Below are positions 1-64,000 of a stretch of 64,000 bases of DNA, in pieces. The translations under genes were made by a program, and so were the position numbers. Source of the DNA: Terriglobia bacterium. GTDB lineage: Bacteria > Acidobacteriota > Terriglobia > Bryobacterales > Bryobacteraceae. Numbering within the stretch: position 1 is the first letter of the stretch; each line of letters opens with the position of its first letter. Where the stretch lies: the NCBI GenBank assembly GCA_020073305.1, contig JAIQFK010000013.1, forward strand, positions 62,001 to 126,000, in the 5' to 3' direction. A model generated the notes under the pieces. That model was not told the origin of the DNA. It saw nothing but the letters and a program-made list of their open reading frames with translations, and made no database searches.

Positions 1-1386
1 GTCACCGAGCAGGCTGCCCTCACGGTCCGCATTGGGACCGATGACGGCGATCGACTTGATGTCCTTCTTGAGCGGCAGCAGATGATTCTCGTTCTTGAGC
101 AGAACGATGCCCTCGCGCGCCACCTCGAGCGCCAGGTCCTGGCTCTCCTTGGTATGCGTGACCTCGACCGCGTGTTCAGGATCGACATAAGGATGGTCGA
201 ACAAACCCAGGCGGAATTTCTGCCGGAGAATGCGGGTGACGGCGCGGTCAATGTATGACATAGAGACGCGGCCCTCGCGGACGTTCTCCGCCATGGGCTG
301 CATGTAGCCGGGTTCGTACGAAATGCCGACGTCCAATCCGGCCTTGATGGCCCACTCGCCCGCCTTCTTCTGGTCCGGAGCAATGTGCTCATAGATCAGC
401 GTGGATATGCCGCTTCCCTCGCCGAGAACCAGGCCCTGGAATCCCATCTCCTCGCGGAGAATCCTGGTGAGGATCCAGTCGGAGGAATGCGTGGGCACTC
501 CGTCAATGGCTGGATAGGTGGCCATGACGCCGAGCCCGCCGGCTTTCTTGATGCCGGCCACCCAAGGCGGCAGAAACACCTCTCGCAGCATGCGTTCGGA
601 AATTTCCATCGCGCCGCGTTCGAAGCCGCTCGCGGGCTGGCTCTGGCCGGGATAGTGGCAAAGCCCGGCGACCACTTTGTCGGCAGCGGAGACATCGTCA
701 CCTTGAGCCGCGCCCACGATCGTCTCGGCGATCCTGGAACACATGTACGGGTCCTCGCTGAATCCCTCTTGGTTTCTGCCCAGGCGCGGGTCCCGGTTGG
801 GTTCGATCACCAGGGTGAAGATCTGGTGGATCCCGATGGCACGCGCTTCCCGGGCGGCAACCGTGTAGATCCGCTTGACGAGATCCATGTTCCAGGTGCT
901 GCCGATGGTCAGACCTTCGGGAAACACGGTGGCTCCGGAACACATCAACCCGTGCGTTCCTTCCTCGGTCTGGAGTAACGGGATTTTGAGGCGTGTCTTT
1001 TCGATGGCGATTTTCTGAAGCTCATTCAGCAGCTCAGCTTCGTGGCGTGTGCCTTCGGGCACGACGGTATTGGTGAAGGTAAAGAATCCACCGCCAGGTC
1101 CGATACCCTTCTCACGCCTTCCTTCGGTGAAGCGGCGGCACGACTCAATCTTGGTCGCATTGTCCATGCCGAGCGGGTCGACATAGACACACGGCATGTT
1201 GATCTGCCCGAGCTTTTCTTCGAGCGTCATTCTTCCGAGCAGGTCGGCGACTCTTCTTTCGATGGGCTGGCTCGGGTCGAGATAAACAGGGGCGCGCGCA
1301 GCCGGCTGCGCGGATGCAGTGGCGGCGAGAAGCAGGGAAAAAACCACCACCGCGGCGGAGCGGCAGGCACCTGGCGAGCTACGCAT
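1..1386 (-). CDS. Glycoside hydrolase family 3 beta-glucosidase, signal peptide; C-terminus cut by window start
   Basis: Reverse-strand translation reads MRSSPGACRSAAVVVFSLLLAATASAQPAARAPVYLDPSQPIERRVADLLGRMTLEEKLGQ ... AREGIVLLKNENHLLPLKKDIKSIAVIGPNAD, typical GH3; open at the window edge so absent from the ORF track. Confidence 0.9.
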   Translation of the reverse strand, partial: MRSSPGACRSAAVVVFSLLLAATASAQPAARAPVYLDPSQPIERRVADLLGRMTLEEKLGQINMPCVYVDPLGMDNATKIESCRRFTEGRREKGIGPGGGFFTFTNTVVPEGTRHEAELLNELQKIAIEKTRLKIPLLQTEEGTHGLMCSGATVFPEGLTIGSTWNMDLVKRIYTVAAREARAIGIHQIFTLVIEPNRDPRLGRNQEGFSEDPYMCSRIAETIVGAAQGDDVSAADKVVAGLCHYPGQSQPASGFERGAMEISERMLREVFLPPWVAGIKKAGGLGVMATYPAIDGVPTHSSDWILTRILREEMGFQGLVLGEGSGISTLIYEHIAPDQKKAGEWAIKAGLDVGISYEPGYMQPMAENVREGRVSMSYIDRAVTRILRQKFRLGLFDHPYVDPEHAVEVTHTKESQDLALEVAREGIVLLKNENHLLPLKKDIKSIAVIGPNADREGSLLGD

Positions 1387-1462
1387 GGGATCCTCCTTCA
1401 GGATCAGGTAGAGGTCGGGATGATTGCAGGCTTTGAGATACGAATATATCAGACAGCAGGCT

Positions 1463-2359
1463 TTATGTGCTTTCGAGAAGTCTCTTCGCCTTTGCCAGGG
1501 CTGTTTGCTGTTCGGGTGTCAGCTTGGGGAACTTCAGGTCCAGCCCCTCGATGGTCCGCGTCAGAATTCCCGACACCAGGGCGCGTGCCACCCACTTGTG
1601 GTCGGCCGGAATGATAAACCACGGGGCATGCCTGGTGCTGGTGGCGCTGAGCGCGTCGTTGTAGGCTTCGACGTAATCGGACCAGTAGGCGCGCTCCGCA
1701 AGATCGGAGGCGGAAAACTTCCAGTGTTTGTCCGGGTCCTCCAGGCGCTCGAGCAGCCGGCGCTTCTGTTCTTTCTTCGAGACGTGGAGGAAAAACTTGA
1801 GGATGACGGTGCCAGTGCGCACGAGATGCTTCTCGAAGCAATTGATGTCGTCATAGCGGTGTTCCCACAGGGAACGCCCACGTTTGGCCGGGAGCTTTTG
1901 CTTGTCGAGCCATTCCGGATGGACGCGCACCACGAGCACGTCTTCGTAGTGCGAGCGATTAAAGATGCCGATGCGTCCGCGTGGGGGCAGCGCCTTTGCG
2001 TACCGCCACAAGAAGTCGTGCGCAATCTCCTCATCGGAGGGCCGCTTGAAGCTGGTAACGTGACACCCCTGCGGGTTGAGACCGCTCATGACGTGCTTGA
2101 CCAGGCCGTCTTTGCCGGAGGCGTCCATACCTTGCAGGACCACCAGTAAGGCGTACCGGTCACTCGCCCAGAGCAGCTCTTGCGCGTCGGCAAGCCGCTC
2201 CAGGTTTCGATGGATGATTTCGTTAGCTTCCTGTTTCAGTTCATCACCACGCAGGCGCCGCAATGGGCCGTCGCCGGCCCACGTCGTGTTCCAATCGCGA
2301 AGGCGCACTTGGGTGTGCGGTTTCACAAGGAACTGCCCTGCCTGGTTCTTCTCTGCCAT
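1463..2359 (-). CDS. Polyphosphate kinase 2 (PPK2) family protein
   Basis: Walker A-like GMDASGKDG, FNRSHYEDVLVVRVHPEWL and FLHVSKKEQKRRLLERLEDPDKHWKFSASDL motifs of PPK2. Confidence 0.92.
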   Translation of the reverse strand: MAEKNQAGQFLVKPHTQVRLRDWNTTWAGDGPLRRLRGDELKQEANEIIHRNLERLADAQELLWASDRYALLVVLQGMDASGKDGLVKHVMSGLNPQGCHVTSFKRPSDEEIAHDFLWRYAKALPPRGRIGIFNRSHYEDVLVVRVHPEWLDKQKLPAKRGRSLWEHRYDDINCFEKHLVRTGTVILKFFLHVSKKEQKRRLLERLEDPDKHWKFSASDLAERAYWSDYVEAYNDALSATSTRHAPWFIIPADHKWVARALVSGILTRTIEGLDLKFPKLTPEQQTALAKAKRLLEST

Positions 2360-2438
2360 GGTTTAGCGCGAACAGCCGCCTCTGAATTTTACGATGGGCA
2401 GCCCGGCGTTGTCTGCCGCGATGTGGCACGATGAACCC

Positions 2439-3065
2439 ATGGACTTCCAACTCGATGAAGCCGAGGCACGCGTGCTCGGGTCGCTCATGGAAAAGGAAGC
2501 CGCCACGCCGGAATACTACCCGCTCTCGTTGAACGCGCTCTGCGCCGCGTGCAATCAAAAATCAAATCGGGAGCCGGTGATGGCGCTCGTTGAGGGCACC
2601 GTGTCGGACGCGGTGGAAAGCCTGCGGGCGAAAGGCCTGCTGCTCCGCATGAGCGGCGGCGATCATCGCGTCCCCAAGTTCGGGCACCGCGTGGGCGAGG
2701 TCTTCAACTTCGATCGCCGCGAACAAGCCATCCTATGCGTGCTGATGCTTCGGGGGCCGCAGACGGTGGGCGAGTTGCGCGGCCGCACGGAGCGTCTGCA
2801 CACATTTGAAGGGCTGGAGGAAGTGGAGGCCACTCTGAACCGGCTGATAGAACGCACACCGCCGCTGGTTCAGAAACTCGCGCGCCAGCCCGGAGAGAAG
2901 GAACCGCGTTTCTGCCATCTATTGTCCGGTGAAGTTGCCCAGCATGCCCAGCCTGCGGCGCCAGTGGAACACCGCTCGCCCGTCGAGGAGCGCGTGGGCC
3001 GCCTGGAAGCGGAGTTGGCAGAATTCCGGCGCCAGTTTGAGGAATTCCGGAAGAGCTTCGAGTAA
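2439..3065 (+). CDS. YceH family protein (DUF480)
   Basis: MDFQLDEAEARVLGSLMEKEAATPEYYPLSLNALCAACNQKSNREPVM is the DUF480 signature; start moved from 2394 to 2439. Confidence 0.92.
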   Translation: MDFQLDEAEARVLGSLMEKEAATPEYYPLSLNALCAACNQKSNREPVMALVEGTVSDAVESLRAKGLLLRMSGGDHRVPKFGHRVGEVFNFDRREQAILCVLMLRGPQTVGELRGRTERLHTFEGLEEVEATLNRLIERTPPLVQKLARQPGEKEPRFCHLLSGEVAQHAQPAAPVEHRSPVEERVGRLEAELAEFRRQFEEFRKSFE

Positions 3066-3068
3066 GAC

Positions 3069-4034
3069 CTACTTCAAAGCAGAAAACAGGGTCTTCTTCC
3101 ACTGCTGCACGTCGATCGCCCAGCACACTCTCGCGTTTGGACCGCGGGTCAAGAGTTCGCTCCACATGGTGCGGTTCCGATAGTTGGACGCGTTGTTGAG
3201 GCGATCGACGACCGTCATGCCGCGGGTCAATTCACTGTGGGTTTCGACGTCGACGTAGTGTTCGCTCGCGCTCGTCGGGACTGCAGGATCCAGGGCGATG
3301 GCCATAGCGACCGGGTCGGGCAGTTCGATTCCGTCCTCGCCGGTCTCCTCGCGATGAGCCTCGCGTGTCCGGCGATTGCAGTCAATGGCGAAGCGGGCGC
3401 GTTCGGTACTCATGTGCAACACGAAGTCGATATCGCTGGTGTTCAAGACCGCTTCGCCCTGCGAAAGCTGCCAGCCGACCAACTCCACAGGCAAGCCTCC
3501 GCGCAACACCATGCGGGCCGCCTCAGGATCGACCCAGACGTTGTACTCAGCCGCCGGGGTAACGTTCCCTACACAGCATGGCGCGCCGCCCATGATGATG
3601 CACCGGCTGACTTGAGCAGCTATCTGCGGCTTGCGGGCCAGCGCGAGCGCAATGTTGGTCAGGGGGCCCAGGGTCACCACGACGAGGCCCGGATTGGCTT
3701 GGATGGTTTGGATGATGGCATCGACGGCGTGTGCTTTTTCCGGCCCGCGACGAGGCGGCGGGTAACCCTGATCGCCTAACCCGTCGCGTCCGTGAAACCG
3801 AGTAGCGTCTTCGTGGACGCGGAGCAGGGGCTTTGCGGCGCCGGCGTACACAGGAACGTCAGATCCGCACAGTTCCGCGGTGTAAAGAGCATTCCGCGTG
3901 GCCTGCTCGACGTCTACATTCCCCGCGACGGTGGTAATGGCTGCCACCTGAACGCCGGCCGCGCGAAGCGCCATGATGAGCGCCACGGCGTCGTCGGATG
4001 CTGTGTCCGTATCAATCAGGAAGACGCGCGACAT
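3069..4034 (-). CDS. Inosine/uridine-preferring nucleoside hydrolase
   Basis: MSRVFLIDTDTASDDAVALIMALRAAGVQVAAITTVAGN; DxDxxxDD motif; start set at the internal Met of the 448-aa ORF. Confidence 0.9.
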   Translation of the reverse strand: MSRVFLIDTDTASDDAVALIMALRAAGVQVAAITTVAGNVDVEQATRNALYTAELCGSDVPVYAGAAKPLLRVHEDATRFHGRDGLGDQGYPPPRRGPEKAHAVDAIIQTIQANPGLVVVTLGPLTNIALALARKPQIAAQVSRCIIMGGAPCCVGNVTPAAEYNVWVDPEAARMVLRGGLPVELVGWQLSQGEAVLNTSDIDFVLHMSTERARFAIDCNRRTREAHREETGEDGIELPDPVAMAIALDPAVPTSASEHYVDVETHSELTRGMTVVDRLNNASNYRNRTMWSELLTRGPNARVCWAIDVQQWKKTLFSALK

Positions 4035-4044
4035 GAGTTTTCGC

Positions 4045-5034
4045 TCAGACAGAGGATTGCGCACGCAAGGCGTTGCGCACGTAGTCGATGATGGAATCCG
4101 GCAGAGTCGGCGTAGCCGGCGGCTCCGCAGCCACCCAGGCCCCCATCCGGTTGGCGAGATCCACCGCCTGTGCCTCCTCCCAGCCGAGCGCGAGTCCCAC
4201 CAGGATCCCGGCGGAAGAGGCATCGCCCGCTCCGACGGGATGTAATTGCGCCGGAGGGATCGGGGTAACATCCACGCTGATCTCCCGGTCCCGGGTGAAC
4301 AGCAAAGTGCCTTCTCCTCCCCGTGTGAGTACGACGGCCCGCGCGGGAAAGCGCGCCAGGAGTGCTTCCAGCCGGCGTCGAATGCCGTTGCCGGTTGTAT
4401 CCGGAGACGTCTCAATGCCGAGCAGCTCGCAGATGGTCATCAACTCCGGCTGGTTCGCCTTGATGATGGTAGCCAGCCGACAACTGGTCTCCACGATTTC
4501 CCGGCTGTAGGCACGCTCCCCGCTTTTGGTATTCTGCCGCAGGTTGACATCATACAGGCGCACGGCTTGCGGCGCGTTTTCGAGAAACTGGCGAATTGTA
4601 TTCCGCGATACCGGCGAGCGCTGGGCAAGGCTTCCGAAGCATACCGCGTGGCACTGGGACGCGAGGGCGTCGAGCGAGTCGCCGGGAACGATGAAGTCCC
4701 AGGCTGCGGGGAACTCGATCTGATAGCCGGGCTCCCCGTCGCGCATGAAAACGGAGACGCGGCCGGTGGGGTGCTCGGCCTCGGTGGCGATGTAGCGTGT
4801 GGACATGGCGCGGGAGCGGACCGCGGAGAGAAGGAGCCGGCCGTGCGCATCGTTACCCACCGCGCTCACGACGACGCCCTCGCCCAGGCCGAGCGGGGCC
4901 GCAAGCTGATGTGCGTGCACGGCCACGTTGAGCGGCGCGCCGCCCAGCGCCTCACGCCCGTCTTCGAAGACGTCGAACAGCACTTCGCCGATGCCGACGA
5001 AGATGCGATGCGAATCGGTGGCCTCGCGAGACAT
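4045..5034 (-). CDS. PfkB-family carbohydrate kinase (fructokinase-like)
   Basis: GEVLFDVFEDGREALGGAPLNVAVHAHQL at N-term and PVGAGDASSAGILVGLALG catalytic motif. Confidence 0.88.
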   Translation of the reverse strand: MSREATDSHRIFVGIGEVLFDVFEDGREALGGAPLNVAVHAHQLAAPLGLGEGVVVSAVGNDAHGRLLLSAVRSRAMSTRYIATEAEHPTGRVSVFMRDGEPGYQIEFPAAWDFIVPGDSLDALASQCHAVCFGSLAQRSPVSRNTIRQFLENAPQAVRLYDVNLRQNTKSGERAYSREIVETSCRLATIIKANQPELMTICELLGIETSPDTTGNGIRRRLEALLARFPARAVVLTRGGEGTLLFTRDREISVDVTPIPPAQLHPVGAGDASSAGILVGLALGWEEAQAVDLANRMGAWVAAEPPATPTLPDSIIDYVRNALRAQSSV

Positions 5035-5135
5035 GCTCCGCGTTCCGGTGACAGGTAAGATGGAGTATAACAGCCGGTGATGCGGGGATGCGTGTGCTAA
5101 TCTAGGTTCGTTTCCGGGGGCGGGCTATCTGATTT

Positions 5136-5900
5136 ATGTGGAGAGGCGATTACTTTTACCTGCTGCGTAACCTGGTCCTGAAGGACTTCCGTACGCGCTA
5201 CCGGAACATGTCCCTGGGCCTTTTGTGGTCCCTGGTGAACCCGCTGGTCATGATGACGATGATGACCTTCGTATTCACCAAGATCTTCCCCCTCACCGCG
5301 ATCTCCAAGTTCCCGGTATTTGTTTTATGTGGACTGGTTCCCTTCAATTTCTTCAGCCTGGCTTGGGCCAACGGAACTACGTCGATCATTGATAATGCTC
5401 AATTGATCAAGCGTGTCCCGGTGCCGCGCGAAACGTTGCCGATAGCCAGCGTGCTCGGGAACGCGGTTCATCTTACAATTCAGGTTGTGCTGCTGCTGGT
5501 GATCGCCCTCGCTTTCGGAACAGGGGTCAACCGCTACTGGTTGTGGCTTCCGGTGCTGTGGGCGTGCGAACTCGTTTTCGTAATAGGCTGCGCTCTCTTG
5601 TGCGGCGCACTGGACGTTTATGTTCGCGATATGCGTTACGTGGTGGAATCCGCCTGCATGGTGTTGTTCTGGCTGGTGCCGATTTTCTACGACATTTCCC
5701 GGGTTCGGCCGCAGTACGCCGACATTTACCAGTACAATCCCATCGCCGCCCTTGTGTTGGCGCTACGAAACATCATTCTTGAGGGGAAACCGCCGCGCGC
5801 GGTATTGCTCTCCAAGCTATTCTTGGTATCGTTCTTCATGTTGTTGTTAGGCTGGTCTGTGTTTCGCCGGTTGAGCCGCCGGTTCTACGACTATCTCTGA
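5136..5900 (+). CDS. ABC-2 type transporter permease (polysaccharide/polyol-phosphate export type)
   Basis: LLRNLVLKDFRTRYRNMSLGLLWSLVNPLVMM, six hydrophobic segments, Wzm/KpsM-like. Confidence 0.9.
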   Translation: MWRGDYFYLLRNLVLKDFRTRYRNMSLGLLWSLVNPLVMMTMMTFVFTKIFPLTAISKFPVFVLCGLVPFNFFSLAWANGTTSIIDNAQLIKRVPVPRETLPIASVLGNAVHLTIQVVLLLVIALAFGTGVNRYWLWLPVLWACELVFVIGCALLCGALDVYVRDMRYVVESACMVLFWLVPIFYDISRVRPQYADIYQYNPIAALVLALRNIILEGKPPRAVLLSKLFLVSFFMLLLGWSVFRRLSRRFYDYL

Positions 5901-5903
5901 ACC

Positions 5904-6647
5904 ATGGATGCCATCGTCTTCGCTTCTGTGACCAAAACGTTCCCCATGAACGCTCAGCGCATGCTGGCGAGAGGCTACCTGGCGAAATGGCTGAAACGGG
6001 GGAGCAGGGAGCGGTTTGTGGCTCTGCGAAACATCTCGTTTCGGATTCCGCGGGGCCAGACGGTGGGTGTGGTGGGGGTCAACGGCGCGGGTAAGAGCAC
6101 CCTGCTGAGTCTAGTGGCGGGACTGTGCCCGCCGGACGAAGGCGCCGTAACCGTTAGGGGCCGCGTTTCCCCGCTGCTGCAACTGGGGGCCGGCTTTCAT
6201 TCCGATTTGACCGGCACGGAAAACGTGCATTTGAACGCGGCCCTGCTCGGCTTCACGCCTGAGAAAACCGCCGAGTCCTTTGACCAGATCGTTGAGTTCT
6301 CGGGCATCGGCCCGTTCATCGATCAACCGGCACGAACCTATTCCTCCGGCATGACCATGCGCCTGGCATTTTCCATTGCGATCCATGGGGACCCTGACGT
6401 TCTCATCATCGACGAAGTGCTGGCCGTCGGCGATCAGGCATTCCAGGTCAAGTGTATGGACAAGATCCAGCAATTCAGGAAGCAGGGGAAAACGCTCCTG
6501 TTCGTATCGCATTCGACCGGCGCGGTGCAGAAGCTGTGCGAGCGGGCTCTGTGGCTGGATCGGGGCGAACTGATGATGGACGGCAACGCAGCCGACGTGG
6601 CCGCAGCCTACGAAGATGGCGCGCGTGTCAACGTCGGGACTCCGTGA
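5904..6647 (+). CDS. ABC transporter ATP-binding protein (Wzt/KpsT-like)
   Basis: Walker A GVNGAGKSTLL, signature YSSGMTMRLAF, Walker B DVLIIDEVLAVGD; 3 bp after the permease. Confidence 0.93.
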   Translation: MDAIVFASVTKTFPMNAQRMLARGYLAKWLKRGSRERFVALRNISFRIPRGQTVGVVGVNGAGKSTLLSLVAGLCPPDEGAVTVRGRVSPLLQLGAGFHSDLTGTENVHLNAALLGFTPEKTAESFDQIVEFSGIGPFIDQPARTYSSGMTMRLAFSIAIHGDPDVLIIDEVLAVGDQAFQVKCMDKIQQFRKQGKTLLFVSHSTGAVQKLCERALWLDRGELMMDGNAADVAAAYEDGARVNVGTP

Positions 6648-6750
6648 ACAAGTCGCTCTTCACGGTCGAGCCCGCGATCAACTTGACCGCGTCTTCGCCC
6701 CTTGCGTTCTCCTGGCAGATTGCGGGTGCGTCGGGTGGCACACCGTGAGT

Positions 6751-8406
6751 ATGGCGGCCCGCCTTTCGCGCCGGCAGTTTCTCGGAGGGATGGCTGCGTT
6801 TGCTCTCGAAGGGCAGCAGCGCACCGATCCCGATGTGATCCTCTACAACGCGAATATCCTCACGATGGACGAGAGGCAGCCTCGCGCGCAGGCCGTGGCC
6901 ATTGCGGGCGGGCGCTTCCTGGCCGTGGGCTCGAATGAGGATGTTCGTCATCTCGCGAAGTCCGGAACTCGGCAACTCGATGTCGGCGGGAAAACCACCG
7001 TACCCGGTTTCATCGACGCCCACACGCACCCTTCCTATGCAGGCATCCGGCACCTGCGATGGGTAGATTGCGATCTCCGCTCGATCGCCGCAATTCAAAA
7101 CGCCATTCGTGAGCGGGCGGCGAAAACTCCCGCCAGCGATTGGGTGATCGGCTTCAAGTACGACGACACGAAGACCACCGAAGGCCGGCGGTTGACGCGA
7201 GAGGACCTCGACGCGGCCGCCTCGCACCATCCGGTTTTCATCGAGCACCGCGGCGGCCATACGGCATATGTCAACACTCTCGCTTTGAAGCGGGCCGAGA
7301 TCACGGATGCGACTGCCGATCCGCCGGGCGGCAAATTCGATCACGACGCCGCCGGACGGCTTACCGGAGGACTGCGCGAGAACGCCACGGCTCCGTTTCG
7401 GAAGCTGCTTCCCACGAGGTTCACTCGCGATGAAATGCGCCAGGGCGTGAAATTGATCTCGCAGATGATGGTGCGCACCGGAGTGACCTCGGTGCATGAT
7501 GCCGAAGGCACTCCTGAAGATCTCCTGGCGTATCAGGATGCGCGCGAGACAGGCGAGCTTTCGTTCCGCGTCTATTGCTTCTTGCAGCACCAGTTTCTCG
7601 ATCAAATGAAAGCCGCCGGCGTACGCACGGGATTTGGCGATGAATGGATCCGCATTGGCGGCCTCAAGCTGGTATGTGACGGGTCCATTTCCGAACGCAC
7701 GGCGCGCCTTTCACAGCCCTACGTGGGGAGGCCCAACGATTACGGCATTCTGGTGAGCAGCGAAGAAGAGCTTTATGCCAACGCCCGGCGGGCGCACGAG
7801 GCGGGTTGGCAGATCGGCACGCACTCCAATGGCGATGCGGCCATCGATATCATGCTGCGCATCTATGAGCGATTGCAACGCGAGATGCCGCGCCGCGATC
7901 CGCGCTACCGCCTGGAGCACTGCACGGTGGTCAACCCGTCGCTCGTCGAGCGCATCCGCGCGCTGGGCGCGATTCCTACGCCGTTCTCCACCTACGTGTA
8001 TTATCACGGCGAGAAGATGCGTGAATACGGGCCGGAGCGGCTCGACTGGATGTTTGCGGTGCGCACCTTCCTCGACGCCGGGATTCGCGTCACCCAGGCG
8101 TCGGACTATCCGCCGGGACCTTTCGAGCCGATGATGGCGCTGCGATCGGAAGTCACGCGCACTGACAGCCACGGCAACGTTTGGGGACCGCGGCAGCGCG
8201 TGACCGTGGAGGAAGCGCTGCGCGTGGGCACCATCAACGGCGCCTATGCATCCTTTGAAGAAAACCGGAAAGGCAGTATCACGGCGGGCAAGCTGGCGGA
8301 CCTGGTGGTGCTGGGCCGCGATCCGCTGCGCGTGGACCCCATGGATCTGATCGATATTCCCATCGAGCGCACCATGGCCGGTGGCCGCTGGGTATACGAA
8401 TCGTAG
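6751..8406 (+). CDS. Tat-signal amidohydrolase family 3 (YtcJ-like)
   Basis: MAARLSRRQFLGGMAAFALEG Tat motif; TVPGFIDAHTHPSYAG; start moved from 6616 to 6751. Confidence 0.9.
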   Translation: MAARLSRRQFLGGMAAFALEGQQRTDPDVILYNANILTMDERQPRAQAVAIAGGRFLAVGSNEDVRHLAKSGTRQLDVGGKTTVPGFIDAHTHPSYAGIRHLRWVDCDLRSIAAIQNAIRERAAKTPASDWVIGFKYDDTKTTEGRRLTREDLDAAASHHPVFIEHRGGHTAYVNTLALKRAEITDATADPPGGKFDHDAAGRLTGGLRENATAPFRKLLPTRFTRDEMRQGVKLISQMMVRTGVTSVHDAEGTPEDLLAYQDARETGELSFRVYCFLQHQFLDQMKAAGVRTGFGDEWIRIGGLKLVCDGSISERTARLSQPYVGRPNDYGILVSSEEELYANARRAHEAGWQIGTHSNGDAAIDIMLRIYERLQREMPRRDPRYRLEHCTVVNPSLVERIRALGAIPTPFSTYVYYHGEKMREYGPERLDWMFAVRTFLDAGIRVTQASDYPPGPFEPMMALRSEVTRTDSHGNVWGPRQRVTVEEALRVGTINGAYASFEENRKGSITAGKLADLVVLGRDPLRVDPMDLIDIPIERTMAGGRWVYES

Positions 8407-8437
8407 AGTAGGAGGTTGTTGAGAAACCGCGCCGACC

Positions 8438-8520
8438 AACCGCTTCCTCGCGGTCGCGGCTCGGTAAGTACCTGGCAGCGCAGAGGGCGCACTCTGAGCC
8501 ACGACCGTCAGGGAGTGGTT
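8438..8520. repeat. Imperfect long inverted repeat (REP/BIME-like intergenic element)
   Basis: AACCGCTTCCTCGCGGTCGCGGCTC (8438-8462) vs inverted GAGCCACGACCGTCAGGGAGTGGTT (8496-8520), about 20/25 matches, 33-nt spacer; fully intergenic. Confidence 0.6.
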
Positions 8521-8603
8521 TTCGCCCTTTTCCAACAATCGTCCGGAAGGTCAGCGGCGTGGCCGTCGGGCGCACGAATCGCCGTGGCATAATCTGAGAA
8601 ACC

Positions 8604-9695
8604 ATGGGCACCCCCGCCGCACCCGTCGCGAAGACCCTGCCGGCGGGGTATTACACAGATCCAGAAAGATTCGGGCGGGAGATCGAAAAGCTCTACTTCG
8701 AAAGCTGGATCTGCGCGGGGCGAACCCGGCAGATCGCTGAGCCGGGTGATTATTTTCTCCGTGAGGCCGGAGGGGAAAGCATCATCATCACGCGCGATGG
8801 GAGCGGCGTGCCGCGCGCGTTCTATAACGTCTGCAGGCACCGCGGCACACGCATGTGCACGACGCCTGAGGGCAATCTGCCGGGGCGCATTCAATGTCCT
8901 TACCATGGGTGGAGCTACGGGCTGGATGGCTGCTTGATGGGCGCGCCTCACATGGATGAGCCCACTTTTTCCCGCCAGGATTATCCGCTGCATTCCATAC
9001 CCTGTGATGTTTGGGACGGCCACATATTCATTCATCTCGGCACGCGGCCGGAACCGCTGGCCCATCATCTCGCCGACCTGCCGCGGAAGTTCGCACATTG
9101 GGGTATGCAGGATTTGCGTTTGCACAAGCGGATCGTGTACGACGTGAAAGCCAACTGGAAACTCCTCATCCTGAACTACAACGAATGCCTTCACTGTCCG
9201 GTTCTTCACCCCGCTCTGAATCGACTGACCGATTATCTGGGCACGGATAATGAAGCTCCAACATCCACCTACATGGGAGGCGCCATGGGATTTCGCGGCG
9301 GCGCGGAAACGATGAGTATGGACGGCCGGAGGCGCCGGGATTATCTGCCCGCCCTGACCGTTGAGGAACGAAAGAGAGTCTGCTACTACACGATATATCC
9401 CAATCTTCTACTCAGCCTGCATCCGGACTACATGATGACGCACACACTGTGGCCGAAAGCGGTGGACCGTACGGAGATCATCTGCGAATGGCATTTCCAT
9501 CCTGCCGAAATCATGAAACCTGATTTTCAGGCGGACGACGCGATCGAATTTTGGGATCAGACCAACCGGGAAGACTGGGGTATTGTGGAGCTCTCGCAGT
9601 CGGGCATCCAATCGCGCGCTTACATGCCGGGTCCATACTCCAGCCGCGAGGACCTTCTACACGTGTTTGACGAATGGGTAATCGCGCGCGAGTGA
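8604..9695 (+). CDS. Rieske [2Fe-2S] aromatic-ring-hydroxylating oxygenase, alpha subunit
   Basis: Rieske motif CRHRGTRMC...CPYHGW; mononuclear iron region NYNECLHCPVLHP. Confidence 0.92.
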   Translation: MGTPAAPVAKTLPAGYYTDPERFGREIEKLYFESWICAGRTRQIAEPGDYFLREAGGESIIITRDGSGVPRAFYNVCRHRGTRMCTTPEGNLPGRIQCPYHGWSYGLDGCLMGAPHMDEPTFSRQDYPLHSIPCDVWDGHIFIHLGTRPEPLAHHLADLPRKFAHWGMQDLRLHKRIVYDVKANWKLLILNYNECLHCPVLHPALNRLTDYLGTDNEAPTSTYMGGAMGFRGGAETMSMDGRRRRDYLPALTVEERKRVCYYTIYPNLLLSLHPDYMMTHTLWPKAVDRTEIICEWHFHPAEIMKPDFQADDAIEFWDQTNREDWGIVELSQSGIQSRAYMPGPYSSREDLLHVFDEWVIARE

Positions 9696-9699
9696 CCCG

Positions 9700-10155
9700 T
9701 CAGGCGCGCCAGAATTTGCTTTCGAGGCTACGGATTTTGGTCAGCCGCCTTACGTGCCGCTCTTCGCCCGAGAATGTCGCAGCCAGAAAAATCCTGACGA
9801 GATCGCGTGCGAGTTCGCTGGCGATGACGCGCGAGCCGAGCACGAGAATGTTCATGTCATCGTGTTCCACACCCTGGCGCGCGGAGTAGGAGTCGTGGCA
9901 CAGCCCGGCACGGATGCCCGGAATCTTGTTTGCGGCGACTGACGCACCGACTCCGCTGCCGCAGATCAGGATGCCCCGGTCAGCCTGGCGGTTGCGTACC
10001 GCCGTGCCCACTGCTTCGGCAAAATCCGGATAATCCACCGCCGCGGTGCTGTCCGTGCCCACGTCCAGAACCTCGTGGCCCAGGCCGCGAACCAATGCCA
10101 AGAGATCCTGCTTCATTTCGAATCCGGCGTGGTCCGAGCCCAGTACGATGCGCAT
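9700..10155 (-). CDS. rpiB: Ribose 5-phosphate isomerase B
   Basis: [19 protein letters not shown] ... [51 protein letters not shown]. Confidence 0.93.
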
Positions 10156-10162
10156 GGAAACC

Positions 10163-11131
10163 CTATTCCGCGATCAACAGATTTTCCGCGAAGGGCCATT
10201 CGTGGTCGATCCACTGGGCGTCGCAGCGAAAGCCGGCCTCCTCCGACATGGAGACGACCTCGTTCAATGAGTACTTGTGGCTGGTCTCGGTCCAGATGGT
10301 TTCATCCTCGAGGATGGGTACGGAGATCCCGGCTTTCCCGAGGGTCACAATCTGGTGGCGAGTCGAGCGCAGGTGCATCTCAACGCTTCGGGTATCCGGG
10401 TTGAACCGCGAGACGTGTTCGAAGCGAGCGAGGTTAAAATCGGCATTGAGCTCACGATTGATGCGGGTCAACAGATTCAGGTTGAAAGCGGCCGTGACTC
10501 CCAGCGGATCATCGTAGGCGTCGATCAGTTGCAGGACGGGCTTTTCAAGGTCGGTGCCGAGCAGGAGCGCATCACCCGGCTCCAGGATCAGCCGCATTTC
10601 CCTGAGGAAGCTGACGTCGGCGGGGCGATCGAAATTTCCGATGGTACTGCCGAGAAACAGGACCAGCATTCGCTGGCCGCGCAGCCGGCGTGCCGCGACC
10701 TCGAGAAGCCCATCGAGATATTCACGCTCGCAACCGACGATACTGACGGCGTCGATGTCCGCGAGTTCTCTCTCGCACATCGCCAGAGCGGTTGCCGAGA
10801 TCTCGATGGGGTAGTACGACGTGGGCCGGTGGCGGGAAAGCGCCTCCAGAATCCAGCGGGTCTTCTTGCCGCTGCCACTGCCCAACTCGGCGACCACCAC
10901 CTCTCCGCGCACCCGGTCCACGATTTCGCGCGCGTGTTTGCGAAGCAGCCGCTCGTCGGCGCGCGTCAGGCCATATTCGGGCAGAGCGCAGATCACTTCG
11001 AAAAGCCGGGAGCCGATCTCATCATAGAGGTACTTTGAGGGCAGTTCCTTCTGGCCCGGCTTGCATAGCCCGCTGCACACGTCTTCGGCAAAGTCGATGA
11101 CAGGATCAGCGACGATGGGATGGATCAGCAT
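10163..11131 (-). CDS. egtD: L-histidine N(alpha)-methyltransferase (ergothioneine biosynthesis)
   Basis: [43 protein letters not shown] and [18 protein letters not shown]; start set at MLIHPIV (11131). Confidence 0.92.
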
Positions 11132-11157
11132 TTCGAGAAGCTCCTTTCGCGTTTCAC

Positions 11158-12486
11158 TTACTCCGCGACGCAGCGGAATCCGGCGTACACGTATGGATAA
11201 TGGGGCTGAAACCAGTTGCGGAACGAGCGGCGCAGCATGCAGGAGGCAGTGCGGGTCGAGCCGCCCTTGAGCACATAGTGTTGGCCGTCGAAGAAATTGG
11301 CGGAATAGCCGGGGTAGAAAGGAAATGGCTGGAAGCCTTCGAAAGCCTCGAAGACGCTGGAGGTCCACTCCCATCCGTTTCCCATGAGGCCGGCGACGCC
11401 AAAGGCGCTGGCGGCGCGGGGGAAAGCGTTGACCGGTGTAGGATCCCACCTCTTGAAATCAAAGTACCCGTGAGCTCGGTCTGGAGTTTCCGATCCCCAG
11501 GGGTAATGCCTCTCAGAGCCGGTGGGCGTGCCGTACGCCGCCCGGTGCCACTGTGCTTCAGTCGGCAGTTTCTTCCCGGCCCAGCGGGCATACGCCGCGG
11601 CTTCCGCATGACTCACGTACACCGGCCAGTCGAACGGCAACGGAAGTTCGTCAAACATCGTGCGGCAATACCAGCGGCCATTGCGCCGTTTCCAGAACGC
11701 GGGCTGGCTGATGTGCTGTTCGGTCTTCCAATTCCAGGCAGCTTCCGACCACAGGCTGCGATTGCCGTAGCACCCGGCATCGACGAATTCAAGGTACTGG
11801 CCGTTGGTCACCTTGTAGCGGTCCATCGCGAACGCGGGGACGCTGACCATGTGAACGTCGTATTCGTTGTCCCATCCGAACACGGGAGAGTCACGGGAAA
11901 GGCCGAGCGTGGCCACGCCGCCGGGAACCTCGACCATTCCGAGCGCAAGCGGTTGGGCCGTGTGCGCGGGCGTGTTTCCTTGCCGGATTTTTCGCTCCAG
12001 CGGTAACTGATGAAACATGTAAGCCAGTGTTTCGGCATGCATGAGACGATGTTCGACGGCTACGTTCACGAGCGTGCCGGCAGGGAACCCATCGAAGGTG
12101 GACTTCCAAAAGGCCGGGCGCTCGATCGCGGCGTCTAGCGCTTCGCGAATCCTGTGGTTGTATCGATGGACCTCGGCGAGGGCGGGCCAATCCTCCGGCT
12201 GATCGGTGGGCAGACCTCCGCCAACCGGGTCGATGCCGAATGCAAATAGCTGATCGAACTCCGGATGGAAGGAGGGAGGATGCGGAATCGAGCCACGTAG
12301 GAGATTCCAATCGAAGGCTTCCAGGTGGCCAATGTAGAACAGGATACGGTGCCGCTCGGGGATGGGACGCTCGTAAAGGGAATCACTTCTCACCAGAGCG
12401 AACAATTTGTCCGCTTGAACACGCGCTTCACCCAGGGCTGCGAGCGATTCGTGCCGCACCTGAACGTCATCTTGAGCCGCAAACAT
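11158..12486 (-). CDS. egtB: EgtB-type sulfoxide synthase (DinB_2 + FGE-sulfatase domains)
   Basis: GHLEAFDW and VEHRLMHAETLAYM (candidate His triad) plus C-terminal FGE domain (GGVATLG ... GNGWEWTSSVFEAF ... YVLKGGSTRTASCMLRRSFRNWF); adjacent to egtD. Confidence 0.88.
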   Translation of the reverse strand: MFAAQDDVQVRHESLAALGEARVQADKLFALVRSDSLYERPIPERHRILFYIGHLEAFDWNLLRGSIPHPPSFHPEFDQLFAFGIDPVGGGLPTDQPEDWPALAEVHRYNHRIREALDAAIERPAFWKSTFDGFPAGTLVNVAVEHRLMHAETLAYMFHQLPLERKIRQGNTPAHTAQPLALGMVEVPGGVATLGLSRDSPVFGWDNEYDVHMVSVPAFAMDRYKVTNGQYLEFVDAGCYGNRSLWSEAAWNWKTEQHISQPAFWKRRNGRWYCRTMFDELPLPFDWPVYVSHAEAAAYARWAGKKLPTEAQWHRAAYGTPTGSERHYPWGSETPDRAHGYFDFKRWDPTPVNAFPRAASAFGVAGLMGNGWEWTSSVFEAFEGFQPFPFYPGYSANFFDGQHYVLKGGSTRTASCMLRRSFRNWFQPHYPYVYAGFRCVAE

Positions 12487-12640
12487 TTTGCCTCCTCCTG
12501 AGCTTTTCAGAAGCCAGCATCCCGGCGCCGCCGAGCATCGGACCAGCTTACTACTCCTTTCGCCGGTCTATGTGGCGAACGACAACTTCCTTTGGATGAT
12601 CGGCGCCCGGGTTTGGTTGTCGAGAAATCGAAAGAAAGCG

Positions 12641-14038
12641 CTAGGTTTCGTTAGCGCCCACACCCGCTAGAGGCTTGAGGTCTCCCAATACCGTCGGCAA
12701 CAGTTCTGATACGGTCGGGTGGATGTGCATGGCGCGCTGCATAACGGTGTAAGGTGCTTTTGCGTACATCACATCGAGAATCGAGTGAATGGCCTCGTCT
12801 CCGCTGGTCCCCAGGATGGAGGCGCCCAAAATCTGTTTCGTGTCCGCATCGACCAGGATCTTCATGAATCCCTGCGTTTCGCCCTTTTCGACGGCGCGGC
12901 CGACACGCGTCATAGGCCGGGTTCCGAGCAGCGCGCGTTTGCCGGAGTTTCGCACTTCCGTTTCGGTCATGCCGGCCCTGCCCAGCGGCGGGTCAATGTA
13001 GAGCGCATAGGCGGTGATGCGGTCGCTGACGCGGCGCGCGTCGTTATCCAGGAGGTTGGCGGCGACGATCTCGAAATCGTTGTACGACGTATGAGTAAAG
13101 CCACCTCTTCCGTTGCAGTCGCCGAGCGCCCATATCCCCGGTACGTTGGTGCGCAACTGGTCGTCCACCACGATGTATCCGCGGTTGTCCTGAATCACGC
13201 CGGCTTCTTCCAGGCCGAGGTCCTCGGTGTTGGGCCGGCGCCCCACGGCCAGCAGCAGATGGGACCCTTGGACCTCGGGAGCGCCGCTGGTGCAGTCAAC
13301 TCCGACCGCAACCTCGCCGTCCTGCCGGACGAGGCGGATGCATTTTGCGTTCAGCCGTAGGTGAATGCCTTCGGCCTCCAGGATGTCCTGGATGGCCGCG
13401 GAAACGTCTTCGTCCTCACGATGGATCAGGCGCGGCGCCATCTCGACAATGGTGACCTCGCTGCCGAAACGCCGGAACATCTGGCCAAATTCCAGGCCGA
13501 TGTAACTGCCTCCCACAATCACCAGATGAGGCGGCAGGAAATCGACTTCCATCATGGAAGAATTCGTCAGATAGGGAACCTGATCGAGCCCGGGCAGGGA
13601 AGGCACGAGCGCGCGCCCGCCCACGTTGATGAAGATGCGGCCGGCGGTGAGCAGGTCCTCGCCCACACTCACCTGGCGGGGGGATTCGAAGCGCGCGTGC
13701 CCTTCGTACACCGTGGCGTTCTGCATGCCCTTCAGCCAGCTCTCCACGCCGCTTCTGGAGCGTCCGGAGATGGCGTCTTTTCTGGCCTTCACCTGCTTCA
13801 TGTCCACGGTGACCGGGCCGGCACTCACTCCGAATTCAGCAGCGCGGCGCGCCAGTCGCGCGGCATAAGCGCTGGCGACCATCGTCTTGGTGGGGATGCA
13901 TCCGGTATTCACGCAGGTGCCGCCGAACAGCTTGCGCTCGATGATGGCGACCTTCATCCCAGTGCCGGCCAAACGTCCCGCCAGTGGCGGCCCGGCCTGC
14001 CCGGTCCCGATGACGACGGCGTCGTAGGAGTGATTCAT
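12641..14038 (-). CDS. FAD-dependent pyridine nucleotide-disulfide oxidoreductase (MerA/Lpd-like, lacks MerA C-terminal Cys pair)
   Basis: GTGQAGPPLAGRLA, redox motif GGTCVNTGCIPTK, C-terminal dimerisation domain MHIHPTVSELLP. Confidence 0.9.
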   Translation of the reverse strand: MNHSYDAVVIGTGQAGPPLAGRLAGTGMKVAIIERKLFGGTCVNTGCIPTKTMVASAYAARLARRAAEFGVSAGPVTVDMKQVKARKDAISGRSRSGVESWLKGMQNATVYEGHARFESPRQVSVGEDLLTAGRIFINVGGRALVPSLPGLDQVPYLTNSSMMEVDFLPPHLVIVGGSYIGLEFGQMFRRFGSEVTIVEMAPRLIHREDEDVSAAIQDILEAEGIHLRLNAKCIRLVRQDGEVAVGVDCTSGAPEVQGSHLLLAVGRRPNTEDLGLEEAGVIQDNRGYIVVDDQLRTNVPGIWALGDCNGRGGFTHTSYNDFEIVAANLLDNDARRVSDRITAYALYIDPPLGRAGMTETEVRNSGKRALLGTRPMTRVGRAVEKGETQGFMKILVDADTKQILGASILGTSGDEAIHSILDVMYAKAPYTVMQRAMHIHPTVSELLPTVLGDLKPLAGVGANET

Positions 14039-14067
14039 GGACAGGAAATAATCTTCCCTGCCGGTGA

Positions 14068-14274
14068 TCAGTTTTTCTGCAACATCACTTCGGTTGATTT
14101 GATCACGACAGTGACGGCGTCGCCCTTTTTGAGCTTGAGTTCCTTGGCGCTGACGCGGGTGATTACGCTCTCAATGATGTTCTCGCCAACGCGCACCATC
14201 ACGTGCGCCATGATCGTGCCTAGGTGAACCGCCTCGACCCGGCCTTTCAACTGGTTTCTGGCTGACAGGGGCAT
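14068..14274 (-). CDS. TOBE-domain molybdopterin/molybdate-binding protein (Mop-like)
   Basis: 68 aa: SARNQLKGRVEAVHLGTIMAHVMVRVGENIIESVITRVSAKELKLKKGDAVTVVIKSTEVML. Confidence 0.88.
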   Translation of the reverse strand: MPLSARNQLKGRVEAVHLGTIMAHVMVRVGENIIESVITRVSAKELKLKKGDAVTVVIKSTEVMLQKN

Positions 14275-14365
14275 AAGGAGAGTCTACTGCACTTTCAGCG
14301 CGGGCCGGGAGGCTGCGACCCCAGCTTGTGCGGAACGCCACGTCCGATGATATTCTTGGACCGGA

Positions 14366-15190
14366 ATGCTGAAACTGGTCGGGCTCTGGTGCGCTGCCAT
14401 TTCTGTGCTGAGTTGTTGCGCGGCAGATCGTGAGACTCCGAACGCGCTGACCGCGGACGAGAAGCGTGAGGGTTGGACCCTGCTGTTCGACGGCAGGACC
14501 ATGAACGGCTGGGACGACCCGCGCATGAAGTCGCCGCCCGGCGACGCGTGGACCATCGAAGACGGCTGTCTGAAAGCGAGCCGGCACCCGCACATTACGG
14601 AGGACCTGTTCACCAAGGACACCTTCGGCGATTTCGAGCTGGTGTTTGAGTGGCGCATCTCACCGGGCGGGAATAGCGGGGTCAAGTACCGGATCGAGGA
14701 CCACTGGTTCATTGCGCCGAAGGATTCCGGTGCGCCGCGGGAGACGTTCGAACACAGCGTCGAGCGATCGTTCCTGCATCCGGTTTCGCAGCGCCCGGCG
14801 AGAGGCCAGGATTATGTCATCGGCTTTGAATATCAAATCACCGACGACACGCGGAACGGCGACGCGAAGGGCAACCTCAAGCATACGGCCGGCGCGCTGT
14901 ATGACATGGTGGCCCCGTCAACGCCGGCGACCCGGCCAGTGGGTGAGTTCAATACCTCCAGGATTCTGTTGCGTGGAAATCACGTCGAGCACTGGATGAA
15001 CGGCGTCAAAGTGGTCGATTCAGCCTTGGACTCGGCGGATGCCCTGCGGGGGATCGAGACGCGCTGGAGAGACGCGCCGCACGTCTACGAACTGCTGGCG
15101 AAGCAGCCGAAGAAGAGCTGTGCCATCTCGCTGCAGAACCACGACGACGCCGCCTGGTTCCGGAACATCAGAATCCGCAGGCTGAATTAG
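14366..15190 (+). CDS. DUF1080 (3-keto-disaccharide hydrolase-like) secreted protein
   Basis: GWTLLFDGRTMNGWDDPR ... FGDFELVFEWRISPGGNSGVKYR signature; N-terminal lipoprotein/signal sequence. Confidence 0.9.
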   Translation: MLKLVGLWCAAISVLSCCAADRETPNALTADEKREGWTLLFDGRTMNGWDDPRMKSPPGDAWTIEDGCLKASRHPHITEDLFTKDTFGDFELVFEWRISPGGNSGVKYRIEDHWFIAPKDSGAPRETFEHSVERSFLHPVSQRPARGQDYVIGFEYQITDDTRNGDAKGNLKHTAGALYDMVAPSTPATRPVGEFNTSRILLRGNHVEHWMNGVKVVDSALDSADALRGIETRWRDAPHVYELLAKQPKKSCAISLQNHDDAAWFRNIRIRRLN

Positions 15191-15912
15191 CCGCAGGCGC
15201 CATCTTCGAGCGAGCACCGCCCGAGTGCCGGGCCAAGTACCGAGGCCAGCAACTCCGGCTTTTGCGCGCCTGATATGACGGGTCGACCCCCGGCAAAAAA
15301 AGTTGGCACGCCGCTTACGCCGTGGGTGTGCGCCTCACGTTCTTCATCGAGCACCTCGTGCCGGCCGAGATCACTCGTGAACAGCTCGTCTACCTTCGCG
15401 AAATCGAGCTGGCTTTCTGTCGCAATCTTCTTCAGCACTTCCGGGTTTCCGATATCCAGGCCCTCGATGAAATAAGCGCGAAAAAGGTTTTCGACGATCG
15501 CATCCTGAGCGCCGTCTCGGCCAGCCAGCCAGATCAGGCGGTGAGCATCAAGCGTGTTGGGAACGCGCTCGATCTGGTCGAAGCGGAACTCGATTCCTGC
15601 GTCCCTTCCAGCGTCGATGACGTGAGCTTCCAGTTGTTTTGCATACGCCGTGCTGCCGAACTTCCTGGTGCGGTAGGCGTGGCGGTCGAAGCCCTCTTTC
15701 GGCGCGTTGGGGTTCAACTCGAAGGCCCTCCAACGGACTTGCACGCCCGGTTGCCCCACGAGCGCCAGCGCCTTCTCAAGCCGCCGCTTGCCAATGTAGC
15801 ACCAGGGACACACAACATCGGAAACCACCTCGACGACTGCGAGGCGATGCACGTCAGTCACTACCACAGCTCTATGATGCTCCATCGCTTGATAAAGTCG
15901 GAGGCACGTCAA
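15187..15912 (-). CDS. DsbA family (FrnE-like) thioredoxin-fold oxidoreductase
   Basis: VEVVSDVVCPWCYIGKRRLEKAL (CPWC) and GVSGVPTFFAG cis-Pro region; exact start uncertain. Confidence 0.88.
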   Translation of the reverse strand: MTCLRLYQAMEHHRAVVVTDVHRLAVVEVVSDVVCPWCYIGKRRLEKALALVGQPGVQVRWRAFELNPNAPKEGFDRHAYRTRKFGSTAYAKQLEAHVIDAGRDAGIEFRFDQIERVPNTLDAHRLIWLAGRDGAQDAIVENLFRAYFIEGLDIGNPEVLKKIATESQLDFAKVDELFTSDLGRHEVLDEEREAHTHGVSGVPTFFAGGRPVISGAQKPELLASVLGPALGRCSLEDGACG

Positions 15913-16511
15913 TCGACCAAGGCGAAGGCGACGATGGTGTTGCCATGCGCGCCGGTTGTCTGCTCCAGCTCTTCCAGGAGCTGGCCTTCAAGCCCATCCG
16001 GGTCGCTGGCAACCTCGCAGGCGGCGATTTCGGCATCGCTGGCGCCGTGGAAACACAATTCACATACGCCCAGGGATTCCGGGCCGCAGCGCACCGGTGG
16101 ACCGAAGGTGCGGCAGGTAATGGGGCGCACGCTGTAAAGATCGCAAGTACCGGCTGCGGGGTCGAGAGCGGGACACGGCTCCTCATCCGTCGAGTCGGGA
16201 AACTCGTCTCCCGCCAATAACCCTGTTGCCGGATCGCCTGGAAAATTGCGCGATATCCGGGCCACTGACTCGCGAGCCCGCTCGCGAACGCGCACGGCCC
16301 TCGCGGGATCGTTCCGCGTAAGATCCGCCAGGCCCCGGCGGAGGCGCTGGGCATCGAGCTGTGTGATGGGGAACGGTCCAATGCAGCACTGGGTGCATCC
16401 GGGGCGGCAGACCAGCCACGGTCCGCTCTTCTGCGTGGCTTGGGCCAGGGCGGCGTCCACGATCTGCACCAGAACCGCGTCGCCCCAGTCAACCCGAGCC
16501 GCAGGCTTCAT
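15909..16511 (-). CDS. YkgJ-family Zn/Fe-chelating cysteine-cluster protein
   Basis: CRPGCTQCCIGPFPI ... CDLYSVRPITCRTFGPP; start set at MKPAARVDW. Confidence 0.85.
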   Translation of the reverse strand: MKPAARVDWGDAVLVQIVDAALAQATQKSGPWLVCRPGCTQCCIGPFPITQLDAQRLRRGLADLTRNDPARAVRVRERARESVARISRNFPGDPATGLLAGDEFPDSTDEEPCPALDPAAGTCDLYSVRPITCRTFGPPVRCGPESLGVCELCFHGASDAEIAACEVASDPDGLEGQLLEELEQTTGAHGNTIVAFALVD

Positions 16512-16607
16512 TTTGGCAGGATACCGCACAAAACGCGCATCCTTTCTCAACGTGGCGCGTCCGCCATGAATCATGATCCGCGACCGCGGCATGATATTTT
16601 GAAGTAC

Positions 16608-18128
16608 ATGTCTTTGGAGAACCCGTTTCAGGATCCGCTCCGCTTCGAGCGCCGGATACCGGAATGCACGGTCGTGATTTTCGGAGCGAATGGGGACCTG
16701 ACCAAACGGAAGCTGCTTCCGGCCCTCTACCGGCTGGCCTATGAACGGCGGCTGTCCTCCGGGTTCGCGGTATTGGGAGTCTCGCGCACGCCCATGACGG
16801 ACGACGAGTTTCGCGAGAAAATGTGCGAGTCCGTCGCCAAGTACCTGGAGGACTCCCCGTTTGACAAGGAGGTGTGGTCCGGTTTCGCCCGGAGCCTGTA
16901 CTACATGGCGGGCGATATCAGCGATCCCCAAGCTTTTCTTAACCTGGCGGCGCGCGTCAAGCAGGTTGATGACGAGCGTCAGACCGGCGGAAACGTTCTG
17001 TTCTATCTTTCCACGCAGCCCAGTCAGTACGGGGCGGCCGCCAAGGGGATTGGCGGGGCCGGGTTGGCCAACAGCAAAGGGTGGCGGCGCATCGTCATCG
17101 AAAAACCGTTCGGACACGATCTGGCCAGCGCGCGAGAGCTGAGTGAGAAATTGCACGAGGTGTTTCGCGAGTCGGACGTGTACCGGATCGACCACTATCT
17201 CGGCAAAGAGACGGTGCAGAATATTTTGGCGTTCCGTTTCGGCAACGGGATTTTCGAACCGTTATGGAACCGGCGCTACGTGAATAGCGTGCAGATCACG
17301 GCGGCCGAATCGATCGGCGTGGAAGGGAGAGGCGCTTATTATCAGGAGGCCGGCGCGTTGCGGGACATGATCCAGAATCATCTGTTGCAGATCATGGCGA
17401 CCATTGCCATGGAGCCGAGCGCGACGTTTCAGCCGGATGCGGTGCGCGACGAGCGCGCGAAACTGCTGCGGACGATCCGGATCCTGAAGCCTTCCGAGGT
17501 TCTCGAGAATTCGGTTCCGGGCCAATATGGGCCTGCGCGCATCGGCGGCGCCGACGTGCCGGGCTTCCGCCAGGAGCCGGGTGTGGATGCGCAGGCGCGC
17601 ACCGACACCTATGCCGCGGCGACGTTTTTCGTCGACAACTGGCGATGGGCGGGGGTGCCTTTCTACATTCGCACGGGCAAGCGGCTGCCCAAGCGGGTGA
17701 CGGAAATCGCCATTCAGTTCAATTCCGCACCGCACGCGGTGTTCGGCGAGCACGGCGACGAAACCACACCCAACCTGCTTATCCTCCGCATTCAGCCCGA
17801 GGAGGGCATTTCGCTGCGATTTCTGTCGAAAAGGCCCGGAGCGGGCATGAAGCTGCGCCCGGTTTCGATGGATTTCAATTATGGATCGAGCTTCGGCGAG
17901 CGGTCGCCCACGGCGTACGAAACGCTGCTGCTGGACGCGATGATCGGCGATGCCACGCTCTACACGCGACAGGATATGGTGGAGGCGAGCTGGGCGGTGG
18001 TGGAGCCGATCTTGGGTGTGTGGCAGGAGCAGAAATTCGATTTTCCGAACTACGCGGCGGGAACCTGGGGGCCGAAGGAGGCCGATGAAATGCTGGCGCG
18101 CCACGGGCACGCCTGGAGAAGGCCTTGA
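16608..18128 (+). CDS. zwf: Glucose-6-phosphate 1-dehydrogenase
   Basis: VVIFGANGDLTKRKLLPALYRLA; RIDHYLGKETVQNILAFRFGN; start moved to 16608. Confidence 0.96.
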   Translation: MSLENPFQDPLRFERRIPECTVVIFGANGDLTKRKLLPALYRLAYERRLSSGFAVLGVSRTPMTDDEFREKMCESVAKYLEDSPFDKEVWSGFARSLYYMAGDISDPQAFLNLAARVKQVDDERQTGGNVLFYLSTQPSQYGAAAKGIGGAGLANSKGWRRIVIEKPFGHDLASARELSEKLHEVFRESDVYRIDHYLGKETVQNILAFRFGNGIFEPLWNRRYVNSVQITAAESIGVEGRGAYYQEAGALRDMIQNHLLQIMATIAMEPSATFQPDAVRDERAKLLRTIRILKPSEVLENSVPGQYGPARIGGADVPGFRQEPGVDAQARTDTYAAATFFVDNWRWAGVPFYIRTGKRLPKRVTEIAIQFNSAPHAVFGEHGDETTPNLLILRIQPEEGISLRFLSKRPGAGMKLRPVSMDFNYGSSFGERSPTAYETLLLDAMIGDATLYTRQDMVEASWAVVEPILGVWQEQKFDFPNYAAGTWGPKEADEMLARHGHAWRRP

Positions 18129-19153
18129 GCGCCACGATCCAGCCGGAAACGATTCTGCGCGAGCTTGCGGAGTTGTGGGTTTCGCTCGGCAAGGAATCCG
18201 ATGCGACTCAGTCATCGGGTGTGCTGCGTGCCTGCGCCATGACGCTGGTTACGGTGGTGGAAGAATCCGAGGACACGAGCGACGTGTGGTCGGTGATGGC
18301 CGCGCTCATGCCGGAGCACCCCAGCCGGGCGATCGTGATCCGGTTTCGGCCGTCGGCGGAACGCGCGCTCTCCTCACGCGTGTTTTCCCAGTGCTGGATG
18401 CCATTCGGACAGCGCCGGCAGATCTGCTGCGAGCAGATTGAAATTATGGCATCGGATGCCAGCCTGCCGGACCTGCCGGCGGTGATCTTGCCTCTGGCGG
18501 TCGCGGACCTGCCGGTAGTGCTTTGGTGCCGCGGGGCGCGCCTGTTCAACCTTCGGGATTTCCCGCAACTGGACAAGATCGCTAACAGGGTGGTGGTCGA
18601 TTCTGGGGCGTTCGGTAGCCCAGCGGCCATTCTCGGGCGGCTCGACGAGCTGACGCGTTCGGGGCGGATTCTGGCGGATCTCGCGTGGACGCGGCTGACG
18701 CGCTGGCGCGAACTGGTGGCGCAGATCTTCGAGAACCGCAGCTACCTGGCGCGCCTCGCCGCGGTCCGGCAGGTGCGTATCGGGTTCGGCGGGGCCGCGC
18801 CGCCCTCGGCCGCGTGCTATCTGGCGGCGTGGCTGCTGGACTGTCTGGAAAATGCTGGCACGACGCCTTCTGTGAGCTGGGGACCGGTTGAAAACGCTCG
18901 AGACGGAGAAATCACGCGAGTAGAACTGATGGCGCCTGACGACGGCGGCATACAGGTGAGCATTCGCTTGACGGGCGACGGAGAGAGGCAGTGCGCCGAG
19001 GTGCGTGTGAATACGCTGGGCAGCCGCACCCTCTTCGCGCCGGACAACGACTATACCTTGCTGCGGCAGGAACTCTCGATCCCGGGCCGTGACCCGGTTT
19101 TCGAGAAGACCCTGGCGAGGGCGGCGCGGATGGCGTCAACGGAGAAACTATGA
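18125..19153 (+). CDS. opcA: Glucose-6-phosphate dehydrogenase assembly protein OpcA-like
   Basis: DLPVVLWCRG ... ILADLAWTRLTRWRELVAQIFE OpcA-type motifs; TTG start overlapping the zwf stop; located between zwf and pgl. Confidence 0.85.
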   Translation: MSATIQPETILRELAELWVSLGKESDATQSSGVLRACAMTLVTVVEESEDTSDVWSVMAALMPEHPSRAIVIRFRPSAERALSSRVFSQCWMPFGQRRQICCEQIEIMASDASLPDLPAVILPLAVADLPVVLWCRGARLFNLRDFPQLDKIANRVVVDSGAFGSPAAILGRLDELTRSGRILADLAWTRLTRWRELVAQIFENRSYLARLAAVRQVRIGFGGAAPPSAACYLAAWLLDCLENAGTTPSVSWGPVENARDGEITRVELMAPDDGGIQVSIRLTGDGERQCAEVRVNTLGSRTLFAPDNDYTLLRQELSIPGRDPVFEKTLARAARMASTEKL

Positions 19154-19878
19154 GTGTGGATCGGCACATTTGTGAGGACGCGGAGGCTGCCGCCGAGGCT
19201 TGCGCGCAGTTTATTCTCGCCCTTCTCAAAGAAACTCTCGCCACGCGCGATTATGCGACGCTTGCGCTTTCCGGAGGGTCCACGCCCAAGTTGCTGTTCA
19301 AGAGCCTGGTGGACGCGAAGTTCAAATGGGACGGCGTTCATCTGTTTTGGGTGGACGAACGCGCGGTTCCGCCGGATAATCCACGCAGCAACTACAAGCT
19401 GGCGTCGGACTTGCTAATCGGACCCGCGGGCATCCCGCGCCAGCAGGTCCATCGCATTCGCGCCGAGCTGCATCCGACGGCGGCTGTCGAAGTGTACGTG
19501 GAAGAAATCCGCCGATTCTTCAAGCTTCAGCAGCGCGAACTCCCGAAGTTCGACGTGATCCAGCGCGGAATGGGAGCCGATGCCCACACGGCCAGCCTGT
19601 TTCCCTCAGAACCCCTTATCACTGACCGTAAAAACATCGCTGCCGCCCTGAACGTGGCGAAGCTGGACCAATGGCGAATCACGCTGTTGCCGGGAACGTT
19701 GCTGGCCGCGCACAACACGGCCGTGCTGGTGGCCGGCGAGGACAAAGCTGCCGCCGTTCGCGCGGTTTTCGAAGAGTCCTTCGATCCCAAGAAATACCCC
19801 GCGCAGCTCGGCATGCGGGACGGCGCAAATGTGACTTGGTTTCTGGACCAGGGAGCGGCGAAATTGCTGCAAGGTTGA
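19150..19878 (+). CDS. pgl: 6-phosphogluconolactonase
   Basis: LALSGGSTPKLLFKSL; HLFWVDERAVPPDNPRSNYKLASDLL; ATGA overlap with opcA. Confidence 0.94.
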   Translation: MSVDRHICEDAEAAAEACAQFILALLKETLATRDYATLALSGGSTPKLLFKSLVDAKFKWDGVHLFWVDERAVPPDNPRSNYKLASDLLIGPAGIPRQQVHRIRAELHPTAAVEVYVEEIRRFFKLQQRELPKFDVIQRGMGADAHTASLFPSEPLITDRKNIAAALNVAKLDQWRITLLPGTLLAAHNTAVLVAGEDKAAAVRAVFEESFDPKKYPAQLGMRDGANVTWFLDQGAAKLLQG

Positions 19879-19897
19879 GTGTCCATGCGGGCGCGAG

Positions 19898-20923
19898 TCA
19901 CTGCGGCTCGCGTTTGCGCACCAGCGCGACGGTTCCGGTGGCCGGACCGGTCTGGTTTCCTGGGTCGGTAACCGACCACACCAGTTGCAGCGCGTTATCG
20001 GACGTCAGCTTCAACTGGATCTCGCCTTTCGATCCGCCTTCGCCATTCCACGCCGCATTGGCCGTGTCGTCCTGGCACTTGCCTTCGAAGTAAAAGTGCA
20101 CCATCGGCGGCTCGGGCACCCCCATGCTGGGGTAGCGCGCGCGGTAACGTCCTTCGAGCGCGCCCTGCCTCGCGGCCATGATGAGGTCGACGGATTCCGG
20201 CGTAAACGCGGAAGTGACGGACGCGACTTTTGAGGGCGGTAGCACCCAGACGCCGGAGAAGCGGCTCGATCCGGCAATCGGGCGCTGGGCTGGGTTCAGG
20301 ATGCGGTTCGTTAGAAAATCGAGTTCCTTCGCCTGGAGCACGGTCTGGTTCAGCGCGCGGTCTCGAGCGACCTTGGCGCTGGCGAGATCGGAGCGCAGTG
20401 CGTCGGGGTCCAGGGTCTTGTCAGTCGTGTCGGCAGCAGGCGGGGCGGGATTCGAAACCGGCGCCGCGCGAGTGGCTGCCGGAGCTAGCGGCGCGGCGTT
20501 CACCTGCGCGGGTTCGGCCGATTCGCCGGCCTGCTGGCTGAAGTACCATCCGATTCCCACAATCCCGGCAAAGGCGCAGATAAGCCATCCGAGGGTAATG
20601 AGCGCGCGGGCGCGCCACCTCCCCACGCTGCGTTTCGAAGCCGCCGGTTCCGCGGGCTTTTCGCCGCCGCCGGCGAGCGAGGCGTCGTATCGTCGCCGCC
20701 GTTCGGTGTCGGACAGCACCGCGTAGGCGCGGCTCACGCGCTGCATCTGGTTTTCGGCATAACGCTTCAGGGCGGGCTCGTGCTGCAGATCTGGATGCAG
20801 GAGGCGGACCAGGTTCAGGTAGGCTTCCCGAATCTCCTCTCCCGACGCAGCGGCGTGGAGACCCAGGTCGTCATAGTGCGTCAGAGCCTGTTTCTCCGTA
20901 GGTCGATCTTGGATTCGTTCCAC
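19898..20923 (-). CDS. J-domain (DnaJ-like) membrane protein
   Basis: N-terminal J domain with LLHPDLQHEP (HPD), then one TM segment ALITLGWLICAFAGIVGIGWYFS. Confidence 0.85.
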   Translation of the reverse strand: MERIQDRPTEKQALTHYDDLGLHAAASGEEIREAYLNLVRLLHPDLQHEPALKRYAENQMQRVSRAYAVLSDTERRRRYDASLAGGGEKPAEPAASKRSVGRWRARALITLGWLICAFAGIVGIGWYFSQQAGESAEPAQVNAAPLAPAATRAAPVSNPAPPAADTTDKTLDPDALRSDLASAKVARDRALNQTVLQAKELDFLTNRILNPAQRPIAGSSRFSGVWVLPPSKVASVTSAFTPESVDLIMAARQGALEGRYRARYPSMGVPEPPMVHFYFEGKCQDDTANAAWNGEGGSKGEIQLKLTSDNALQLVWSVTDPGNQTGPATGTVALVRKREPQ

Positions 20924-22002
20924 TCGCCAAGCCCCATAGCTCCGGCAATCTCAACGTGTTCGGGCTGCCGGCTCCAGAAAGTGCTGTATTTATCCGGCCG
21001 GTCTTCGGCCACCGGCTTCATCCCCATGGTGGCGCGCTTTTCGTCGATGGCCTTCCAGCCGATATGGTCGAGCGCCACCGGGTCGGTCGCGAAGTAAAGC
21101 GTCTTGTGCTCCCAGACGAACTGCGGGCGGGAGCCGGGCCCGCCATGATAAAGGCCTTTGACGCCGTCAAGCACGTGCAGCACGGCCTTGTTGCGGATGA
21201 CCGGCATGGAGACTACGGCCGGAATGAAACTGCCGCAAGCGTTGAGCGTGCTCGACGAATGGCTGCGCGAGACGTTGTTCACCAATCCATGCGAGAGATT
21301 CTTGAGCGCCAGCGTCACGCCGGCCGATTGATGGTCTTTCAGAACCGGCAGGTTGATCAGTTTATTGACTTCCTGGGTGATGAAGCGCGCGGCGTAAGAG
21401 CGGCGCGCCGTCAGGTTGCTGATATCGTAACCCGAAAGCGTCAGCGCCATATCCATGTAGTGATCGGGATCGTAGCCTTCGATGGCGAGCTGTACTTCGT
21501 CGAATGTCGCCACCGCGCTCGACGTGCGTACCCCTTCAGGCAACCATTTGCCGAACCCGCCTTCGATGAACTGATCGCGATAGCGATCATAGACTACGAT
21601 GTCCTGGTTTTTGATGCCGGCTGCGTTCAGACCCGCGATGATCTCGCGCACGACCTCGGCTGCCGAAATCACGTGCGGCTGGCCGACTGGATTCACCTTG
21701 ATGCCGACCACGTCGCCCGGTTCGACAAACAGGCGCCAGGCATCCACCCATCCGCCGGCGCCGGTGAGATCCGTCATCCCTTTGCGCATCATCTGCTGCA
21801 CCGGCTCGGCTTGATACCGGCCCTGGATAATGCACCCTGGATGTTCAACGGCGACCACGCGGCCGCGGAAGAGGCCGGGCATGGCCAGCTTGCTCGAATC
21901 CGCTTTGGAGGAGACCTGGGCCGCAGCGATAGCAGGGCCGCCCAGTGCGGCGGCCAGTGTGCCACCCATGGCTTCGAGATAATGGCGTCGGGTCCAAAGC
22001 AT
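20881..22002 (-). CDS. DUF362 domain-containing Tat-type secreted protein
   Basis: MLWTRRHYLEAMGGTLAAALGGPAIAAAQ; VGIKVNPVGQP...; NLPVLKDHQSAGVTLALKNLSHG. Confidence 0.85.
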   Translation of the reverse strand: MLWTRRHYLEAMGGTLAAALGGPAIAAAQVSSKADSSKLAMPGLFRGRVVAVEHPGCIIQGRYQAEPVQQMMRKGMTDLTGAGGWVDAWRLFVEPGDVVGIKVNPVGQPHVISAAEVVREIIAGLNAAGIKNQDIVVYDRYRDQFIEGGFGKWLPEGVRTSSAVATFDEVQLAIEGYDPDHYMDMALTLSGYDISNLTARRSYAARFITQEVNKLINLPVLKDHQSAGVTLALKNLSHGLVNNVSRSHSSSTLNACGSFIPAVVSMPVIRNKAVLHVLDGVKGLYHGGPGSRPQFVWEHKTLYFATDPVALDHIGWKAIDEKRATMGMKPVAEDRPDKYSTFWSRQPEHVEIAGAMGLGEWNESKIDLRRNRL

Positions 22003-22090
22003 GATCGGGTCCTCGCGGAGGTTATTGGATTTTACAGTAGCACAGGGAGAGTGAAGGAGAAAATTATCGCGCGATAACGACTTCCAGAGT

Positions 22091-22425
22091 ATGCAGAAAC
22101 CGAGCCGCGAGTGTGAACGAGCGGTCACGATTTCATATTTCATAACGTTCACCTGTTATGGAACGCGCCAGCACGGCGATGAAGGTGGATCAGTTGATCG
22201 TTTGCACAGCCTACCTGGAAGCCGTTTGCTTGAAGAGGACGGGAGAAGAGCTTCAGCCGCGAAAGCATTGATGGATCAAGCGCGGTACCATCTCGATGAG
22301 CGTCGCCGTGAACTCGTTTTGCGGTCGATGGTTGAGGCCTGTTCGCACCGCGGCTGGATGTTGCTCGCCGCACACGTTCGGACCAACCACGTGCACGCAG
22401 TTGTAGGAGCCGATGTCCGACCCTT
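22091..22425 (+). pseudogene. Truncated Y1/IS200-like (REP-associated tyrosine transposase family) transposase remnant
   Basis: ISYFITFTCYGTRQHGDEGGSVDR ... LLAAHVRTNHVHAVVGADVRP matches the N-terminal half of RAYT/Y1 transposases incl. the HxH motif; similarity stops near codon 110 and the ORF runs into the next gene's 5' region. Confidence 0.7.
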
Positions 22426-22508
22426 GGTGTGCGGGGACAAGTTTCACAACGTGGTTGCCGCCCGGCCTTTCTTCGATTACAGTAGACATTTCCTGAGGAG
22501 GGCACACC

Positions 22509-23534
22509 ATGCGACAAACTTCCCGGAGGGATTTCGTGACACGAGCGACCGTCGGTGCTTCGGTAGCCGCTCTGGCCCGGCGCGTGATCGCGCAAACCTC
22601 GAGTGCATCCGCCAATGGTATTCCCACTCGCGAACTAGGCCGCACCGGCCAGCGCGTCACCATCATGTGCCTGGGCGGCTGGCACGTCCGCTCGATCAAA
22701 GACGACGCCGAAGCCATTCGCGTGATGCACGCCGCCATCGACGAAGGCGTCAACTTTTTCGACAACGCCTGGGATTATTTCGATGGCGCGGCCGAGGAAG
22801 TCATGGGGAAGGCGCTCGCCATGGACGGGCGCCGCAATAAAGTGTTCCTCATGACCAAGAACTGCAATCGCGATTACAAAGGCGCGATGCAGTGCCTGGA
22901 GGACAGCCTGCGGCGGCTGCGGACGGATCACCTCGATCTGTGGCAGTTTCACGAGCTGGTCTACGACAACGACCCCGACTGGATTTTCGAGAAGGGCGGA
23001 ATCAAGGCGGCGCTCGAAGCCCGCAAAGCCGGGAAAGTCCGCTTCTTAGGCTTCACCGGCCACAAGGACCCGCGCATTCACCTGAAGATGCTGGGCAAGC
23101 CGCACGATTGGGACACCGCGCAGATGCCCATCAACATCATGGACGCGCAGTACCGCAGTTTTCAGGGCGAAGTGATTCCAGTTTGTCTAAAGAAGAACGT
23201 CGGCGTGATCGGCATGAAAGGCCTGGCGGGCGGATATCCGGAAGGCCGCCTGCCGAGTAAGGCGGGACTGACCGTCGAGGAGTGCTACCGCTTCTGCCTG
23301 AGCCTGCCGGTTTCCACGCAGGTGATGGGCGTGACGTCCATGGAGCAGCTCAAACAAAATGTCGCCATCGCGCGCAATTTCAAGCCAATGACCGCCGCGG
23401 AAAAGAGTGCGCTGCTGGCTCGCACCAAAGAGGAAGCCACCGACGGCCGCCACGAGCTGTTCAAGAGCAGCAAAGCGTTCGACAGCACGCACCACCGTAA
23501 GCAGCACGGGTTCGACCTGGATCTGCCGGCGTAG
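22509..23534 (+). CDS. Tat-signal aldo/keto reductase
   Basis: MRQTSRRDFVTRATVGASVAALARRVIAQ; GRTGQRVTIMCLGGWHV; DEGVNFFDNAWDYF. Confidence 0.92.
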   Translation: MRQTSRRDFVTRATVGASVAALARRVIAQTSSASANGIPTRELGRTGQRVTIMCLGGWHVRSIKDDAEAIRVMHAAIDEGVNFFDNAWDYFDGAAEEVMGKALAMDGRRNKVFLMTKNCNRDYKGAMQCLEDSLRRLRTDHLDLWQFHELVYDNDPDWIFEKGGIKAALEARKAGKVRFLGFTGHKDPRIHLKMLGKPHDWDTAQMPINIMDAQYRSFQGEVIPVCLKKNVGVIGMKGLAGGYPEGRLPSKAGLTVEECYRFCLSLPVSTQVMGVTSMEQLKQNVAIARNFKPMTAAEKSALLARTKEEATDGRHELFKSSKAFDSTHHRKQHGFDLDLPA

Positions 23535-23535
23535 T

Positions 23536-23558
23536 GGCCGGGCACGCCCGGCCTTCTT
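23536..23558. terminator. Probable bidirectional terminator between convergent genes
   Basis: GGCCGGGC-AC-GCCCGGCC perfect 8-bp inverted repeat followed by TTCTT, between stops at 23534 (+) and 23557 (-). Confidence 0.6.
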
Positions 23559-23982
23559 ACCTGCAGGCCATCTCCGAGCGGCCGACAACCTCACCTTTGG
23601 GAGTCAGCTCCAGCGTTGCGGTGCACGTGCTCAAGTTCGCGGGAATATCGGCGGTGACGGTTGCGGACGTACCGTGATAAACGCACCGCACGAACAGGTT
23701 CAGATCGCGGTAGTCGCTCAGCTTCCAGAGAAAAACTGTTTTCTTGCCGACGATTTTCTGGCCGTCAGGTTTTAGGTCGTACTCTTCGCCGCCGGGTTTT
23801 CCGTTATAAACTTTCGGCATTTTGAGCCGGTGCGTGGATGATGCGGCTTCAGGAGCCCAGCCTTCGAGAGGCGCTGCCGTTTCCGAGACGGTGATGGTTG
23901 CCGGGCAGGTGAATGCGGCGGTTTGTGCGGCAGCCGCCGAAACGAAGCCAACTCCCAAAAGGCACACCGCGATCCAATGCAT
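23557..23982 (-). CDS. STY0301-like small secreted protein
   Basis: Signal peptide MHWIAVCLLGVGFVSAAAAQ, then FTCPATITVSE ... GWAPEAASSTHRLKMPKVYNGKPGGEEYDLKPD; start moved to 23982. Confidence 0.65.
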   Translation of the reverse strand: MHWIAVCLLGVGFVSAAAAQTAAFTCPATITVSETAAPLEGWAPEAASSTHRLKMPKVYNGKPGGEEYDLKPDGQKIVGKKTVFLWKLSDYRDLNLFVRCVYHGTSATVTADIPANLSTCTATLELTPKGEVVGRSEMACR

Positions 23983-23984
23983 GG

Positions 23985-25037
23985 CTACTCGGGAACTCCC
24001 GCCTTCCGGTAGAGCTGCCGGATGCGCCGGAATTCCTGGCCGGTCTCGCCCAGGCCCAGAGAACGCATCATCTCGGAAATTGGCACCTGCGGATCGTTGG
24101 ACCAGAACATCCCGCGGTCTTCGTCCTCGTAATAACGAAACCCGACTTTGTCGCCGTATTTCTCCTTGAGTGCCGCGCCATTGTGAAGCTGCGGGCTCCA
24201 CGGAAGAATGGCATAGCTGAGATCCAGTTGCTCGACCAGTACGTGGGCGGGCTCTCGGATTTGCGCCATGATTTTTCCGGTCGGTTCGAAGAAGGACGCG
24301 TTATTGCGCCACGTGCTGGAGACGATGTAGTAGCGGTGCGCGAACGCGCGCGCCGCCGGGTGAGTGGTCTGCGGGGATTGCGTCGGCCAGGCCACCAGGT
24401 CCGCGCCCTGGCGCGCCAGCTCCGACCATCCATAATCCCACTCGATGTCGTAACAGATCTGGATGCCGAGCCTGCCGAAGTCGCATTGAAAAACGGACGA
24501 TTCCTTGCCGGGAGTCGTGCCCCCTTCGAGCGAGTCGCTGGCCGTGTGCACCGCCAGGTGGACTTTGCGGTAGATGCCCACCACCTCCCCGTTGCGGCCC
24601 ATGAGAATGGCAGCGTTCGAGCACAGCTTCTTTTCCTTGTCCTCCAACAGGTACGTGGGAACCACGATGTAGCAGTGGTGCTGGCGCGCTTTCTTGGCGA
24701 ATGTGTCTTCGAGAATGCCTTTGAGCGGGACGGCGTCTGCCATCACGTTGTTCGAAGTCTCCCCGGTCACCGCTGTCTCCGGCAGGATCGCGAGGTCCAG
24801 GCCGCGGCCATACTTCTTCTGAGACTCTTCGGCCATCTGGTCAACCAGCCCGGCCAGTTGTTCCAGCCGTTTCTGCAGACCCGGATATTCGCCCCAGAAG
24901 GCCTGCATCGACGTGCCGACGATCACTTTGCGGGGCGGCTGGGCGGCCGTGCTGGGGACCGTAAGTTCGGCGGCCGCGAGGGGCAGGGCCCCGAGCGCGG
25001 CGAGGATCATAGCAATCAGGATCGCGGAGGTGCGCAT
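23985..25037 (-). CDS. Secreted carbon-nitrogen hydrolase (nitrilase superfamily)
   Basis: Signal peptide; ILPETAVTGE (Glu), YRKVHLAVH (Lys), GIQICYDIEWDYGWSELARQGADLVAWPT (Cys). Confidence 0.9.
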   Translation of the reverse strand: MRTSAILIAMILAALGALPLAAAELTVPSTAAQPPRKVIVGTSMQAFWGEYPGLQKRLEQLAGLVDQMAEESQKKYGRGLDLAILPETAVTGETSNNVMADAVPLKGILEDTFAKKARQHHCYIVVPTYLLEDKEKKLCSNAAILMGRNGEVVGIYRKVHLAVHTASDSLEGGTTPGKESSVFQCDFGRLGIQICYDIEWDYGWSELARQGADLVAWPTQSPQTTHPAARAFAHRYYIVSSTWRNNASFFEPTGKIMAQIREPAHVLVEQLDLSYAILPWSPQLHNGAALKEKYGDKVGFRYYEDEDRGMFWSNDPQVPISEMMRSLGLGETGQEFRRIRQLYRKAGVPE

Positions 25038-25253
25038 GGAAGGAGCGTATCACGGCGGGCGTGTGGGCGCATGGGCTCACTTTGCTTACCTTCAAATGTG
25101 CAATGCTGTCGTGTGTATGCTGGCCTGCGGTGTGGTATGTCGTACGGTTGTTACCGCATGTCAATCGCCGCCGACGCAGGGGGTGCAAATTTCCGCGCAG
25201 CTGCCAAACCAGAACGGTGGCGAGGTAAACCTCAATGAAAGGAGCGAGCAGAC

Positions 25254-25895
25254 ATGGCACGTGAATCAGAAGAGCAGAAAGGAGGACTCGTCGGAGAGAT
25301 TGCCGATAACCTCGGCACATTGTTCCGGCACCTCCTCCCCGGCGCCCTCATTATTGGTTTCGCGGCTGTGACGCATCCCTTATGGTTTGCCGGTCTCGGC
25401 CTCAAGCCGGAGTGGCCTCATCTCGCGATAACTGGGGTAATTGCGGTCGCGGTCGGGAACGCCTGTTACGCCGTCAATCGGTACGGAGTGTATCAGGTCG
25501 TGGACTACTTCTGCTGGCGAGCCGGGAGTGAAGGTCCCGCGAAACGCGGAAAGGCGGTATATCTGGACGATCTTACCGACTATGTACAGGAGGCGCTCGT
25601 TGCCAAGGATGTGCCCTCCCGCGCCCGCCAACACGTCGCGTTTCGCGCTTCAGCTGTTCTCCTGATATATACAATGTCTGAGCTGTCGCTACTGGCGGCC
25701 TTTTGGAGGGAGCCAACAGCCACCATATCGGCCTATGCCCCCCAGTTTGTAATCGGATCCGTGCTGCTGGGTCTTATCGGTGTCTGGCAAAACGTCATTA
25801 CTCGACGAATCGACGCTGCGGCACTGCATCGCAGAAGCCCGCGACCGTCGGAACGAGACCCGTTATCCGAAAAGGGGGCTGGCGCCTCAGCGTGA
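25254..25895 (+). CDS. Hypothetical multi-pass membrane protein
   Basis: 213 aa with about four hydrophobic segments; AAAGGAG upstream of the ATG. Confidence 0.65.
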   Translation: MARESEEQKGGLVGEIADNLGTLFRHLLPGALIIGFAAVTHPLWFAGLGLKPEWPHLAITGVIAVAVGNACYAVNRYGVYQVVDYFCWRAGSEGPAKRGKAVYLDDLTDYVQEALVAKDVPSRARQHVAFRASAVLLIYTMSELSLLAAFWREPTATISAYAPQFVIGSVLLGLIGVWQNVITRRIDAAALHRRSPRPSERDPLSEKGAGASA

Positions 25896-25997
25896 CCAAC
25901 AAGCAGTAACTCGAGCCAGGCCCACTAAATCACGAGTCGGGCGGAATCAGACATCCGGCCGCCGTACCGTTGGAGGACTGGCTGAATAGCGCGTTAG

Positions 25998-26585
25998 TCA
26001 CACCGTCACTCCCACCTTCCACAGCAGATACCCCACCGCCTGCCGCACGTAGAGCCAGCGCTCGCGCCAGTCGTTCGGCGCATTGAGTGAGCGCGGCGAG
26101 CCGTATACCGTCAGGCCGCGAAATTCGAGCATCTTCTTCACGCGAAAAATATGGTAGCCGTCACTCACCACAATGCAGGATTTCAGTTCCATGCGCCGCA
26201 TGATCTCGGCGGCGGCGGCCGTCGAATACACCGTGCTCTCGCCTTCTGGCTCCACCACAATCGCTTCCGATGGAACGCCTTGGCTCACCAGGTAAGATCG
26301 ACCCACTGCACCCTCGGTGTAGACGGGATCGCCGCCTGCCCCGCCTGTGGTCAGAATCCGCGGCGCCAGTCCTTTCTTGTACAGTGAGAGCGCATGGTCA
26401 AGCCGTGCCCGCAGAACAGGCGAGGGCTTGCCACGGTATTCGGCGGCGCCCAGCACGAGAATGACATCGGCCGGCTGCGCTTCATCCACCGTGGATTGAC
26501 GCGCGATCTCCGTTGAAATTTGCGACACGGCTACGATCAGCCCGGCTACAGCCAACGTTACCGCGATCGCGACCGCCCACTTCAT
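25998..26585 (-). CDS. YdcF/DUF218 (ElyC/SanA-like) family protein
   Basis: N-terminal TM then ADVILVLGAAEYRGKPSPVLRARLDHALSLYKKGLAPRILTTGG; start moved to 26585. Confidence 0.88.
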   Translation of the reverse strand: MKWAVAIAVTLAVAGLIVAVSQISTEIARQSTVDEAQPADVILVLGAAEYRGKPSPVLRARLDHALSLYKKGLAPRILTTGGAGGDPVYTEGAVGRSYLVSQGVPSEAIVVEPEGESTVYSTAAAAEIMRRMELKSCIVVSDGYHIFRVKKMLEFRGLTVYGSPRSLNAPNDWRERWLYVRQAVGYLLWKVGVTV

Positions 26586-26621
26586 CTGCGCTATTCTGAT
26601 TTCAACATTGTAAAGGAGCTC

Positions 26622-27428
26622 ATGGCGAAGCCCGAGCAGATCTCCAGCGCCGCCAACCCGCTGGTCAAGGCGGTACGCCGGGCCATCGCGCGCGGCAGCC
26701 TCACCGAAGACGGCCTGTGCGTGGCCGAGAGTTTCCATCTTCTCGAAGAGGCGTTGCGCAGCGATTGCGCAGTGAAAACGGTCCTGGCGGCGCATTCGGT
26801 TCAGTCTGCCGTAGAAAAACACGTGCGCCGTTTGCAGGGCATTCGCATCGCGGTGTTGCCGGACGCGCTCTTCCAGAGCCTGGCCGGGACGGAAACAAGC
26901 CAGGGCGTGATCGCGCTGGTTTTGCCGCCGTCATGGGCGATCGAGCAGTTGTTCCGCGGCGCCAGCCTGGTGCTGGCGCTGGACGGCGTGCAGGATCCAG
27001 GCAACGCCGGAACCATGGTGCGCGCCGCCGAGGCATTCGGCGCGACGGGCGTGATGTTTCTGAAAGGAACCGCCAGCCCGTTCAATCCCAAAACGCTGCG
27101 TGCATCGGCCGGATCTTTGTTCCGCATGCCGTTCGTGCACTCCATCGATGCGGAACTGGCGCTCGCGGCGTTCAAACAGAATAAGCTGGATGCCTACGCC
27201 GGGGTGCCGTGCTCCGGGAGGAACCACGTCAAGTCACTGCCGGATGCTGATCTCACGCGCAAGTGCGCGGTCATTATCGGCAGCGAAGGACGGGGTGTAA
27301 GCGAGAGTCTGCATGGAGGGGCGACTGACCTTGCGATTCCCACGGTTGGTGTGGAGTCGTTGAACGCTGCCATGGCGGCTTCGGTAATCCTTTATGAAGC
27401 GCGCCGGCAGAGATCGCTCACCCCATGA
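26622..27428 (+). CDS. TrmH/SpoU family RNA 2'-O-methyltransferase
   Basis: ALDGVQDPGNAGTMVRAAEAFGATGVMF and VIIGSEGRGVSESL motifs; AAAGGAG RBS at 26612-26618. Confidence 0.93.
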   Translation: MAKPEQISSAANPLVKAVRRAIARGSLTEDGLCVAESFHLLEEALRSDCAVKTVLAAHSVQSAVEKHVRRLQGIRIAVLPDALFQSLAGTETSQGVIALVLPPSWAIEQLFRGASLVLALDGVQDPGNAGTMVRAAEAFGATGVMFLKGTASPFNPKTLRASAGSLFRMPFVHSIDAELALAAFKQNKLDAYAGVPCSGRNHVKSLPDADLTRKCAVIIGSEGRGVSESLHGGATDLAIPTVGVESLNAAMAASVILYEARRQRSLTP

Positions 27429-28744
27429 GCCTTTTCGATACTTCGCTGCCAGAAGCCGCGCGAATGGATAAGCGGCGCCCGCTCGCCGACCGCATGCGGC
27501 CCGAAACGCTGGAGGAATACGCCGGCCAGGAGCACATCCTGGGGGCGGGCAAGCCGCTGCGTGCGCAGATCGAGCGCGACGCGCTGAGCTCTCTGATTCT
27601 CTGGGGGCCGCCCGGGGTAGGGAAGACCACGCTCGCACGGCTCATGGCGCGCCTGGCGCAATGCGAGTTCATGGCCTATAGCGCAGTTCTTAGTGGCATC
27701 AAAGAAATCAAAGCCATGATGGTGGATGCCGAGCGCCTGCGCGCCATGGGCCGCCGCACCATCGTGTTCATCGACGAAATCCACCGGTTCAACAAGGCAC
27801 AGCAGGACGCTTTCCTTCCTTACGTCGAGCGCGGCGACATCATCCTGATCGGCGCGACTACGGAAAATCCCTCGTTCGAGGTGATCTCGGCCCTGCTCTC
27901 CCGATCGAAGGTTTACGCACTGCGCCCGCTGGCGACGGAAGAAATTGTCGGGTTATTAAAGCGCGCGCTCGCTGACAAAGATCGTGGCCTGGGAGATCTG
28001 GAAATCGACGCGTCCGACGACCTGCTGGAACAGATCGCCGTGATGGCCGGTGGTGATGCGCGCGCGGCTCACAACACGCTGGAAGCCGCGGTGGCGGCCT
28101 CGCCCGGCAAGCAGCTTTCGCGGCAGGCGGTGGAAGATGCCATGCAGCGCAAGGTGCTCCTCTACGACAAATCCGGCGAAGAGCACTTCAACCTGATCTC
28201 GGCGCTGCACAAATCCGTGCGTTCGAGCGATGCCGATGCCGCGCTTTATTGGCTGGCGCGCATGCTCGAAGCGGGCGAGGACCGGATGTACATCGCGCGC
28301 CGCCTGGTGCGCATGGCCATTGAGGACATCGGTCTCGCCGATCCGCGCGCGCTCGAGCAAACCATCGCGGCCCAGCAGGCCGTGCATTTCCTCGGCATTC
28401 CGGAGGGCGACCTGGCGCTGGCGCAGGCGGCGATTTACCTGGCCGTCGCGCCGAAGTCGGATGCGTCATACAAAGCGCTGGGTGTGGCCATGGCCGATGT
28501 GGCCACCACAACGGCCGAGCCCGTTCCCCTGCACCTGCGCAATGCGCCCACCGCGCTGATGAAGCAGTTCGGCTACAGCGCCGGTTACCAGCACGCGCAC
28601 AAATTCGACGATGCCCTCACCGATATGGAATGCCTGCCGCCCTCACTGGCCGGCCGGCGCTACTATTTCCCGGCCGATCGCGGCCTCGAGAAGCGCATCG
28701 CCGAGAGGCTGGAGGAGATTCGGAATGCAAAAAAGAAAATGTAG
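27425..28744 (+). CDS. rarA: Replication-associated recombination protein A (AAA ATPase)
   Basis: RPETLEEYAGQEHILG; Walker A GPPGVGKTTLARL; HRFNKAQQDAFLPYVE; YFPADRGLEKRIAERLEEIR; ATGA overlap with upstream gene. Confidence 0.95.
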   Translation: MSLFDTSLPEAARMDKRRPLADRMRPETLEEYAGQEHILGAGKPLRAQIERDALSSLILWGPPGVGKTTLARLMARLAQCEFMAYSAVLSGIKEIKAMMVDAERLRAMGRRTIVFIDEIHRFNKAQQDAFLPYVERGDIILIGATTENPSFEVISALLSRSKVYALRPLATEEIVGLLKRALADKDRGLGDLEIDASDDLLEQIAVMAGGDARAAHNTLEAAVAASPGKQLSRQAVEDAMQRKVLLYDKSGEEHFNLISALHKSVRSSDADAALYWLARMLEAGEDRMYIARRLVRMAIEDIGLADPRALEQTIAAQQAVHFLGIPEGDLALAQAAIYLAVAPKSDASYKALGVAMADVATTTAEPVPLHLRNAPTALMKQFGYSAGYQHAHKFDDALTDMECLPPSLAGRRYYFPADRGLEKRIAERLEEIRNAKKKM

Positions 28745-28850
28745 CGCAGGCTCACGCCTGGCTTTGTCGAAAACCTGCGACCTTTTGCCACTCATGAACG
28801 AAAGCCACGGGTCTTCCCGCGAACAAAGTTCCCCGGTTACAATCCTGACT

Positions 28851-30482
28851 ATGAACTTCCGAGTCGTTTCGCTGACGTTGGTTTCGATGTTGGCCTTCGC
28901 CCAGCATACCCACCCGCCCGCTTCTGAGCGCACCGCCGTTCTCATGCCCGGCTTGGGCGACGTCCATCATTCGGTTGCCACAAAAAACCCAGATGCCCAG
29001 CGCTTCTTCGATCAGGGCCTGGCTCTGATCTACGGCTTCAATCACGAAGAGGCGGTTCGCTCGTTCCAGCGCGCCACGGAGATCGATCCGCAATGCGCCA
29101 TGGCCTATTGGGGCATCGCGCTGGCGGTGGGGCCGAATTACAACGATCCCGAACCCGACCTGAATCGCGAGAAGATGGCGTGGGAAGCCGTCCAGCATGG
29201 GCTCGCGCTGGCCTCCAACGCATCGCCGGAAGAGATGGGCTATCTGGAAGCGCTCGCCACCCGTTACTCCAACGAACCCAAGCCCGATCTGAAACAGCTT
29301 GCCATTTTCTACAAGCAGGCCATGGGCAAGCTGAGCAAAAAATATCCCGACGATCTGGATGCCGCCACGCTGTACGCCGAAAGTGCCATGGACCTCAACC
29401 CGTGGCAGCTCTGGTCGGCGGATGGGAAGCCGGGCCCGGACACCGAAGAGATCATCGCCACGCTGCAGTCGGTGCTCAAGAGCAATCCCAATCACACCGG
29501 AGCGAATCATTTCCTGATTCACGCGGTGGAGGCGTCGCCTCATCCCGAGCTGGCATTAGACAGCGCCAATCGTCTGGCGAAACTTGCGCCCGCGGCGGGC
29601 CACCTGGTGCATATGCCCGCGCACATCTATATACGGACCGGTGACTACCACGAAGCGGCACGCAATAACGAGCAGGCCGCCGAGGTCGATCGCCAGTACA
29701 TCCGGAAATTCAACGTGACCGGAATGTATCCGGCCATGTACTACAGCCACAATCTCCACTTCCTGGCCGTCGCCGCCGCGATGGAAGGCCGCTTTACCGA
29801 CGCCAACAAAGCCGCGGCACAGCTTGTGGAACACACCGCGCCGCTGGTGAAAGAGATTCCCATGGTGGAGGCCTTTCTGCCCACTGAGATGCTCATCCTG
29901 GTGAAATTCCATCGCTGGGAAGAAGTGCTGAAATACCCCGAGCCGGAGGCCGCGGCGGCGAACACGCACGCGCTCTGGCATTTCTCGCGGGGCATGGCGT
30001 ACGCCGCCCAGAACAAGGTCGCCGAAGCGGAATCCGAGCGGCAAAAACTGTTCGACGCCGCCAACAAGCTGCCGGAAAATGCCACGCTGGGGTTCAACAG
30101 CTCCCGCGACTTGTTGAGCCTGGCGGCGCACCTGCTCGAAGGCCATATTTCGCTGGCGCGTGTCTCCATCCCGGCCGCGGTCGAACACTTCCGCCAGGCT
30201 GCCACGATTGAGGATTCCCTGCGCTACGATGAGCCACCCGACTGGTACATTCCCGCCCGCGAATCGCTCGGCCGCGCCTTGATGACGGCGAGCCATTACG
30301 ACGAAGCCGAGAAGGTCTTCCGCGAAGAACTGGTCCGCCATCCCAATAGCGGCCGCGCGCTGTTCGGATTAGCGCAGAGCCTGAAAAGCGAGGGCAAGAA
30401 CGCCGAAGCCAAGCGCGCCGAAGCCGATTTTCACGCCGCGTGGAAGAATGCCGACAGGAAGATGCGGCTCGAAGATCTGTAG
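28851..30482 (+). CDS. Secreted tetratricopeptide-repeat protein
   Basis: MNFRVVSLTLVSMLAFAQHTHPP signal; AQRFFDQGLALIYGFNHEEAVRSFQRATEIDPQCAMAYWGIA; start moved to 28851. Confidence 0.88.
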   Translation: MNFRVVSLTLVSMLAFAQHTHPPASERTAVLMPGLGDVHHSVATKNPDAQRFFDQGLALIYGFNHEEAVRSFQRATEIDPQCAMAYWGIALAVGPNYNDPEPDLNREKMAWEAVQHGLALASNASPEEMGYLEALATRYSNEPKPDLKQLAIFYKQAMGKLSKKYPDDLDAATLYAESAMDLNPWQLWSADGKPGPDTEEIIATLQSVLKSNPNHTGANHFLIHAVEASPHPELALDSANRLAKLAPAAGHLVHMPAHIYIRTGDYHEAARNNEQAAEVDRQYIRKFNVTGMYPAMYYSHNLHFLAVAAAMEGRFTDANKAAAQLVEHTAPLVKEIPMVEAFLPTEMLILVKFHRWEEVLKYPEPEAAAANTHALWHFSRGMAYAAQNKVAEAESERQKLFDAANKLPENATLGFNSSRDLLSLAAHLLEGHISLARVSIPAAVEHFRQAATIEDSLRYDEPPDWYIPARESLGRALMTASHYDEAEKVFREELVRHPNSGRALFGLAQSLKSEGKNAEAKRAEADFHAAWKNADRKMRLEDL

Positions 30483-30534
30483 CGACATCTGTAGTTCAAG
30501 TCCCGTTTGGGTAAAATCCGGAAATAAGAATTCG

Positions 30535-30987
30535 ATGAGCGACTTGGGTGACCTGATCGAGGCCGCAAAGCAGGGCGACCTGGAACACGTCAGGGTCATC
30601 CTTCAATCCAATGAGAGGCTCGCCAATCAAAGAGACGAGTCAGGTGCCACGCCGCTCCACTATGCAGCTCTGAACGGCCATCGGCCGATTGTGCAACTGC
30701 TGGTTGACCGAGGCGCCGACATTAACAGCACGGATAGTCAGTTCTGCGCCACGCCGGCAGGTTGGGCGATTGAGTATCTTCGCGAGATGGGTGGACACCT
30801 GGCGAGTGAGCTTGACGACGTTGCCTACGCCATTCAGCTAGGAGACACTCGGTGGGTTGCGCGATTCCTGCAGCGTTTTCCTTCACTTCGTCAAGCGAAC
30901 GATACAAAAGGAACGCCGTTTCACAGGCTCGCCGGCGAATCGGGCAACCGAGAGATTGCGAGCTTATTTGGTTCGGGAGATCTTTAG
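30535..30987 (+). CDS. Ankyrin-repeat protein
   Basis: DESGATPLHYAALNGHRPIVQLLVDRGADINSTD; start moved to 30535. Confidence 0.88.
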   Translation: MSDLGDLIEAAKQGDLEHVRVILQSNERLANQRDESGATPLHYAALNGHRPIVQLLVDRGADINSTDSQFCATPAGWAIEYLREMGGHLASELDDVAYAIQLGDTRWVARFLQRFPSLRQANDTKGTPFHRLAGESGNREIASLFGSGDL

Positions 30988-31089
30988 GCTGAGATCGGCA
31001 TCAGCCGTGGTTTTCGTCGGCGGAGCTGTTGACCGCCGCCCTATATTGCCGGCCCCACCCCGCGCGGCGACCAGTGTAGACTTATCGCT

Positions 31090-32493
31090 GTGCGTTGGTT
31101 TACCTGGCTGCTGATTCAGATCGTGCTTGCAGGGGCTGATTGGACGCAATTTCGCGGGCCGAACGGCGCGGGCGTATCTCCCTCCAGAGATCTCCCGGAG
31201 CACTTCGACATGCAACACAATATGGTCTGGCGGACAGCCCTGCCGTTGGGTCACTCTTCTCCGGTCTTCACCGCCGACCATATCTTTGTTACCGCGTTTG
31301 AGGGTAAGACTTTGCTCACGATCTGCCTCGACCGCGCCACGGGCAAGGTGCTGTGGCGGCGTGCAGCGCCGCGCGAGCGCGAGGAAGTTTTCCAGCAGAC
31401 CAACGGACCGGCATCGCCTTCACCCGTCACCGACGGAGCCAACGTCTACGTTTTCTTTGGCGACTTCGGTTTCCTTTCTTACGGTCCGGATGGCAACGAG
31501 CGCTGGCGTTTGCCTCTGGGGCCCTTCAACAACGCCAACGGTCACGGCTCGTCGCCGATCCTGGCCGATGGAAAGCTCGTGCTGATCTGCGATCAGGACA
31601 CCGGTTCGTACCTGCTCGCCGTAGACGCCCAAAACGGGCGCGTGCTGTGGAAGACCATGCGGCCGGAATGCACGCGCGGTTATGCTACCCCGTCGGTTTA
31701 CCGGCCGGCGGAGGGACTCGCGGAGCTGATCGTTCCCGGCTCGTTCGAAGTCGCCTCGTACGCCATCGAGACGGGTGAAAAATTGTGGTGGGTAGGCGGC
31801 ATGGCCTGGCAGCTCAAGTCCGTGCCCCTCATCGATCGCGATCGCATCTTTGTCAACGGCTGGGAAGTCGGTGGCGATCCCGAACAACGCCGCAAAGTCC
31901 CGGACTTTGCCAGGATTCTCGCCGACTATGACAAGGATCACGACGGCAAGCTGTCGCCGGGCGAGGCGCCGCCGCACAAAGCGTCTGACTGGTTTACCGA
32001 AACCGATCTGAATCACGATGGATACATCGACGAGCGCGAGTGGCAGTTCTACCAGGTACGCAGCTCCGCGGAGAACTGTCTGGTCGCGATTCGCGCCGGC
32101 GGCCGCGGCGACATTACCAATAGCCACGTACTCTGGAGATACCGCAAAGCGCTGCCGAACACCCCATCACCGCTCTTGTACCAGGGAGTGATTTATCTGA
32201 TCCGCGATGGAATTTTCACTAGCCTGAACCCGGAGAATGGCGAGGTGCACAAGCAGGCGCGTCTCACCGGCGCACTCGGCCGCTACTGGTCGTCGCCCGT
32301 CGCCGCCGACGGCAAAATCTTTGTGGTGGGCGAAGACGGGAAAGTCGTGGTGCTGCGCGCGGCGCCCGATTGGGAAATTCTCGCCATCAACAATCTCGAC
32401 GAAGACGCCTTCGCCACGCCCGCAATTCTCGACGGCCGGCTGTACGTGCGCACGCGCGCCGCACTTTACTGTTTCGCCAAGCCGGGCCATTGA
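31090..32493 (+). CDS. PQQ/BamB-like beta-propeller protein with EF-hand insertion, secreted
   Basis: DWTQFRGPNGAGVSPSRDLP N-term; repeated Trp/Gly blades; DKDHDGKLSPGE and DLNHDGYIDERE EF-hand loops. Confidence 0.88.
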   Translation: MRWFTWLLIQIVLAGADWTQFRGPNGAGVSPSRDLPEHFDMQHNMVWRTALPLGHSSPVFTADHIFVTAFEGKTLLTICLDRATGKVLWRRAAPREREEVFQQTNGPASPSPVTDGANVYVFFGDFGFLSYGPDGNERWRLPLGPFNNANGHGSSPILADGKLVLICDQDTGSYLLAVDAQNGRVLWKTMRPECTRGYATPSVYRPAEGLAELIVPGSFEVASYAIETGEKLWWVGGMAWQLKSVPLIDRDRIFVNGWEVGGDPEQRRKVPDFARILADYDKDHDGKLSPGEAPPHKASDWFTETDLNHDGYIDEREWQFYQVRSSAENCLVAIRAGGRGDITNSHVLWRYRKALPNTPSPLLYQGVIYLIRDGIFTSLNPENGEVHKQARLTGALGRYWSSPVAADGKIFVVGEDGKVVVLRAAPDWEILAINNLDEDAFATPAILDGRLYVRTRAALYCFAKPGH

Positions 32494-32532
32494 CCCTTCA
32501 GGTCTCCGCCGAAGCCTGACACCTGACACCTA

Positions 32533-32570
32533 GCGAACGGCAGGCGAGGCATGCCTTGCCTGCCGTTCGC
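32533..32570. repeat. 38-bp near-perfect palindrome (likely bidirectional terminator/REP-like) between convergent genes
   Basis: GCGAACGGCAGGCGAGGCA / TGCCTTGCCTGCCGTTCGC: 18 of 19 pairs Watson-Crick, the remaining pair G-T. Confidence 0.75.
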
Positions 32571-32605
32571 GTCGCTTTCGAAATCGCCGTGACAGCTTAC
32601 TGGCA

Positions 32606-34474
32606 CTAGCGGGGCGGTCGAAACGGAACCAGCCGAATCGACCATTGCCGTTCGGATTCGGCATCGATAGGACAAAGACCCCTTGGTGGTTCAGTGGCGG
32701 GCCAGGCGTCCCCGGACCAGCGGTATTCTCCGTAGTCGATTTCCAATGTGGAGCGTCCGAAGAGGCGAAGTTCCGCTTGGCTGCAATGGTGCACCGGCAG
32801 CCAGAAACCGCTGAACCTCCCGTATTCGTGAGTAAACTCGGTCCTTTTCACCCAGAGCGACGGTGAGACCGCGGGAACACCCCGCGAGCGCTTTATGCCG
32901 AAGGTTTCGGCGTCAACCCAGATTCGGCCGCGAAACTGATAACGCTCCGGGAAGTGCGGAACCGCTCCGAAGACATACGCATTTTCCGTCGCGTCGAACT
33001 CGATCAATTGGAATGCATAGTTCTTCCGGTTAATGTCAGTGAGGACGCGGTTTTGCGGCATGGCACTCTGACACTCGGCTTCGAGGATCGGATAGATGAC
33101 GCGTTTCGCAATGAACCGTGAGCCAGTGGATTCGAGAATGCAAAAAGTCTTCTGGCCCGGAGCAGCATAGTCCAGGCGGATCTTTACCTTCGCCCATTTG
33201 TGGAGCCGGCCGTTGCTTGCGCTGTAGATGCGTATGCTGGTCCAGTTTTCCAGATTCGCCTGCTGCCACCGGCCGGCCTGCTCCATGCGGTCGAGGACCA
33301 CCGAGGGAGCCAACTCCGGCGGTGGCGTTGCGGCATGCAGACCGGCGACGAACGACAGTATGAAAAGTGGGAGCATGGCCAGGCTCGCCACAGCCCGCCG
33401 TGCCGCGCGCGGGAACAGGAGTGAGAACAATCCCCCGAGCCATCCGAACCGGTCAGCAGCCCGGCGCTCCACACTGCCGGGCTCGGTGCGCATTTGCCAC
33501 CATAGGAGCGCGACATCCCGCCAGTTGCGTGGATAAAAGCTGTTCTGGACCACGTAATAACAGGAATAGACACATCCTGAACAGTCCCGGCGCGCGTTCT
33601 TGTTCAGGTACTTCCGCTTTTCGCCGAAGTCGGGCTCGAGCACATTCAGCTTGACCGGACTCGGCTTATCCTGACAGAGCCAGAAGTCACCATTCGGCTT
33701 CACGTCGAAGAATTGTTCGCCTGCCAGGCAGCCCCAGTCGAACTTCTCTCGCCGATATTGCCGATCCGCAGCGTCCGCATAAAACGCTGCGGATAACAGC
33801 GTGGCGGAATGACAGTCGCGCAGGTAGCCGGGCTTGGTCTTGATCACCCTGCTGGTCCTAAGCGCACCCTCGCCCACCACCACGGGGTTCAGCCACACGC
33901 GCACTCGGGGGTAGTGTGCGGCGCAGTAATCGAGAATCTCCTGCACCTGGTCGCGATTCGATTCCGAGACGGTCACGTTGATGGTGAGCTTTTTTCCCGG
34001 AGGCAGATTGTCGTTCAGATAGCCGAGTGCGGAGAGGATGGGCGCTCCGACATGACTGAAAGGCAGATCGCTGCCACGAACGCCGTCGAGAGAAATGCCG
34101 ATCTCCTCCACGCCACTCTTCAGCAGCCGCTCATACTTTGCACGAGGCATGGTTCCGTTTGACGTGAGCTTCACATAAAGGCCTTTCGAAGCCGCGTAGT
34201 TGATGATCTCGTCGAAGTCCGGGCGCAACAGCGGCTCGCCGCCCCCACTAATGCTGATGACCGCCACTCCCATGCGGTCGAGCACGTCGATCACACGCTT
34301 GGTGGATGCGGTATCCAGCTCGGCAAACCGGGTCTCGGTCACGTGGCAGAAGCGACATTTCAGATTGCAGCGGTGTGTAATCGCCAGATGCGCGAAGTAC
34401 GGCTGCTTCGGAAAAATCACGTTTCGCAGCGTGCGCCTGATGAATTTGCCAGTCATATCAAGTCTCCTCGCCAC
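32606..34474 (-). CDS. Radical SAM protein with SPASM-like cysteines fused via a TM segment to a periplasmic LolA/RseB-like domain
   Basis: ITHRCNLKCRFCHVTE (CX3CX2C), ISGGGEPLLRPDF, C-X(n)-CSGCVYSC cluster; then RAARRAVASLAMLPLFILSFVAGLHAA hydrophobic segment and about 240-aa beta-rich domain, one open frame. Confidence 0.85.
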   Translation of the reverse strand: MARRLDMTGKFIRRTLRNVIFPKQPYFAHLAITHRCNLKCRFCHVTETRFAELDTASTKRVIDVLDRMGVAVISISGGGEPLLRPDFDEIINYAASKGLYVKLTSNGTMPRAKYERLLKSGVEEIGISLDGVRGSDLPFSHVGAPILSALGYLNDNLPPGKKLTINVTVSESNRDQVQEILDYCAAHYPRVRVWLNPVVVGEGALRTSRVIKTKPGYLRDCHSATLLSAAFYADAADRQYRREKFDWGCLAGEQFFDVKPNGDFWLCQDKPSPVKLNVLEPDFGEKRKYLNKNARRDCSGCVYSCYYVVQNSFYPRNWRDVALLWWQMRTEPGSVERRAADRFGWLGGLFSLLFPRAARRAVASLAMLPLFILSFVAGLHAATPPPELAPSVVLDRMEQAGRWQQANLENWTSIRIYSASNGRLHKWAKVKIRLDYAAPGQKTFCILESTGSRFIAKRVIYPILEAECQSAMPQNRVLTDINRKNYAFQLIEFDATENAYVFGAVPHFPERYQFRGRIWVDAETFGIKRSRGVPAVSPSLWVKRTEFTHEYGRFSGFWLPVHHCSQAELRLFGRSTLEIDYGEYRWSGDAWPATEPPRGLCPIDAESERQWSIRLVPFRPPR

Positions 34475-34800
34475 ACGGAGGAAGCAGAACGGGGGCCGCG
34501 CGGGCGCGTCACTGCAAGTGATTGCTCTGAAATGGGAAGCAGGCTCGGGTGCTATTTTGGACGCGGCCGCAGCCGCAATGCGGAGCTGACAACTGGAAGG
34601 AACAGGTGACGGCCGGTCCGCGACTGCCAGCTTCTCCTGGCACTGTCGGCTCTTGCTGGCAGCCCATCACAGCCACGGCGCGGAGCGACGGTCCCGAATT
34701 CTCAATTCCTCAGTGACATGCAAGCTGGGGACGCCCGGTACTCGGAATGCTCTTGCCCCAATGCAGCCCGAGAACGAATCACGGGCAATAGAGGAATACG

Positions 34801-35283
34801 ATGTGCACAAGAAATTTCGGAACACTTTTGCTGGCGCTGATCCCTGTCGTGGCAACGCCCGGCGAGTCAGAGCAGCCGTACAAAGGGCAGGGTTATGTCT
34901 TCTACGGTCCGGGGCGCGCGCCCGGCGGGGGCACGCTGCAACAAATTGGAGCAGGCGGAGAGGGCTTCCTGTATAAGGGCCTCGGTGCGGGGGCAGAAGT
35001 CGGCTACCTGTACCCGTCCGAAGGCTTCACTTACGGCATCGGCCTTCTTTCGGTGAACGGGTCGTATCATTTCAACCGTAGCCGGCATGCCAAGCTCTCG
35101 CCCTTCGTTACCGGAGGATATTCACTCGCGTTCCGCGGCGGGCACGAGAATCTCTACAACGTCGGCGGCGGAGTGACCTGGTGGATGGCTAGACATGTCG
35201 GCGTCCGGCTGGAATTCCGCGATTACATCTGGTCGGGGGCACAACACTCCCCGCAAGCTCAGTTTGGTTTTTCGTTTCGATGA
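34801..35283 (+). CDS. Small outer-membrane beta-barrel protein
   Basis: N-terminal signal sequence, Gly/aromatic alternating strands, C-terminal QAQFGFSFR. Confidence 0.65.
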   Translation: MCTRNFGTLLLALIPVVATPGESEQPYKGQGYVFYGPGRAPGGGTLQQIGAGGEGFLYKGLGAGAEVGYLYPSEGFTYGIGLLSVNGSYHFNRSRHAKLSPFVTGGYSLAFRGGHENLYNVGGGVTWWMARHVGVRLEFRDYIWSGAQHSPQAQFGFSFR

Positions 35284-35963
35284 ACGGGGCAAATAACATG
35301 ACTACTTTTCAAGATGCGGTGCGTCGTCAAGAGAGTCTTCTGGCGCTCCCGGAACGAAAAGCGCTGCGCTGGCTTGCCTGCCGGATGCCGCGGTGGATCC
35401 ACCCGGATCACCTCACGCTGTTGGGGTTCGCGGCGACGGCTCTGGCGGGGCTCTGCTATGCCGGCGCCCGCTGGTGGGCGCCCTCGCTGCCGCTGGTGAA
35501 CCTATGGCTCGCAGTCAACTGGTTCGGCGACAGTCTTGACGGCACTTTGGCGCGCGTGCGCGGAACGCTGCGGCCACGTTATGGTTTCTACGTCGACCAC
35601 ATGGTGGATGCGTTCGGCGCTGTTTTCCTGATTGGCGGGCTGGCGACTTCCGGCCTGATGAGCGAACGAGTCGCTGTGAGCCTGCTGGTGGCCTTCCTGC
35701 TGCTTGCGATTCATACCTATTTGGCGACCTATACGGATGGCCGTTTCCAACTATCGATTTGGCAGTTCGGCCCAACGGAGCTTCGCATTCTGCTGATCGT
35801 CGGCAACTGTTATGCGTACGCGCGCCCGGTTGTGCGCGTATTCGGGCGGTACTGGCTGTTTTTCGATGTCGCGGGAACTGTGGCGGCGGCTTCCATGTTC
35901 ACAGTGTTGGTGGCGGTGGTGGCGCGTCAAACGGTCCAACTCTATCGCGCCGAGCGAATTTGA
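35280..35963 (+). CDS. CDP-alcohol phosphatidyltransferase family protein
   Basis: DSLDGTLARVRGTLRPRYGFYVDHMVDA matches the family DxxDGxxAR...GxxxDxxxD motif; multiple TM segments; overlaps upstream stop. Confidence 0.9.
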   Translation: MNGANNMTTFQDAVRRQESLLALPERKALRWLACRMPRWIHPDHLTLLGFAATALAGLCYAGARWWAPSLPLVNLWLAVNWFGDSLDGTLARVRGTLRPRYGFYVDHMVDAFGAVFLIGGLATSGLMSERVAVSLLVAFLLLAIHTYLATYTDGRFQLSIWQFGPTELRILLIVGNCYAYARPVVRVFGRYWLFFDVAGTVAAASMFTVLVAVVARQTVQLYRAERI

Positions 35964-36056
35964 TGAAGGAGCTGGGTAAGGTTCAACCAGGTCACGGACA
36001 TGACTTCATCCCACCGTTGGGTTGCTGCCCCGCCGTTTGAGATAATCGGGTCGGCA

Positions 36057-37424
36057 ATGCAAACCAAGTTGTTGATTGTGGACGACGAATTATCGGCCCG
36101 CTACGCCCTGCGCCGGGCGTTTGAGGGCGGTTACCACGTGCTTGAAGCCGGCACCGTCGCCGAAGCGCGTGAACGTCTGGATCAGGATTGCCCTGAGGTT
36201 GTCCTGCTGGACTACAGCCTTCCCGGAGAAGACGGCCTGAGCTTGCTACGCGACACGGCGGGTGTCCCGGAGGCGCCAGCCATCATTATGATTACCGCTC
36301 ACGGCTCCGAACGGGTGGCGGTGGAAGCCATGAAGGCCGGCGCCTATGACTACCTGGCCAAGCCGTATGATCTCGACGAATTGCGACTCCTTGTCGAGCG
36401 CGCCGTGGAACGGCAACAACTGCGCAGCGAAGTACGGGACCTGCGGGAACGGCTGGCTGCCGAAGGGCGGTTCGGGCGCATGATCGGAGCGTCGGCGGTA
36501 ATGCGCGAGCTCTTTATCACCGCTGACCGCGTCGCGCATGCCGATCTGCCTGTACTGCTGCTCGGTGAGAGCGGGACCGGCAAGGACCTGCTAGCCCAGG
36601 AAATTCACGCACGCAGCTCGCGCGTCCATCAGCGCCTGGTCGTGTTGAACTGTGCGGCGCTGCCGGAGACATTGGTGGAGAGCGAACTCTTCGGCTACGA
36701 GCGGGGCGCCTTCACCGGCGCGACGGCTGCACGGGCCGGCAAGTTCGAATTGGCGCATGGCGGCACGCTGTTTCTCGATGAGATCGGGGACATGGCCCCG
36801 GCTACCCAGGCGAAGATTCTGCGCGTAGCCGAGTCCGGAACGGTGGAGCGCCTCGGCGGCGGCACGGTGCGCCAGGTTAACGTCCGCATCCTGGCCGCCA
36901 CGAACCAGGACCTTCCGGCCGCCATCCGTGAGGGACGTTTCCGTCAGGACTTATACTTCCGATTGGCGGGTGTCACCCTGTGCCTGCCACCACTACGGCA
37001 GCGACGCGATGACGTCCCGTTGCTGATTGAACGCTTCTGGGAAGAACTTCGCGGCAAATACAAGCGCAAGGGTCCGGAACTCACCTCCGACGCCATTCTG
37101 CGGCTCGGAGAAGCACCCTGGCCCGGAAATGTGCGCCAGCTCCGTAATAACGTGGAAAAGATCTTTGTCCTGGCGCGGGGAGAAACCGTCACGCGACAGG
37201 ATATTGAGGCTGCGATCGAGCCGGAAGCGGAGGGATCACGCTGCCCAAAGGACATATTGGAAACCAAGGATTACCGCGAGGCCCGTCGCCGCTTTGAGGT
37301 TGCCTACCTGACCTGCAAACTGCAGGAGCATGGCGGAAACGTGACTCGTACCGCGGCCACCATCGGTCTGGAACGGCAAAGTCTTCAGGAGAAGATCCGG
37401 CAGCTGGGAATCTCGAGGACGTGA
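36057..37424 (+). CDS. Sigma-54-dependent response regulator (REC-AAA-Fis)
   Basis: LLIVDDELSARYALRRAF, LLDYSLPGEDGL, GESGTGKDLLAQ, YERGAFTGATAARAGKFELAHGGTLFLDEIGD, C-terminal Fis-type HTH. Confidence 0.95.
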   Translation: MQTKLLIVDDELSARYALRRAFEGGYHVLEAGTVAEARERLDQDCPEVVLLDYSLPGEDGLSLLRDTAGVPEAPAIIMITAHGSERVAVEAMKAGAYDYLAKPYDLDELRLLVERAVERQQLRSEVRDLRERLAAEGRFGRMIGASAVMRELFITADRVAHADLPVLLLGESGTGKDLLAQEIHARSSRVHQRLVVLNCAALPETLVESELFGYERGAFTGATAARAGKFELAHGGTLFLDEIGDMAPATQAKILRVAESGTVERLGGGTVRQVNVRILAATNQDLPAAIREGRFRQDLYFRLAGVTLCLPPLRQRRDDVPLLIERFWEELRGKYKRKGPELTSDAILRLGEAPWPGNVRQLRNNVEKIFVLARGETVTRQDIEAAIEPEAEGSRCPKDILETKDYREARRRFEVAYLTCKLQEHGGNVTRTAATIGLERQSLQEKIRQLGISRT

Positions 37425-37451
37425 GGCGCGCTCAGCGGCGCAGCTTATCCA

Positions 37452-39428
37452 ATGCTACTGGCCTCCACAATCCGGCTAATGGCATTCGTGCTCGGAGCCG
37501 CCCTGAATATCTTTTTGGCGGTGCTGTTCGCGCGGAAACGGTCTGCGACGCAGCCTGACCGCCTGGCGCTCGTCGCGATTCTGGCGGCCGGCGCGTGGCA
37601 AGCATCCAGCGCCATCGCCACCTTCTACGGCGTCGCCGCTGGCCGCACAAGCACCCTGCTGGTGAGCGGCTTGGATCAAGTGGGGATCGCCGCACTGGCA
37701 GTGATCCCAACGCTCGTGCTGCATCTTGTGACGCTTTGGTCTCGCGTGCGAGTACCGGGGATAGCGGCTGTGTATATCGCGGTTCCGTGGGCCTGGTGGG
37801 CCCTCGAATCCGAACGATTGAAACTCTACGGGTTGTGGCTCGTGGTGGCGTTCATCGCCTCCGCCGCGCTTTGCGCCTGGTCCGCCTGGCGCGGTGGCAC
37901 GCCCGCGTTCATGCGGAGTTTCCTGGCGGCATTTGCTAGCGCGCTTGTCGCCGTGCCGGCCGCAGGTGCTGCCTTCCGCCCGGACTCGGCCGGCGTGGCT
38001 GCCGTTTGCCTTGCGCCGCCGCTGACTGTCACCTGGTGGATCTATCGCTATAATCTGTTCGGCCTCCTTATCCGACCGCGCCTCATCTTCGCGCTGAAGA
38101 TGGGTTTCGTGTTCGGGGTTTACCTCTTGCTCGTCAGAGGGCTGGCAAGCCTTGTGCAGGAGGAGTTCGAGGCCTTCGGCGCGCTCGTGGAGTTGGCGCT
38201 GATATTCGCCGCGGCCATGGTCTGGCTGCCGCTCTATGGCTGGATGAACCGCTTCCTGACGCAGCGCACCACAGTCTACGCGGCGTTCAGCAAGCGGTTG
38301 ATCGAGGAGGCGGCGCGCATCCTGGACATGCCCACCCGCGTGCAGTTCCTGGCCGATGAGGTGGGCCGCACTTTCGGACTGCACAGGACGCTGTTAGTGA
38401 CAGGGGGCGCCGTGCCGCTGATCGGCTACTGCGGCCCGCAGAACGGCGACCAGGCGGGTCGCTGCGCGTGGCACCAGCAGTTGTTCGAGATCGCTCGCGC
38501 ACAGCGTGCTGGGATGGTGAGCACTACTGGCGCCGGTCATCCGGAAATCCGCAGGCAGCTTTCCGCCAACGGCTTCAGCTACGTGTTTGCGCTCTGGTAT
38601 GAAGACCGGTTGAACGGGCTACTTCTGCTGGACACCTCACCCCGCCTTTTTCTGGACTTGGATGAGTCCATCCTCGCCGGCTTGAGCGGTCAGATCTCAC
38701 ATTCGCTGGAGACCGGACGGGTGATCGAGGAAAAGATCGGGCTCGAGCGGAGGCTCGCGCACCAGGAGCATCTGGCCACGCTGGGCCGGGCCGCTGCCAC
38801 CATGGCGCACGAGGTAAGGAATCCTCTCAGTTCCATCAAGACCCTTACGCAATTGATGCGCGAGGATCCGGAAGTGGAGAGCCGCCACTCTCGCGACCTC
38901 GGCTTCATTCTGGGGGAAGTGGACCGTCTGAATCGTACCGTTCAACAGTTGTTGAGCTTCTCGCGGCCCGTGTCCCGGAAGGAAGACGAGGTCCACCTTT
39001 CAGAATTGTTGGAGCGGACGGCCGAAGTGCTGGCGTGCGAATACACCAACGCGGAAATTCGGATCGAGCACTCGATCGAGCCGCAACTGAAACTCCGGAA
39101 AGCCAATGCCGAGGCGCTCCAGCAAGTGGTTCTGAACCTGCTGTTGAACGCGATCCAGGCCTCGCCTGCCGGTTCGGCCGTGAAACTCGAGGCCTCGGCG
39201 ACTGGCGGCAGGATCGCCATAGCGGTGACTGACCAGGGATCCGGGATAACGCCTGAAATTCGCGCGCGCATGTTCCAGCCTTTCTTCACCACTCGGCACA
39301 AGGGGACCGGCCTGGGTCTCGCCATTGTGCGCAAGAACGTAGACGAGATGCGCGGCATTATCGGTGTGGAGAGCCCGGTTGGTGGCAACCGCGGAACGAG
39401 GGTGACCATCACGCTGCCATGCGATTGA
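37452..39428 (+). CDS. Membrane sensor histidine kinase (7TM-like N-term, GAF-like region, HisKA/HATPase)
   Basis: Multiple N-terminal TMs; H-box MAHEVRNPLSSIKTL; N-box LLLNAIQASP; KGTGLGLAIVRKNVDEM. Confidence 0.93.
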   Translation: MLLASTIRLMAFVLGAALNIFLAVLFARKRSATQPDRLALVAILAAGAWQASSAIATFYGVAAGRTSTLLVSGLDQVGIAALAVIPTLVLHLVTLWSRVRVPGIAAVYIAVPWAWWALESERLKLYGLWLVVAFIASAALCAWSAWRGGTPAFMRSFLAAFASALVAVPAAGAAFRPDSAGVAAVCLAPPLTVTWWIYRYNLFGLLIRPRLIFALKMGFVFGVYLLLVRGLASLVQEEFEAFGALVELALIFAAAMVWLPLYGWMNRFLTQRTTVYAAFSKRLIEEAARILDMPTRVQFLADEVGRTFGLHRTLLVTGGAVPLIGYCGPQNGDQAGRCAWHQQLFEIARAQRAGMVSTTGAGHPEIRRQLSANGFSYVFALWYEDRLNGLLLLDTSPRLFLDLDESILAGLSGQISHSLETGRVIEEKIGLERRLAHQEHLATLGRAAATMAHEVRNPLSSIKTLTQLMREDPEVESRHSRDLGFILGEVDRLNRTVQQLLSFSRPVSRKEDEVHLSELLERTAEVLACEYTNAEIRIEHSIEPQLKLRKANAEALQQVVLNLLLNAIQASPAGSAVKLEASATGGRIAIAVTDQGSGITPEIRARMFQPFFTTRHKGTGLGLAIVRKNVDEMRGIIGVESPVGGNRGTRVTITLPCD

Positions 39429-40636
39429 GTCAACGCTTGCCCATTCGACGCTGCCGGGCGCTTCTCCTACTGGCCGCCCTTCAACCGCTGCCGGCTGTCG
39501 CAGGTGACCTGTTCCCACCCGAACAACTGGCGCGCATTCACGAGGGTTTGCGCGACATTTATAATCTCGATCACGAGCGCGCCGCCGCCAACTTCGAACG
39601 CATGATCGCGGACTCGCCGGACGATCCGGCCGGCTACGCCTACCTCGCCACGACGCTGTGGCGCCGGGAACTGAGCGAGAAGCAGGAGTTGAGCATCGAC
39701 CGCTTCGCCGCGTCGGATTTCTTCGCGGAGAAGGCGCGACCTCTGGGGAATGTGGACCCGGTGATGGAAGCGCGTTTCCGTCAACTGAGCGAGGAAGCCA
39801 TCACCCGAGCCAAGCGCCGGCTTAGCCGCACCGCGGACGATAAGACCAGCCTGTTTCTGCTGGGGCTCACTTACCAAAACCTTGCCAGCTTCGAAGTGTC
39901 GTTGAAACGGAATTGGTGGGCGGCGTTCCGCTACGGAACACGGGCGTACGGCTACAACCGGGATCTGTCTCGCGATCCGCAGTTCTATGACGCGCGGCTG
40001 GCGATCGGAGTGTACACCTACGTCGCGGGAAGCCTGGGCTGGAGTGTGAGGTGGCTGGCGCTGCTGATGGGCTACCGGGGCAGCCAGGAGCGCGGCAAAC
40101 AGGAACTTGAGATGGCTGCGCGGCAGGGACAACTGGCGGCGGATGACGCGCGGGTGATTCTGGTTCTGATCCACACCAGGGAGCACGATTACCAGCGAGC
40201 GTACAGTTATCTCGCCGAACTGCTCAAGAAATACCCCCGGAATTACCTGCTGCAACTCGACATGGCAGGAATGGCGCTGCTCATGAAAAATCCGGATCAG
40301 GCCATCAGCACCTATCAGGACATTCTGCGCAAGCATGAAGCTCTGCAGCCCAATTATCAAAAGCTGGAGCGCGCAGCATTGTATAACCGCCTGGGTGTTG
40401 CGTTCCGCGCCAGGAATGACTTATCCGCGTCTTCGGACTGGTTCCGGCGTGCCCTGGCTCAGCCCACGATATCCGTAAATGCGGCGACCCTGGCCCACCT
40501 CGAGCTCGGCAAGACCCTTGATCTGATGGGGCGGCGCGCTGACGCGATTGCCCAGTACCGGATAGCTGCCGCGGCTCCGGATTTTGCAGGCTCGCGTCAG
40601 GAAGCGCAGCGGCTGCTCCACCCACACGTTCGATAA
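39419..40636 (+). CDS. Secreted TPR-containing protein
   Basis: Signal sequence LLLLAALQPLPAVAG; helical repeats DLYNLDHERAAANFERMIADSPDDPAGYAYLA-type; overlaps kinase stop by 10 bp. Confidence 0.8.
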   Translation: MRLSQRLPIRRCRALLLLAALQPLPAVAGDLFPPEQLARIHEGLRDIYNLDHERAAANFERMIADSPDDPAGYAYLATTLWRRELSEKQELSIDRFAASDFFAEKARPLGNVDPVMEARFRQLSEEAITRAKRRLSRTADDKTSLFLLGLTYQNLASFEVSLKRNWWAAFRYGTRAYGYNRDLSRDPQFYDARLAIGVYTYVAGSLGWSVRWLALLMGYRGSQERGKQELEMAARQGQLAADDARVILVLIHTREHDYQRAYSYLAELLKKYPRNYLLQLDMAGMALLMKNPDQAISTYQDILRKHEALQPNYQKLERAALYNRLGVAFRARNDLSASSDWFRRALAQPTISVNAATLAHLELGKTLDLMGRRADAIAQYRIAAAAPDFAGSRQEAQRLLHPHVR

Positions 40637-40650
40637 CACCGGCAACAGCG

Positions 40651-43365
40651 CTATGGCGCTTCCCAGTCGAGTGCGTAGATCTCCTGAACGCTGATGTCGC
40701 GCGCCGCCAGCAGGGAATCCTCAGGCCCAAGTCCGGTCCACCAGCCCCACCGCCCTCCGGCCAACTGTCCGTAGGCCCCGATGGTGGCCACGCGCTCCAG
40801 CTTTCGAACGTCGACCCGCACACGATAGAACGGCAGGCTGCGGTCAAACGGGTCGTTGAAGTACACGTACTTGCCGTCATGCGACCAATCCGGATACCCC
40901 GACGGAGCCTTGATCAAGTCTTCCCACTTCCGGATTGTCCGGTCATAGATTTCCAGTTTTTGGTAATCCGCCGTCATCGCCAGGATGTAGCGTCCGTCGG
41001 GCGACCAGCGCGGCGAGAACAGTCCCGCCGAGTCCGGCAGGTCTTGCACCTGGCGGGTCTTCAAATCGAGCACATGAATCATATTGCTCTTGGACACGCG
41101 CGCGGATTCGGCGGCCTCACCGAAAGCCAGCGAACTACCGTCGGCCGACCAGGTAGGATCCAGCTCCTCGGTATCGCCGGCGATTAGTTGCTCCGGACTG
41201 CCGCCTTGTGCGGCCACCGCATAGATTTTCCACCGTGTGCCCGGCGTGCGCGCGCTGAAGGCGATTCGCTGCCCGTCAGGCGACCAGCGCGGCAATCCGG
41301 AAGCCATTGGCGGGAAGGTCAGTTGACGCCTTTCGGCGCCGTCGGCTTTCGTGCACCAAAGAATCCCATCGGGATACGAAACATAAGCCATGGATTGGCC
41401 ATCTCGCGAAAAACTGATGTTCTCTGCCGACAGACCCGGAAGAAACGGACCAAACTGGCCGCTCTTAGCATCCCACCGCAGCACTTCTCCCCTCGGCAGA
41501 ACCCCGACGAAAAATACCCGTTTGCCGTCCTTGCTCGGCGCGGGCGCGTAAGCGTTCATCTCTCCGCCTGTCAAACGGACCGGTACGCCAGAAACCTTCT
41601 CCCAAAAGGCTGTCTTCTCACGAATGGCCCAAACGCTCGCCACCCCGTTGCGCGTGGATTGGTAAACGAAGTACTTACCGTCCGGAGTCCAGTTTCCGCA
41701 GCAGTCGTTCTCAAGGGCATCGCTCCGCAACGCGTGGCGATGAGTTCCATCCGCATTGATTTGCCAGAGCCGCCCGGTTCGCAACTTAAGGTCGAGCACA
41801 GTGAAGCGGATGAGGTTGCCGTCTGGCGACCAGCGTGCCCTTGCCACCACGCCGCTCAATGTTGCCAGTTTTCGCGGCTCGCTTCCATCGGCGTGAGCGC
41901 GGTAGAGATCGAAACCACGGCCGTACACAATCTCGCCCGCGGTCGGCGACCAGGCGGCGTCTGTAACCTGAAGGCCGCTCAGTTGTCGTGGCTGACCACC
42001 AGGCAGCGGGAGAACCCACAGTGCGCTGGCAAGATCCGTGAAGGGAGGGCCTCCGATGAGCAGTTCGGGATGTTGGGGAGAGACATCGGAAAGACCTACA
42101 AATCGAAATGGAACGGGGACGGGAATCACCTCACCGCCATCCACCGAGGCTTGCCTCAAACTGAAGTCTTGGGCGTCGGCAACGTGCTCCTGCGTCGGCC
42201 GAAATGATCCTTCGGCGAAGTAGAGCCTCGTTCCATCGGTCAACATGGGCTCGGGAAGCTCCGCGGTGCCGGGGACCTTTGTTTTTCCGTCGCGGGTTAG
42301 CTGCACCGTTCCGGCCACGCGGGGAGGCGGGAGGGGAGACCTGAACACGAAAAACAGCGCCACCAAACCAAGTATAGCCGCAGCGGCAACCGAGACTCCT
42401 CCTTCCCAGCGGGCGCGGGAACGCAGAGCCCGCGGCGGAGCAGACGGGAACTGGGACGGGAACTCCACAGTTGGCGCGCCAGCGATGCCGGAACGCCCCA
42501 ACAGCTCGCGCCGGAGTCGTTTTAGGTCAGCTCGCATCTCGGATGCGCTTTGATACCGCAGATCCCGATCTTTCTCCAGAGCTTTGGTGATGATGCGCGC
42601 CATGTCGACGGGCAGCTCGGGGTTCAATTGCTCCGGCGGAACCGGAGTCTTGTGCAGAATGCCGTCGAAAATCGCGGCTAGAGCGCTCCCCGGGAAAGCC
42701 ACATACCCGGTGGCCATTTCATACAGGACTGCGCCGAAGCTGAACACGTCGCCGCGCTGGTCAACGTCTTCTCCCAGTGCCTGCTCCGGCGACATGTAAG
42801 CCGCCGTTCCCAAAGTCGAACCGGGGTTGGTAAGAGACTCTTCTCCCCGCGCACCCGTTAGCACTGCCGTCGGCGCTTGCGTAAAGGTCACTGGCTCGGA
42901 CAGCTTCGCCAGGCCGAAGTCGACAATGATGGCCCGGTTTTGATCTGTCAGAAAAATGTTGCCCGGCTTAATATCCCGGTGGATCACTCCCTTCGAGTGA
43001 GCGGCGGCCAGACCGTCAGCGAGTTGAATCGCCAGATCCAGCATCTCATCGGTCTTCAGCAGCTTTCCGCCGAGCCGCCGGAACAGTGTCTGGCCTTCCA
43101 GAAACTCCATGGCGATATACGGCCGCCCGTGGTGTTCGCCGATTTCGTAGATCGTGCAGATGTTGGGGTGACTGAGTGCTGCGGCGGCCCGCGCCTCCCG
43201 CTCAAAGCGCGCCAAAGCCTCGGGATTCCGGGACCATTCTTCGGGCAAGAACTTCAGAGCGACACGCCGGTTGAGTTTTGTGTCCTCTGCCGCATACACG
43301 ACGCCCATGCCGCCGCTGCCAAGTCTGTCAAGAATGCGGTAATGCGATACGGTAGTGCCTGTCAT
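40651..43365 (-). CDS. Serine/threonine protein kinase with C-terminal TolB/WD40-like beta-propeller
   Basis: YRILDRLGSGGMGVVYAAEDTKLNRRVALKFL; HRDIKPGNIFLTD; DFGLAKLS; single TM; repeated RWSPDG motifs. Confidence 0.94.
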   Translation of the reverse strand: MTGTTVSHYRILDRLGSGGMGVVYAAEDTKLNRRVALKFLPEEWSRNPEALARFEREARAAAALSHPNICTIYEIGEHHGRPYIAMEFLEGQTLFRRLGGKLLKTDEMLDLAIQLADGLAAAHSKGVIHRDIKPGNIFLTDQNRAIIVDFGLAKLSEPVTFTQAPTAVLTGARGEESLTNPGSTLGTAAYMSPEQALGEDVDQRGDVFSFGAVLYEMATGYVAFPGSALAAIFDGILHKTPVPPEQLNPELPVDMARIITKALEKDRDLRYQSASEMRADLKRLRRELLGRSGIAGAPTVEFPSQFPSAPPRALRSRARWEGGVSVAAAAILGLVALFFVFRSPLPPPRVAGTVQLTRDGKTKVPGTAELPEPMLTDGTRLYFAEGSFRPTQEHVADAQDFSLRQASVDGGEVIPVPVPFRFVGLSDVSPQHPELLIGGPPFTDLASALWVLPLPGGQPRQLSGLQVTDAAWSPTAGEIVYGRGFDLYRAHADGSEPRKLATLSGVVARARWSPDGNLIRFTVLDLKLRTGRLWQINADGTHRHALRSDALENDCCGNWTPDGKYFVYQSTRNGVASVWAIREKTAFWEKVSGVPVRLTGGEMNAYAPAPSKDGKRVFFVGVLPRGEVLRWDAKSGQFGPFLPGLSAENISFSRDGQSMAYVSYPDGILWCTKADGAERRQLTFPPMASGLPRWSPDGQRIAFSARTPGTRWKIYAVAAQGGSPEQLIAGDTEELDPTWSADGSSLAFGEAAESARVSKSNMIHVLDLKTRQVQDLPDSAGLFSPRWSPDGRYILAMTADYQKLEIYDRTIRKWEDLIKAPSGYPDWSHDGKYVYFNDPFDRSLPFYRVRVDVRKLERVATIGAYGQLAGGRWGWWTGLGPEDSLLAARDISVQEIYALDWEAP

Positions 43366-43535
43366 TTTCCGGGAAAGATTGTCGTCCAGGGAGTCCCTCT
43401 CAGATTAGCGCAGAAAGCAATTCAGTGCGCACCTTCAAGCCTGTGGCTGCGGGTTGCCTGCTGCTAGCACGGAGAGGCGGATGCTATAACGCGGATACTG
43501 CGCGGCGAGAGACGCTCAACACGAATGGGCCGGGT

Positions 43536-46500
43536 TCAGAATCGAAAACGCAACATCACTTGCACGGATCTGGCACCGCCGTTCTGGAAGACGGGCGTCA
43601 ATCCGCTGCCGGGGCTCCCAGTGCCGAGCATCATGTTCAGCATGGAAGGCGATTGGCCAAAGAGAGGGCTGGACAGAAACCGAATAGGATCGGCATAGTC
43701 CGGATGGTTCAGCGCGTTGAACGCTTCGATTCGGAACTGGAGCGACCGCCGCTCGCCGATAGGGAAGTCCCTGCGCAATGCCAGATCGATCTGACACATT
43801 CCGAAGCCCGTGACGGCATTGCGTCCCAGGTTGCCCTGGACCAGATCCGGGGCGGGCTGAAATGCACCGGTGTTCAGTCGCCGTCCGCCAGGGGCCGAAC
43901 GGTCGGTTACCCAAACGGGCTGGCCCCCGACCAGATCGGGCCTCGAGAAATTGGCAAAACTCAGCCCCATGGAATAATCCGCGTCGAGCACGGTGATCGG
44001 AAATCCCGTGCGCGCGTGGATAATCCCGTCCAATCCCCAGCCGCGCAGTAGCTGCGATCGAAATGACTTCGCTTCACGCTGCGGAGCTTCATAACTGAGT
44101 GCGGCGTTGAAAGCGTGACGCACGTCGAAGTCGGAAGAACCGCGATCGCTCGACGCCGTCAATCCCGACGCAGCCCAATACAGCACAGAATCGCTGGAAC
44201 TGTTGTCGATCGAGTGCGACCAGGAATACGAAGCAAGCCCGCTGAACCCGTGTGACGGCTTTAAGCGGTACTGAAGCTCGAATCCGTGGTAGCGAGAGAA
44301 GCCATGATTCGTCGCCAGCGCCAACTGCAGACTCTCGCTATTTTGCAACCCGCCGAATTCGCGTCTGAGGAGTTGCAGCCCGGCTGATCCCTCATAGACG
44401 GCTGAGACCGTATGATGGCGGCCAAAGGCATGTTCTACTGTACCGCTCCACTGTTTCACCGAGGGCAGACGCAAGCCCGGCAGAAATCCGTAGCTCAGCA
44501 GCGTCGGGAAAGGAGCGTGCTGCGCGCTTGAAAACTGAGAAAGACTGAACGGACCGCCGTTTACAAGATCCGTCGCGATGCTGAGGCTCGAGTCGTAATA
44601 GATTCCCCAGCCCGCTCGCAGCACGGTCTGGCTTTGGGCGGACGGGCGGTATGCCAGACCAAAACGGGGAGCAAGGTTCGTGTTGGTGCGCTGCCAGATG
44701 GTTGTCTGACCGGAAAAAATGTATGAAGAGTTACTGACATTGGCAAGGGGGAAGGCGATCGAATTCAGTTCCGGCGGCGGAGTGAACTCCCACCGGAGTC
44801 CAAACGATGCGGTAAGCCGTGGAATAATCCGCCAGGTATCCTGCGCGAAAATCGAATCTTCTTTCAGAACGCTGTGGCTGGCCTGTCGTCCGGAAACGGC
44901 AACCCAGAGATCTCTGGTATCCACGGCATTCGCGACGCTGTCGGCGATGATGCCGAGGTTCTTGTTCATGTCCCGCCTGGCGGGGATGAGTTCGAGATAG
45001 TCAGCACCCAGCCGGAATTCGTGAGGTCCATGACTCACCACCACGACCGGCGCGGCGTGCCACTGAGTCTGTTTCTGGCGAGCCTCCTCCCCGGAAGCGA
45101 TTTGTCCCACGCCAGCGATGGAAAATCTCAGCAGATAGTCACAAGCGTCCGGAACACGCAGCAGGGCATAAACGACCGGTTGTAGGTCGCAAGACGAGGA
45201 ACCAGCCGTACCCCATGACGAGATCAGACTGGCCTGCGAAGCGTTCATTCGCACGTTTAAAGCCAGGTTGGATCTCAGGCGCACGTCAACGCCGAGCGTC
45301 AGGCCTCGAGAACGGATCGCAATCTGATTGATCTGCGCACGGCCAAATTCACTCCAGGACGGAGTCTGGCTGTACCGCCCGAACAACGTGATGCGCGACG
45401 TGAGCGCGTGGTCGATGCGAATATTGGCCGCATCGAACCGCGAAGGCCGATCTGTTTGTCCCATCCACTCGGCCAGACCGGAGCCTAGTTCCTGTCCATT
45501 CGGAAGCGGAAACAGATCCAACAGGGGACGCGCCCACCCCGGGGCATCCAGCCTGGCCGGGCCGTCCGGCACGGCAGCGCGCCAGACCAACGGAGCCCGC
45601 AGTCGCATCCCCTCATAGGACATAAAGAAGAAAGTGCGATCGCGTTTCGCCGGTCCTCCAAGCGACCCGCCGAAATCATTCATTCGCGCGGGGGCTCGCC
45701 CGTCTCCCTGGTTGTTGGCGAACCAGTCGTTGGCGTCGAGTGCCTCGTTGCGCAGGTAATCAAAGAGGGAGCCATGAAACTCGTTCGACCCTGAGCGGCT
45801 GGTTAAGACAATTTGCGCGCCCGGCAGGCGGCCGAAATCCGGCGCCGTCGTGGAAGTCTCGACGCGGAGCTCGCTGACCGCCTCCAGGGAAAGCAAGCCG
45901 TGCAGGCTGCCCAGGGCGGTCATGGCAGGCAATGCACCGCCGGTGCTCTGCGCTGGCAGGCCGCCGGCGCTCACGCCGGTGTTCGCGCTAACACCGTCAA
46001 CGCTGAAATAATTGGCGTTCGGCCGCTGTCCACCTGATGTGAATTGACCAGGCTCTCCGCGCGTGGCCGGCGTGATGATTGTGCCGGGCGTAAACTCCAG
46101 CAGGCTCGTAAGACTGCGCCCGTTTGACGCAATGTGCTCGATCTGCTGCGGTGTGATCAATGTGCCGACGGCGGTATCTTCGCTCAGCGGCACTGACGGG
46201 GCATCCTCCACCGTGATCGACTCCTGCATGCGTCCGAGGGGCAGATTAAAATCCACACGAGCCGGCTGCGTAGCATCCACCCGCACTCCGAGACGGATGA
46301 GAGTGTGGAATCCCGGGTGACGGACGGTGATCTTATAGAGACCCGGCTCCAGAGAAACCACGGCGTAGCTGCCGTCGGATTGCGAACTGGTCAGCCGGCG
46401 AAAGCCCGTGTCCTGGTTCACCACGGTTACAGCGGCACCCGCAACAGCGGCGGTAGAGGGGTCGCAGATCACTCCCGAAAGGTGCGTGTTAGGTTGAGAT

Positions 46501-46562
46501 CGCAAGAGCACGGGGCTGAACAGGCAGCCGAGAATGACAGGCACCGTCAGTCGCCGCAACAT
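43536..46562 (-). CDS. TonB-dependent receptor / Oar-like with N-terminal carboxypeptidase-regulatory domain
   Basis: HLSGVICDPSTAAVAGAAVTVVNQDTGFRRLTSSQSDGSYAVVSLEPGLYKITV; plug region; C-terminal VQVMLRFRF. Confidence 0.92.
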   Translation of the reverse strand: MLRRLTVPVILGCLFSPVLLRSQPNTHLSGVICDPSTAAVAGAAVTVVNQDTGFRRLTSSQSDGSYAVVSLEPGLYKITVRHPGFHTLIRLGVRVDATQPARVDFNLPLGRMQESITVEDAPSVPLSEDTAVGTLITPQQIEHIASNGRSLTSLLEFTPGTIITPATRGEPGQFTSGGQRPNANYFSVDGVSANTGVSAGGLPAQSTGGALPAMTALGSLHGLLSLEAVSELRVETSTTAPDFGRLPGAQIVLTSRSGSNEFHGSLFDYLRNEALDANDWFANNQGDGRAPARMNDFGGSLGGPAKRDRTFFFMSYEGMRLRAPLVWRAAVPDGPARLDAPGWARPLLDLFPLPNGQELGSGLAEWMGQTDRPSRFDAANIRIDHALTSRITLFGRYSQTPSWSEFGRAQINQIAIRSRGLTLGVDVRLRSNLALNVRMNASQASLISSWGTAGSSSCDLQPVVYALLRVPDACDYLLRFSIAGVGQIASGEEARQKQTQWHAAPVVVVSHGPHEFRLGADYLELIPARRDMNKNLGIIADSVANAVDTRDLWVAVSGRQASHSVLKEDSIFAQDTWRIIPRLTASFGLRWEFTPPPELNSIAFPLANVSNSSYIFSGQTTIWQRTNTNLAPRFGLAYRPSAQSQTVLRAGWGIYYDSSLSIATDLVNGGPFSLSQFSSAQHAPFPTLLSYGFLPGLRLPSVKQWSGTVEHAFGRHHTVSAVYEGSAGLQLLRREFGGLQNSESLQLALATNHGFSRYHGFELQYRLKPSHGFSGLASYSWSHSIDNSSSDSVLYWAASGLTASSDRGSSDFDVRHAFNAALSYEAPQREAKSFRSQLLRGWGLDGIIHARTGFPITVLDADYSMGLSFANFSRPDLVGGQPVWVTDRSAPGGRRLNTGAFQPAPDLVQGNLGRNAVTGFGMCQIDLALRRDFPIGERRSLQFRIEAFNALNHPDYADPIRFLSSPLFGQSPSMLNMMLGTGSPGSGLTPVFQNGGARSVQVMLRFRF

Positions 46563-46572
46563 CCCTGTTTCC

Positions 46573-48249
46573 TCATCGCGCTATTGTCAAGCGCTGATAA
46601 TTCTCAGCTCGCTTCCGCAACTGCGCCAGGCACGCCGCCACCTGGGCCGGCAGTTCAGCGGGCTGAACTTCGTCCACCGAGACGCCCAAAAGAGCAACCA
46701 ACATCGTCTCCGCATGGCGCGCCTCGACGAACAACTGCTCGGTCTCGTCTTGCCAAGGTCCGGATGGATTCACCTGCTGTGTACCATCGAGAGTCGTGTC
46801 GAGCGCGGAACGGATGTGCCCCTCAATGCCCGTCACATTCTCCAGCAGGGCTCCGGCGTGCTCCCGGCGGAGCCGGTCCAGCGTCTGCTTTTGCTCGGAA
46901 GTCATTTGCGCTTCGATGTCCGGCGGGAAGCGCTGGGCGAGCCGGCGCAACGCGTAAGCGCGCGACATGAACGCGTCGGCCATTTCGAAGACCCCATCGG
47001 CGAACTGTTCGAATGCGGCGCGGCCCCCGAGGTGTTTCTCTATTTCCTTTTGCAAGCGACCGGTTCCCGGGCCGACAGAAATGCGGCTCGGGCTGCGTCC
47101 CTCAAGTCCGGGACTTGCGGCGGAGGGTTCCGAAGAGAGTCGCACGGTTACACGAGGCATCGTACGCAACTCCTCACGAATCTCTTGTTGGCGCTCGAGG
47201 CCGATTCCCGTACCGCTAACCAAGACTTCTCCGCCGGAACGCGTGATTTCAACGGGATCACCCAGATCGGCGCCAAGCCGATGAAGAACCGCCACTACGG
47301 CAAGCTCTTCGCCCGGTGTGGCCGCCAGCGTTGGGACCTCACTGGGCTGGTCGGATCTCGCCGGATGTGTCCGCAAAGCAGCGGCGGCACCCTCTTTGCT
47401 CGAGGCGTGCTGGGAAGGTGCGGGCGCATCAGGCAACTCGCTGATCTCCACCCATTCGCGATTGCGAAATTGCAGAGTGCTCGCTACCGTGTGCAGATCC
47501 TGCGAACTCAGCCTCAAGGTCGCTTCCACCAGATCCCCGGAGTCGGTGGTCGTCCGTAACTGGTAGTGGTCCGCTTCCAGGGTCACCTCGTCCCGCTTCT
47601 CGGAGAGTCGGTCCCGCCACTCTGCGTACGACTTCGCACTCAGAGGATCGTCCCAATTGTAGTGCGCCGCCTGGAACAGCGATTCAAGTGCCGCCATGGA
47701 GTCCGCGGCGGTTTCCGCCTTTACAGGTGTCCCAGAGACCCCCACGACGCGCGTTAAATGCTGTGTGCGGGTTCGGATCCGAATGCGGCGCGGCGTTCGC
47801 GGCCGCGATTCTGCTGCCGCTACGGCCTTGCGCAGAAGCTCGGCCGCCTGCACAGACGGCGCCTGCCTGAATTGCTGCACTACGACAACAATCAGCACGA
47901 CGGTCGCGGCCGCGGGCACCCATCGCCTGGGATTGCTCCACACGGCGGCAAGCGGCCGCAGGACGCGGCTCAACAACCGCTGGCGTCTCTCCGACTCGTC
48001 CATCCCCGCCAGCCGCGGGTAAATATCAAACCAGGGCGCCGGTGGAGGTGGTAGGCAGGTGTCGAGAACAACCTTGCGGTAGCGTACGCAATCACTGATG
48101 GTCCGTTCGATCTCCTCAAGTTCGTTACGGCACTGCCAGCAAGCCTTCAGGTGGCCGCGGATGGCCTCGCTCTGCGGCGTTGTCATTTCGCCATCGGCAA
48201 AATGCAACAGTTGCTCGTCGCTCGGGTGCCGCGTTCCCAGACTACTCAT
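46573..48249 (-). CDS. Large zf-HC2-type anti-sigma factor with extended periplasmic region
   Basis: HPSDEQLLHFADGEMTTPQSEAIRGHLKACWQCRNELEEIE (HX3CX2C); TM WVPAAATVVLIVVVVQQF; overlaps sigma gene by 8 bp. Confidence 0.85.
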   Translation of the reverse strand: MSSLGTRHPSDEQLLHFADGEMTTPQSEAIRGHLKACWQCRNELEEIERTISDCVRYRKVVLDTCLPPPPAPWFDIYPRLAGMDESERRQRLLSRVLRPLAAVWSNPRRWVPAAATVVLIVVVVQQFRQAPSVQAAELLRKAVAAAESRPRTPRRIRIRTRTQHLTRVVGVSGTPVKAETAADSMAALESLFQAAHYNWDDPLSAKSYAEWRDRLSEKRDEVTLEADHYQLRTTTDSGDLVEATLRLSSQDLHTVASTLQFRNREWVEISELPDAPAPSQHASSKEGAAAALRTHPARSDQPSEVPTLAATPGEELAVVAVLHRLGADLGDPVEITRSGGEVLVSGTGIGLERQQEIREELRTMPRVTVRLSSEPSAASPGLEGRSPSRISVGPGTGRLQKEIEKHLGGRAAFEQFADGVFEMADAFMSRAYALRRLAQRFPPDIEAQMTSEQKQTLDRLRREHAGALLENVTGIEGHIRSALDTTLDGTQQVNPSGPWQDETEQLFVEARHAETMLVALLGVSVDEVQPAELPAQVAACLAQLRKRAENYQRLTIAR

Positions 48250-48832
48250 GGGCCGCCTTTCTCAGCCTTACAATGGCGCGGCGGAGGAATTCGCCGACCG
48301 CGGACGCGCTGATGCCGAGCACCGAAGCGATCTCGGGGTATCGCAGCCCCTCCAACCGCAGGTGCAAACAACGGCGCTGCTGCTCTGAGAGGTTTTCCAT
48401 CCCTCGATGGAAGCGCAGCATCCGTTCGCGCTCCAGCAAGCTCTCCTCCGGGTTCAGATCGTTACTCGCCAACCGCGCTTCGATGTCCGGCTCGAAAGGC
48501 GCTTGCGAGCTTTGTTGCACCCGAAGCTTCAGAGCCAGATTATGGGCCACGCGGACTACCCAGGCGCGGCGGTTCTGAATGGGCTCGGCGCGTTTGAGTG
48601 CGGCATAGAGCCGAAGAAACACTTCCTGGGTGGCCTCCTGCGCTTGCGGTGGATGGAGTCCCAGGCTCAACACGTAACGAAACACCCCCTCACGCATCTC
48701 TTCGAATAACTGCGCCACCTCATCCTGCAAGCTGACACGGCTCTGCTCGGCAGGGAGGACAGCCGTTAGCTTTTCCAGCAGCGAATCGGAGAACACGTTT
48801 CTATCTATTGACCCAGACGCGCCGTTTTCCAC
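48242..48832 (-). CDS. RNA polymerase ECF-type sigma factor
   Basis: AQEATQEVFLRLYAAL (region 2), LSEQQRRCLHLRLEGLRYPEIASVLGISASAVGEFLRRAIVRLRKA (region 4). Confidence 0.93.
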   Translation of the reverse strand: MENGASGSIDRNVFSDSLLEKLTAVLPAEQSRVSLQDEVAQLFEEMREGVFRYVLSLGLHPPQAQEATQEVFLRLYAALKRAEPIQNRRAWVVRVAHNLALKLRVQQSSQAPFEPDIEARLASNDLNPEESLLERERMLRFHRGMENLSEQQRRCLHLRLEGLRYPEIASVLGISASAVGEFLRRAIVRLRKAAHE

Positions 48833-48910
48833 TACACCAGGTCGCGAAAAAATTCTTCGGGACCGTCTGTAGGCAACAAGCGGCTTGCCGGGTCTTGTTA
48901 TCAGGACACC

Positions 48911-49984
48911 ATGAAATCAGCTTTGGTCAGCGTCACGATGGTTACGCACAACAGCGGCGCGTTCATCGGACGCTGCCTGGACGCGGTCTTTCGGCAGGAG
49001 TACGAATCTCTGGAACTTATTGTAGTCGATAACGCCTCACAAGACGAGTCCCGGCGGGTTCTTGCTCAGTACAGGGATCGCATCCGCCTGATTGAAAACG
49101 ACCGCAACGACGGTTTCGCCGCCGCACAGAATCAGGCGATAGCCGCGAGCCACGGCGAGTGGATTCTCACGCTGAATCCCGACGTATTGCTGCAATCCAG
49201 CTTTATCGCGTGCTTGGTTAAGGCTGGCGGCTTGGACGCCCGCGTCGGCTCGGTCTGCGGCAAGCTGCTGCGGCTCCGGCGCGACTTCGCCGTTCCGATT
49301 ACTCCGCGAATCGACTCCACCGGCATTTACTTCACTCGCGGCATGCGGCACTTCGATCGCGGATGGAACGAGCCCGATGACGGGCGCTTCGGCCACACCG
49401 AGTACGTTTTTGGGGCTAGTGCCGCGGCGGCCTTATATCGACGCGAGATGATTGCCGACGTTTCTGTGGACGACGGTTTCTTTGATCCCGATTTCTTCAC
49501 TTATCGCGAAGACGCTGATGTGGCTTGGCGTGCGCAGTTACTCGGCTGGCGCTGTATTTATGCGCCACAAGCCGTCGCGCACCATGTTCGCCGCATGGTC
49601 AACGGCTCCCGCCTTGGCGTTCCCGCGATTCTCAAAATGCATTCGGTCAAAAACCGGTTCCTGATGCGGATCAAGAACATCACAGGCGATCTGTGTCGCC
49701 GCACCTGGCTTCCCGCCACGGCGCGCGACTTGCTGGTAATCGGAGGCTGCCTTTTTCTTGAGCCAAGCTCGCTGCCGGCATGGTGGCGCGTCGCGCGGTG
49801 TTTGCCGCGCGCTATCGCGAATCGCCGTTACATCATGAAACGTCGAGTCGCCTCCGACGAATACCTGGCAACTTGGTTTCACGTTAGAAGCCGGCCGCTC
49901 GAACCGTGGATTTCCAAAGCGGCCGAGCGACCCGGTGCAGCTGATAACCAGGTGGCTGGATCTTTGTTAACAGAGCCACGCTGA
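48911..49984 (+). CDS. Glycosyltransferase family 2 (rhamnosyltransferase-like)
   Basis: SVTMVTHNSGAFIGRCLDAVFRQEYESLELIVVDNASQDESRRVL; FDPDFFTYREDADVAWRAQLLGW. Confidence 0.92.
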   Translation: MKSALVSVTMVTHNSGAFIGRCLDAVFRQEYESLELIVVDNASQDESRRVLAQYRDRIRLIENDRNDGFAAAQNQAIAASHGEWILTLNPDVLLQSSFIACLVKAGGLDARVGSVCGKLLRLRRDFAVPITPRIDSTGIYFTRGMRHFDRGWNEPDDGRFGHTEYVFGASAAAALYRREMIADVSVDDGFFDPDFFTYREDADVAWRAQLLGWRCIYAPQAVAHHVRRMVNGSRLGVPAILKMHSVKNRFLMRIKNITGDLCRRTWLPATARDLLVIGGCLFLEPSSLPAWWRVARCLPRAIANRRYIMKRRVASDEYLATWFHVRSRPLEPWISKAAERPGAADNQVAGSLLTEPR

Positions 49985-50026
49985 GAACTTATCAGTCCCC
50001 GGTTCGGCTCCTCCCGCAGGCACGCA

Positions 50027-50058
50027 CCTCCGCGCCGTCCTCAAAGGCGGCGCGGAGG
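50027..50058. repeat. Perfect 11-bp inverted repeat with 10-nt loop
   Basis: CCTCCGCGCCG - TCCTCAAAGG - CGGCGCGGAGG just upstream of the start at 50069. Confidence 0.6.
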
Positions 50059-50068
50059 AAACGGATCA

Positions 50069-50766
50069 ATGAAGAACGTGCCTCGACTCCTTCCAACCAT
50101 CATCGTCAGCTCGGCTGTCGTGGTGATTGGATGGCAATTGATGCTACCGCCGGTGGTTGGTCTGTCCAACAACGGCGACTTTGGAAAGGTGTTGGGGAAC
50201 TTCGGTCTCGGGGCGCCACGCGACCACGAACACGTCTTTGCCGATACCACGTACGACTTCGATTCCCGCTATTTTTATAGAGCTGGTTTCTCCTCCTCCG
50301 AATCGATTTTGTCGTGCCTGCACTCGCTCTCAGCGCAGTGTTTTCCAGGAATGGCCGCTTCGATCTGCGGTATGTTCTCCCGCCGTGGGCACGGTACTCG
50401 CTCGGTTCCGGCGTTCTGTTCGTGTTTGGTGACGTCGCGTACGTGAGTTATCTGAACTCGTTTTACATGGATGTCGCAGCGTACCTCTTTATGTTGCAGG
50501 CAACGGTCCTGTACGTTCGTGTTCTGCGCTGGCGGCGTCACAAGGATTGGATATTGCTGGTCATTTCGTGCCTGCTCCTGGTAACGGCCAAGCCGCAGCA
50601 CGCCGTGTTGGGTTTTCCTGTGGCCTTGCTATTCCTCGCGCAGAAGGGTGGAAGCGGGACCAAACGACCCGTCTGGGTGGCGATTGCGTTGGTCCTGGTG
50701 GGGATAGCGGTGCTTTGCCTTCGTTACGCTGCGCCGCGGGTGAAACGTCAAGAAAGGAGATACAGA
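50069..50766 (+). pseudogene. Frameshifted and truncated polytopic membrane protein gene (glycan-related type)
   Basis: Frame 2 encodes MKNVPRLLPTIIVSSAVVVIGWQLMLPPVVGLSNNGDFGKVLGNFGLG...YFYRAGFSSSE; TM-rich continuation (VVPALALSAVFSRNGRFDLRYV...VFGDVAYVSYLNSFYMDVAAYLFML) is in frame 1; abrupt end before the next gene's RBS. Confidence 0.6.
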
Positions 50767-51327
50767 ATGAGAGCATTACTGTTCCTATTTAGCTTGATTG
50801 TGGGTGCGAATGCGCAATCACAAATGCGAAATACTATTACGTTCAGCGGAGGATGGGCCCAGAATGTTGGCGGAAATTGCTGCGGGGAGTCGGCCCCGAG
50901 CCTCTCTCTGAGCTATGCGTATCGTCTGTTTCCGCATGTAGACGTGGAAGCCGGTATTGTTACGGCGCTATCGCTTGGAACCGAAGTCAGGGGCGCCAAC
51001 TACGATATCAGGGCAGATGATCGTTTCATGTGGGTGCCGTTCGGATTGAGGGGAGTTTTGCCGTTGCGACGCCACCGCGTAGAGGTTTCGGCGGCTGCTG
51101 GCGGCGCATATGAAAAATATTCGGTCGGGAATCCGGCCGACTTCGTTGGCCTGGTTTCCCGCGACGGTTGGGGCGGCTATGCGTCTGTGGCTGCGGCCGT
51201 AGCTCTGGATGGGCGGCGGCATTTCTGGTTAGCAGCGTCACCTCATTTGTTCTTCGCCAATATAAACCAGGGGTATGCACACGATCGCTGGTTCGTTCTG
51301 ACCGTGGGCATTGGGCTGCGGTTCTGA
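50767..51327 (+). CDS. Outer-membrane beta-barrel protein
   Basis: AGAAAGGAGATACAG RBS then MRALLFLFSLIVGANAQSQ signal peptide; barrel-like strands; C-terminal VGIGLRF. Confidence 0.75.
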   Translation: MRALLFLFSLIVGANAQSQMRNTITFSGGWAQNVGGNCCGESAPSLSLSYAYRLFPHVDVEAGIVTALSLGTEVRGANYDIRADDRFMWVPFGLRGVLPLRRHRVEVSAAAGGAYEKYSVGNPADFVGLVSRDGWGGYASVAAAVALDGRRHFWLAASPHLFFANINQGYAHDRWFVLTVGIGLRF

Positions 51328-51405
51328 ATCCGATGGATTCTGCCAGAAATCGGAACCTCGCAGACCTCCGGATTTCGGGTTGTGTTATCCTCGTCGCGAG
51401 TTTTT

Positions 51406-52497
51406 ATGCAAAGAAGGAACTTTCTTCAAGCGATCGCTGCGAGCCCGGTCCTGATGAGCGCTGCCGCCCCGCAGGCAAAGCCGGCTCCCACACCCCCTAG
51501 GGCGATGATGAAGGCCGGTACGCAGCACGATTCCTCGGATGACGTCCTGCGCGTCCTGGCCGCCTTCGGAGTGGAACACATTTGCAGCACGCTGCCCTCG
51601 ACGAAGCTCGACGAACATTGGTCGGCTGAGGGGCTGACGCGCTTGCGCGAACGCGTGGAGTCGCACGGAATCAAGCTCGACATGGTTCCGCTGCCCATGA
51701 GCTCGAATTACATCACCAGTATGGAAACGCCGGGGATCATGCTGGGCAAAAGTCCGGAGCGCGGCCGCGAGATCGATGGCATCTGCCAGATGATTCGTAA
51801 TGCGGCAAGCGCTGGAATTCCGGCCCTCAAGTACAATCTGAGCATTCTGGGGGTGGTCCGCACGGAGCCCACGCGCGGTCGCGGCGGTTGCCAGTACAGC
51901 ACGTTCGTTTACGATCGGGCGCGGCAAGATCCGCCTCTCACCGAAGCGGGCCTGGTCAGCCAGGACGACTACTGGGAGCGCATCACGTATTTCGTGGAGC
52001 GCGTCATCCCGGTCGCGGAAGAGTACAAGGTCAAAATGGCCTGCCATCCGCACGACCCCGGAATGCCTCGCGACAAAGGATTCCGCGGTGTTCATACTGT
52101 GCTGGGAAGCGTGGATGGCCTGAAGCGCTTCATTGATATCCACCCGAGCTCCTATCACGGGTTGAACTTTTGTCAGGGGACGGTTTCTGAGATGCTTCAG
52201 GATCCTGGACGCGAGATCTTCGACGTGATTCGCTATTTTGGTACCCGGCGCAAGATCTTCAATGTCCATTTTCGAAACATCAGGGGCCATTTTCTGAATT
52301 TCCAGGAAACGTTTCCGGACGATGGCGACGTGAACATGATCGCAGCCATGCGGGTGTACAAAGAAGTCGGCTACGACGGGATGATCATGCCCGACCATGT
52401 TCCGAAAATCGCGGGCGACACCGACGGCCACCAGGCATTCGCGTTCGCGTTCGGCTATATCCAGGCTTTGATCCAGTTGGTGAGGCAGGAGACCTAG
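51406..52497 (+). CDS. Mannonate dehydratase-like TIM-barrel protein with N-terminal signal
   Basis: [79 protein letters not shown] (UxuA-like). Confidence 0.85.
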
Positions 52498-52503
52498 TAC
52501 GGT

Positions 52504-54021
52504 TCAGGAGACGAGCAACGCCAGCGCGCCCAGCCGGTTGAGGTTAATCTCCAGACTCTCCGCGGTGATTTCGCCTGAATGCGCGCGCCCACGAAGTTCC
52601 AGAAGCAACCGCTCCCGGTCGCGAGTTCCGTCCAGCATCAACAACAGCTGCCGCGCCGCCTCATCCTCCACTTCAACCGAGGAGTGACGCAGATTGGTTA
52701 CGCTCGAGGCGTGTTCCACCTGCGCGCGGGCCAGAGCGCTGGCAAGAGGCCGCGGCGATGGCTTGGTGATGAACGCCGGCGGATGCACATGCAACTCCAG
52801 GAAATTGGCGGCATAGAGTTTCATCACCATGTCGGACAGCCAGCTCGCATCTTCTTCGAGTGGCGCCGCGTCGGTACCGGAATCACGCCGCGAAAGAGCT
52901 CGTGCGGTCCGCAGGAGTTCAGAAAACGGCAAGGCGCGGGGCCAAACACGGCCCAGATGCGTCATGGCGGCCTTGGCCAGAGGGTGATTGGTGGACATGG
53001 ACCCGCCACTCGAGTATTTAAACTGAAGGGCCGATGTCGAGGCAATGTCCGGCTCCGGCGAGGCCGCCCGCGCATCTGAAGCGGCAAACATCTGAGCAGC
53101 ACACTCGGAGCGGAGCCTGCGTTCGAGCGCGACTTCGGAGCGGCACAGTAGCGTCTGCCGAAAGTTGCGCAGCTTCAAGAAGTCCAGATACTGTTCGCGC
53201 GCCAGTGGATCGCCGCCGCTGAAGGCGCGGATTTTCTCGGTAGCCTGCGGTCCGAACGCATCCGTCTGCATGCTCAGCAGCCGCGCTTCGGAAAGAAACT
53301 GCAGGCTGTAGCGGCGGGCCTGCTCCACAAATTCGTGGAAGTAAAAACGGTGGTTATGTTCCGTTAGCTCGTCGTGGTAGAAGAATTCCGGTTTGCGTTC
53401 GAGCAATGACTTCAATTCCTGTCGCAGCAGAGCGCCGTGGACATCCTCATCGGGGTGTGCCTCCACCAGGAACTCGAGAAGTTCACGTGCTTGGCGCAGG
53501 CGTTCGCGAGGGCTGGCAACATTTCGCGTATGAAATTGCATCATCTCGCGGATGGTGTCCAGCAGATGGCCGCCCGGATAGGTGTTGTAGCTGACGAAGG
53601 CCACACCTTGAGCCGCAAGGTGGGACTGACAAATGCCGAGAATCTTTTCGCGGACCTGCGGGGGCACCCACGAATACACGCCGTGCGCAATGATGTAGTC
53701 AAACTCTCCAAAACGAGAGTCGAAGTCCATCAGGTCGAGGTGATGGATCCGAATGTTGTTAAGCTGGAGCCGGCCGATCAGTTCCTGGCCGCGCACGATG
53801 GCCGATTCCGCCAGGTCGACTCCGGTGAAGTTGCTTTCCGGCAGTCCAAACGCCATGGGGATGAGGTTGCCGCCGTCGCCGCAACCGAGTTCGAGAACGC
53901 GGCAGCGCTCCACGGGAGCGGGTGCCATGCCAAACAGAATGGCCAGAGTCGCCAGGCGATCCGGATGCGTTTGCGAATATGGAGCGCCGGGGTAGGGAAT
54001 CTCGTCGTAAGACGTTTGCAT
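52504..54021 (-). CDS. Class I SAM methyltransferase with methyltransferase-regulatory domain
   Basis: YDEIPYPGAPYSQTHPDRLATLAILFGM; VLELGCGDGGNLIPMAF; FDYIIAHGVYSWVP. Confidence 0.92.
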   Translation of the reverse strand: MQTSYDEIPYPGAPYSQTHPDRLATLAILFGMAPAPVERCRVLELGCGDGGNLIPMAFGLPESNFTGVDLAESAIVRGQELIGRLQLNNIRIHHLDLMDFDSRFGEFDYIIAHGVYSWVPPQVREKILGICQSHLAAQGVAFVSYNTYPGGHLLDTIREMMQFHTRNVASPRERLRQARELLEFLVEAHPDEDVHGALLRQELKSLLERKPEFFYHDELTEHNHRFYFHEFVEQARRYSLQFLSEARLLSMQTDAFGPQATEKIRAFSGGDPLAREQYLDFLKLRNFRQTLLCRSEVALERRLRSECAAQMFAASDARAASPEPDIASTSALQFKYSSGGSMSTNHPLAKAAMTHLGRVWPRALPFSELLRTARALSRRDSGTDAAPLEEDASWLSDMVMKLYAANFLELHVHPPAFITKPSPRPLASALARAQVEHASSVTNLRHSSVEVEDEAARQLLLMLDGTRDRERLLLELRGRAHSGEITAESLEINLNRLGALALLVS

Positions 54022-54042
54022 CGACTTCGGTGATCGACGCGG

Positions 54043-55218
54043 CTATGCCGGACGGATAACCTTTCCTTGCCGCATCGCGAGGTTCGCCAGATGAGACGTG
54101 CGCGCCGCCTCGACACCAGCGCGCACGTGGGCGTTCGGCAGCGCACGGCTGCGGATGCACTCCAGCCAGTTTTCGAGGTTGGTTCGGGTGCCGTCGTCGG
54201 TGCTCTTTACCACGATGTCGGGTTCGGGCAGTTCACGGTCATTGCGATGCTCGTTGGCCTCGTTGTAGACCCAAAAGCCCGATCGTGTCAGCTTCATTAC
54301 ACCTTTGGTGCCACGGAAGACGATGCCGCCGTCCTCGATCGAGCTGACCATCGTGCCGTTATAAATCGCGGTAAAGTTCTGCGGGAAAATCATGGAGGCG
54401 TTGACCGTGTCCGGGCATTGTAAGTCGTGCAATGCATGGGTAGCGCCAGAAGCTTCAACGGAATTCGGAGAGGGACTCTTCATGAACCACTGAACGACAT
54501 CGATCCAGTGAGTCATGAGATCCGTAAAGATGCCTCCGCCAAAATCCCAAAAGAAACGCCAGCGGCGGTACTTGACGGTATCGAACGGCTGATCGGCGGC
54601 GGAGCCCAGGAACTTCTTCCAATCCAGCCGCGCCGTATCAATCTCGCGTTCGGGTTCCTGGGGGACCGCGAGATAGTTTTGATACCAATACATCTCAGCC
54701 AGTGTGATCTGACCGATCCGGTTACCCTGGATGAGTTGCTTGGCGAGCAGGTAGTGGTCCCAGCTCCGCTGCTGCGTGCCGGTGGCGACCACGCGCTTGG
54801 ACTTCTCCACGCCAGCAATTAATTTGTCGCCTTCCTCCAGCGCGTGGGTGATCGGTTTTTCGCAGTACACGTCTTTTCCGGCAGCGACGGCGTCGAGTGT
54901 CATGGGAACGTGCCAGTGGTCTGGAGTGCCAACCACCACCGCATCGATATCCTTGCGATCGAGCACCTCGCGATAGTCCGAAGATGGCTTGGTTTGCGGT
55001 CCCATCTTTTCCACGGCCTCAAGGCGGTGAGGTTCGTAGACATCGCAGGCGGCGACAATCTCATTGCCCGGCAGGCTCTTGAGCAGCTCGGCCAGGTACA
55101 TGCAGCGGCCGCCCGTCCCAATTAGCCCAATGCGAATCCGGTCATTGGCGCCCAAGGCGCGGCGGCTCGCGAGCAGTGCGGCGGCCGCGGTTGCAGACAT
55201 GAATTCTCGTCGGTTCAC
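54043..55218 (-). CDS. Gfo/Idh/MocA family oxidoreductase, Tat signal
   Basis: MNRREFMSATAAAALLASRRALG; IRIGLIGTGGRCMYLAELL; YCEKPITHALEEG. Confidence 0.94.
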   Translation of the reverse strand: MNRREFMSATAAAALLASRRALGANDRIRIGLIGTGGRCMYLAELLKSLPGNEIVAACDVYEPHRLEAVEKMGPQTKPSSDYREVLDRKDIDAVVVGTPDHWHVPMTLDAVAAGKDVYCEKPITHALEEGDKLIAGVEKSKRVVATGTQQRSWDHYLLAKQLIQGNRIGQITLAEMYWYQNYLAVPQEPEREIDTARLDWKKFLGSAADQPFDTVKYRRWRFFWDFGGGIFTDLMTHWIDVVQWFMKSPSPNSVEASGATHALHDLQCPDTVNASMIFPQNFTAIYNGTMVSSIEDGGIVFRGTKGVMKLTRSGFWVYNEANEHRNDRELPEPDIVVKSTDDGTRTNLENWLECIRSRALPNAHVRAGVEAARTSHLANLAMRQGKVIRPA

Positions 55219-55308
55219 ACGAGTAAAGTATCACAACGCTGCACCCGCGGCGGTTCAAGGGCGGCCTCCTGGCGCGGGAGCACGAAGAAAAGAGAGAATG
55301 GGATTGAA

Positions 55309-56148
55309 ATGCATGTGGTGATTCCGATGGCGCTGCTGGCGGCCAGTGTGACCGGCGGCGTCATTTTGAAGCCGGTTGCCAACATGTACTCGCGGCCGAG
55401 CGAGGATGCGGACGTCGTTTCCCAAGCCATTTTCGGAAGCAATGTTGCCATCATCGAGGACCAGGCGGGCTGGGTTCGCGTGCGCACCGCCGACGAATAC
55501 ACGGGTTGGACACTGGCGGCATCTCTGCGGCGGCTTGGTTCCGGTGACCGGCCTTACGGCTCCAGTGGGCGCGTAGCGCGGGTGGCGCGGTTGTTCGCGA
55601 ATCTCTATCGCGAGCCCGACGTCACGAAGCACCAGCCCGTCTACACAGTGCCGTTCGAAACCAACCTAGAAGTCATCCGCGCGGAAAGTGAAACAGGCCG
55701 CTGGCTCGAAGTCCGGCTTCCCGACGATCGTCCCGCCTGGGTGCAGACCGGCGATGTGACGCTCGATTCGAAGCCGCTGGGCATCCGCGAACTGATCGCG
55801 TTCAGCAAGCAGTTTCTCGGCCTGCCGTATCTGTGGGGCGGTACTTCAACTTTTGGTTTTGATTGTTCGGGGTTCACGCAGATGCTGTGCCGCCGGCGCG
55901 GAATCATCATTCCCCGCGACGCGAATGTGCAAGCGAAGTGGCAGGGCGCCGAAGCGGTAGATCGCAAGCAGCTCGAACCCGGTGACCTGCTGTTTTTCGG
56001 GGAATCCAAGATCACGCACACAGGCATGTACATTGGAAACGGTATGTTCATCAATGCGACCACGCATGAACGGCCCGTCGTTCAGATCAGCGATCTTTCC
56101 GATCCGTTTTGGGAGAAGCTGTTCCTGGCTGCGAGGAGAATCAAGTGA
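55309..56148 (+). CDS. NlpC/P60 cysteine peptidase with SH3-like domains (YkfC-like)
   Basis: TFGFDCSGFTQMLCRRRG (catalytic Cys) and ITHTGMYIGNGMFINAT (His); N-terminal SH3b-like MYSRPSEDADVVSQAIFG. Confidence 0.9.
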   Translation: MHVVIPMALLAASVTGGVILKPVANMYSRPSEDADVVSQAIFGSNVAIIEDQAGWVRVRTADEYTGWTLAASLRRLGSGDRPYGSSGRVARVARLFANLYREPDVTKHQPVYTVPFETNLEVIRAESETGRWLEVRLPDDRPAWVQTGDVTLDSKPLGIRELIAFSKQFLGLPYLWGGTSTFGFDCSGFTQMLCRRRGIIIPRDANVQAKWQGAEAVDRKQLEPGDLLFFGESKITHTGMYIGNGMFINATTHERPVVQISDLSDPFWEKLFLAARRIK

Positions 56149-57239
56149 AGCGGCGAGACTTATTCAAAGCCCTGGGAGCCGGTGTTGCGTCCGTGCCGGC
56201 TATGGCCGGGGGGCCTTCCAAGCTGGAATCTAAAGTCGTCCGGCTGAAGCTCCGGCACACCTGGACCACGGTCATGTCCTCGAGTGATTACCGCGACACC
56301 GTGCACCTGCTCTACACGCGTGATGGACTTGCCGGCGTGGGCGAGGGCGCGCCCATCGTGCGCTATCACGAGAATGCGGAATCGGCCGAGCGAGCCATCG
56401 AATCGGTGCACGATCTGCTGGCCGCGTCAGATCCACGCCAGTTTGCGAAGATCATGGCCGGGGTGTTTCGCCGCATCGTGGGGCAGTACGCGGCGAAAGC
56501 GGCCATCGATATTGCGCTGATGGACTGGTTCGGCCAGAAGTTGGGTGTCCCTTTGTATACCTATTTTGGGTTGGACCCCGCCGATGCGCCCGTCACAACC
56601 TTTTCCATTGGCATTGACAATCCCGAGTTGACCCGCCAGAAGGTGCGCGAAGCCGAGGCATTCCCGGTTCTGAAAATAAAAGTCGGCCTCGCGACCGATG
56701 AGCCAACCATCGACGCCGTGCGGAGCGTTACCCGGAAACCACTGCGCGTTGATGCCAATGAAGGCTGGAAAGACAAGGAAGAGGCTGTTCGCAAGATCAA
56801 CTGGCTGGAGTCGCAGGGCGTCGAATTTGTGGAGCAGCCCATGCCCGCCGAGATGATCGAAGAGACCCGGTGGGTGCGCGGCCGTGTGCACATCCCAATC
56901 ATCGCCGACGAATCCTGCCTGCGCTCTGCAGATATCCCCAAGTTGGCGGATGCTTTCGATGGGATTAACGTGAAACTCGATAAGACGGGCGGAATACTCG
57001 AGGCCTACCGAATGATCCAGATCGCAAAATCGCTGCGCATGAAGACGATGCTGGGCTGCATGATTTCTAGTTCGGTGTCAGTGACGGCCGCGGCGCATCT
57101 TTCGCCGCTGGTCGATTACGCCGATCTGGACGGGAACCTGCTCATCGCCAACGATCCGTACAGCGGAGTGACGGTGCGCGAGGGTAAGCTTATCCTGCCG
57201 GACCGTCCCGGCCTGGGATTGAAGCCCGCGGCGGCTTAG
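56145..57239 (+). CDS. Enolase-superfamily dipeptide epimerase (L-Ala-D/L-Glu epimerase-like, YkfB/YcjG-like), Tat signal
   Basis: VLKIKVGLATDEPTIDAVRSV (KxK), PLRVDANEGW, IIADESCL; GTG start overlapping the NlpC/P60 stop. Confidence 0.88.
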   Translation: MKRRDLFKALGAGVASVPAMAGGPSKLESKVVRLKLRHTWTTVMSSSDYRDTVHLLYTRDGLAGVGEGAPIVRYHENAESAERAIESVHDLLAASDPRQFAKIMAGVFRRIVGQYAAKAAIDIALMDWFGQKLGVPLYTYFGLDPADAPVTTFSIGIDNPELTRQKVREAEAFPVLKIKVGLATDEPTIDAVRSVTRKPLRVDANEGWKDKEEAVRKINWLESQGVEFVEQPMPAEMIEETRWVRGRVHIPIIADESCLRSADIPKLADAFDGINVKLDKTGGILEAYRMIQIAKSLRMKTMLGCMISSSVSVTAAAHLSPLVDYADLDGNLLIANDPYSGVTVREGKLILPDRPGLGLKPAAA

Positions 57240-60200
57240 TCACGCGGGCACCCCCGGCGTCTGTTTTACCTGCGTCAGCTTCTCCGCAGCCAGCCGCCTG
57301 ACCTCCCGAATCTTTTCCGCTTTGATGCTTTCGTATCCGCGGATCTGATCGGGCAGCATGGCGATTTCCATCGCGAGCGCAAGGTTGTTGGGTGTGACAT
57401 GAGCCAAGACTTGTTCGATTAAGTTCCGATACCATCCGATGAGCGCACGCTCATCCCTACGGAGTACGGCATAACCAAATGGATCAAACAGAGTGCCGCG
57501 CAGCACCTTCAGACGTGCGAGCAACCGCAAGAGCAGCCGGAACCAGGGTCCCAACTGCACCTTGGTTTTCAAGCCGAGCGTGCGAAGAAAGGGCGGATGC
57601 ACATTGTAGCTGATAGACTCAGTGGCTTCCCACATATTGCGGACCTGCTGTTCGAATTCGCCCTCCGTCAGCAGGCGAGCGACCTCGTACTCGTCCTTGT
57701 AGGCCATCAGCTTGTACAGATAGCGCGCCACGGGTTCCGCGAGAGCCGGCTCGTGCGTCCGCACGCTCTCCACAAATGCACGATACTCTTCGGCGTACCG
57801 GCGGCCCTGATACCGTTCGAGCTCCCGCGCGCGGCGCTCGACTAATGCGAGCGGCTCCGACTGTGGTTTTGCCGGCTCAATGATTTCTTCCACTGCTCGC
57901 GCATCCACGAAATATTTCCGGCCCCACAGAAAAGCCTGCAGATTGCGGTCGGCCTCGACGCGGTTCAGCCGGATGGCCTCTTCGATGGCGCCCGCCGAGA
58001 GCGGAATGAGGCCGCCCTGATACGCAACGCCGAGCAGAAAAACATTGACCGCCAGGTGGCTCGAAAACAGGCTCTCGGCGATGCGCGTGGCATCCACGTA
58101 GATGTTGCGGCCCTTACGTGTGCAGGAATCGATCAAGTCGATCAGACGCCCTGGCCCGTACAGCACCGCCTGGCCGCGCACCATGTTGCTTGTGGGAATT
58201 TCAGCGGTGTTGATCACTGCGACCGTTCGCGAGGGATGCGCGCGACTGAGGTTATCGGCGTGCGCGACGCCCAGCAGGTCAAACCCCAGGATCAGGTCCG
58301 CGTTGCCATAACCAATCTTGGCTGAGGCTTCCACCGGCCGCTCACTCAGAATGATGCTCGAAACCACGGCCCCGCCTTTTTGCGCGAGCCCCGTTTGATC
58401 GAGTGTGATGACCGAGAGATTTTCGAGCCAGGCCGCTGTGGCCAGTAGCGCATTGATGGTAACGACTCCCGTGCCGCCGACGCCTGGCGCCAGGATGGAA
58501 TACCCGTCGCCCGGCGCAACCTTCTCGCGCGGCTCCGGAACCTCGGCCGCCGGCAGTTGCGGCACGCGCTTCTTGCGAAAGCCTGTGCCGGGCTTCAACT
58601 TCACAGTCACAAAGGACGGGCAATCGCCGAGCGCGCAGGAATAGTCTTTATTACACGACGATTGATGGATGCGGGTTTTCTGGCCGAATTCGGTCTCGAC
58701 CGGCAGAAGGCTCATGCAGTTCGACTGCCGGACGCAATCGCCGCACCCCTCGCAGACCGCTTCGTTGATCACCAGGCGCAGCGTCGGTTCCTGCAATTTG
58801 CCGCGAGAGCGCAGCCGGCGCTTCTCCGCCGCGCACTGCTGGTCGTAGACGATGGCTGTCACACCGGGGATGTGTTCCAGCTCGCGCATGACCGCGGGAA
58901 GCTCGTCGCGGTGGAGCAGTTGTGCATTGCCGGCGAGCGAAATGCCCGCGTACTTTTCCACATCATCGGTGAGCACTACTGTTTTGCGAACTCCATCAGC
59001 TTCGAGCTTTTCCGTGAGCGCCGGTACGGGCAGCGCGCCGCTTGGTTCCTGGCCTCCTGTCATGGCAACTGCGCCGTTGTAAAGAATTTTGTACGTGATG
59101 TTGACGCCGGCTGCGCGGCAAGCTTCGACCGCCAGCGAGCCGGAATGAAAGTAGGTGCCGTCGCCGATGTTTTGGAAAATGTGATTGCGCTCCACAAACG
59201 GCGCCATGCCGATCCACGGAGCGCCTTCGCCGCCCATATGCGTCAGGAACGAATAGCCGCGGCCGGAGTGCGCCTGCAGAGCCGCCATGCCGTGGCAACC
59301 GATGCCGCCGGCGGCGACTTGGCCTTCGAGCAGAACCGTGGAGCGGTTGTGCGGGCAGCCGGAGCAAAACGTCGGCGGGCGCGTGCCAATCTTCTCGCGA
59401 TGGCGGGATGCGATTTCCGCAATTTGACTCAGCCGGGCCGCGATGGATTCGCGCGGCGGCAGGTACCGGGCCAGCACGTGCGCCAGCTTTTCGGAATCCA
59501 CCTCGGCTGTGGCTGGAACCAGAAGCTCGCCGTTCTCGTCCTGCTTGCCGAAAATCTGAGGGCGTTGAGGCGCGTTGTAGAGCAACTCGCGCAGTTGTAG
59601 CTCCAGGAAGCTGCGCTTCTCTTCGATGACCACGAGAGTTTCGAGCCCTCGGGAGAACTCCGCGACGAAATGCGGCTCGAGCGGAAACGTCAGGCCAAAC
59701 TTGGCGACACGGACGCCCATCGAATCCAGTTCCCCCCGGCCAATGCCCAGATCGCGAAGGCACTGCATGAGGTCGTAATAGGGCTTTCCAGCGGTCGCAA
59801 TACCCAGGCGCGCACCGTCGCCGGCGCCAAACATCCGGTTCAGCTGGTTGACACGCGCGAATTCGCGAACGGCGGCCAGCCGGCGGTAGTTCACTTCGTG
59901 CTCCAATTGCAGCGTGAACGGAATCACCAGGCGCGCGTCGAAGTGCTTCTTATAGTCCGAGGGAATCTTGATGGCGAGCCGCTCCGGGTCCAACTCCACC
60001 GTGCCGCCGCCGTCGCAAACGTTGGTCACCATCTTCATCGCAACCCAGGTGCCGGAAAAACGCGAGAGCGCGATGGCCAGCAGGCCGTAGTCCAGAATCT
60101 CTTGCGTGTTGCCCGGATAGAAGACCGGCATGCCGAAGTTGTAGAAGCTGAGGTCGCTCTGATGGGGAATGGTTGAGCTTTTGGAAATGTGATCGTCGCC

Positions 60201-60617
60201 GCCGAGCACGAGTGCGGCACAGTTCTCTCCAGTACCCGCCAGGTTGGCGTGGCGGAAGATGTCGCCGGAGCGGTCCACACCCGGCCCTTTGCCGTACCAG
60301 ATCCCGACCACACCATCGTATTTCGATTCGCCGAGAGCGTGGAAGATCTGGCTGCCGAAGATGGAAGTCGCGGCCAGATCTTCGTTCACGCCCGGCACAA
60401 AGTGAATGCGGTGTTCATCGAGGAGCGGCTGGACCCGCGCCAGCGCGAGGTCATAACCGCCGAGCGGCGATCCTTCGTAGCCCGAGATAAAGGCCGCGGT
60501 GTTGAGCCCCGCTCGCCGGTCGCGGCGCATCTGGTCCATCGGCAGCCGCACCAGCGCCTGGATGCCGGTCAAATAGGCCGGGCCTCGCTCCAACCGGTAC
60601 TTGTCGTCGAGCTTCAT
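57240..60617 (-). CDS. Indolepyruvate:ferredoxin oxidoreductase, fused alpha/gamma form
   Basis: SGYEGSPLGGYDLALARVQPLLDEHRIHFVPGVNEDLAATSIFGSQ; CSGCPHNRST; CEGCGDCVRQSNC; GVGGTGVVTINALLATAA. Confidence 0.94.
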   Translation of the reverse strand: MKLDDKYRLERGPAYLTGIQALVRLPMDQMRRDRRAGLNTAAFISGYEGSPLGGYDLALARVQPLLDEHRIHFVPGVNEDLAATSIFGSQIFHALGESKYDGVVGIWYGKGPGVDRSGDIFRHANLAGTGENCAALVLGGDDHISKSSTIPHQSDLSFYNFGMPVFYPGNTQEILDYGLLAIALSRFSGTWVAMKMVTNVCDGGGTVELDPERLAIKIPSDYKKHFDARLVIPFTLQLEHEVNYRRLAAVREFARVNQLNRMFGAGDGARLGIATAGKPYYDLMQCLRDLGIGRGELDSMGVRVAKFGLTFPLEPHFVAEFSRGLETLVVIEEKRSFLELQLRELLYNAPQRPQIFGKQDENGELLVPATAEVDSEKLAHVLARYLPPRESIAARLSQIAEIASRHREKIGTRPPTFCSGCPHNRSTVLLEGQVAAGGIGCHGMAALQAHSGRGYSFLTHMGGEGAPWIGMAPFVERNHIFQNIGDGTYFHSGSLAVEACRAAGVNITYKILYNGAVAMTGGQEPSGALPVPALTEKLEADGVRKTVVLTDDVEKYAGISLAGNAQLLHRDELPAVMRELEHIPGVTAIVYDQQCAAEKRRLRSRGKLQEPTLRLVINEAVCEGCGDCVRQSNCMSLLPVETEFGQKTRIHQSSCNKDYSCALGDCPSFVTVKLKPGTGFRKKRVPQLPAAEVPEPREKVAPGDGYSILAPGVGGTGVVTINALLATAAWLENLSVITLDQTGLAQKGGAVVSSIILSERPVEASAKIGYGNADLILGFDLLGVAHADNLSRAHPSRTVAVINTAEIPTSNMVRGQAVLYGPGRLIDLIDSCTRKGRNIYVDATRIAESLFSSHLAVNVFLLGVAYQGGLIPLSAGAIEEAIRLNRVEADRNLQAFLWGRKYFVDARAVEEIIEPAKPQSEPLALVERRARELERYQGRRYAEEYRAFVESVRTHEPALAEPVARYLYKLMAYKDEYEVARLLTEGEFEQQVRNMWEATESISYNVHPPFLRTLGLKTKVQLGPWFRLLLRLLARLKVLRGTLFDPFGYAVLRRDERALIGWYRNLIEQVLAHVTPNNLALAMEIAMLPDQIRGYESIKAEKIREVRRLAAEKLTQVKQTPGVPA

Positions 60618-60685
60618 CCGCGGCGGGCCAGGAAAAATTCTATCAACGTTTTCCGCGCGCCAGCAGTATATATCTGTAGAGCGGC

Positions 60686-61282
60686 ATGCAAGAACTGGCG
60701 CTACTGATGGAAGCCGGCAGTGTTGACGCGCGCGACGAGGAGTTTGTCCGCTTTGTGAAACAGGCCAAAGCGGGCGATAGAGCTGCCTTCGAGGCGATCC
60801 TGATCCGGTACCAGCGCCAGGTGTTAGTGACCGCGCTGCGCCTACTGAACAGGAATCTGGAGGATGCGAAGGACGCCGCGCAGCAGGTGTTTCTGCGCCT
60901 GTATCGGTCGCTTCACCAACTGGATGAGAACCGTCACTTTGCGAGCTGGCTGTATCGCATTACCGTGAATGTCTGCCGCGATATGCAGCGCGCCGGCTCT
61001 CGACGCCCCATCCTGTCGCTCGAGGAGGGGGAAGGATTGGTGGCCGCTGCCGGTGAGGACCTTACCGAGCGAAACGAGCAGCGGCGAATGATCTATGCGG
61101 CGCTGGCGACGCTTCCCGAGCGGGAGCGAACGGCCGTGGTGCTGCGCGACCTGGAAGGCCTGACTACCAGCGAGGTGGCGCGCATTATGGAGTGCGCCGA
61201 AGTTACGGTGCGGTCGCAGATCTCGAATGCGCGCGTTAAGATTCGGAAGTTTGTGGAGCGGCGGCAGAGGAGGCCCTTATGA
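60686..61282 (+). CDS. RNA polymerase ECF-type sigma factor
   Basis: FEAILIRYQRQVLVTALRLLNRNLEDAKDAAQQVFLRLYRSL; LPERERTAVVLRDLEGLTTSEVARIMECAEVTVRSQISNARVKIRKF. Confidence 0.94.
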   Translation: MQELALLMEAGSVDARDEEFVRFVKQAKAGDRAAFEAILIRYQRQVLVTALRLLNRNLEDAKDAAQQVFLRLYRSLHQLDENRHFASWLYRITVNVCRDMQRAGSRRPILSLEEGEGLVAAAGEDLTERNEQRRMIYAALATLPERERTAVVLRDLEGLTTSEVARIMECAEVTVRSQISNARVKIRKFVERRQRRPL

Positions 61283-61794
61283 GCTGCGCAAAATTTGAGC
61301 CGCTAATTGCTTTGTACGTGGAAAGCGATCTGCCGGAGAATGAAACGCGCCTGGTGGAGACGCACCTGGACGCGTGCGATGGCTGCCGGAAGTCTGCCGC
61401 GGCCATGCGTGACAGCCAGGCGGTTCTGAAAGTGCTGCGCACGGATTTCGTGGAGGAGCACGTTTTTCAGGAAGTCCGCACGGAAGTTTTGAGCCGTCTC
61501 TCAATTCCGCGCAAGATCGCGTGGCCGAGGTACGCCATTGCCGCCATGCTGTTGATAGGGTTGTGGGCGGGATGGCTGCGGCTCACGCGCCCTGCCGCGT
61601 CGCTGGAATTTCAGCCGAGAGCGGCTGTGAACACGCCGCCACCCGTCGCGCCGGTCCAGGCGTTGCGGCAGCGAGTACGCTCAGCGCACGTTTCCAGGCA
61701 TCGCGCATTCAAGCCCGAGCCCCTGGTGGTGAAGATGATTACCGATGACCCGCAGGTCGTCATTTATTGGTTGGTCGATCAGAATGGAGGCTAG
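61279..61794 (+). CDS. Putative anti-sigma factor (zf-HC2)
   Basis: CAKFEPLIALYVESDLPENETRLVETHLDACDGCRKSAAAM; one TM YAIAAMLLIGLWAGWL; ATGA overlap with sigma gene. Confidence 0.88.
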   Translation: MSCAKFEPLIALYVESDLPENETRLVETHLDACDGCRKSAAAMRDSQAVLKVLRTDFVEEHVFQEVRTEVLSRLSIPRKIAWPRYAIAAMLLIGLWAGWLRLTRPAASLEFQPRAAVNTPPPVAPVQALRQRVRSAHVSRHRAFKPEPLVVKMITDDPQVVIYWLVDQNGG

Positions 61795-61795
61795 A

Positions 61796-62569
61796 GTGAA
61801 ACGAGGTTACTTGTTCCTAAATTTGATCCTGCTCTCGCTGCTTGCGGCGGTGCCGATCTTGCACGCGCAAGACAACAAGACAACGGAGGGGCCGCAAGCG
61901 GCGACTGCGGAGACGCACAACTGGCCGGTCAAACTGTTTCAAGTAAAGTACGCCAATGTCAACCATCTCGCCAATCTCTTCCGGGCGTTTGGCGCGACGG
62001 TCCAGCCGGAGGCGGACTTAAAGGCAATTTCCGTCCGTGCGCCGAAGGAGGTGCTGGCGGCGATTGAAGAATCCCTTCAGCGCCTGGATGTGCCGCAAGC
62101 GCCGGCGAAAAATGTGCAACTGGATGCTTACCTGCTCACGGCGTCAGGACAAGGTTCGTCGGCAAATGTGCCCGGCGATTTGGAGCCCGTGATCAAGCAG
62201 CTCAAGAGTGTGTTTAATTATCAGGGTTTCCGGCTGCTCGGCACGCTGTCGTGGCGCGGGCGTGACGGCGCGGGTGGCGTCGTCACCGGGCTTCTGCCCT
62301 CAGTCTCCGGAGACTCAGCCCAACAAACTTATTACACTTTCAAGGCGAGTTCGGTGGCGATTACGTCCGAGGGTAAGGAACGGACCATCCGCATCAACGA
62401 TCTCAGGCTGCAACTGGATTTCACTGTCAAAGGCGCCGGCATGCAGCACGCCAGCATTGACACCAGCATCGACGCTCGCGAAGGCCAGAAGATCGTGGTC
62501 GGCAAGGCCAACATCGATAACGCCGACAACGCGCTCATCCTCATCCTCACTGCAAAAGTTATCGAGTAA
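61796..62569 (+). CDS. Secreted protein with secretin-N/NolW-like domain
   Basis: Signal peptide; VKLFQVKYANVNHLANLFRAFGATVQPEADLKAISVRAPKEVLAAIEESLQRLDVPQ; no secretin channel domain; GTG start 2 bp after the anti-sigma stop. Confidence 0.7.
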   Translation: MKRGYLFLNLILLSLLAAVPILHAQDNKTTEGPQAATAETHNWPVKLFQVKYANVNHLANLFRAFGATVQPEADLKAISVRAPKEVLAAIEESLQRLDVPQAPAKNVQLDAYLLTASGQGSSANVPGDLEPVIKQLKSVFNYQGFRLLGTLSWRGRDGAGGVVTGLLPSVSGDSAQQTYYTFKASSVAITSEGKERTIRINDLRLQLDFTVKGAGMQHASIDTSIDAREGQKIVVGKANIDNADNALILILTAKVIE

Positions 62570-62576
62570 ACCGCTC

Positions 62577-62611
62577 CCGGAATGCCGGCGCGTTATAATC
62601 CGGCATTCCGG
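62577..62611. promoter_or_regulatory. Perfect 12-bp inverted repeat directly abutting the rhaB start codon; TATAAT in the loop
   Basis: CCGGAATGCCGG - CGCGTTATAAT - CCGGCATTCCGG immediately followed by ATG. Confidence 0.6.
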
Positions 62612-64000
62612 ATGTCACACTACCTGGCCTTTGATCTTGGCGCGGAGAGCGGCCGCGTCATCCTCGGCACTCTCCAATCAGGACGCCTCGCGCTAGAAGA
62701 ACTGCACCGGTTTCCGAATACGCCGGTGCGCGTCTTTTCCTCTCTCTACTGGGATACGCTGCGGCTCTGGCACGAGATCCAACAAGGTCTGAAAATTGCC
62801 GGACGGGAACGGCAGATCGCTCTGGATGGAATCGGCGTCGACACTTGGGGAGTGGATTTCGCCTTGTTGGGCGCGGACGGCGCTCTCGTCGAGAATCCGC
62901 GTCACTACAGGGACGCGCGCAACAACGGCATGCCGGACGAGGTCTCCAAGGTTGTTCCGCGCGAAGAAGTTTTCGCGCAGACCGGTATCCAGTTCATGCA
63001 GATCAACACCCTCTACCAGTTGTACGCCATGCGGCTGGCCGGATCGCCGGCGCTCGCCTCTGCTCGCACGCTGCTCATGACGCCGGACCTGTTCAACTAC
63101 TGGCTCACCGGTGTCGCGAAATCCGAGCTGACCATCGCCAGCACATCGCAGTTTTACAATCCGCGCCTCGCGCGCTGGGCAACGGAGTTATTTGACCGGC
63201 TGCATCTGCCCAAGGCCATTCTGCCCGAAATCGTGCAGCCGGGATCTTACCTCGGGCCACTCGTGCCGCAGATCGCCGAGGCCAGCCAGCTGAGCGCCGT
63301 GCCCGTATACGCCACCGGCAGCCATGATACGGCGTCCGCCGTAGCTGCGGCTCCCGCGGAAGGCGACAGTTGGTGCTACATCAGCTCGGGTACGTGGTCG
63401 TTGATGGGGGCAGAACTCGACGCGCCGATCATCGATTCGCGCGCGCTCGCGCTGAACCTGACCAATGAGATGGGCGCATGCGGAAAGACGCGCCTGCTGA
63501 AAAACATCGCCGGGCTCTGGCTGCTGCAGGAATGCCGCCGCGCCTGGGCGCTCACCGGCCGAGAATATAGCTACGAGGAGCTGGCCACGATGGCCACCAG
63601 TGCACCGCCGTTTGCTGCGGTCATCGATCCCGATGCTTTTCTCGAGCCCGACGACATGCCGGCAAAGATTTCCGCTCATTGCCACGCCACTGGACAGCAA
63701 GCGCCCGAATCGGCGGCCGCCATCGCCCGCACCATCTTCGAGAGCCTGGCGTTGCGGTACCGCGAAGTCCTCGAAAGCCTGGAATCACTCGTTGGCAGGC
63801 GGCTGAATACCATTCACATCGTGGGCGGCGGATCGCGCAATCGCGCGCTCAATCAGTTTGTGGCCGATGCCTGCGGCCGCACCGTCATTGCCGGACCGGC
63901 GGAAGCCACCGCCATGGGCAATGTCTTGATCCAGGCGATGGGCGCAGGAGAACTCTCCGGATTATCCGCGGTCCGCGAGATCGTGCGCCGCTCGACTTCG
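62612..64000 (+). CDS. rhaB: Rhamnulokinase (FGGY family), C-terminus cut by window end
   Basis: MSHYLAFDLGAESGRVILGTL; GIGVDTWGVDFALL; ATGSHDTASAVAAAPA; IHIVGGGSRNRALNQFVADACGRTVIAGPAEATAMGN; open at the window edge. Confidence 0.93.
   Translation, partial: MSHYLAFDLGAESGRVILGTLQSGRLALEELHRFPNTPVRVFSSLYWDTLRLWHEIQQGLKIAGRERQIALDGIGVDTWGVDFALLGADGALVENPRHYRDARNNGMPDEVSKVVPREEVFAQTGIQFMQINTLYQLYAMRLAGSPALASARTLLMTPDLFNYWLTGVAKSELTIASTSQFYNPRLARWATELFDRLHLPKAILPEIVQPGSYLGPLVPQIAEASQLSAVPVYATGSHDTASAVAAAPAEGDSWCYISSGTWSLMGAELDAPIIDSRALALNLTNEMGACGKTRLLKNIAGLWLLQECRRAWALTGREYSYEELATMATSAPPFAAVIDPDAFLEPDDMPAKISAHCHATGQQAPESAAAIARTIFESLALRYREVLESLESLVGRRLNTIHIVGGGSRNRALNQFVADACGRTVIAGPAEATAMGNVLIQAMGAGELSGLSAVREIVRRSTS

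Follow-up and report, generated by a model that had tools for sequence, protein, structure and literature searches.

A radical-SAM enzyme joined to a LolA/RseB-fold domain in Terriglobia and its possible link to envelope lipids

Why would a radical-SAM enzyme share one polypeptide with a periplasmic carrier fold? The question is raised by a gene in the window, the whole 64,000-nucleotide stretch of Terriglobia bacterium DNA that was analysed (contig JAIQFK010000013.1). Few sequence features hint at joint function as well as a fusion or a shared operon. Here both connect a radical-chemistry enzyme with the fold of a lipid carrier and with genes for lipid head groups, in a phylum about whose envelope lipids little is understood. 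The number of sequences is small, and fused, split and decayed forms are all known.

Architecture of the gene and its product

The uninterrupted 622-codon frame reported in the preliminary description is present, though on the minus strand, where it runs from 34474 to a stop at 32606; a plus-strand reading of the same interval is ruled out by many stops. The first possible start, GTG 34474, has no Shine-Dalgarno match (anti-SD pairing +1.2 kcal/mol). ATG 34456 (codon 7) follows a strong Shine-Dalgarno sequence (Table 1), the background 5% point being -6.6 kcal/mol, and the likely protein is therefore one of 616 aa; residue numbers are counted from this ATG. The internal Met at the junction (Met 367 in GTG numbering, codon 361 here), raised earlier as a possible start of a second product, lacks such a sequence: its upstream anti-SD energy of -2.7 equals the background (median -2.8), and thus a second start is unsupported. 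The product is a radical-SAM enzyme followed by one hydrophobic segment and a domain of predicted LolA/RseB fold.

Table 1. Positions in the window of the fusion gene, its parts and its divergent neighbours
Feature	Position	Strand	Remarks
Fusion gene	32606..34456	-	616 aa from ATG 34456; GTG 34474 is the frame's farthest start
Shine-Dalgarno GAGGAG	34464..34469	-	7 nt 5' of ATG 34456; -8.9 kcal/mol against the anti-SD
Radical-SAM half	33424..34456	-	Residues 1-344; Pfam PF04055, AF2 model, Foldseek
C30xxxC34xxC37, [4Fe-4S]/SAM motif	34346..34369	-	Invariant in 7/7 members
GGGEP motif	34232..34246	-	Residues 71-75; one L043 copy one G short
Auxiliary Cys cluster C243-x12-G-x4-C261 ... C292-x2-C295-x3-C299	33560..33730	-	In 6/6 members reaching the region
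Hydrophobic TM/signal segment	33338..33394	-	Residues 355-373; Kyte-Doolittle 2.26; possible signal-peptidase site between LHA and ATP, after residue 375
LolA/RseB-fold domain (predicted)	32717..33307	-	Residues 384-580; AF2 pLDDT 88; Foldseek; relatives' Pfam matches
Small exported protein	34801..35283	+	On the fusion's divergent side, overlapping the CDP-alcohol gene's start; beta-barrel-like by eye
Probable CDP-alcohol phosphatidyltransferase	35280..35963	+	Second gene on the fusion's divergent side; relative in the G261 operon

The radical-SAM assignment of the N-terminal half holds, with a match to Radical_SAM (PF04055, E 1.5e-19), the CxxxCxxC motif within the PF04055 core, and the GGGEP motif and late Cys cluster claimed for it all found. 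The further label of SPASM-like stands in part. A SPASM domain is recognised by CX9-15GX4C and then CX2CX5CX3C, for two auxiliary clusters; here CX12GX4C is present, but only CX2CX3C follows in place of the longer motif, and a Pfam search of the protein gives no SPASM match. The predicted auxiliary-cluster pattern is a shortened one and not full SPASM. Naming the enzyme by an NCBIfam family was rejected: many radical-SAM models match the N-terminal half, each far under its cutoff (the best, NirJ, at 82 vs 515 bits), so that none of the named families suits it.

The full-length AlphaFold model (pLDDT 86) retrieves PqqE, SuiB, BlsE and viperin in Foldseek. These nearest solved folds (6c8v, 5v1s and 7vob for the first three) share with the window protein the TIM-barrel core, CxxxCxxC and GGGEP, and BlsE can be aligned with the entire N-terminal half (TM-score by target 0.68). 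They differ in sequence, at 17-21% identity, and in that the window protein has a TM segment and a LolA domain fused to it. All seven enzymes of the subfamily have an amphipathic, positively charged N-terminal helix (residues 3-14 in the window protein), with a helix moment reached by ~2-3% of shuffles, which would suit a membrane surface.

The C-terminal half, about 240 aa long, has on its own no family match in Pfam or NCBIfam and lies under all Pfam thresholds. Among its 33 aligned relatives, DUF5686 matches 29, LolA_like (PF17131) matches 27 and MucB_RseB matches 17, the best relative reaching E 3e-8 against PF17131, where the window domain itself has no match. As a single sequence it finds nothing in the PDB, while its profile gives weak LolA-type matches (3bk5, E 0.002). 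The AlphaFold model of this half (pLDDT 88) finds mainly LolA/LolB, RseB/MucB and related folds in Foldseek; the LolA superfamily structures 3buu and 3bk5 are matched with prob 1.0 and E about 1e-6 to 1e-5 at TM-scores of ~0.4, so that the fold class is clear, but no close relative is found. The predicted half-open beta-sheet with helices places the domain by structure in the LolA/RseB-fold superfamily, as the preliminary description had anticipated. It shares fold and export signal with LolA_like (PF17131), DUF5686, MucB_RseB and LolA-LolB proteins, and most of its relatives match PF17131 or DUF5686; it differs from them in being sub-threshold in Pfam and in sitting behind an enzyme, and no lolCDE-type gene was noted near its locus. 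For the enzyme, dN/dS is 0.14 (window vs its relative in G126), and for the LolA domain 0.28 (window vs that of G091), many other pairs being near saturation; these ratios indicate that both halves are under purifying selection.

Between the halves lies a segment of the kind first described, reading as a signal or TM segment with positive residues on its N-terminal side: three K/R precede it and none follow, and the next best segment in the protein reaches a Kyte-Doolittle value of 1.22. The likely topology has the enzyme in the cytoplasm and the LolA domain in the periplasm. The free-standing enzymes of L043 stop at ...GWFPGLLSFCADRTLGLFRRVN, immediately ahead of the segment, and free-standing LolA-like relatives have their own signal peptide at the corresponding position; two genes therefore appear to have been joined stop to signal peptide. 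The signal segments of the L044 fusion and of the free-standing LolA domain of G091 likewise finish with L-x-A.

Fused, split and decayed forms

The fusion is real, since it recurs as one 596-aa frame in an independent MAG (L044; Terriglobia MAG SRVP_8). The two proteins are 57% identical, both frames are open and the lineages are distant, and homologues are thus not always separate genes interrupted by a stop between the halves. The enzyme of G126 (Bryobacterales; contig also L045) is 68% identical, and its frame continues past the junction into what is left of a LolA domain, shrunken and decayed. That the fusion is recent, a possibility raised earlier, is doubtful because L044 has the joined frame too and G126 a decayed version of it. 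A genome search for the same fusion or for adjacent split genes, proposed at the outset, also yielded the split form: in G261, from another family of the same class, the halves are separate genes of one compact operon, overlapping on one strand in the order lolA-like, CDP-alcohol phosphatidyltransferase, GtrA, radical SAM. Searching the family of G261 for further fusions gave none.

Each half also occurs alone. The LolA domain of G091, 71% identical and free-standing, has no enzyme with it, G048 has likewise kept the LolA domain and lacks the enzyme, and L043 (a contig labelled Zixiibacteriota) carries two tandem enzymes of the subfamily (4768-5844 and 6001-7080) with no LolA beside them. The enzyme subfamily is very rare: among genomes of the family 3 of 237 have it, and it turns up in 3 of 399 sampled across the class and in 1 of 396 sampled across the phylum. 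In the LolA tree, the domains of the window, L044, G261, G048 and G091 group together in a single clade (97/99), which stands apart from a 24-member main group of free-standing family copies. L044 joins G261 in the enzyme tree (100/99), and in the LolA tree it goes with the window, G048 and G091 at weaker support (96/73); an old joined gene may have come apart again in G261, or fusion may have occurred twice.

Two further observations concern these loci. Scrambled, partly inverted remnants of a TPR gene lie beside the free-standing LolA-like gene of G091 (L040 10468-10729), and in the window the TPR gene is found 5 kb away (39419-40636); these pieces suggest that a deletion took the enzyme out of the G091 locus. 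A further radical-SAM gene of L043, its third (9601-10788), encodes a hydrophobic segment at the N-terminus.

Lipid genes around the fusion and its relatives

The probable CDP-alcohol phosphatidyltransferase encoded divergently from the fusion is 63% identical to that of the G261 operon. The window copy matches PF01066 at E 7e-4 and 20.5 bits (cutoff 22), the G261 copy at E 5e-6 and 27.4 bits, and the match of the former to NF040950, archaetidylinositol phosphate synthase, is weak (E 1.4e-10, below cutoff). The small exported protein before it has no Pfam match; in relatives it usually lies next to the CDP-alcohol gene. In L044, a VTT-domain gene overlaps the end of the fusion gene by 4 bp, with a PAP2 gene beyond. 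A connection with lipids is suggested by the CDP-alcohol phosphatidyltransferase, GtrA, VTT and PAP2 genes that lie nearby. The CDP-alcohol gene sits elsewhere in the genome of L044 and in G126, and it is present in 117 of 237 family genomes vs 3 for the enzyme, which is therefore at most an optional partner.

The genes of this neighbourhood also recur in other combinations. The small exported protein, the CDP-alcohol enzyme and an NtrC-type regulator (window 34801-37424) form a trio that is found again in L129, L130, L138, L141 and L144, where the fusion gene is absent within the stretches compared. Within the family, a CDP-alcohol phosphatidyltransferase gene is repeatedly followed directly by a GtrA-like one (L132, L134, L137, L140, L142, L147, L156). 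The GtrA-like gene of G261 (L125 1037-1532) is apparently split across two frames by a frameshift, real or an assembly error.

A tentative role and its alternatives

The reading that we prefer, with a probability of roughly 40%, is that of a two-module inner-membrane protein in which the enzyme modifies a lipid of the membrane, or its head group, and the LolA-like domain carries the product. The enzyme would act at the cytoplasmic face of the inner membrane, where its radical chemistry would alter a membrane lipid or a polar head group that the CDP-alcohol enzyme produces. The product would then be turned over by a separate flippase, of the GtrA or VTT type, taken up by the LolA-like domain in the periplasm and handed on towards the outer membrane. 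The fusion would hold enzyme and carrier at one site, while signal peptidase may still cut behind the TM segment and release the carrier. Radical chemistry tethered to periplasmic lipid or lipoprotein binding had been suggested from the start, and the split relatives beside lipid-head-group and flippase genes suggest a lipid modification-and-delivery step that has gone unrecognised. A fuller version is conceivable but somewhat unlikely: a new acidobacterial pathway whose radical-SAM enzyme would convert a CDP-alcohol-derived lipid into an unusual membrane lipid or head group and pass it through the inner membrane to the LolA domain of the same polypeptide, for delivery to the outer membrane.

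Several observations count against a lipid mechanism: the enzyme occurs without LolA in L043, the LolA part is decaying in G126, G091 and G048 retain the LolA domain with no enzyme, and LolA-fold proteins bind lipoproteins and peptides too. Since each half survives without the other, the fusion may be a convenience and not a necessity. A fusion with no mechanistic role at all would result if the stop between two operon genes were lost and signal peptidase I cut the precursor between LHA and ATP, leaving the enzyme (with a TM tail) and the LolA-like protein to act as separate proteins. The L-x-A end kept in the window, L044 and free-standing G091 fits such cleavage, as do the L043 enzymes ending at the junction and the solitary halves elsewhere, but the joined frame has remained open in two lineages as distant as 57% identity, and the 19-residue hydrophobic segment exceeds the usual signal-peptide h-region, which is shorter. 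We regard this account as rather unlikely.

Less credit still is due to the idea that the enzyme modifies the LolA-like or another exported protein before secretion, with the LolA domain as substrate or guide. It draws on the peptide-modifying SuiB, SkfB and PqqE among the PDB and family neighbours and on the separate radical-SAM gene overlapping a lolA-like gene in G018 and G137. However, no RiPP-type precursor is seen near the fusion gene, the best whole-length folds include small-molecule enzymes such as BlsE, and L043 has two enzyme copies with no adjacent LolA. TIGR04133, the Bacteroidetes rSAM/lipoprotein pair, is described as pairing a radical-SAM enzyme with an exported protein, whose modification is suspected; its partner belongs to another family and is a separate gene, and the window enzyme scores 46 bits against a curated cutoff of 425.

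Very unlikely is a sensor in the manner of RseB, in which the periplasmic domain would sense a lipid or mislocalised lipoprotein and tune the enzyme across the membrane: RseB/MucB are among the folds matched, and 17 of 33 relatives match MucB_RseB, but no anti-sigma partner is fused or seen adjacent, and the halves in G261 are not covalently linked. A sequencing or assembly artefact that joined two genes has next to no chance of being the explanation, given the independent L044 fusion, the decayed read-through in G126 and the selection conserving both halves, even though the LolA domain most closely related to that of the window, in G091, stands alone.

Two of the closest known systems also have a radical-SAM enzyme that acts on lipids. 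In the hopanoid cluster, the radical-SAM enzyme HpnH is genetically linked with the MlaC-like periplasmic protein HpnM, likewise a radical-SAM lipid enzyme linked to a periplasmic lipid carrier; enzyme and carrier are of other families, and HpnH is absent among the best 25 NCBIfam matches of the window enzyme. Tes is a radical-SAM enzyme that links membrane lipids (7tol, PMC8941075). Its core can be aligned with that of the window protein (E 1.5e-8), but the score of 45 bits lies under the curated cutoff of 450, and Tes has no LolA fusion. A literature search for a radical-SAM/LolA fusion found no paper, and no established family with this arrangement was found, in line with the early remark.

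In G018 and G137, a radical-SAM gene of another kind shares 4 bp with a LolA-like gene (L029 2184-3410 with 1471-2187; L033 197-1429 with 1426-2145), and the link between radical-SAM and LolA-like genes thus seems to have arisen more than once. Both pairs are followed by a third conserved gene, which has no Pfam match and is CoA-dehydratase-activator-like by eye.
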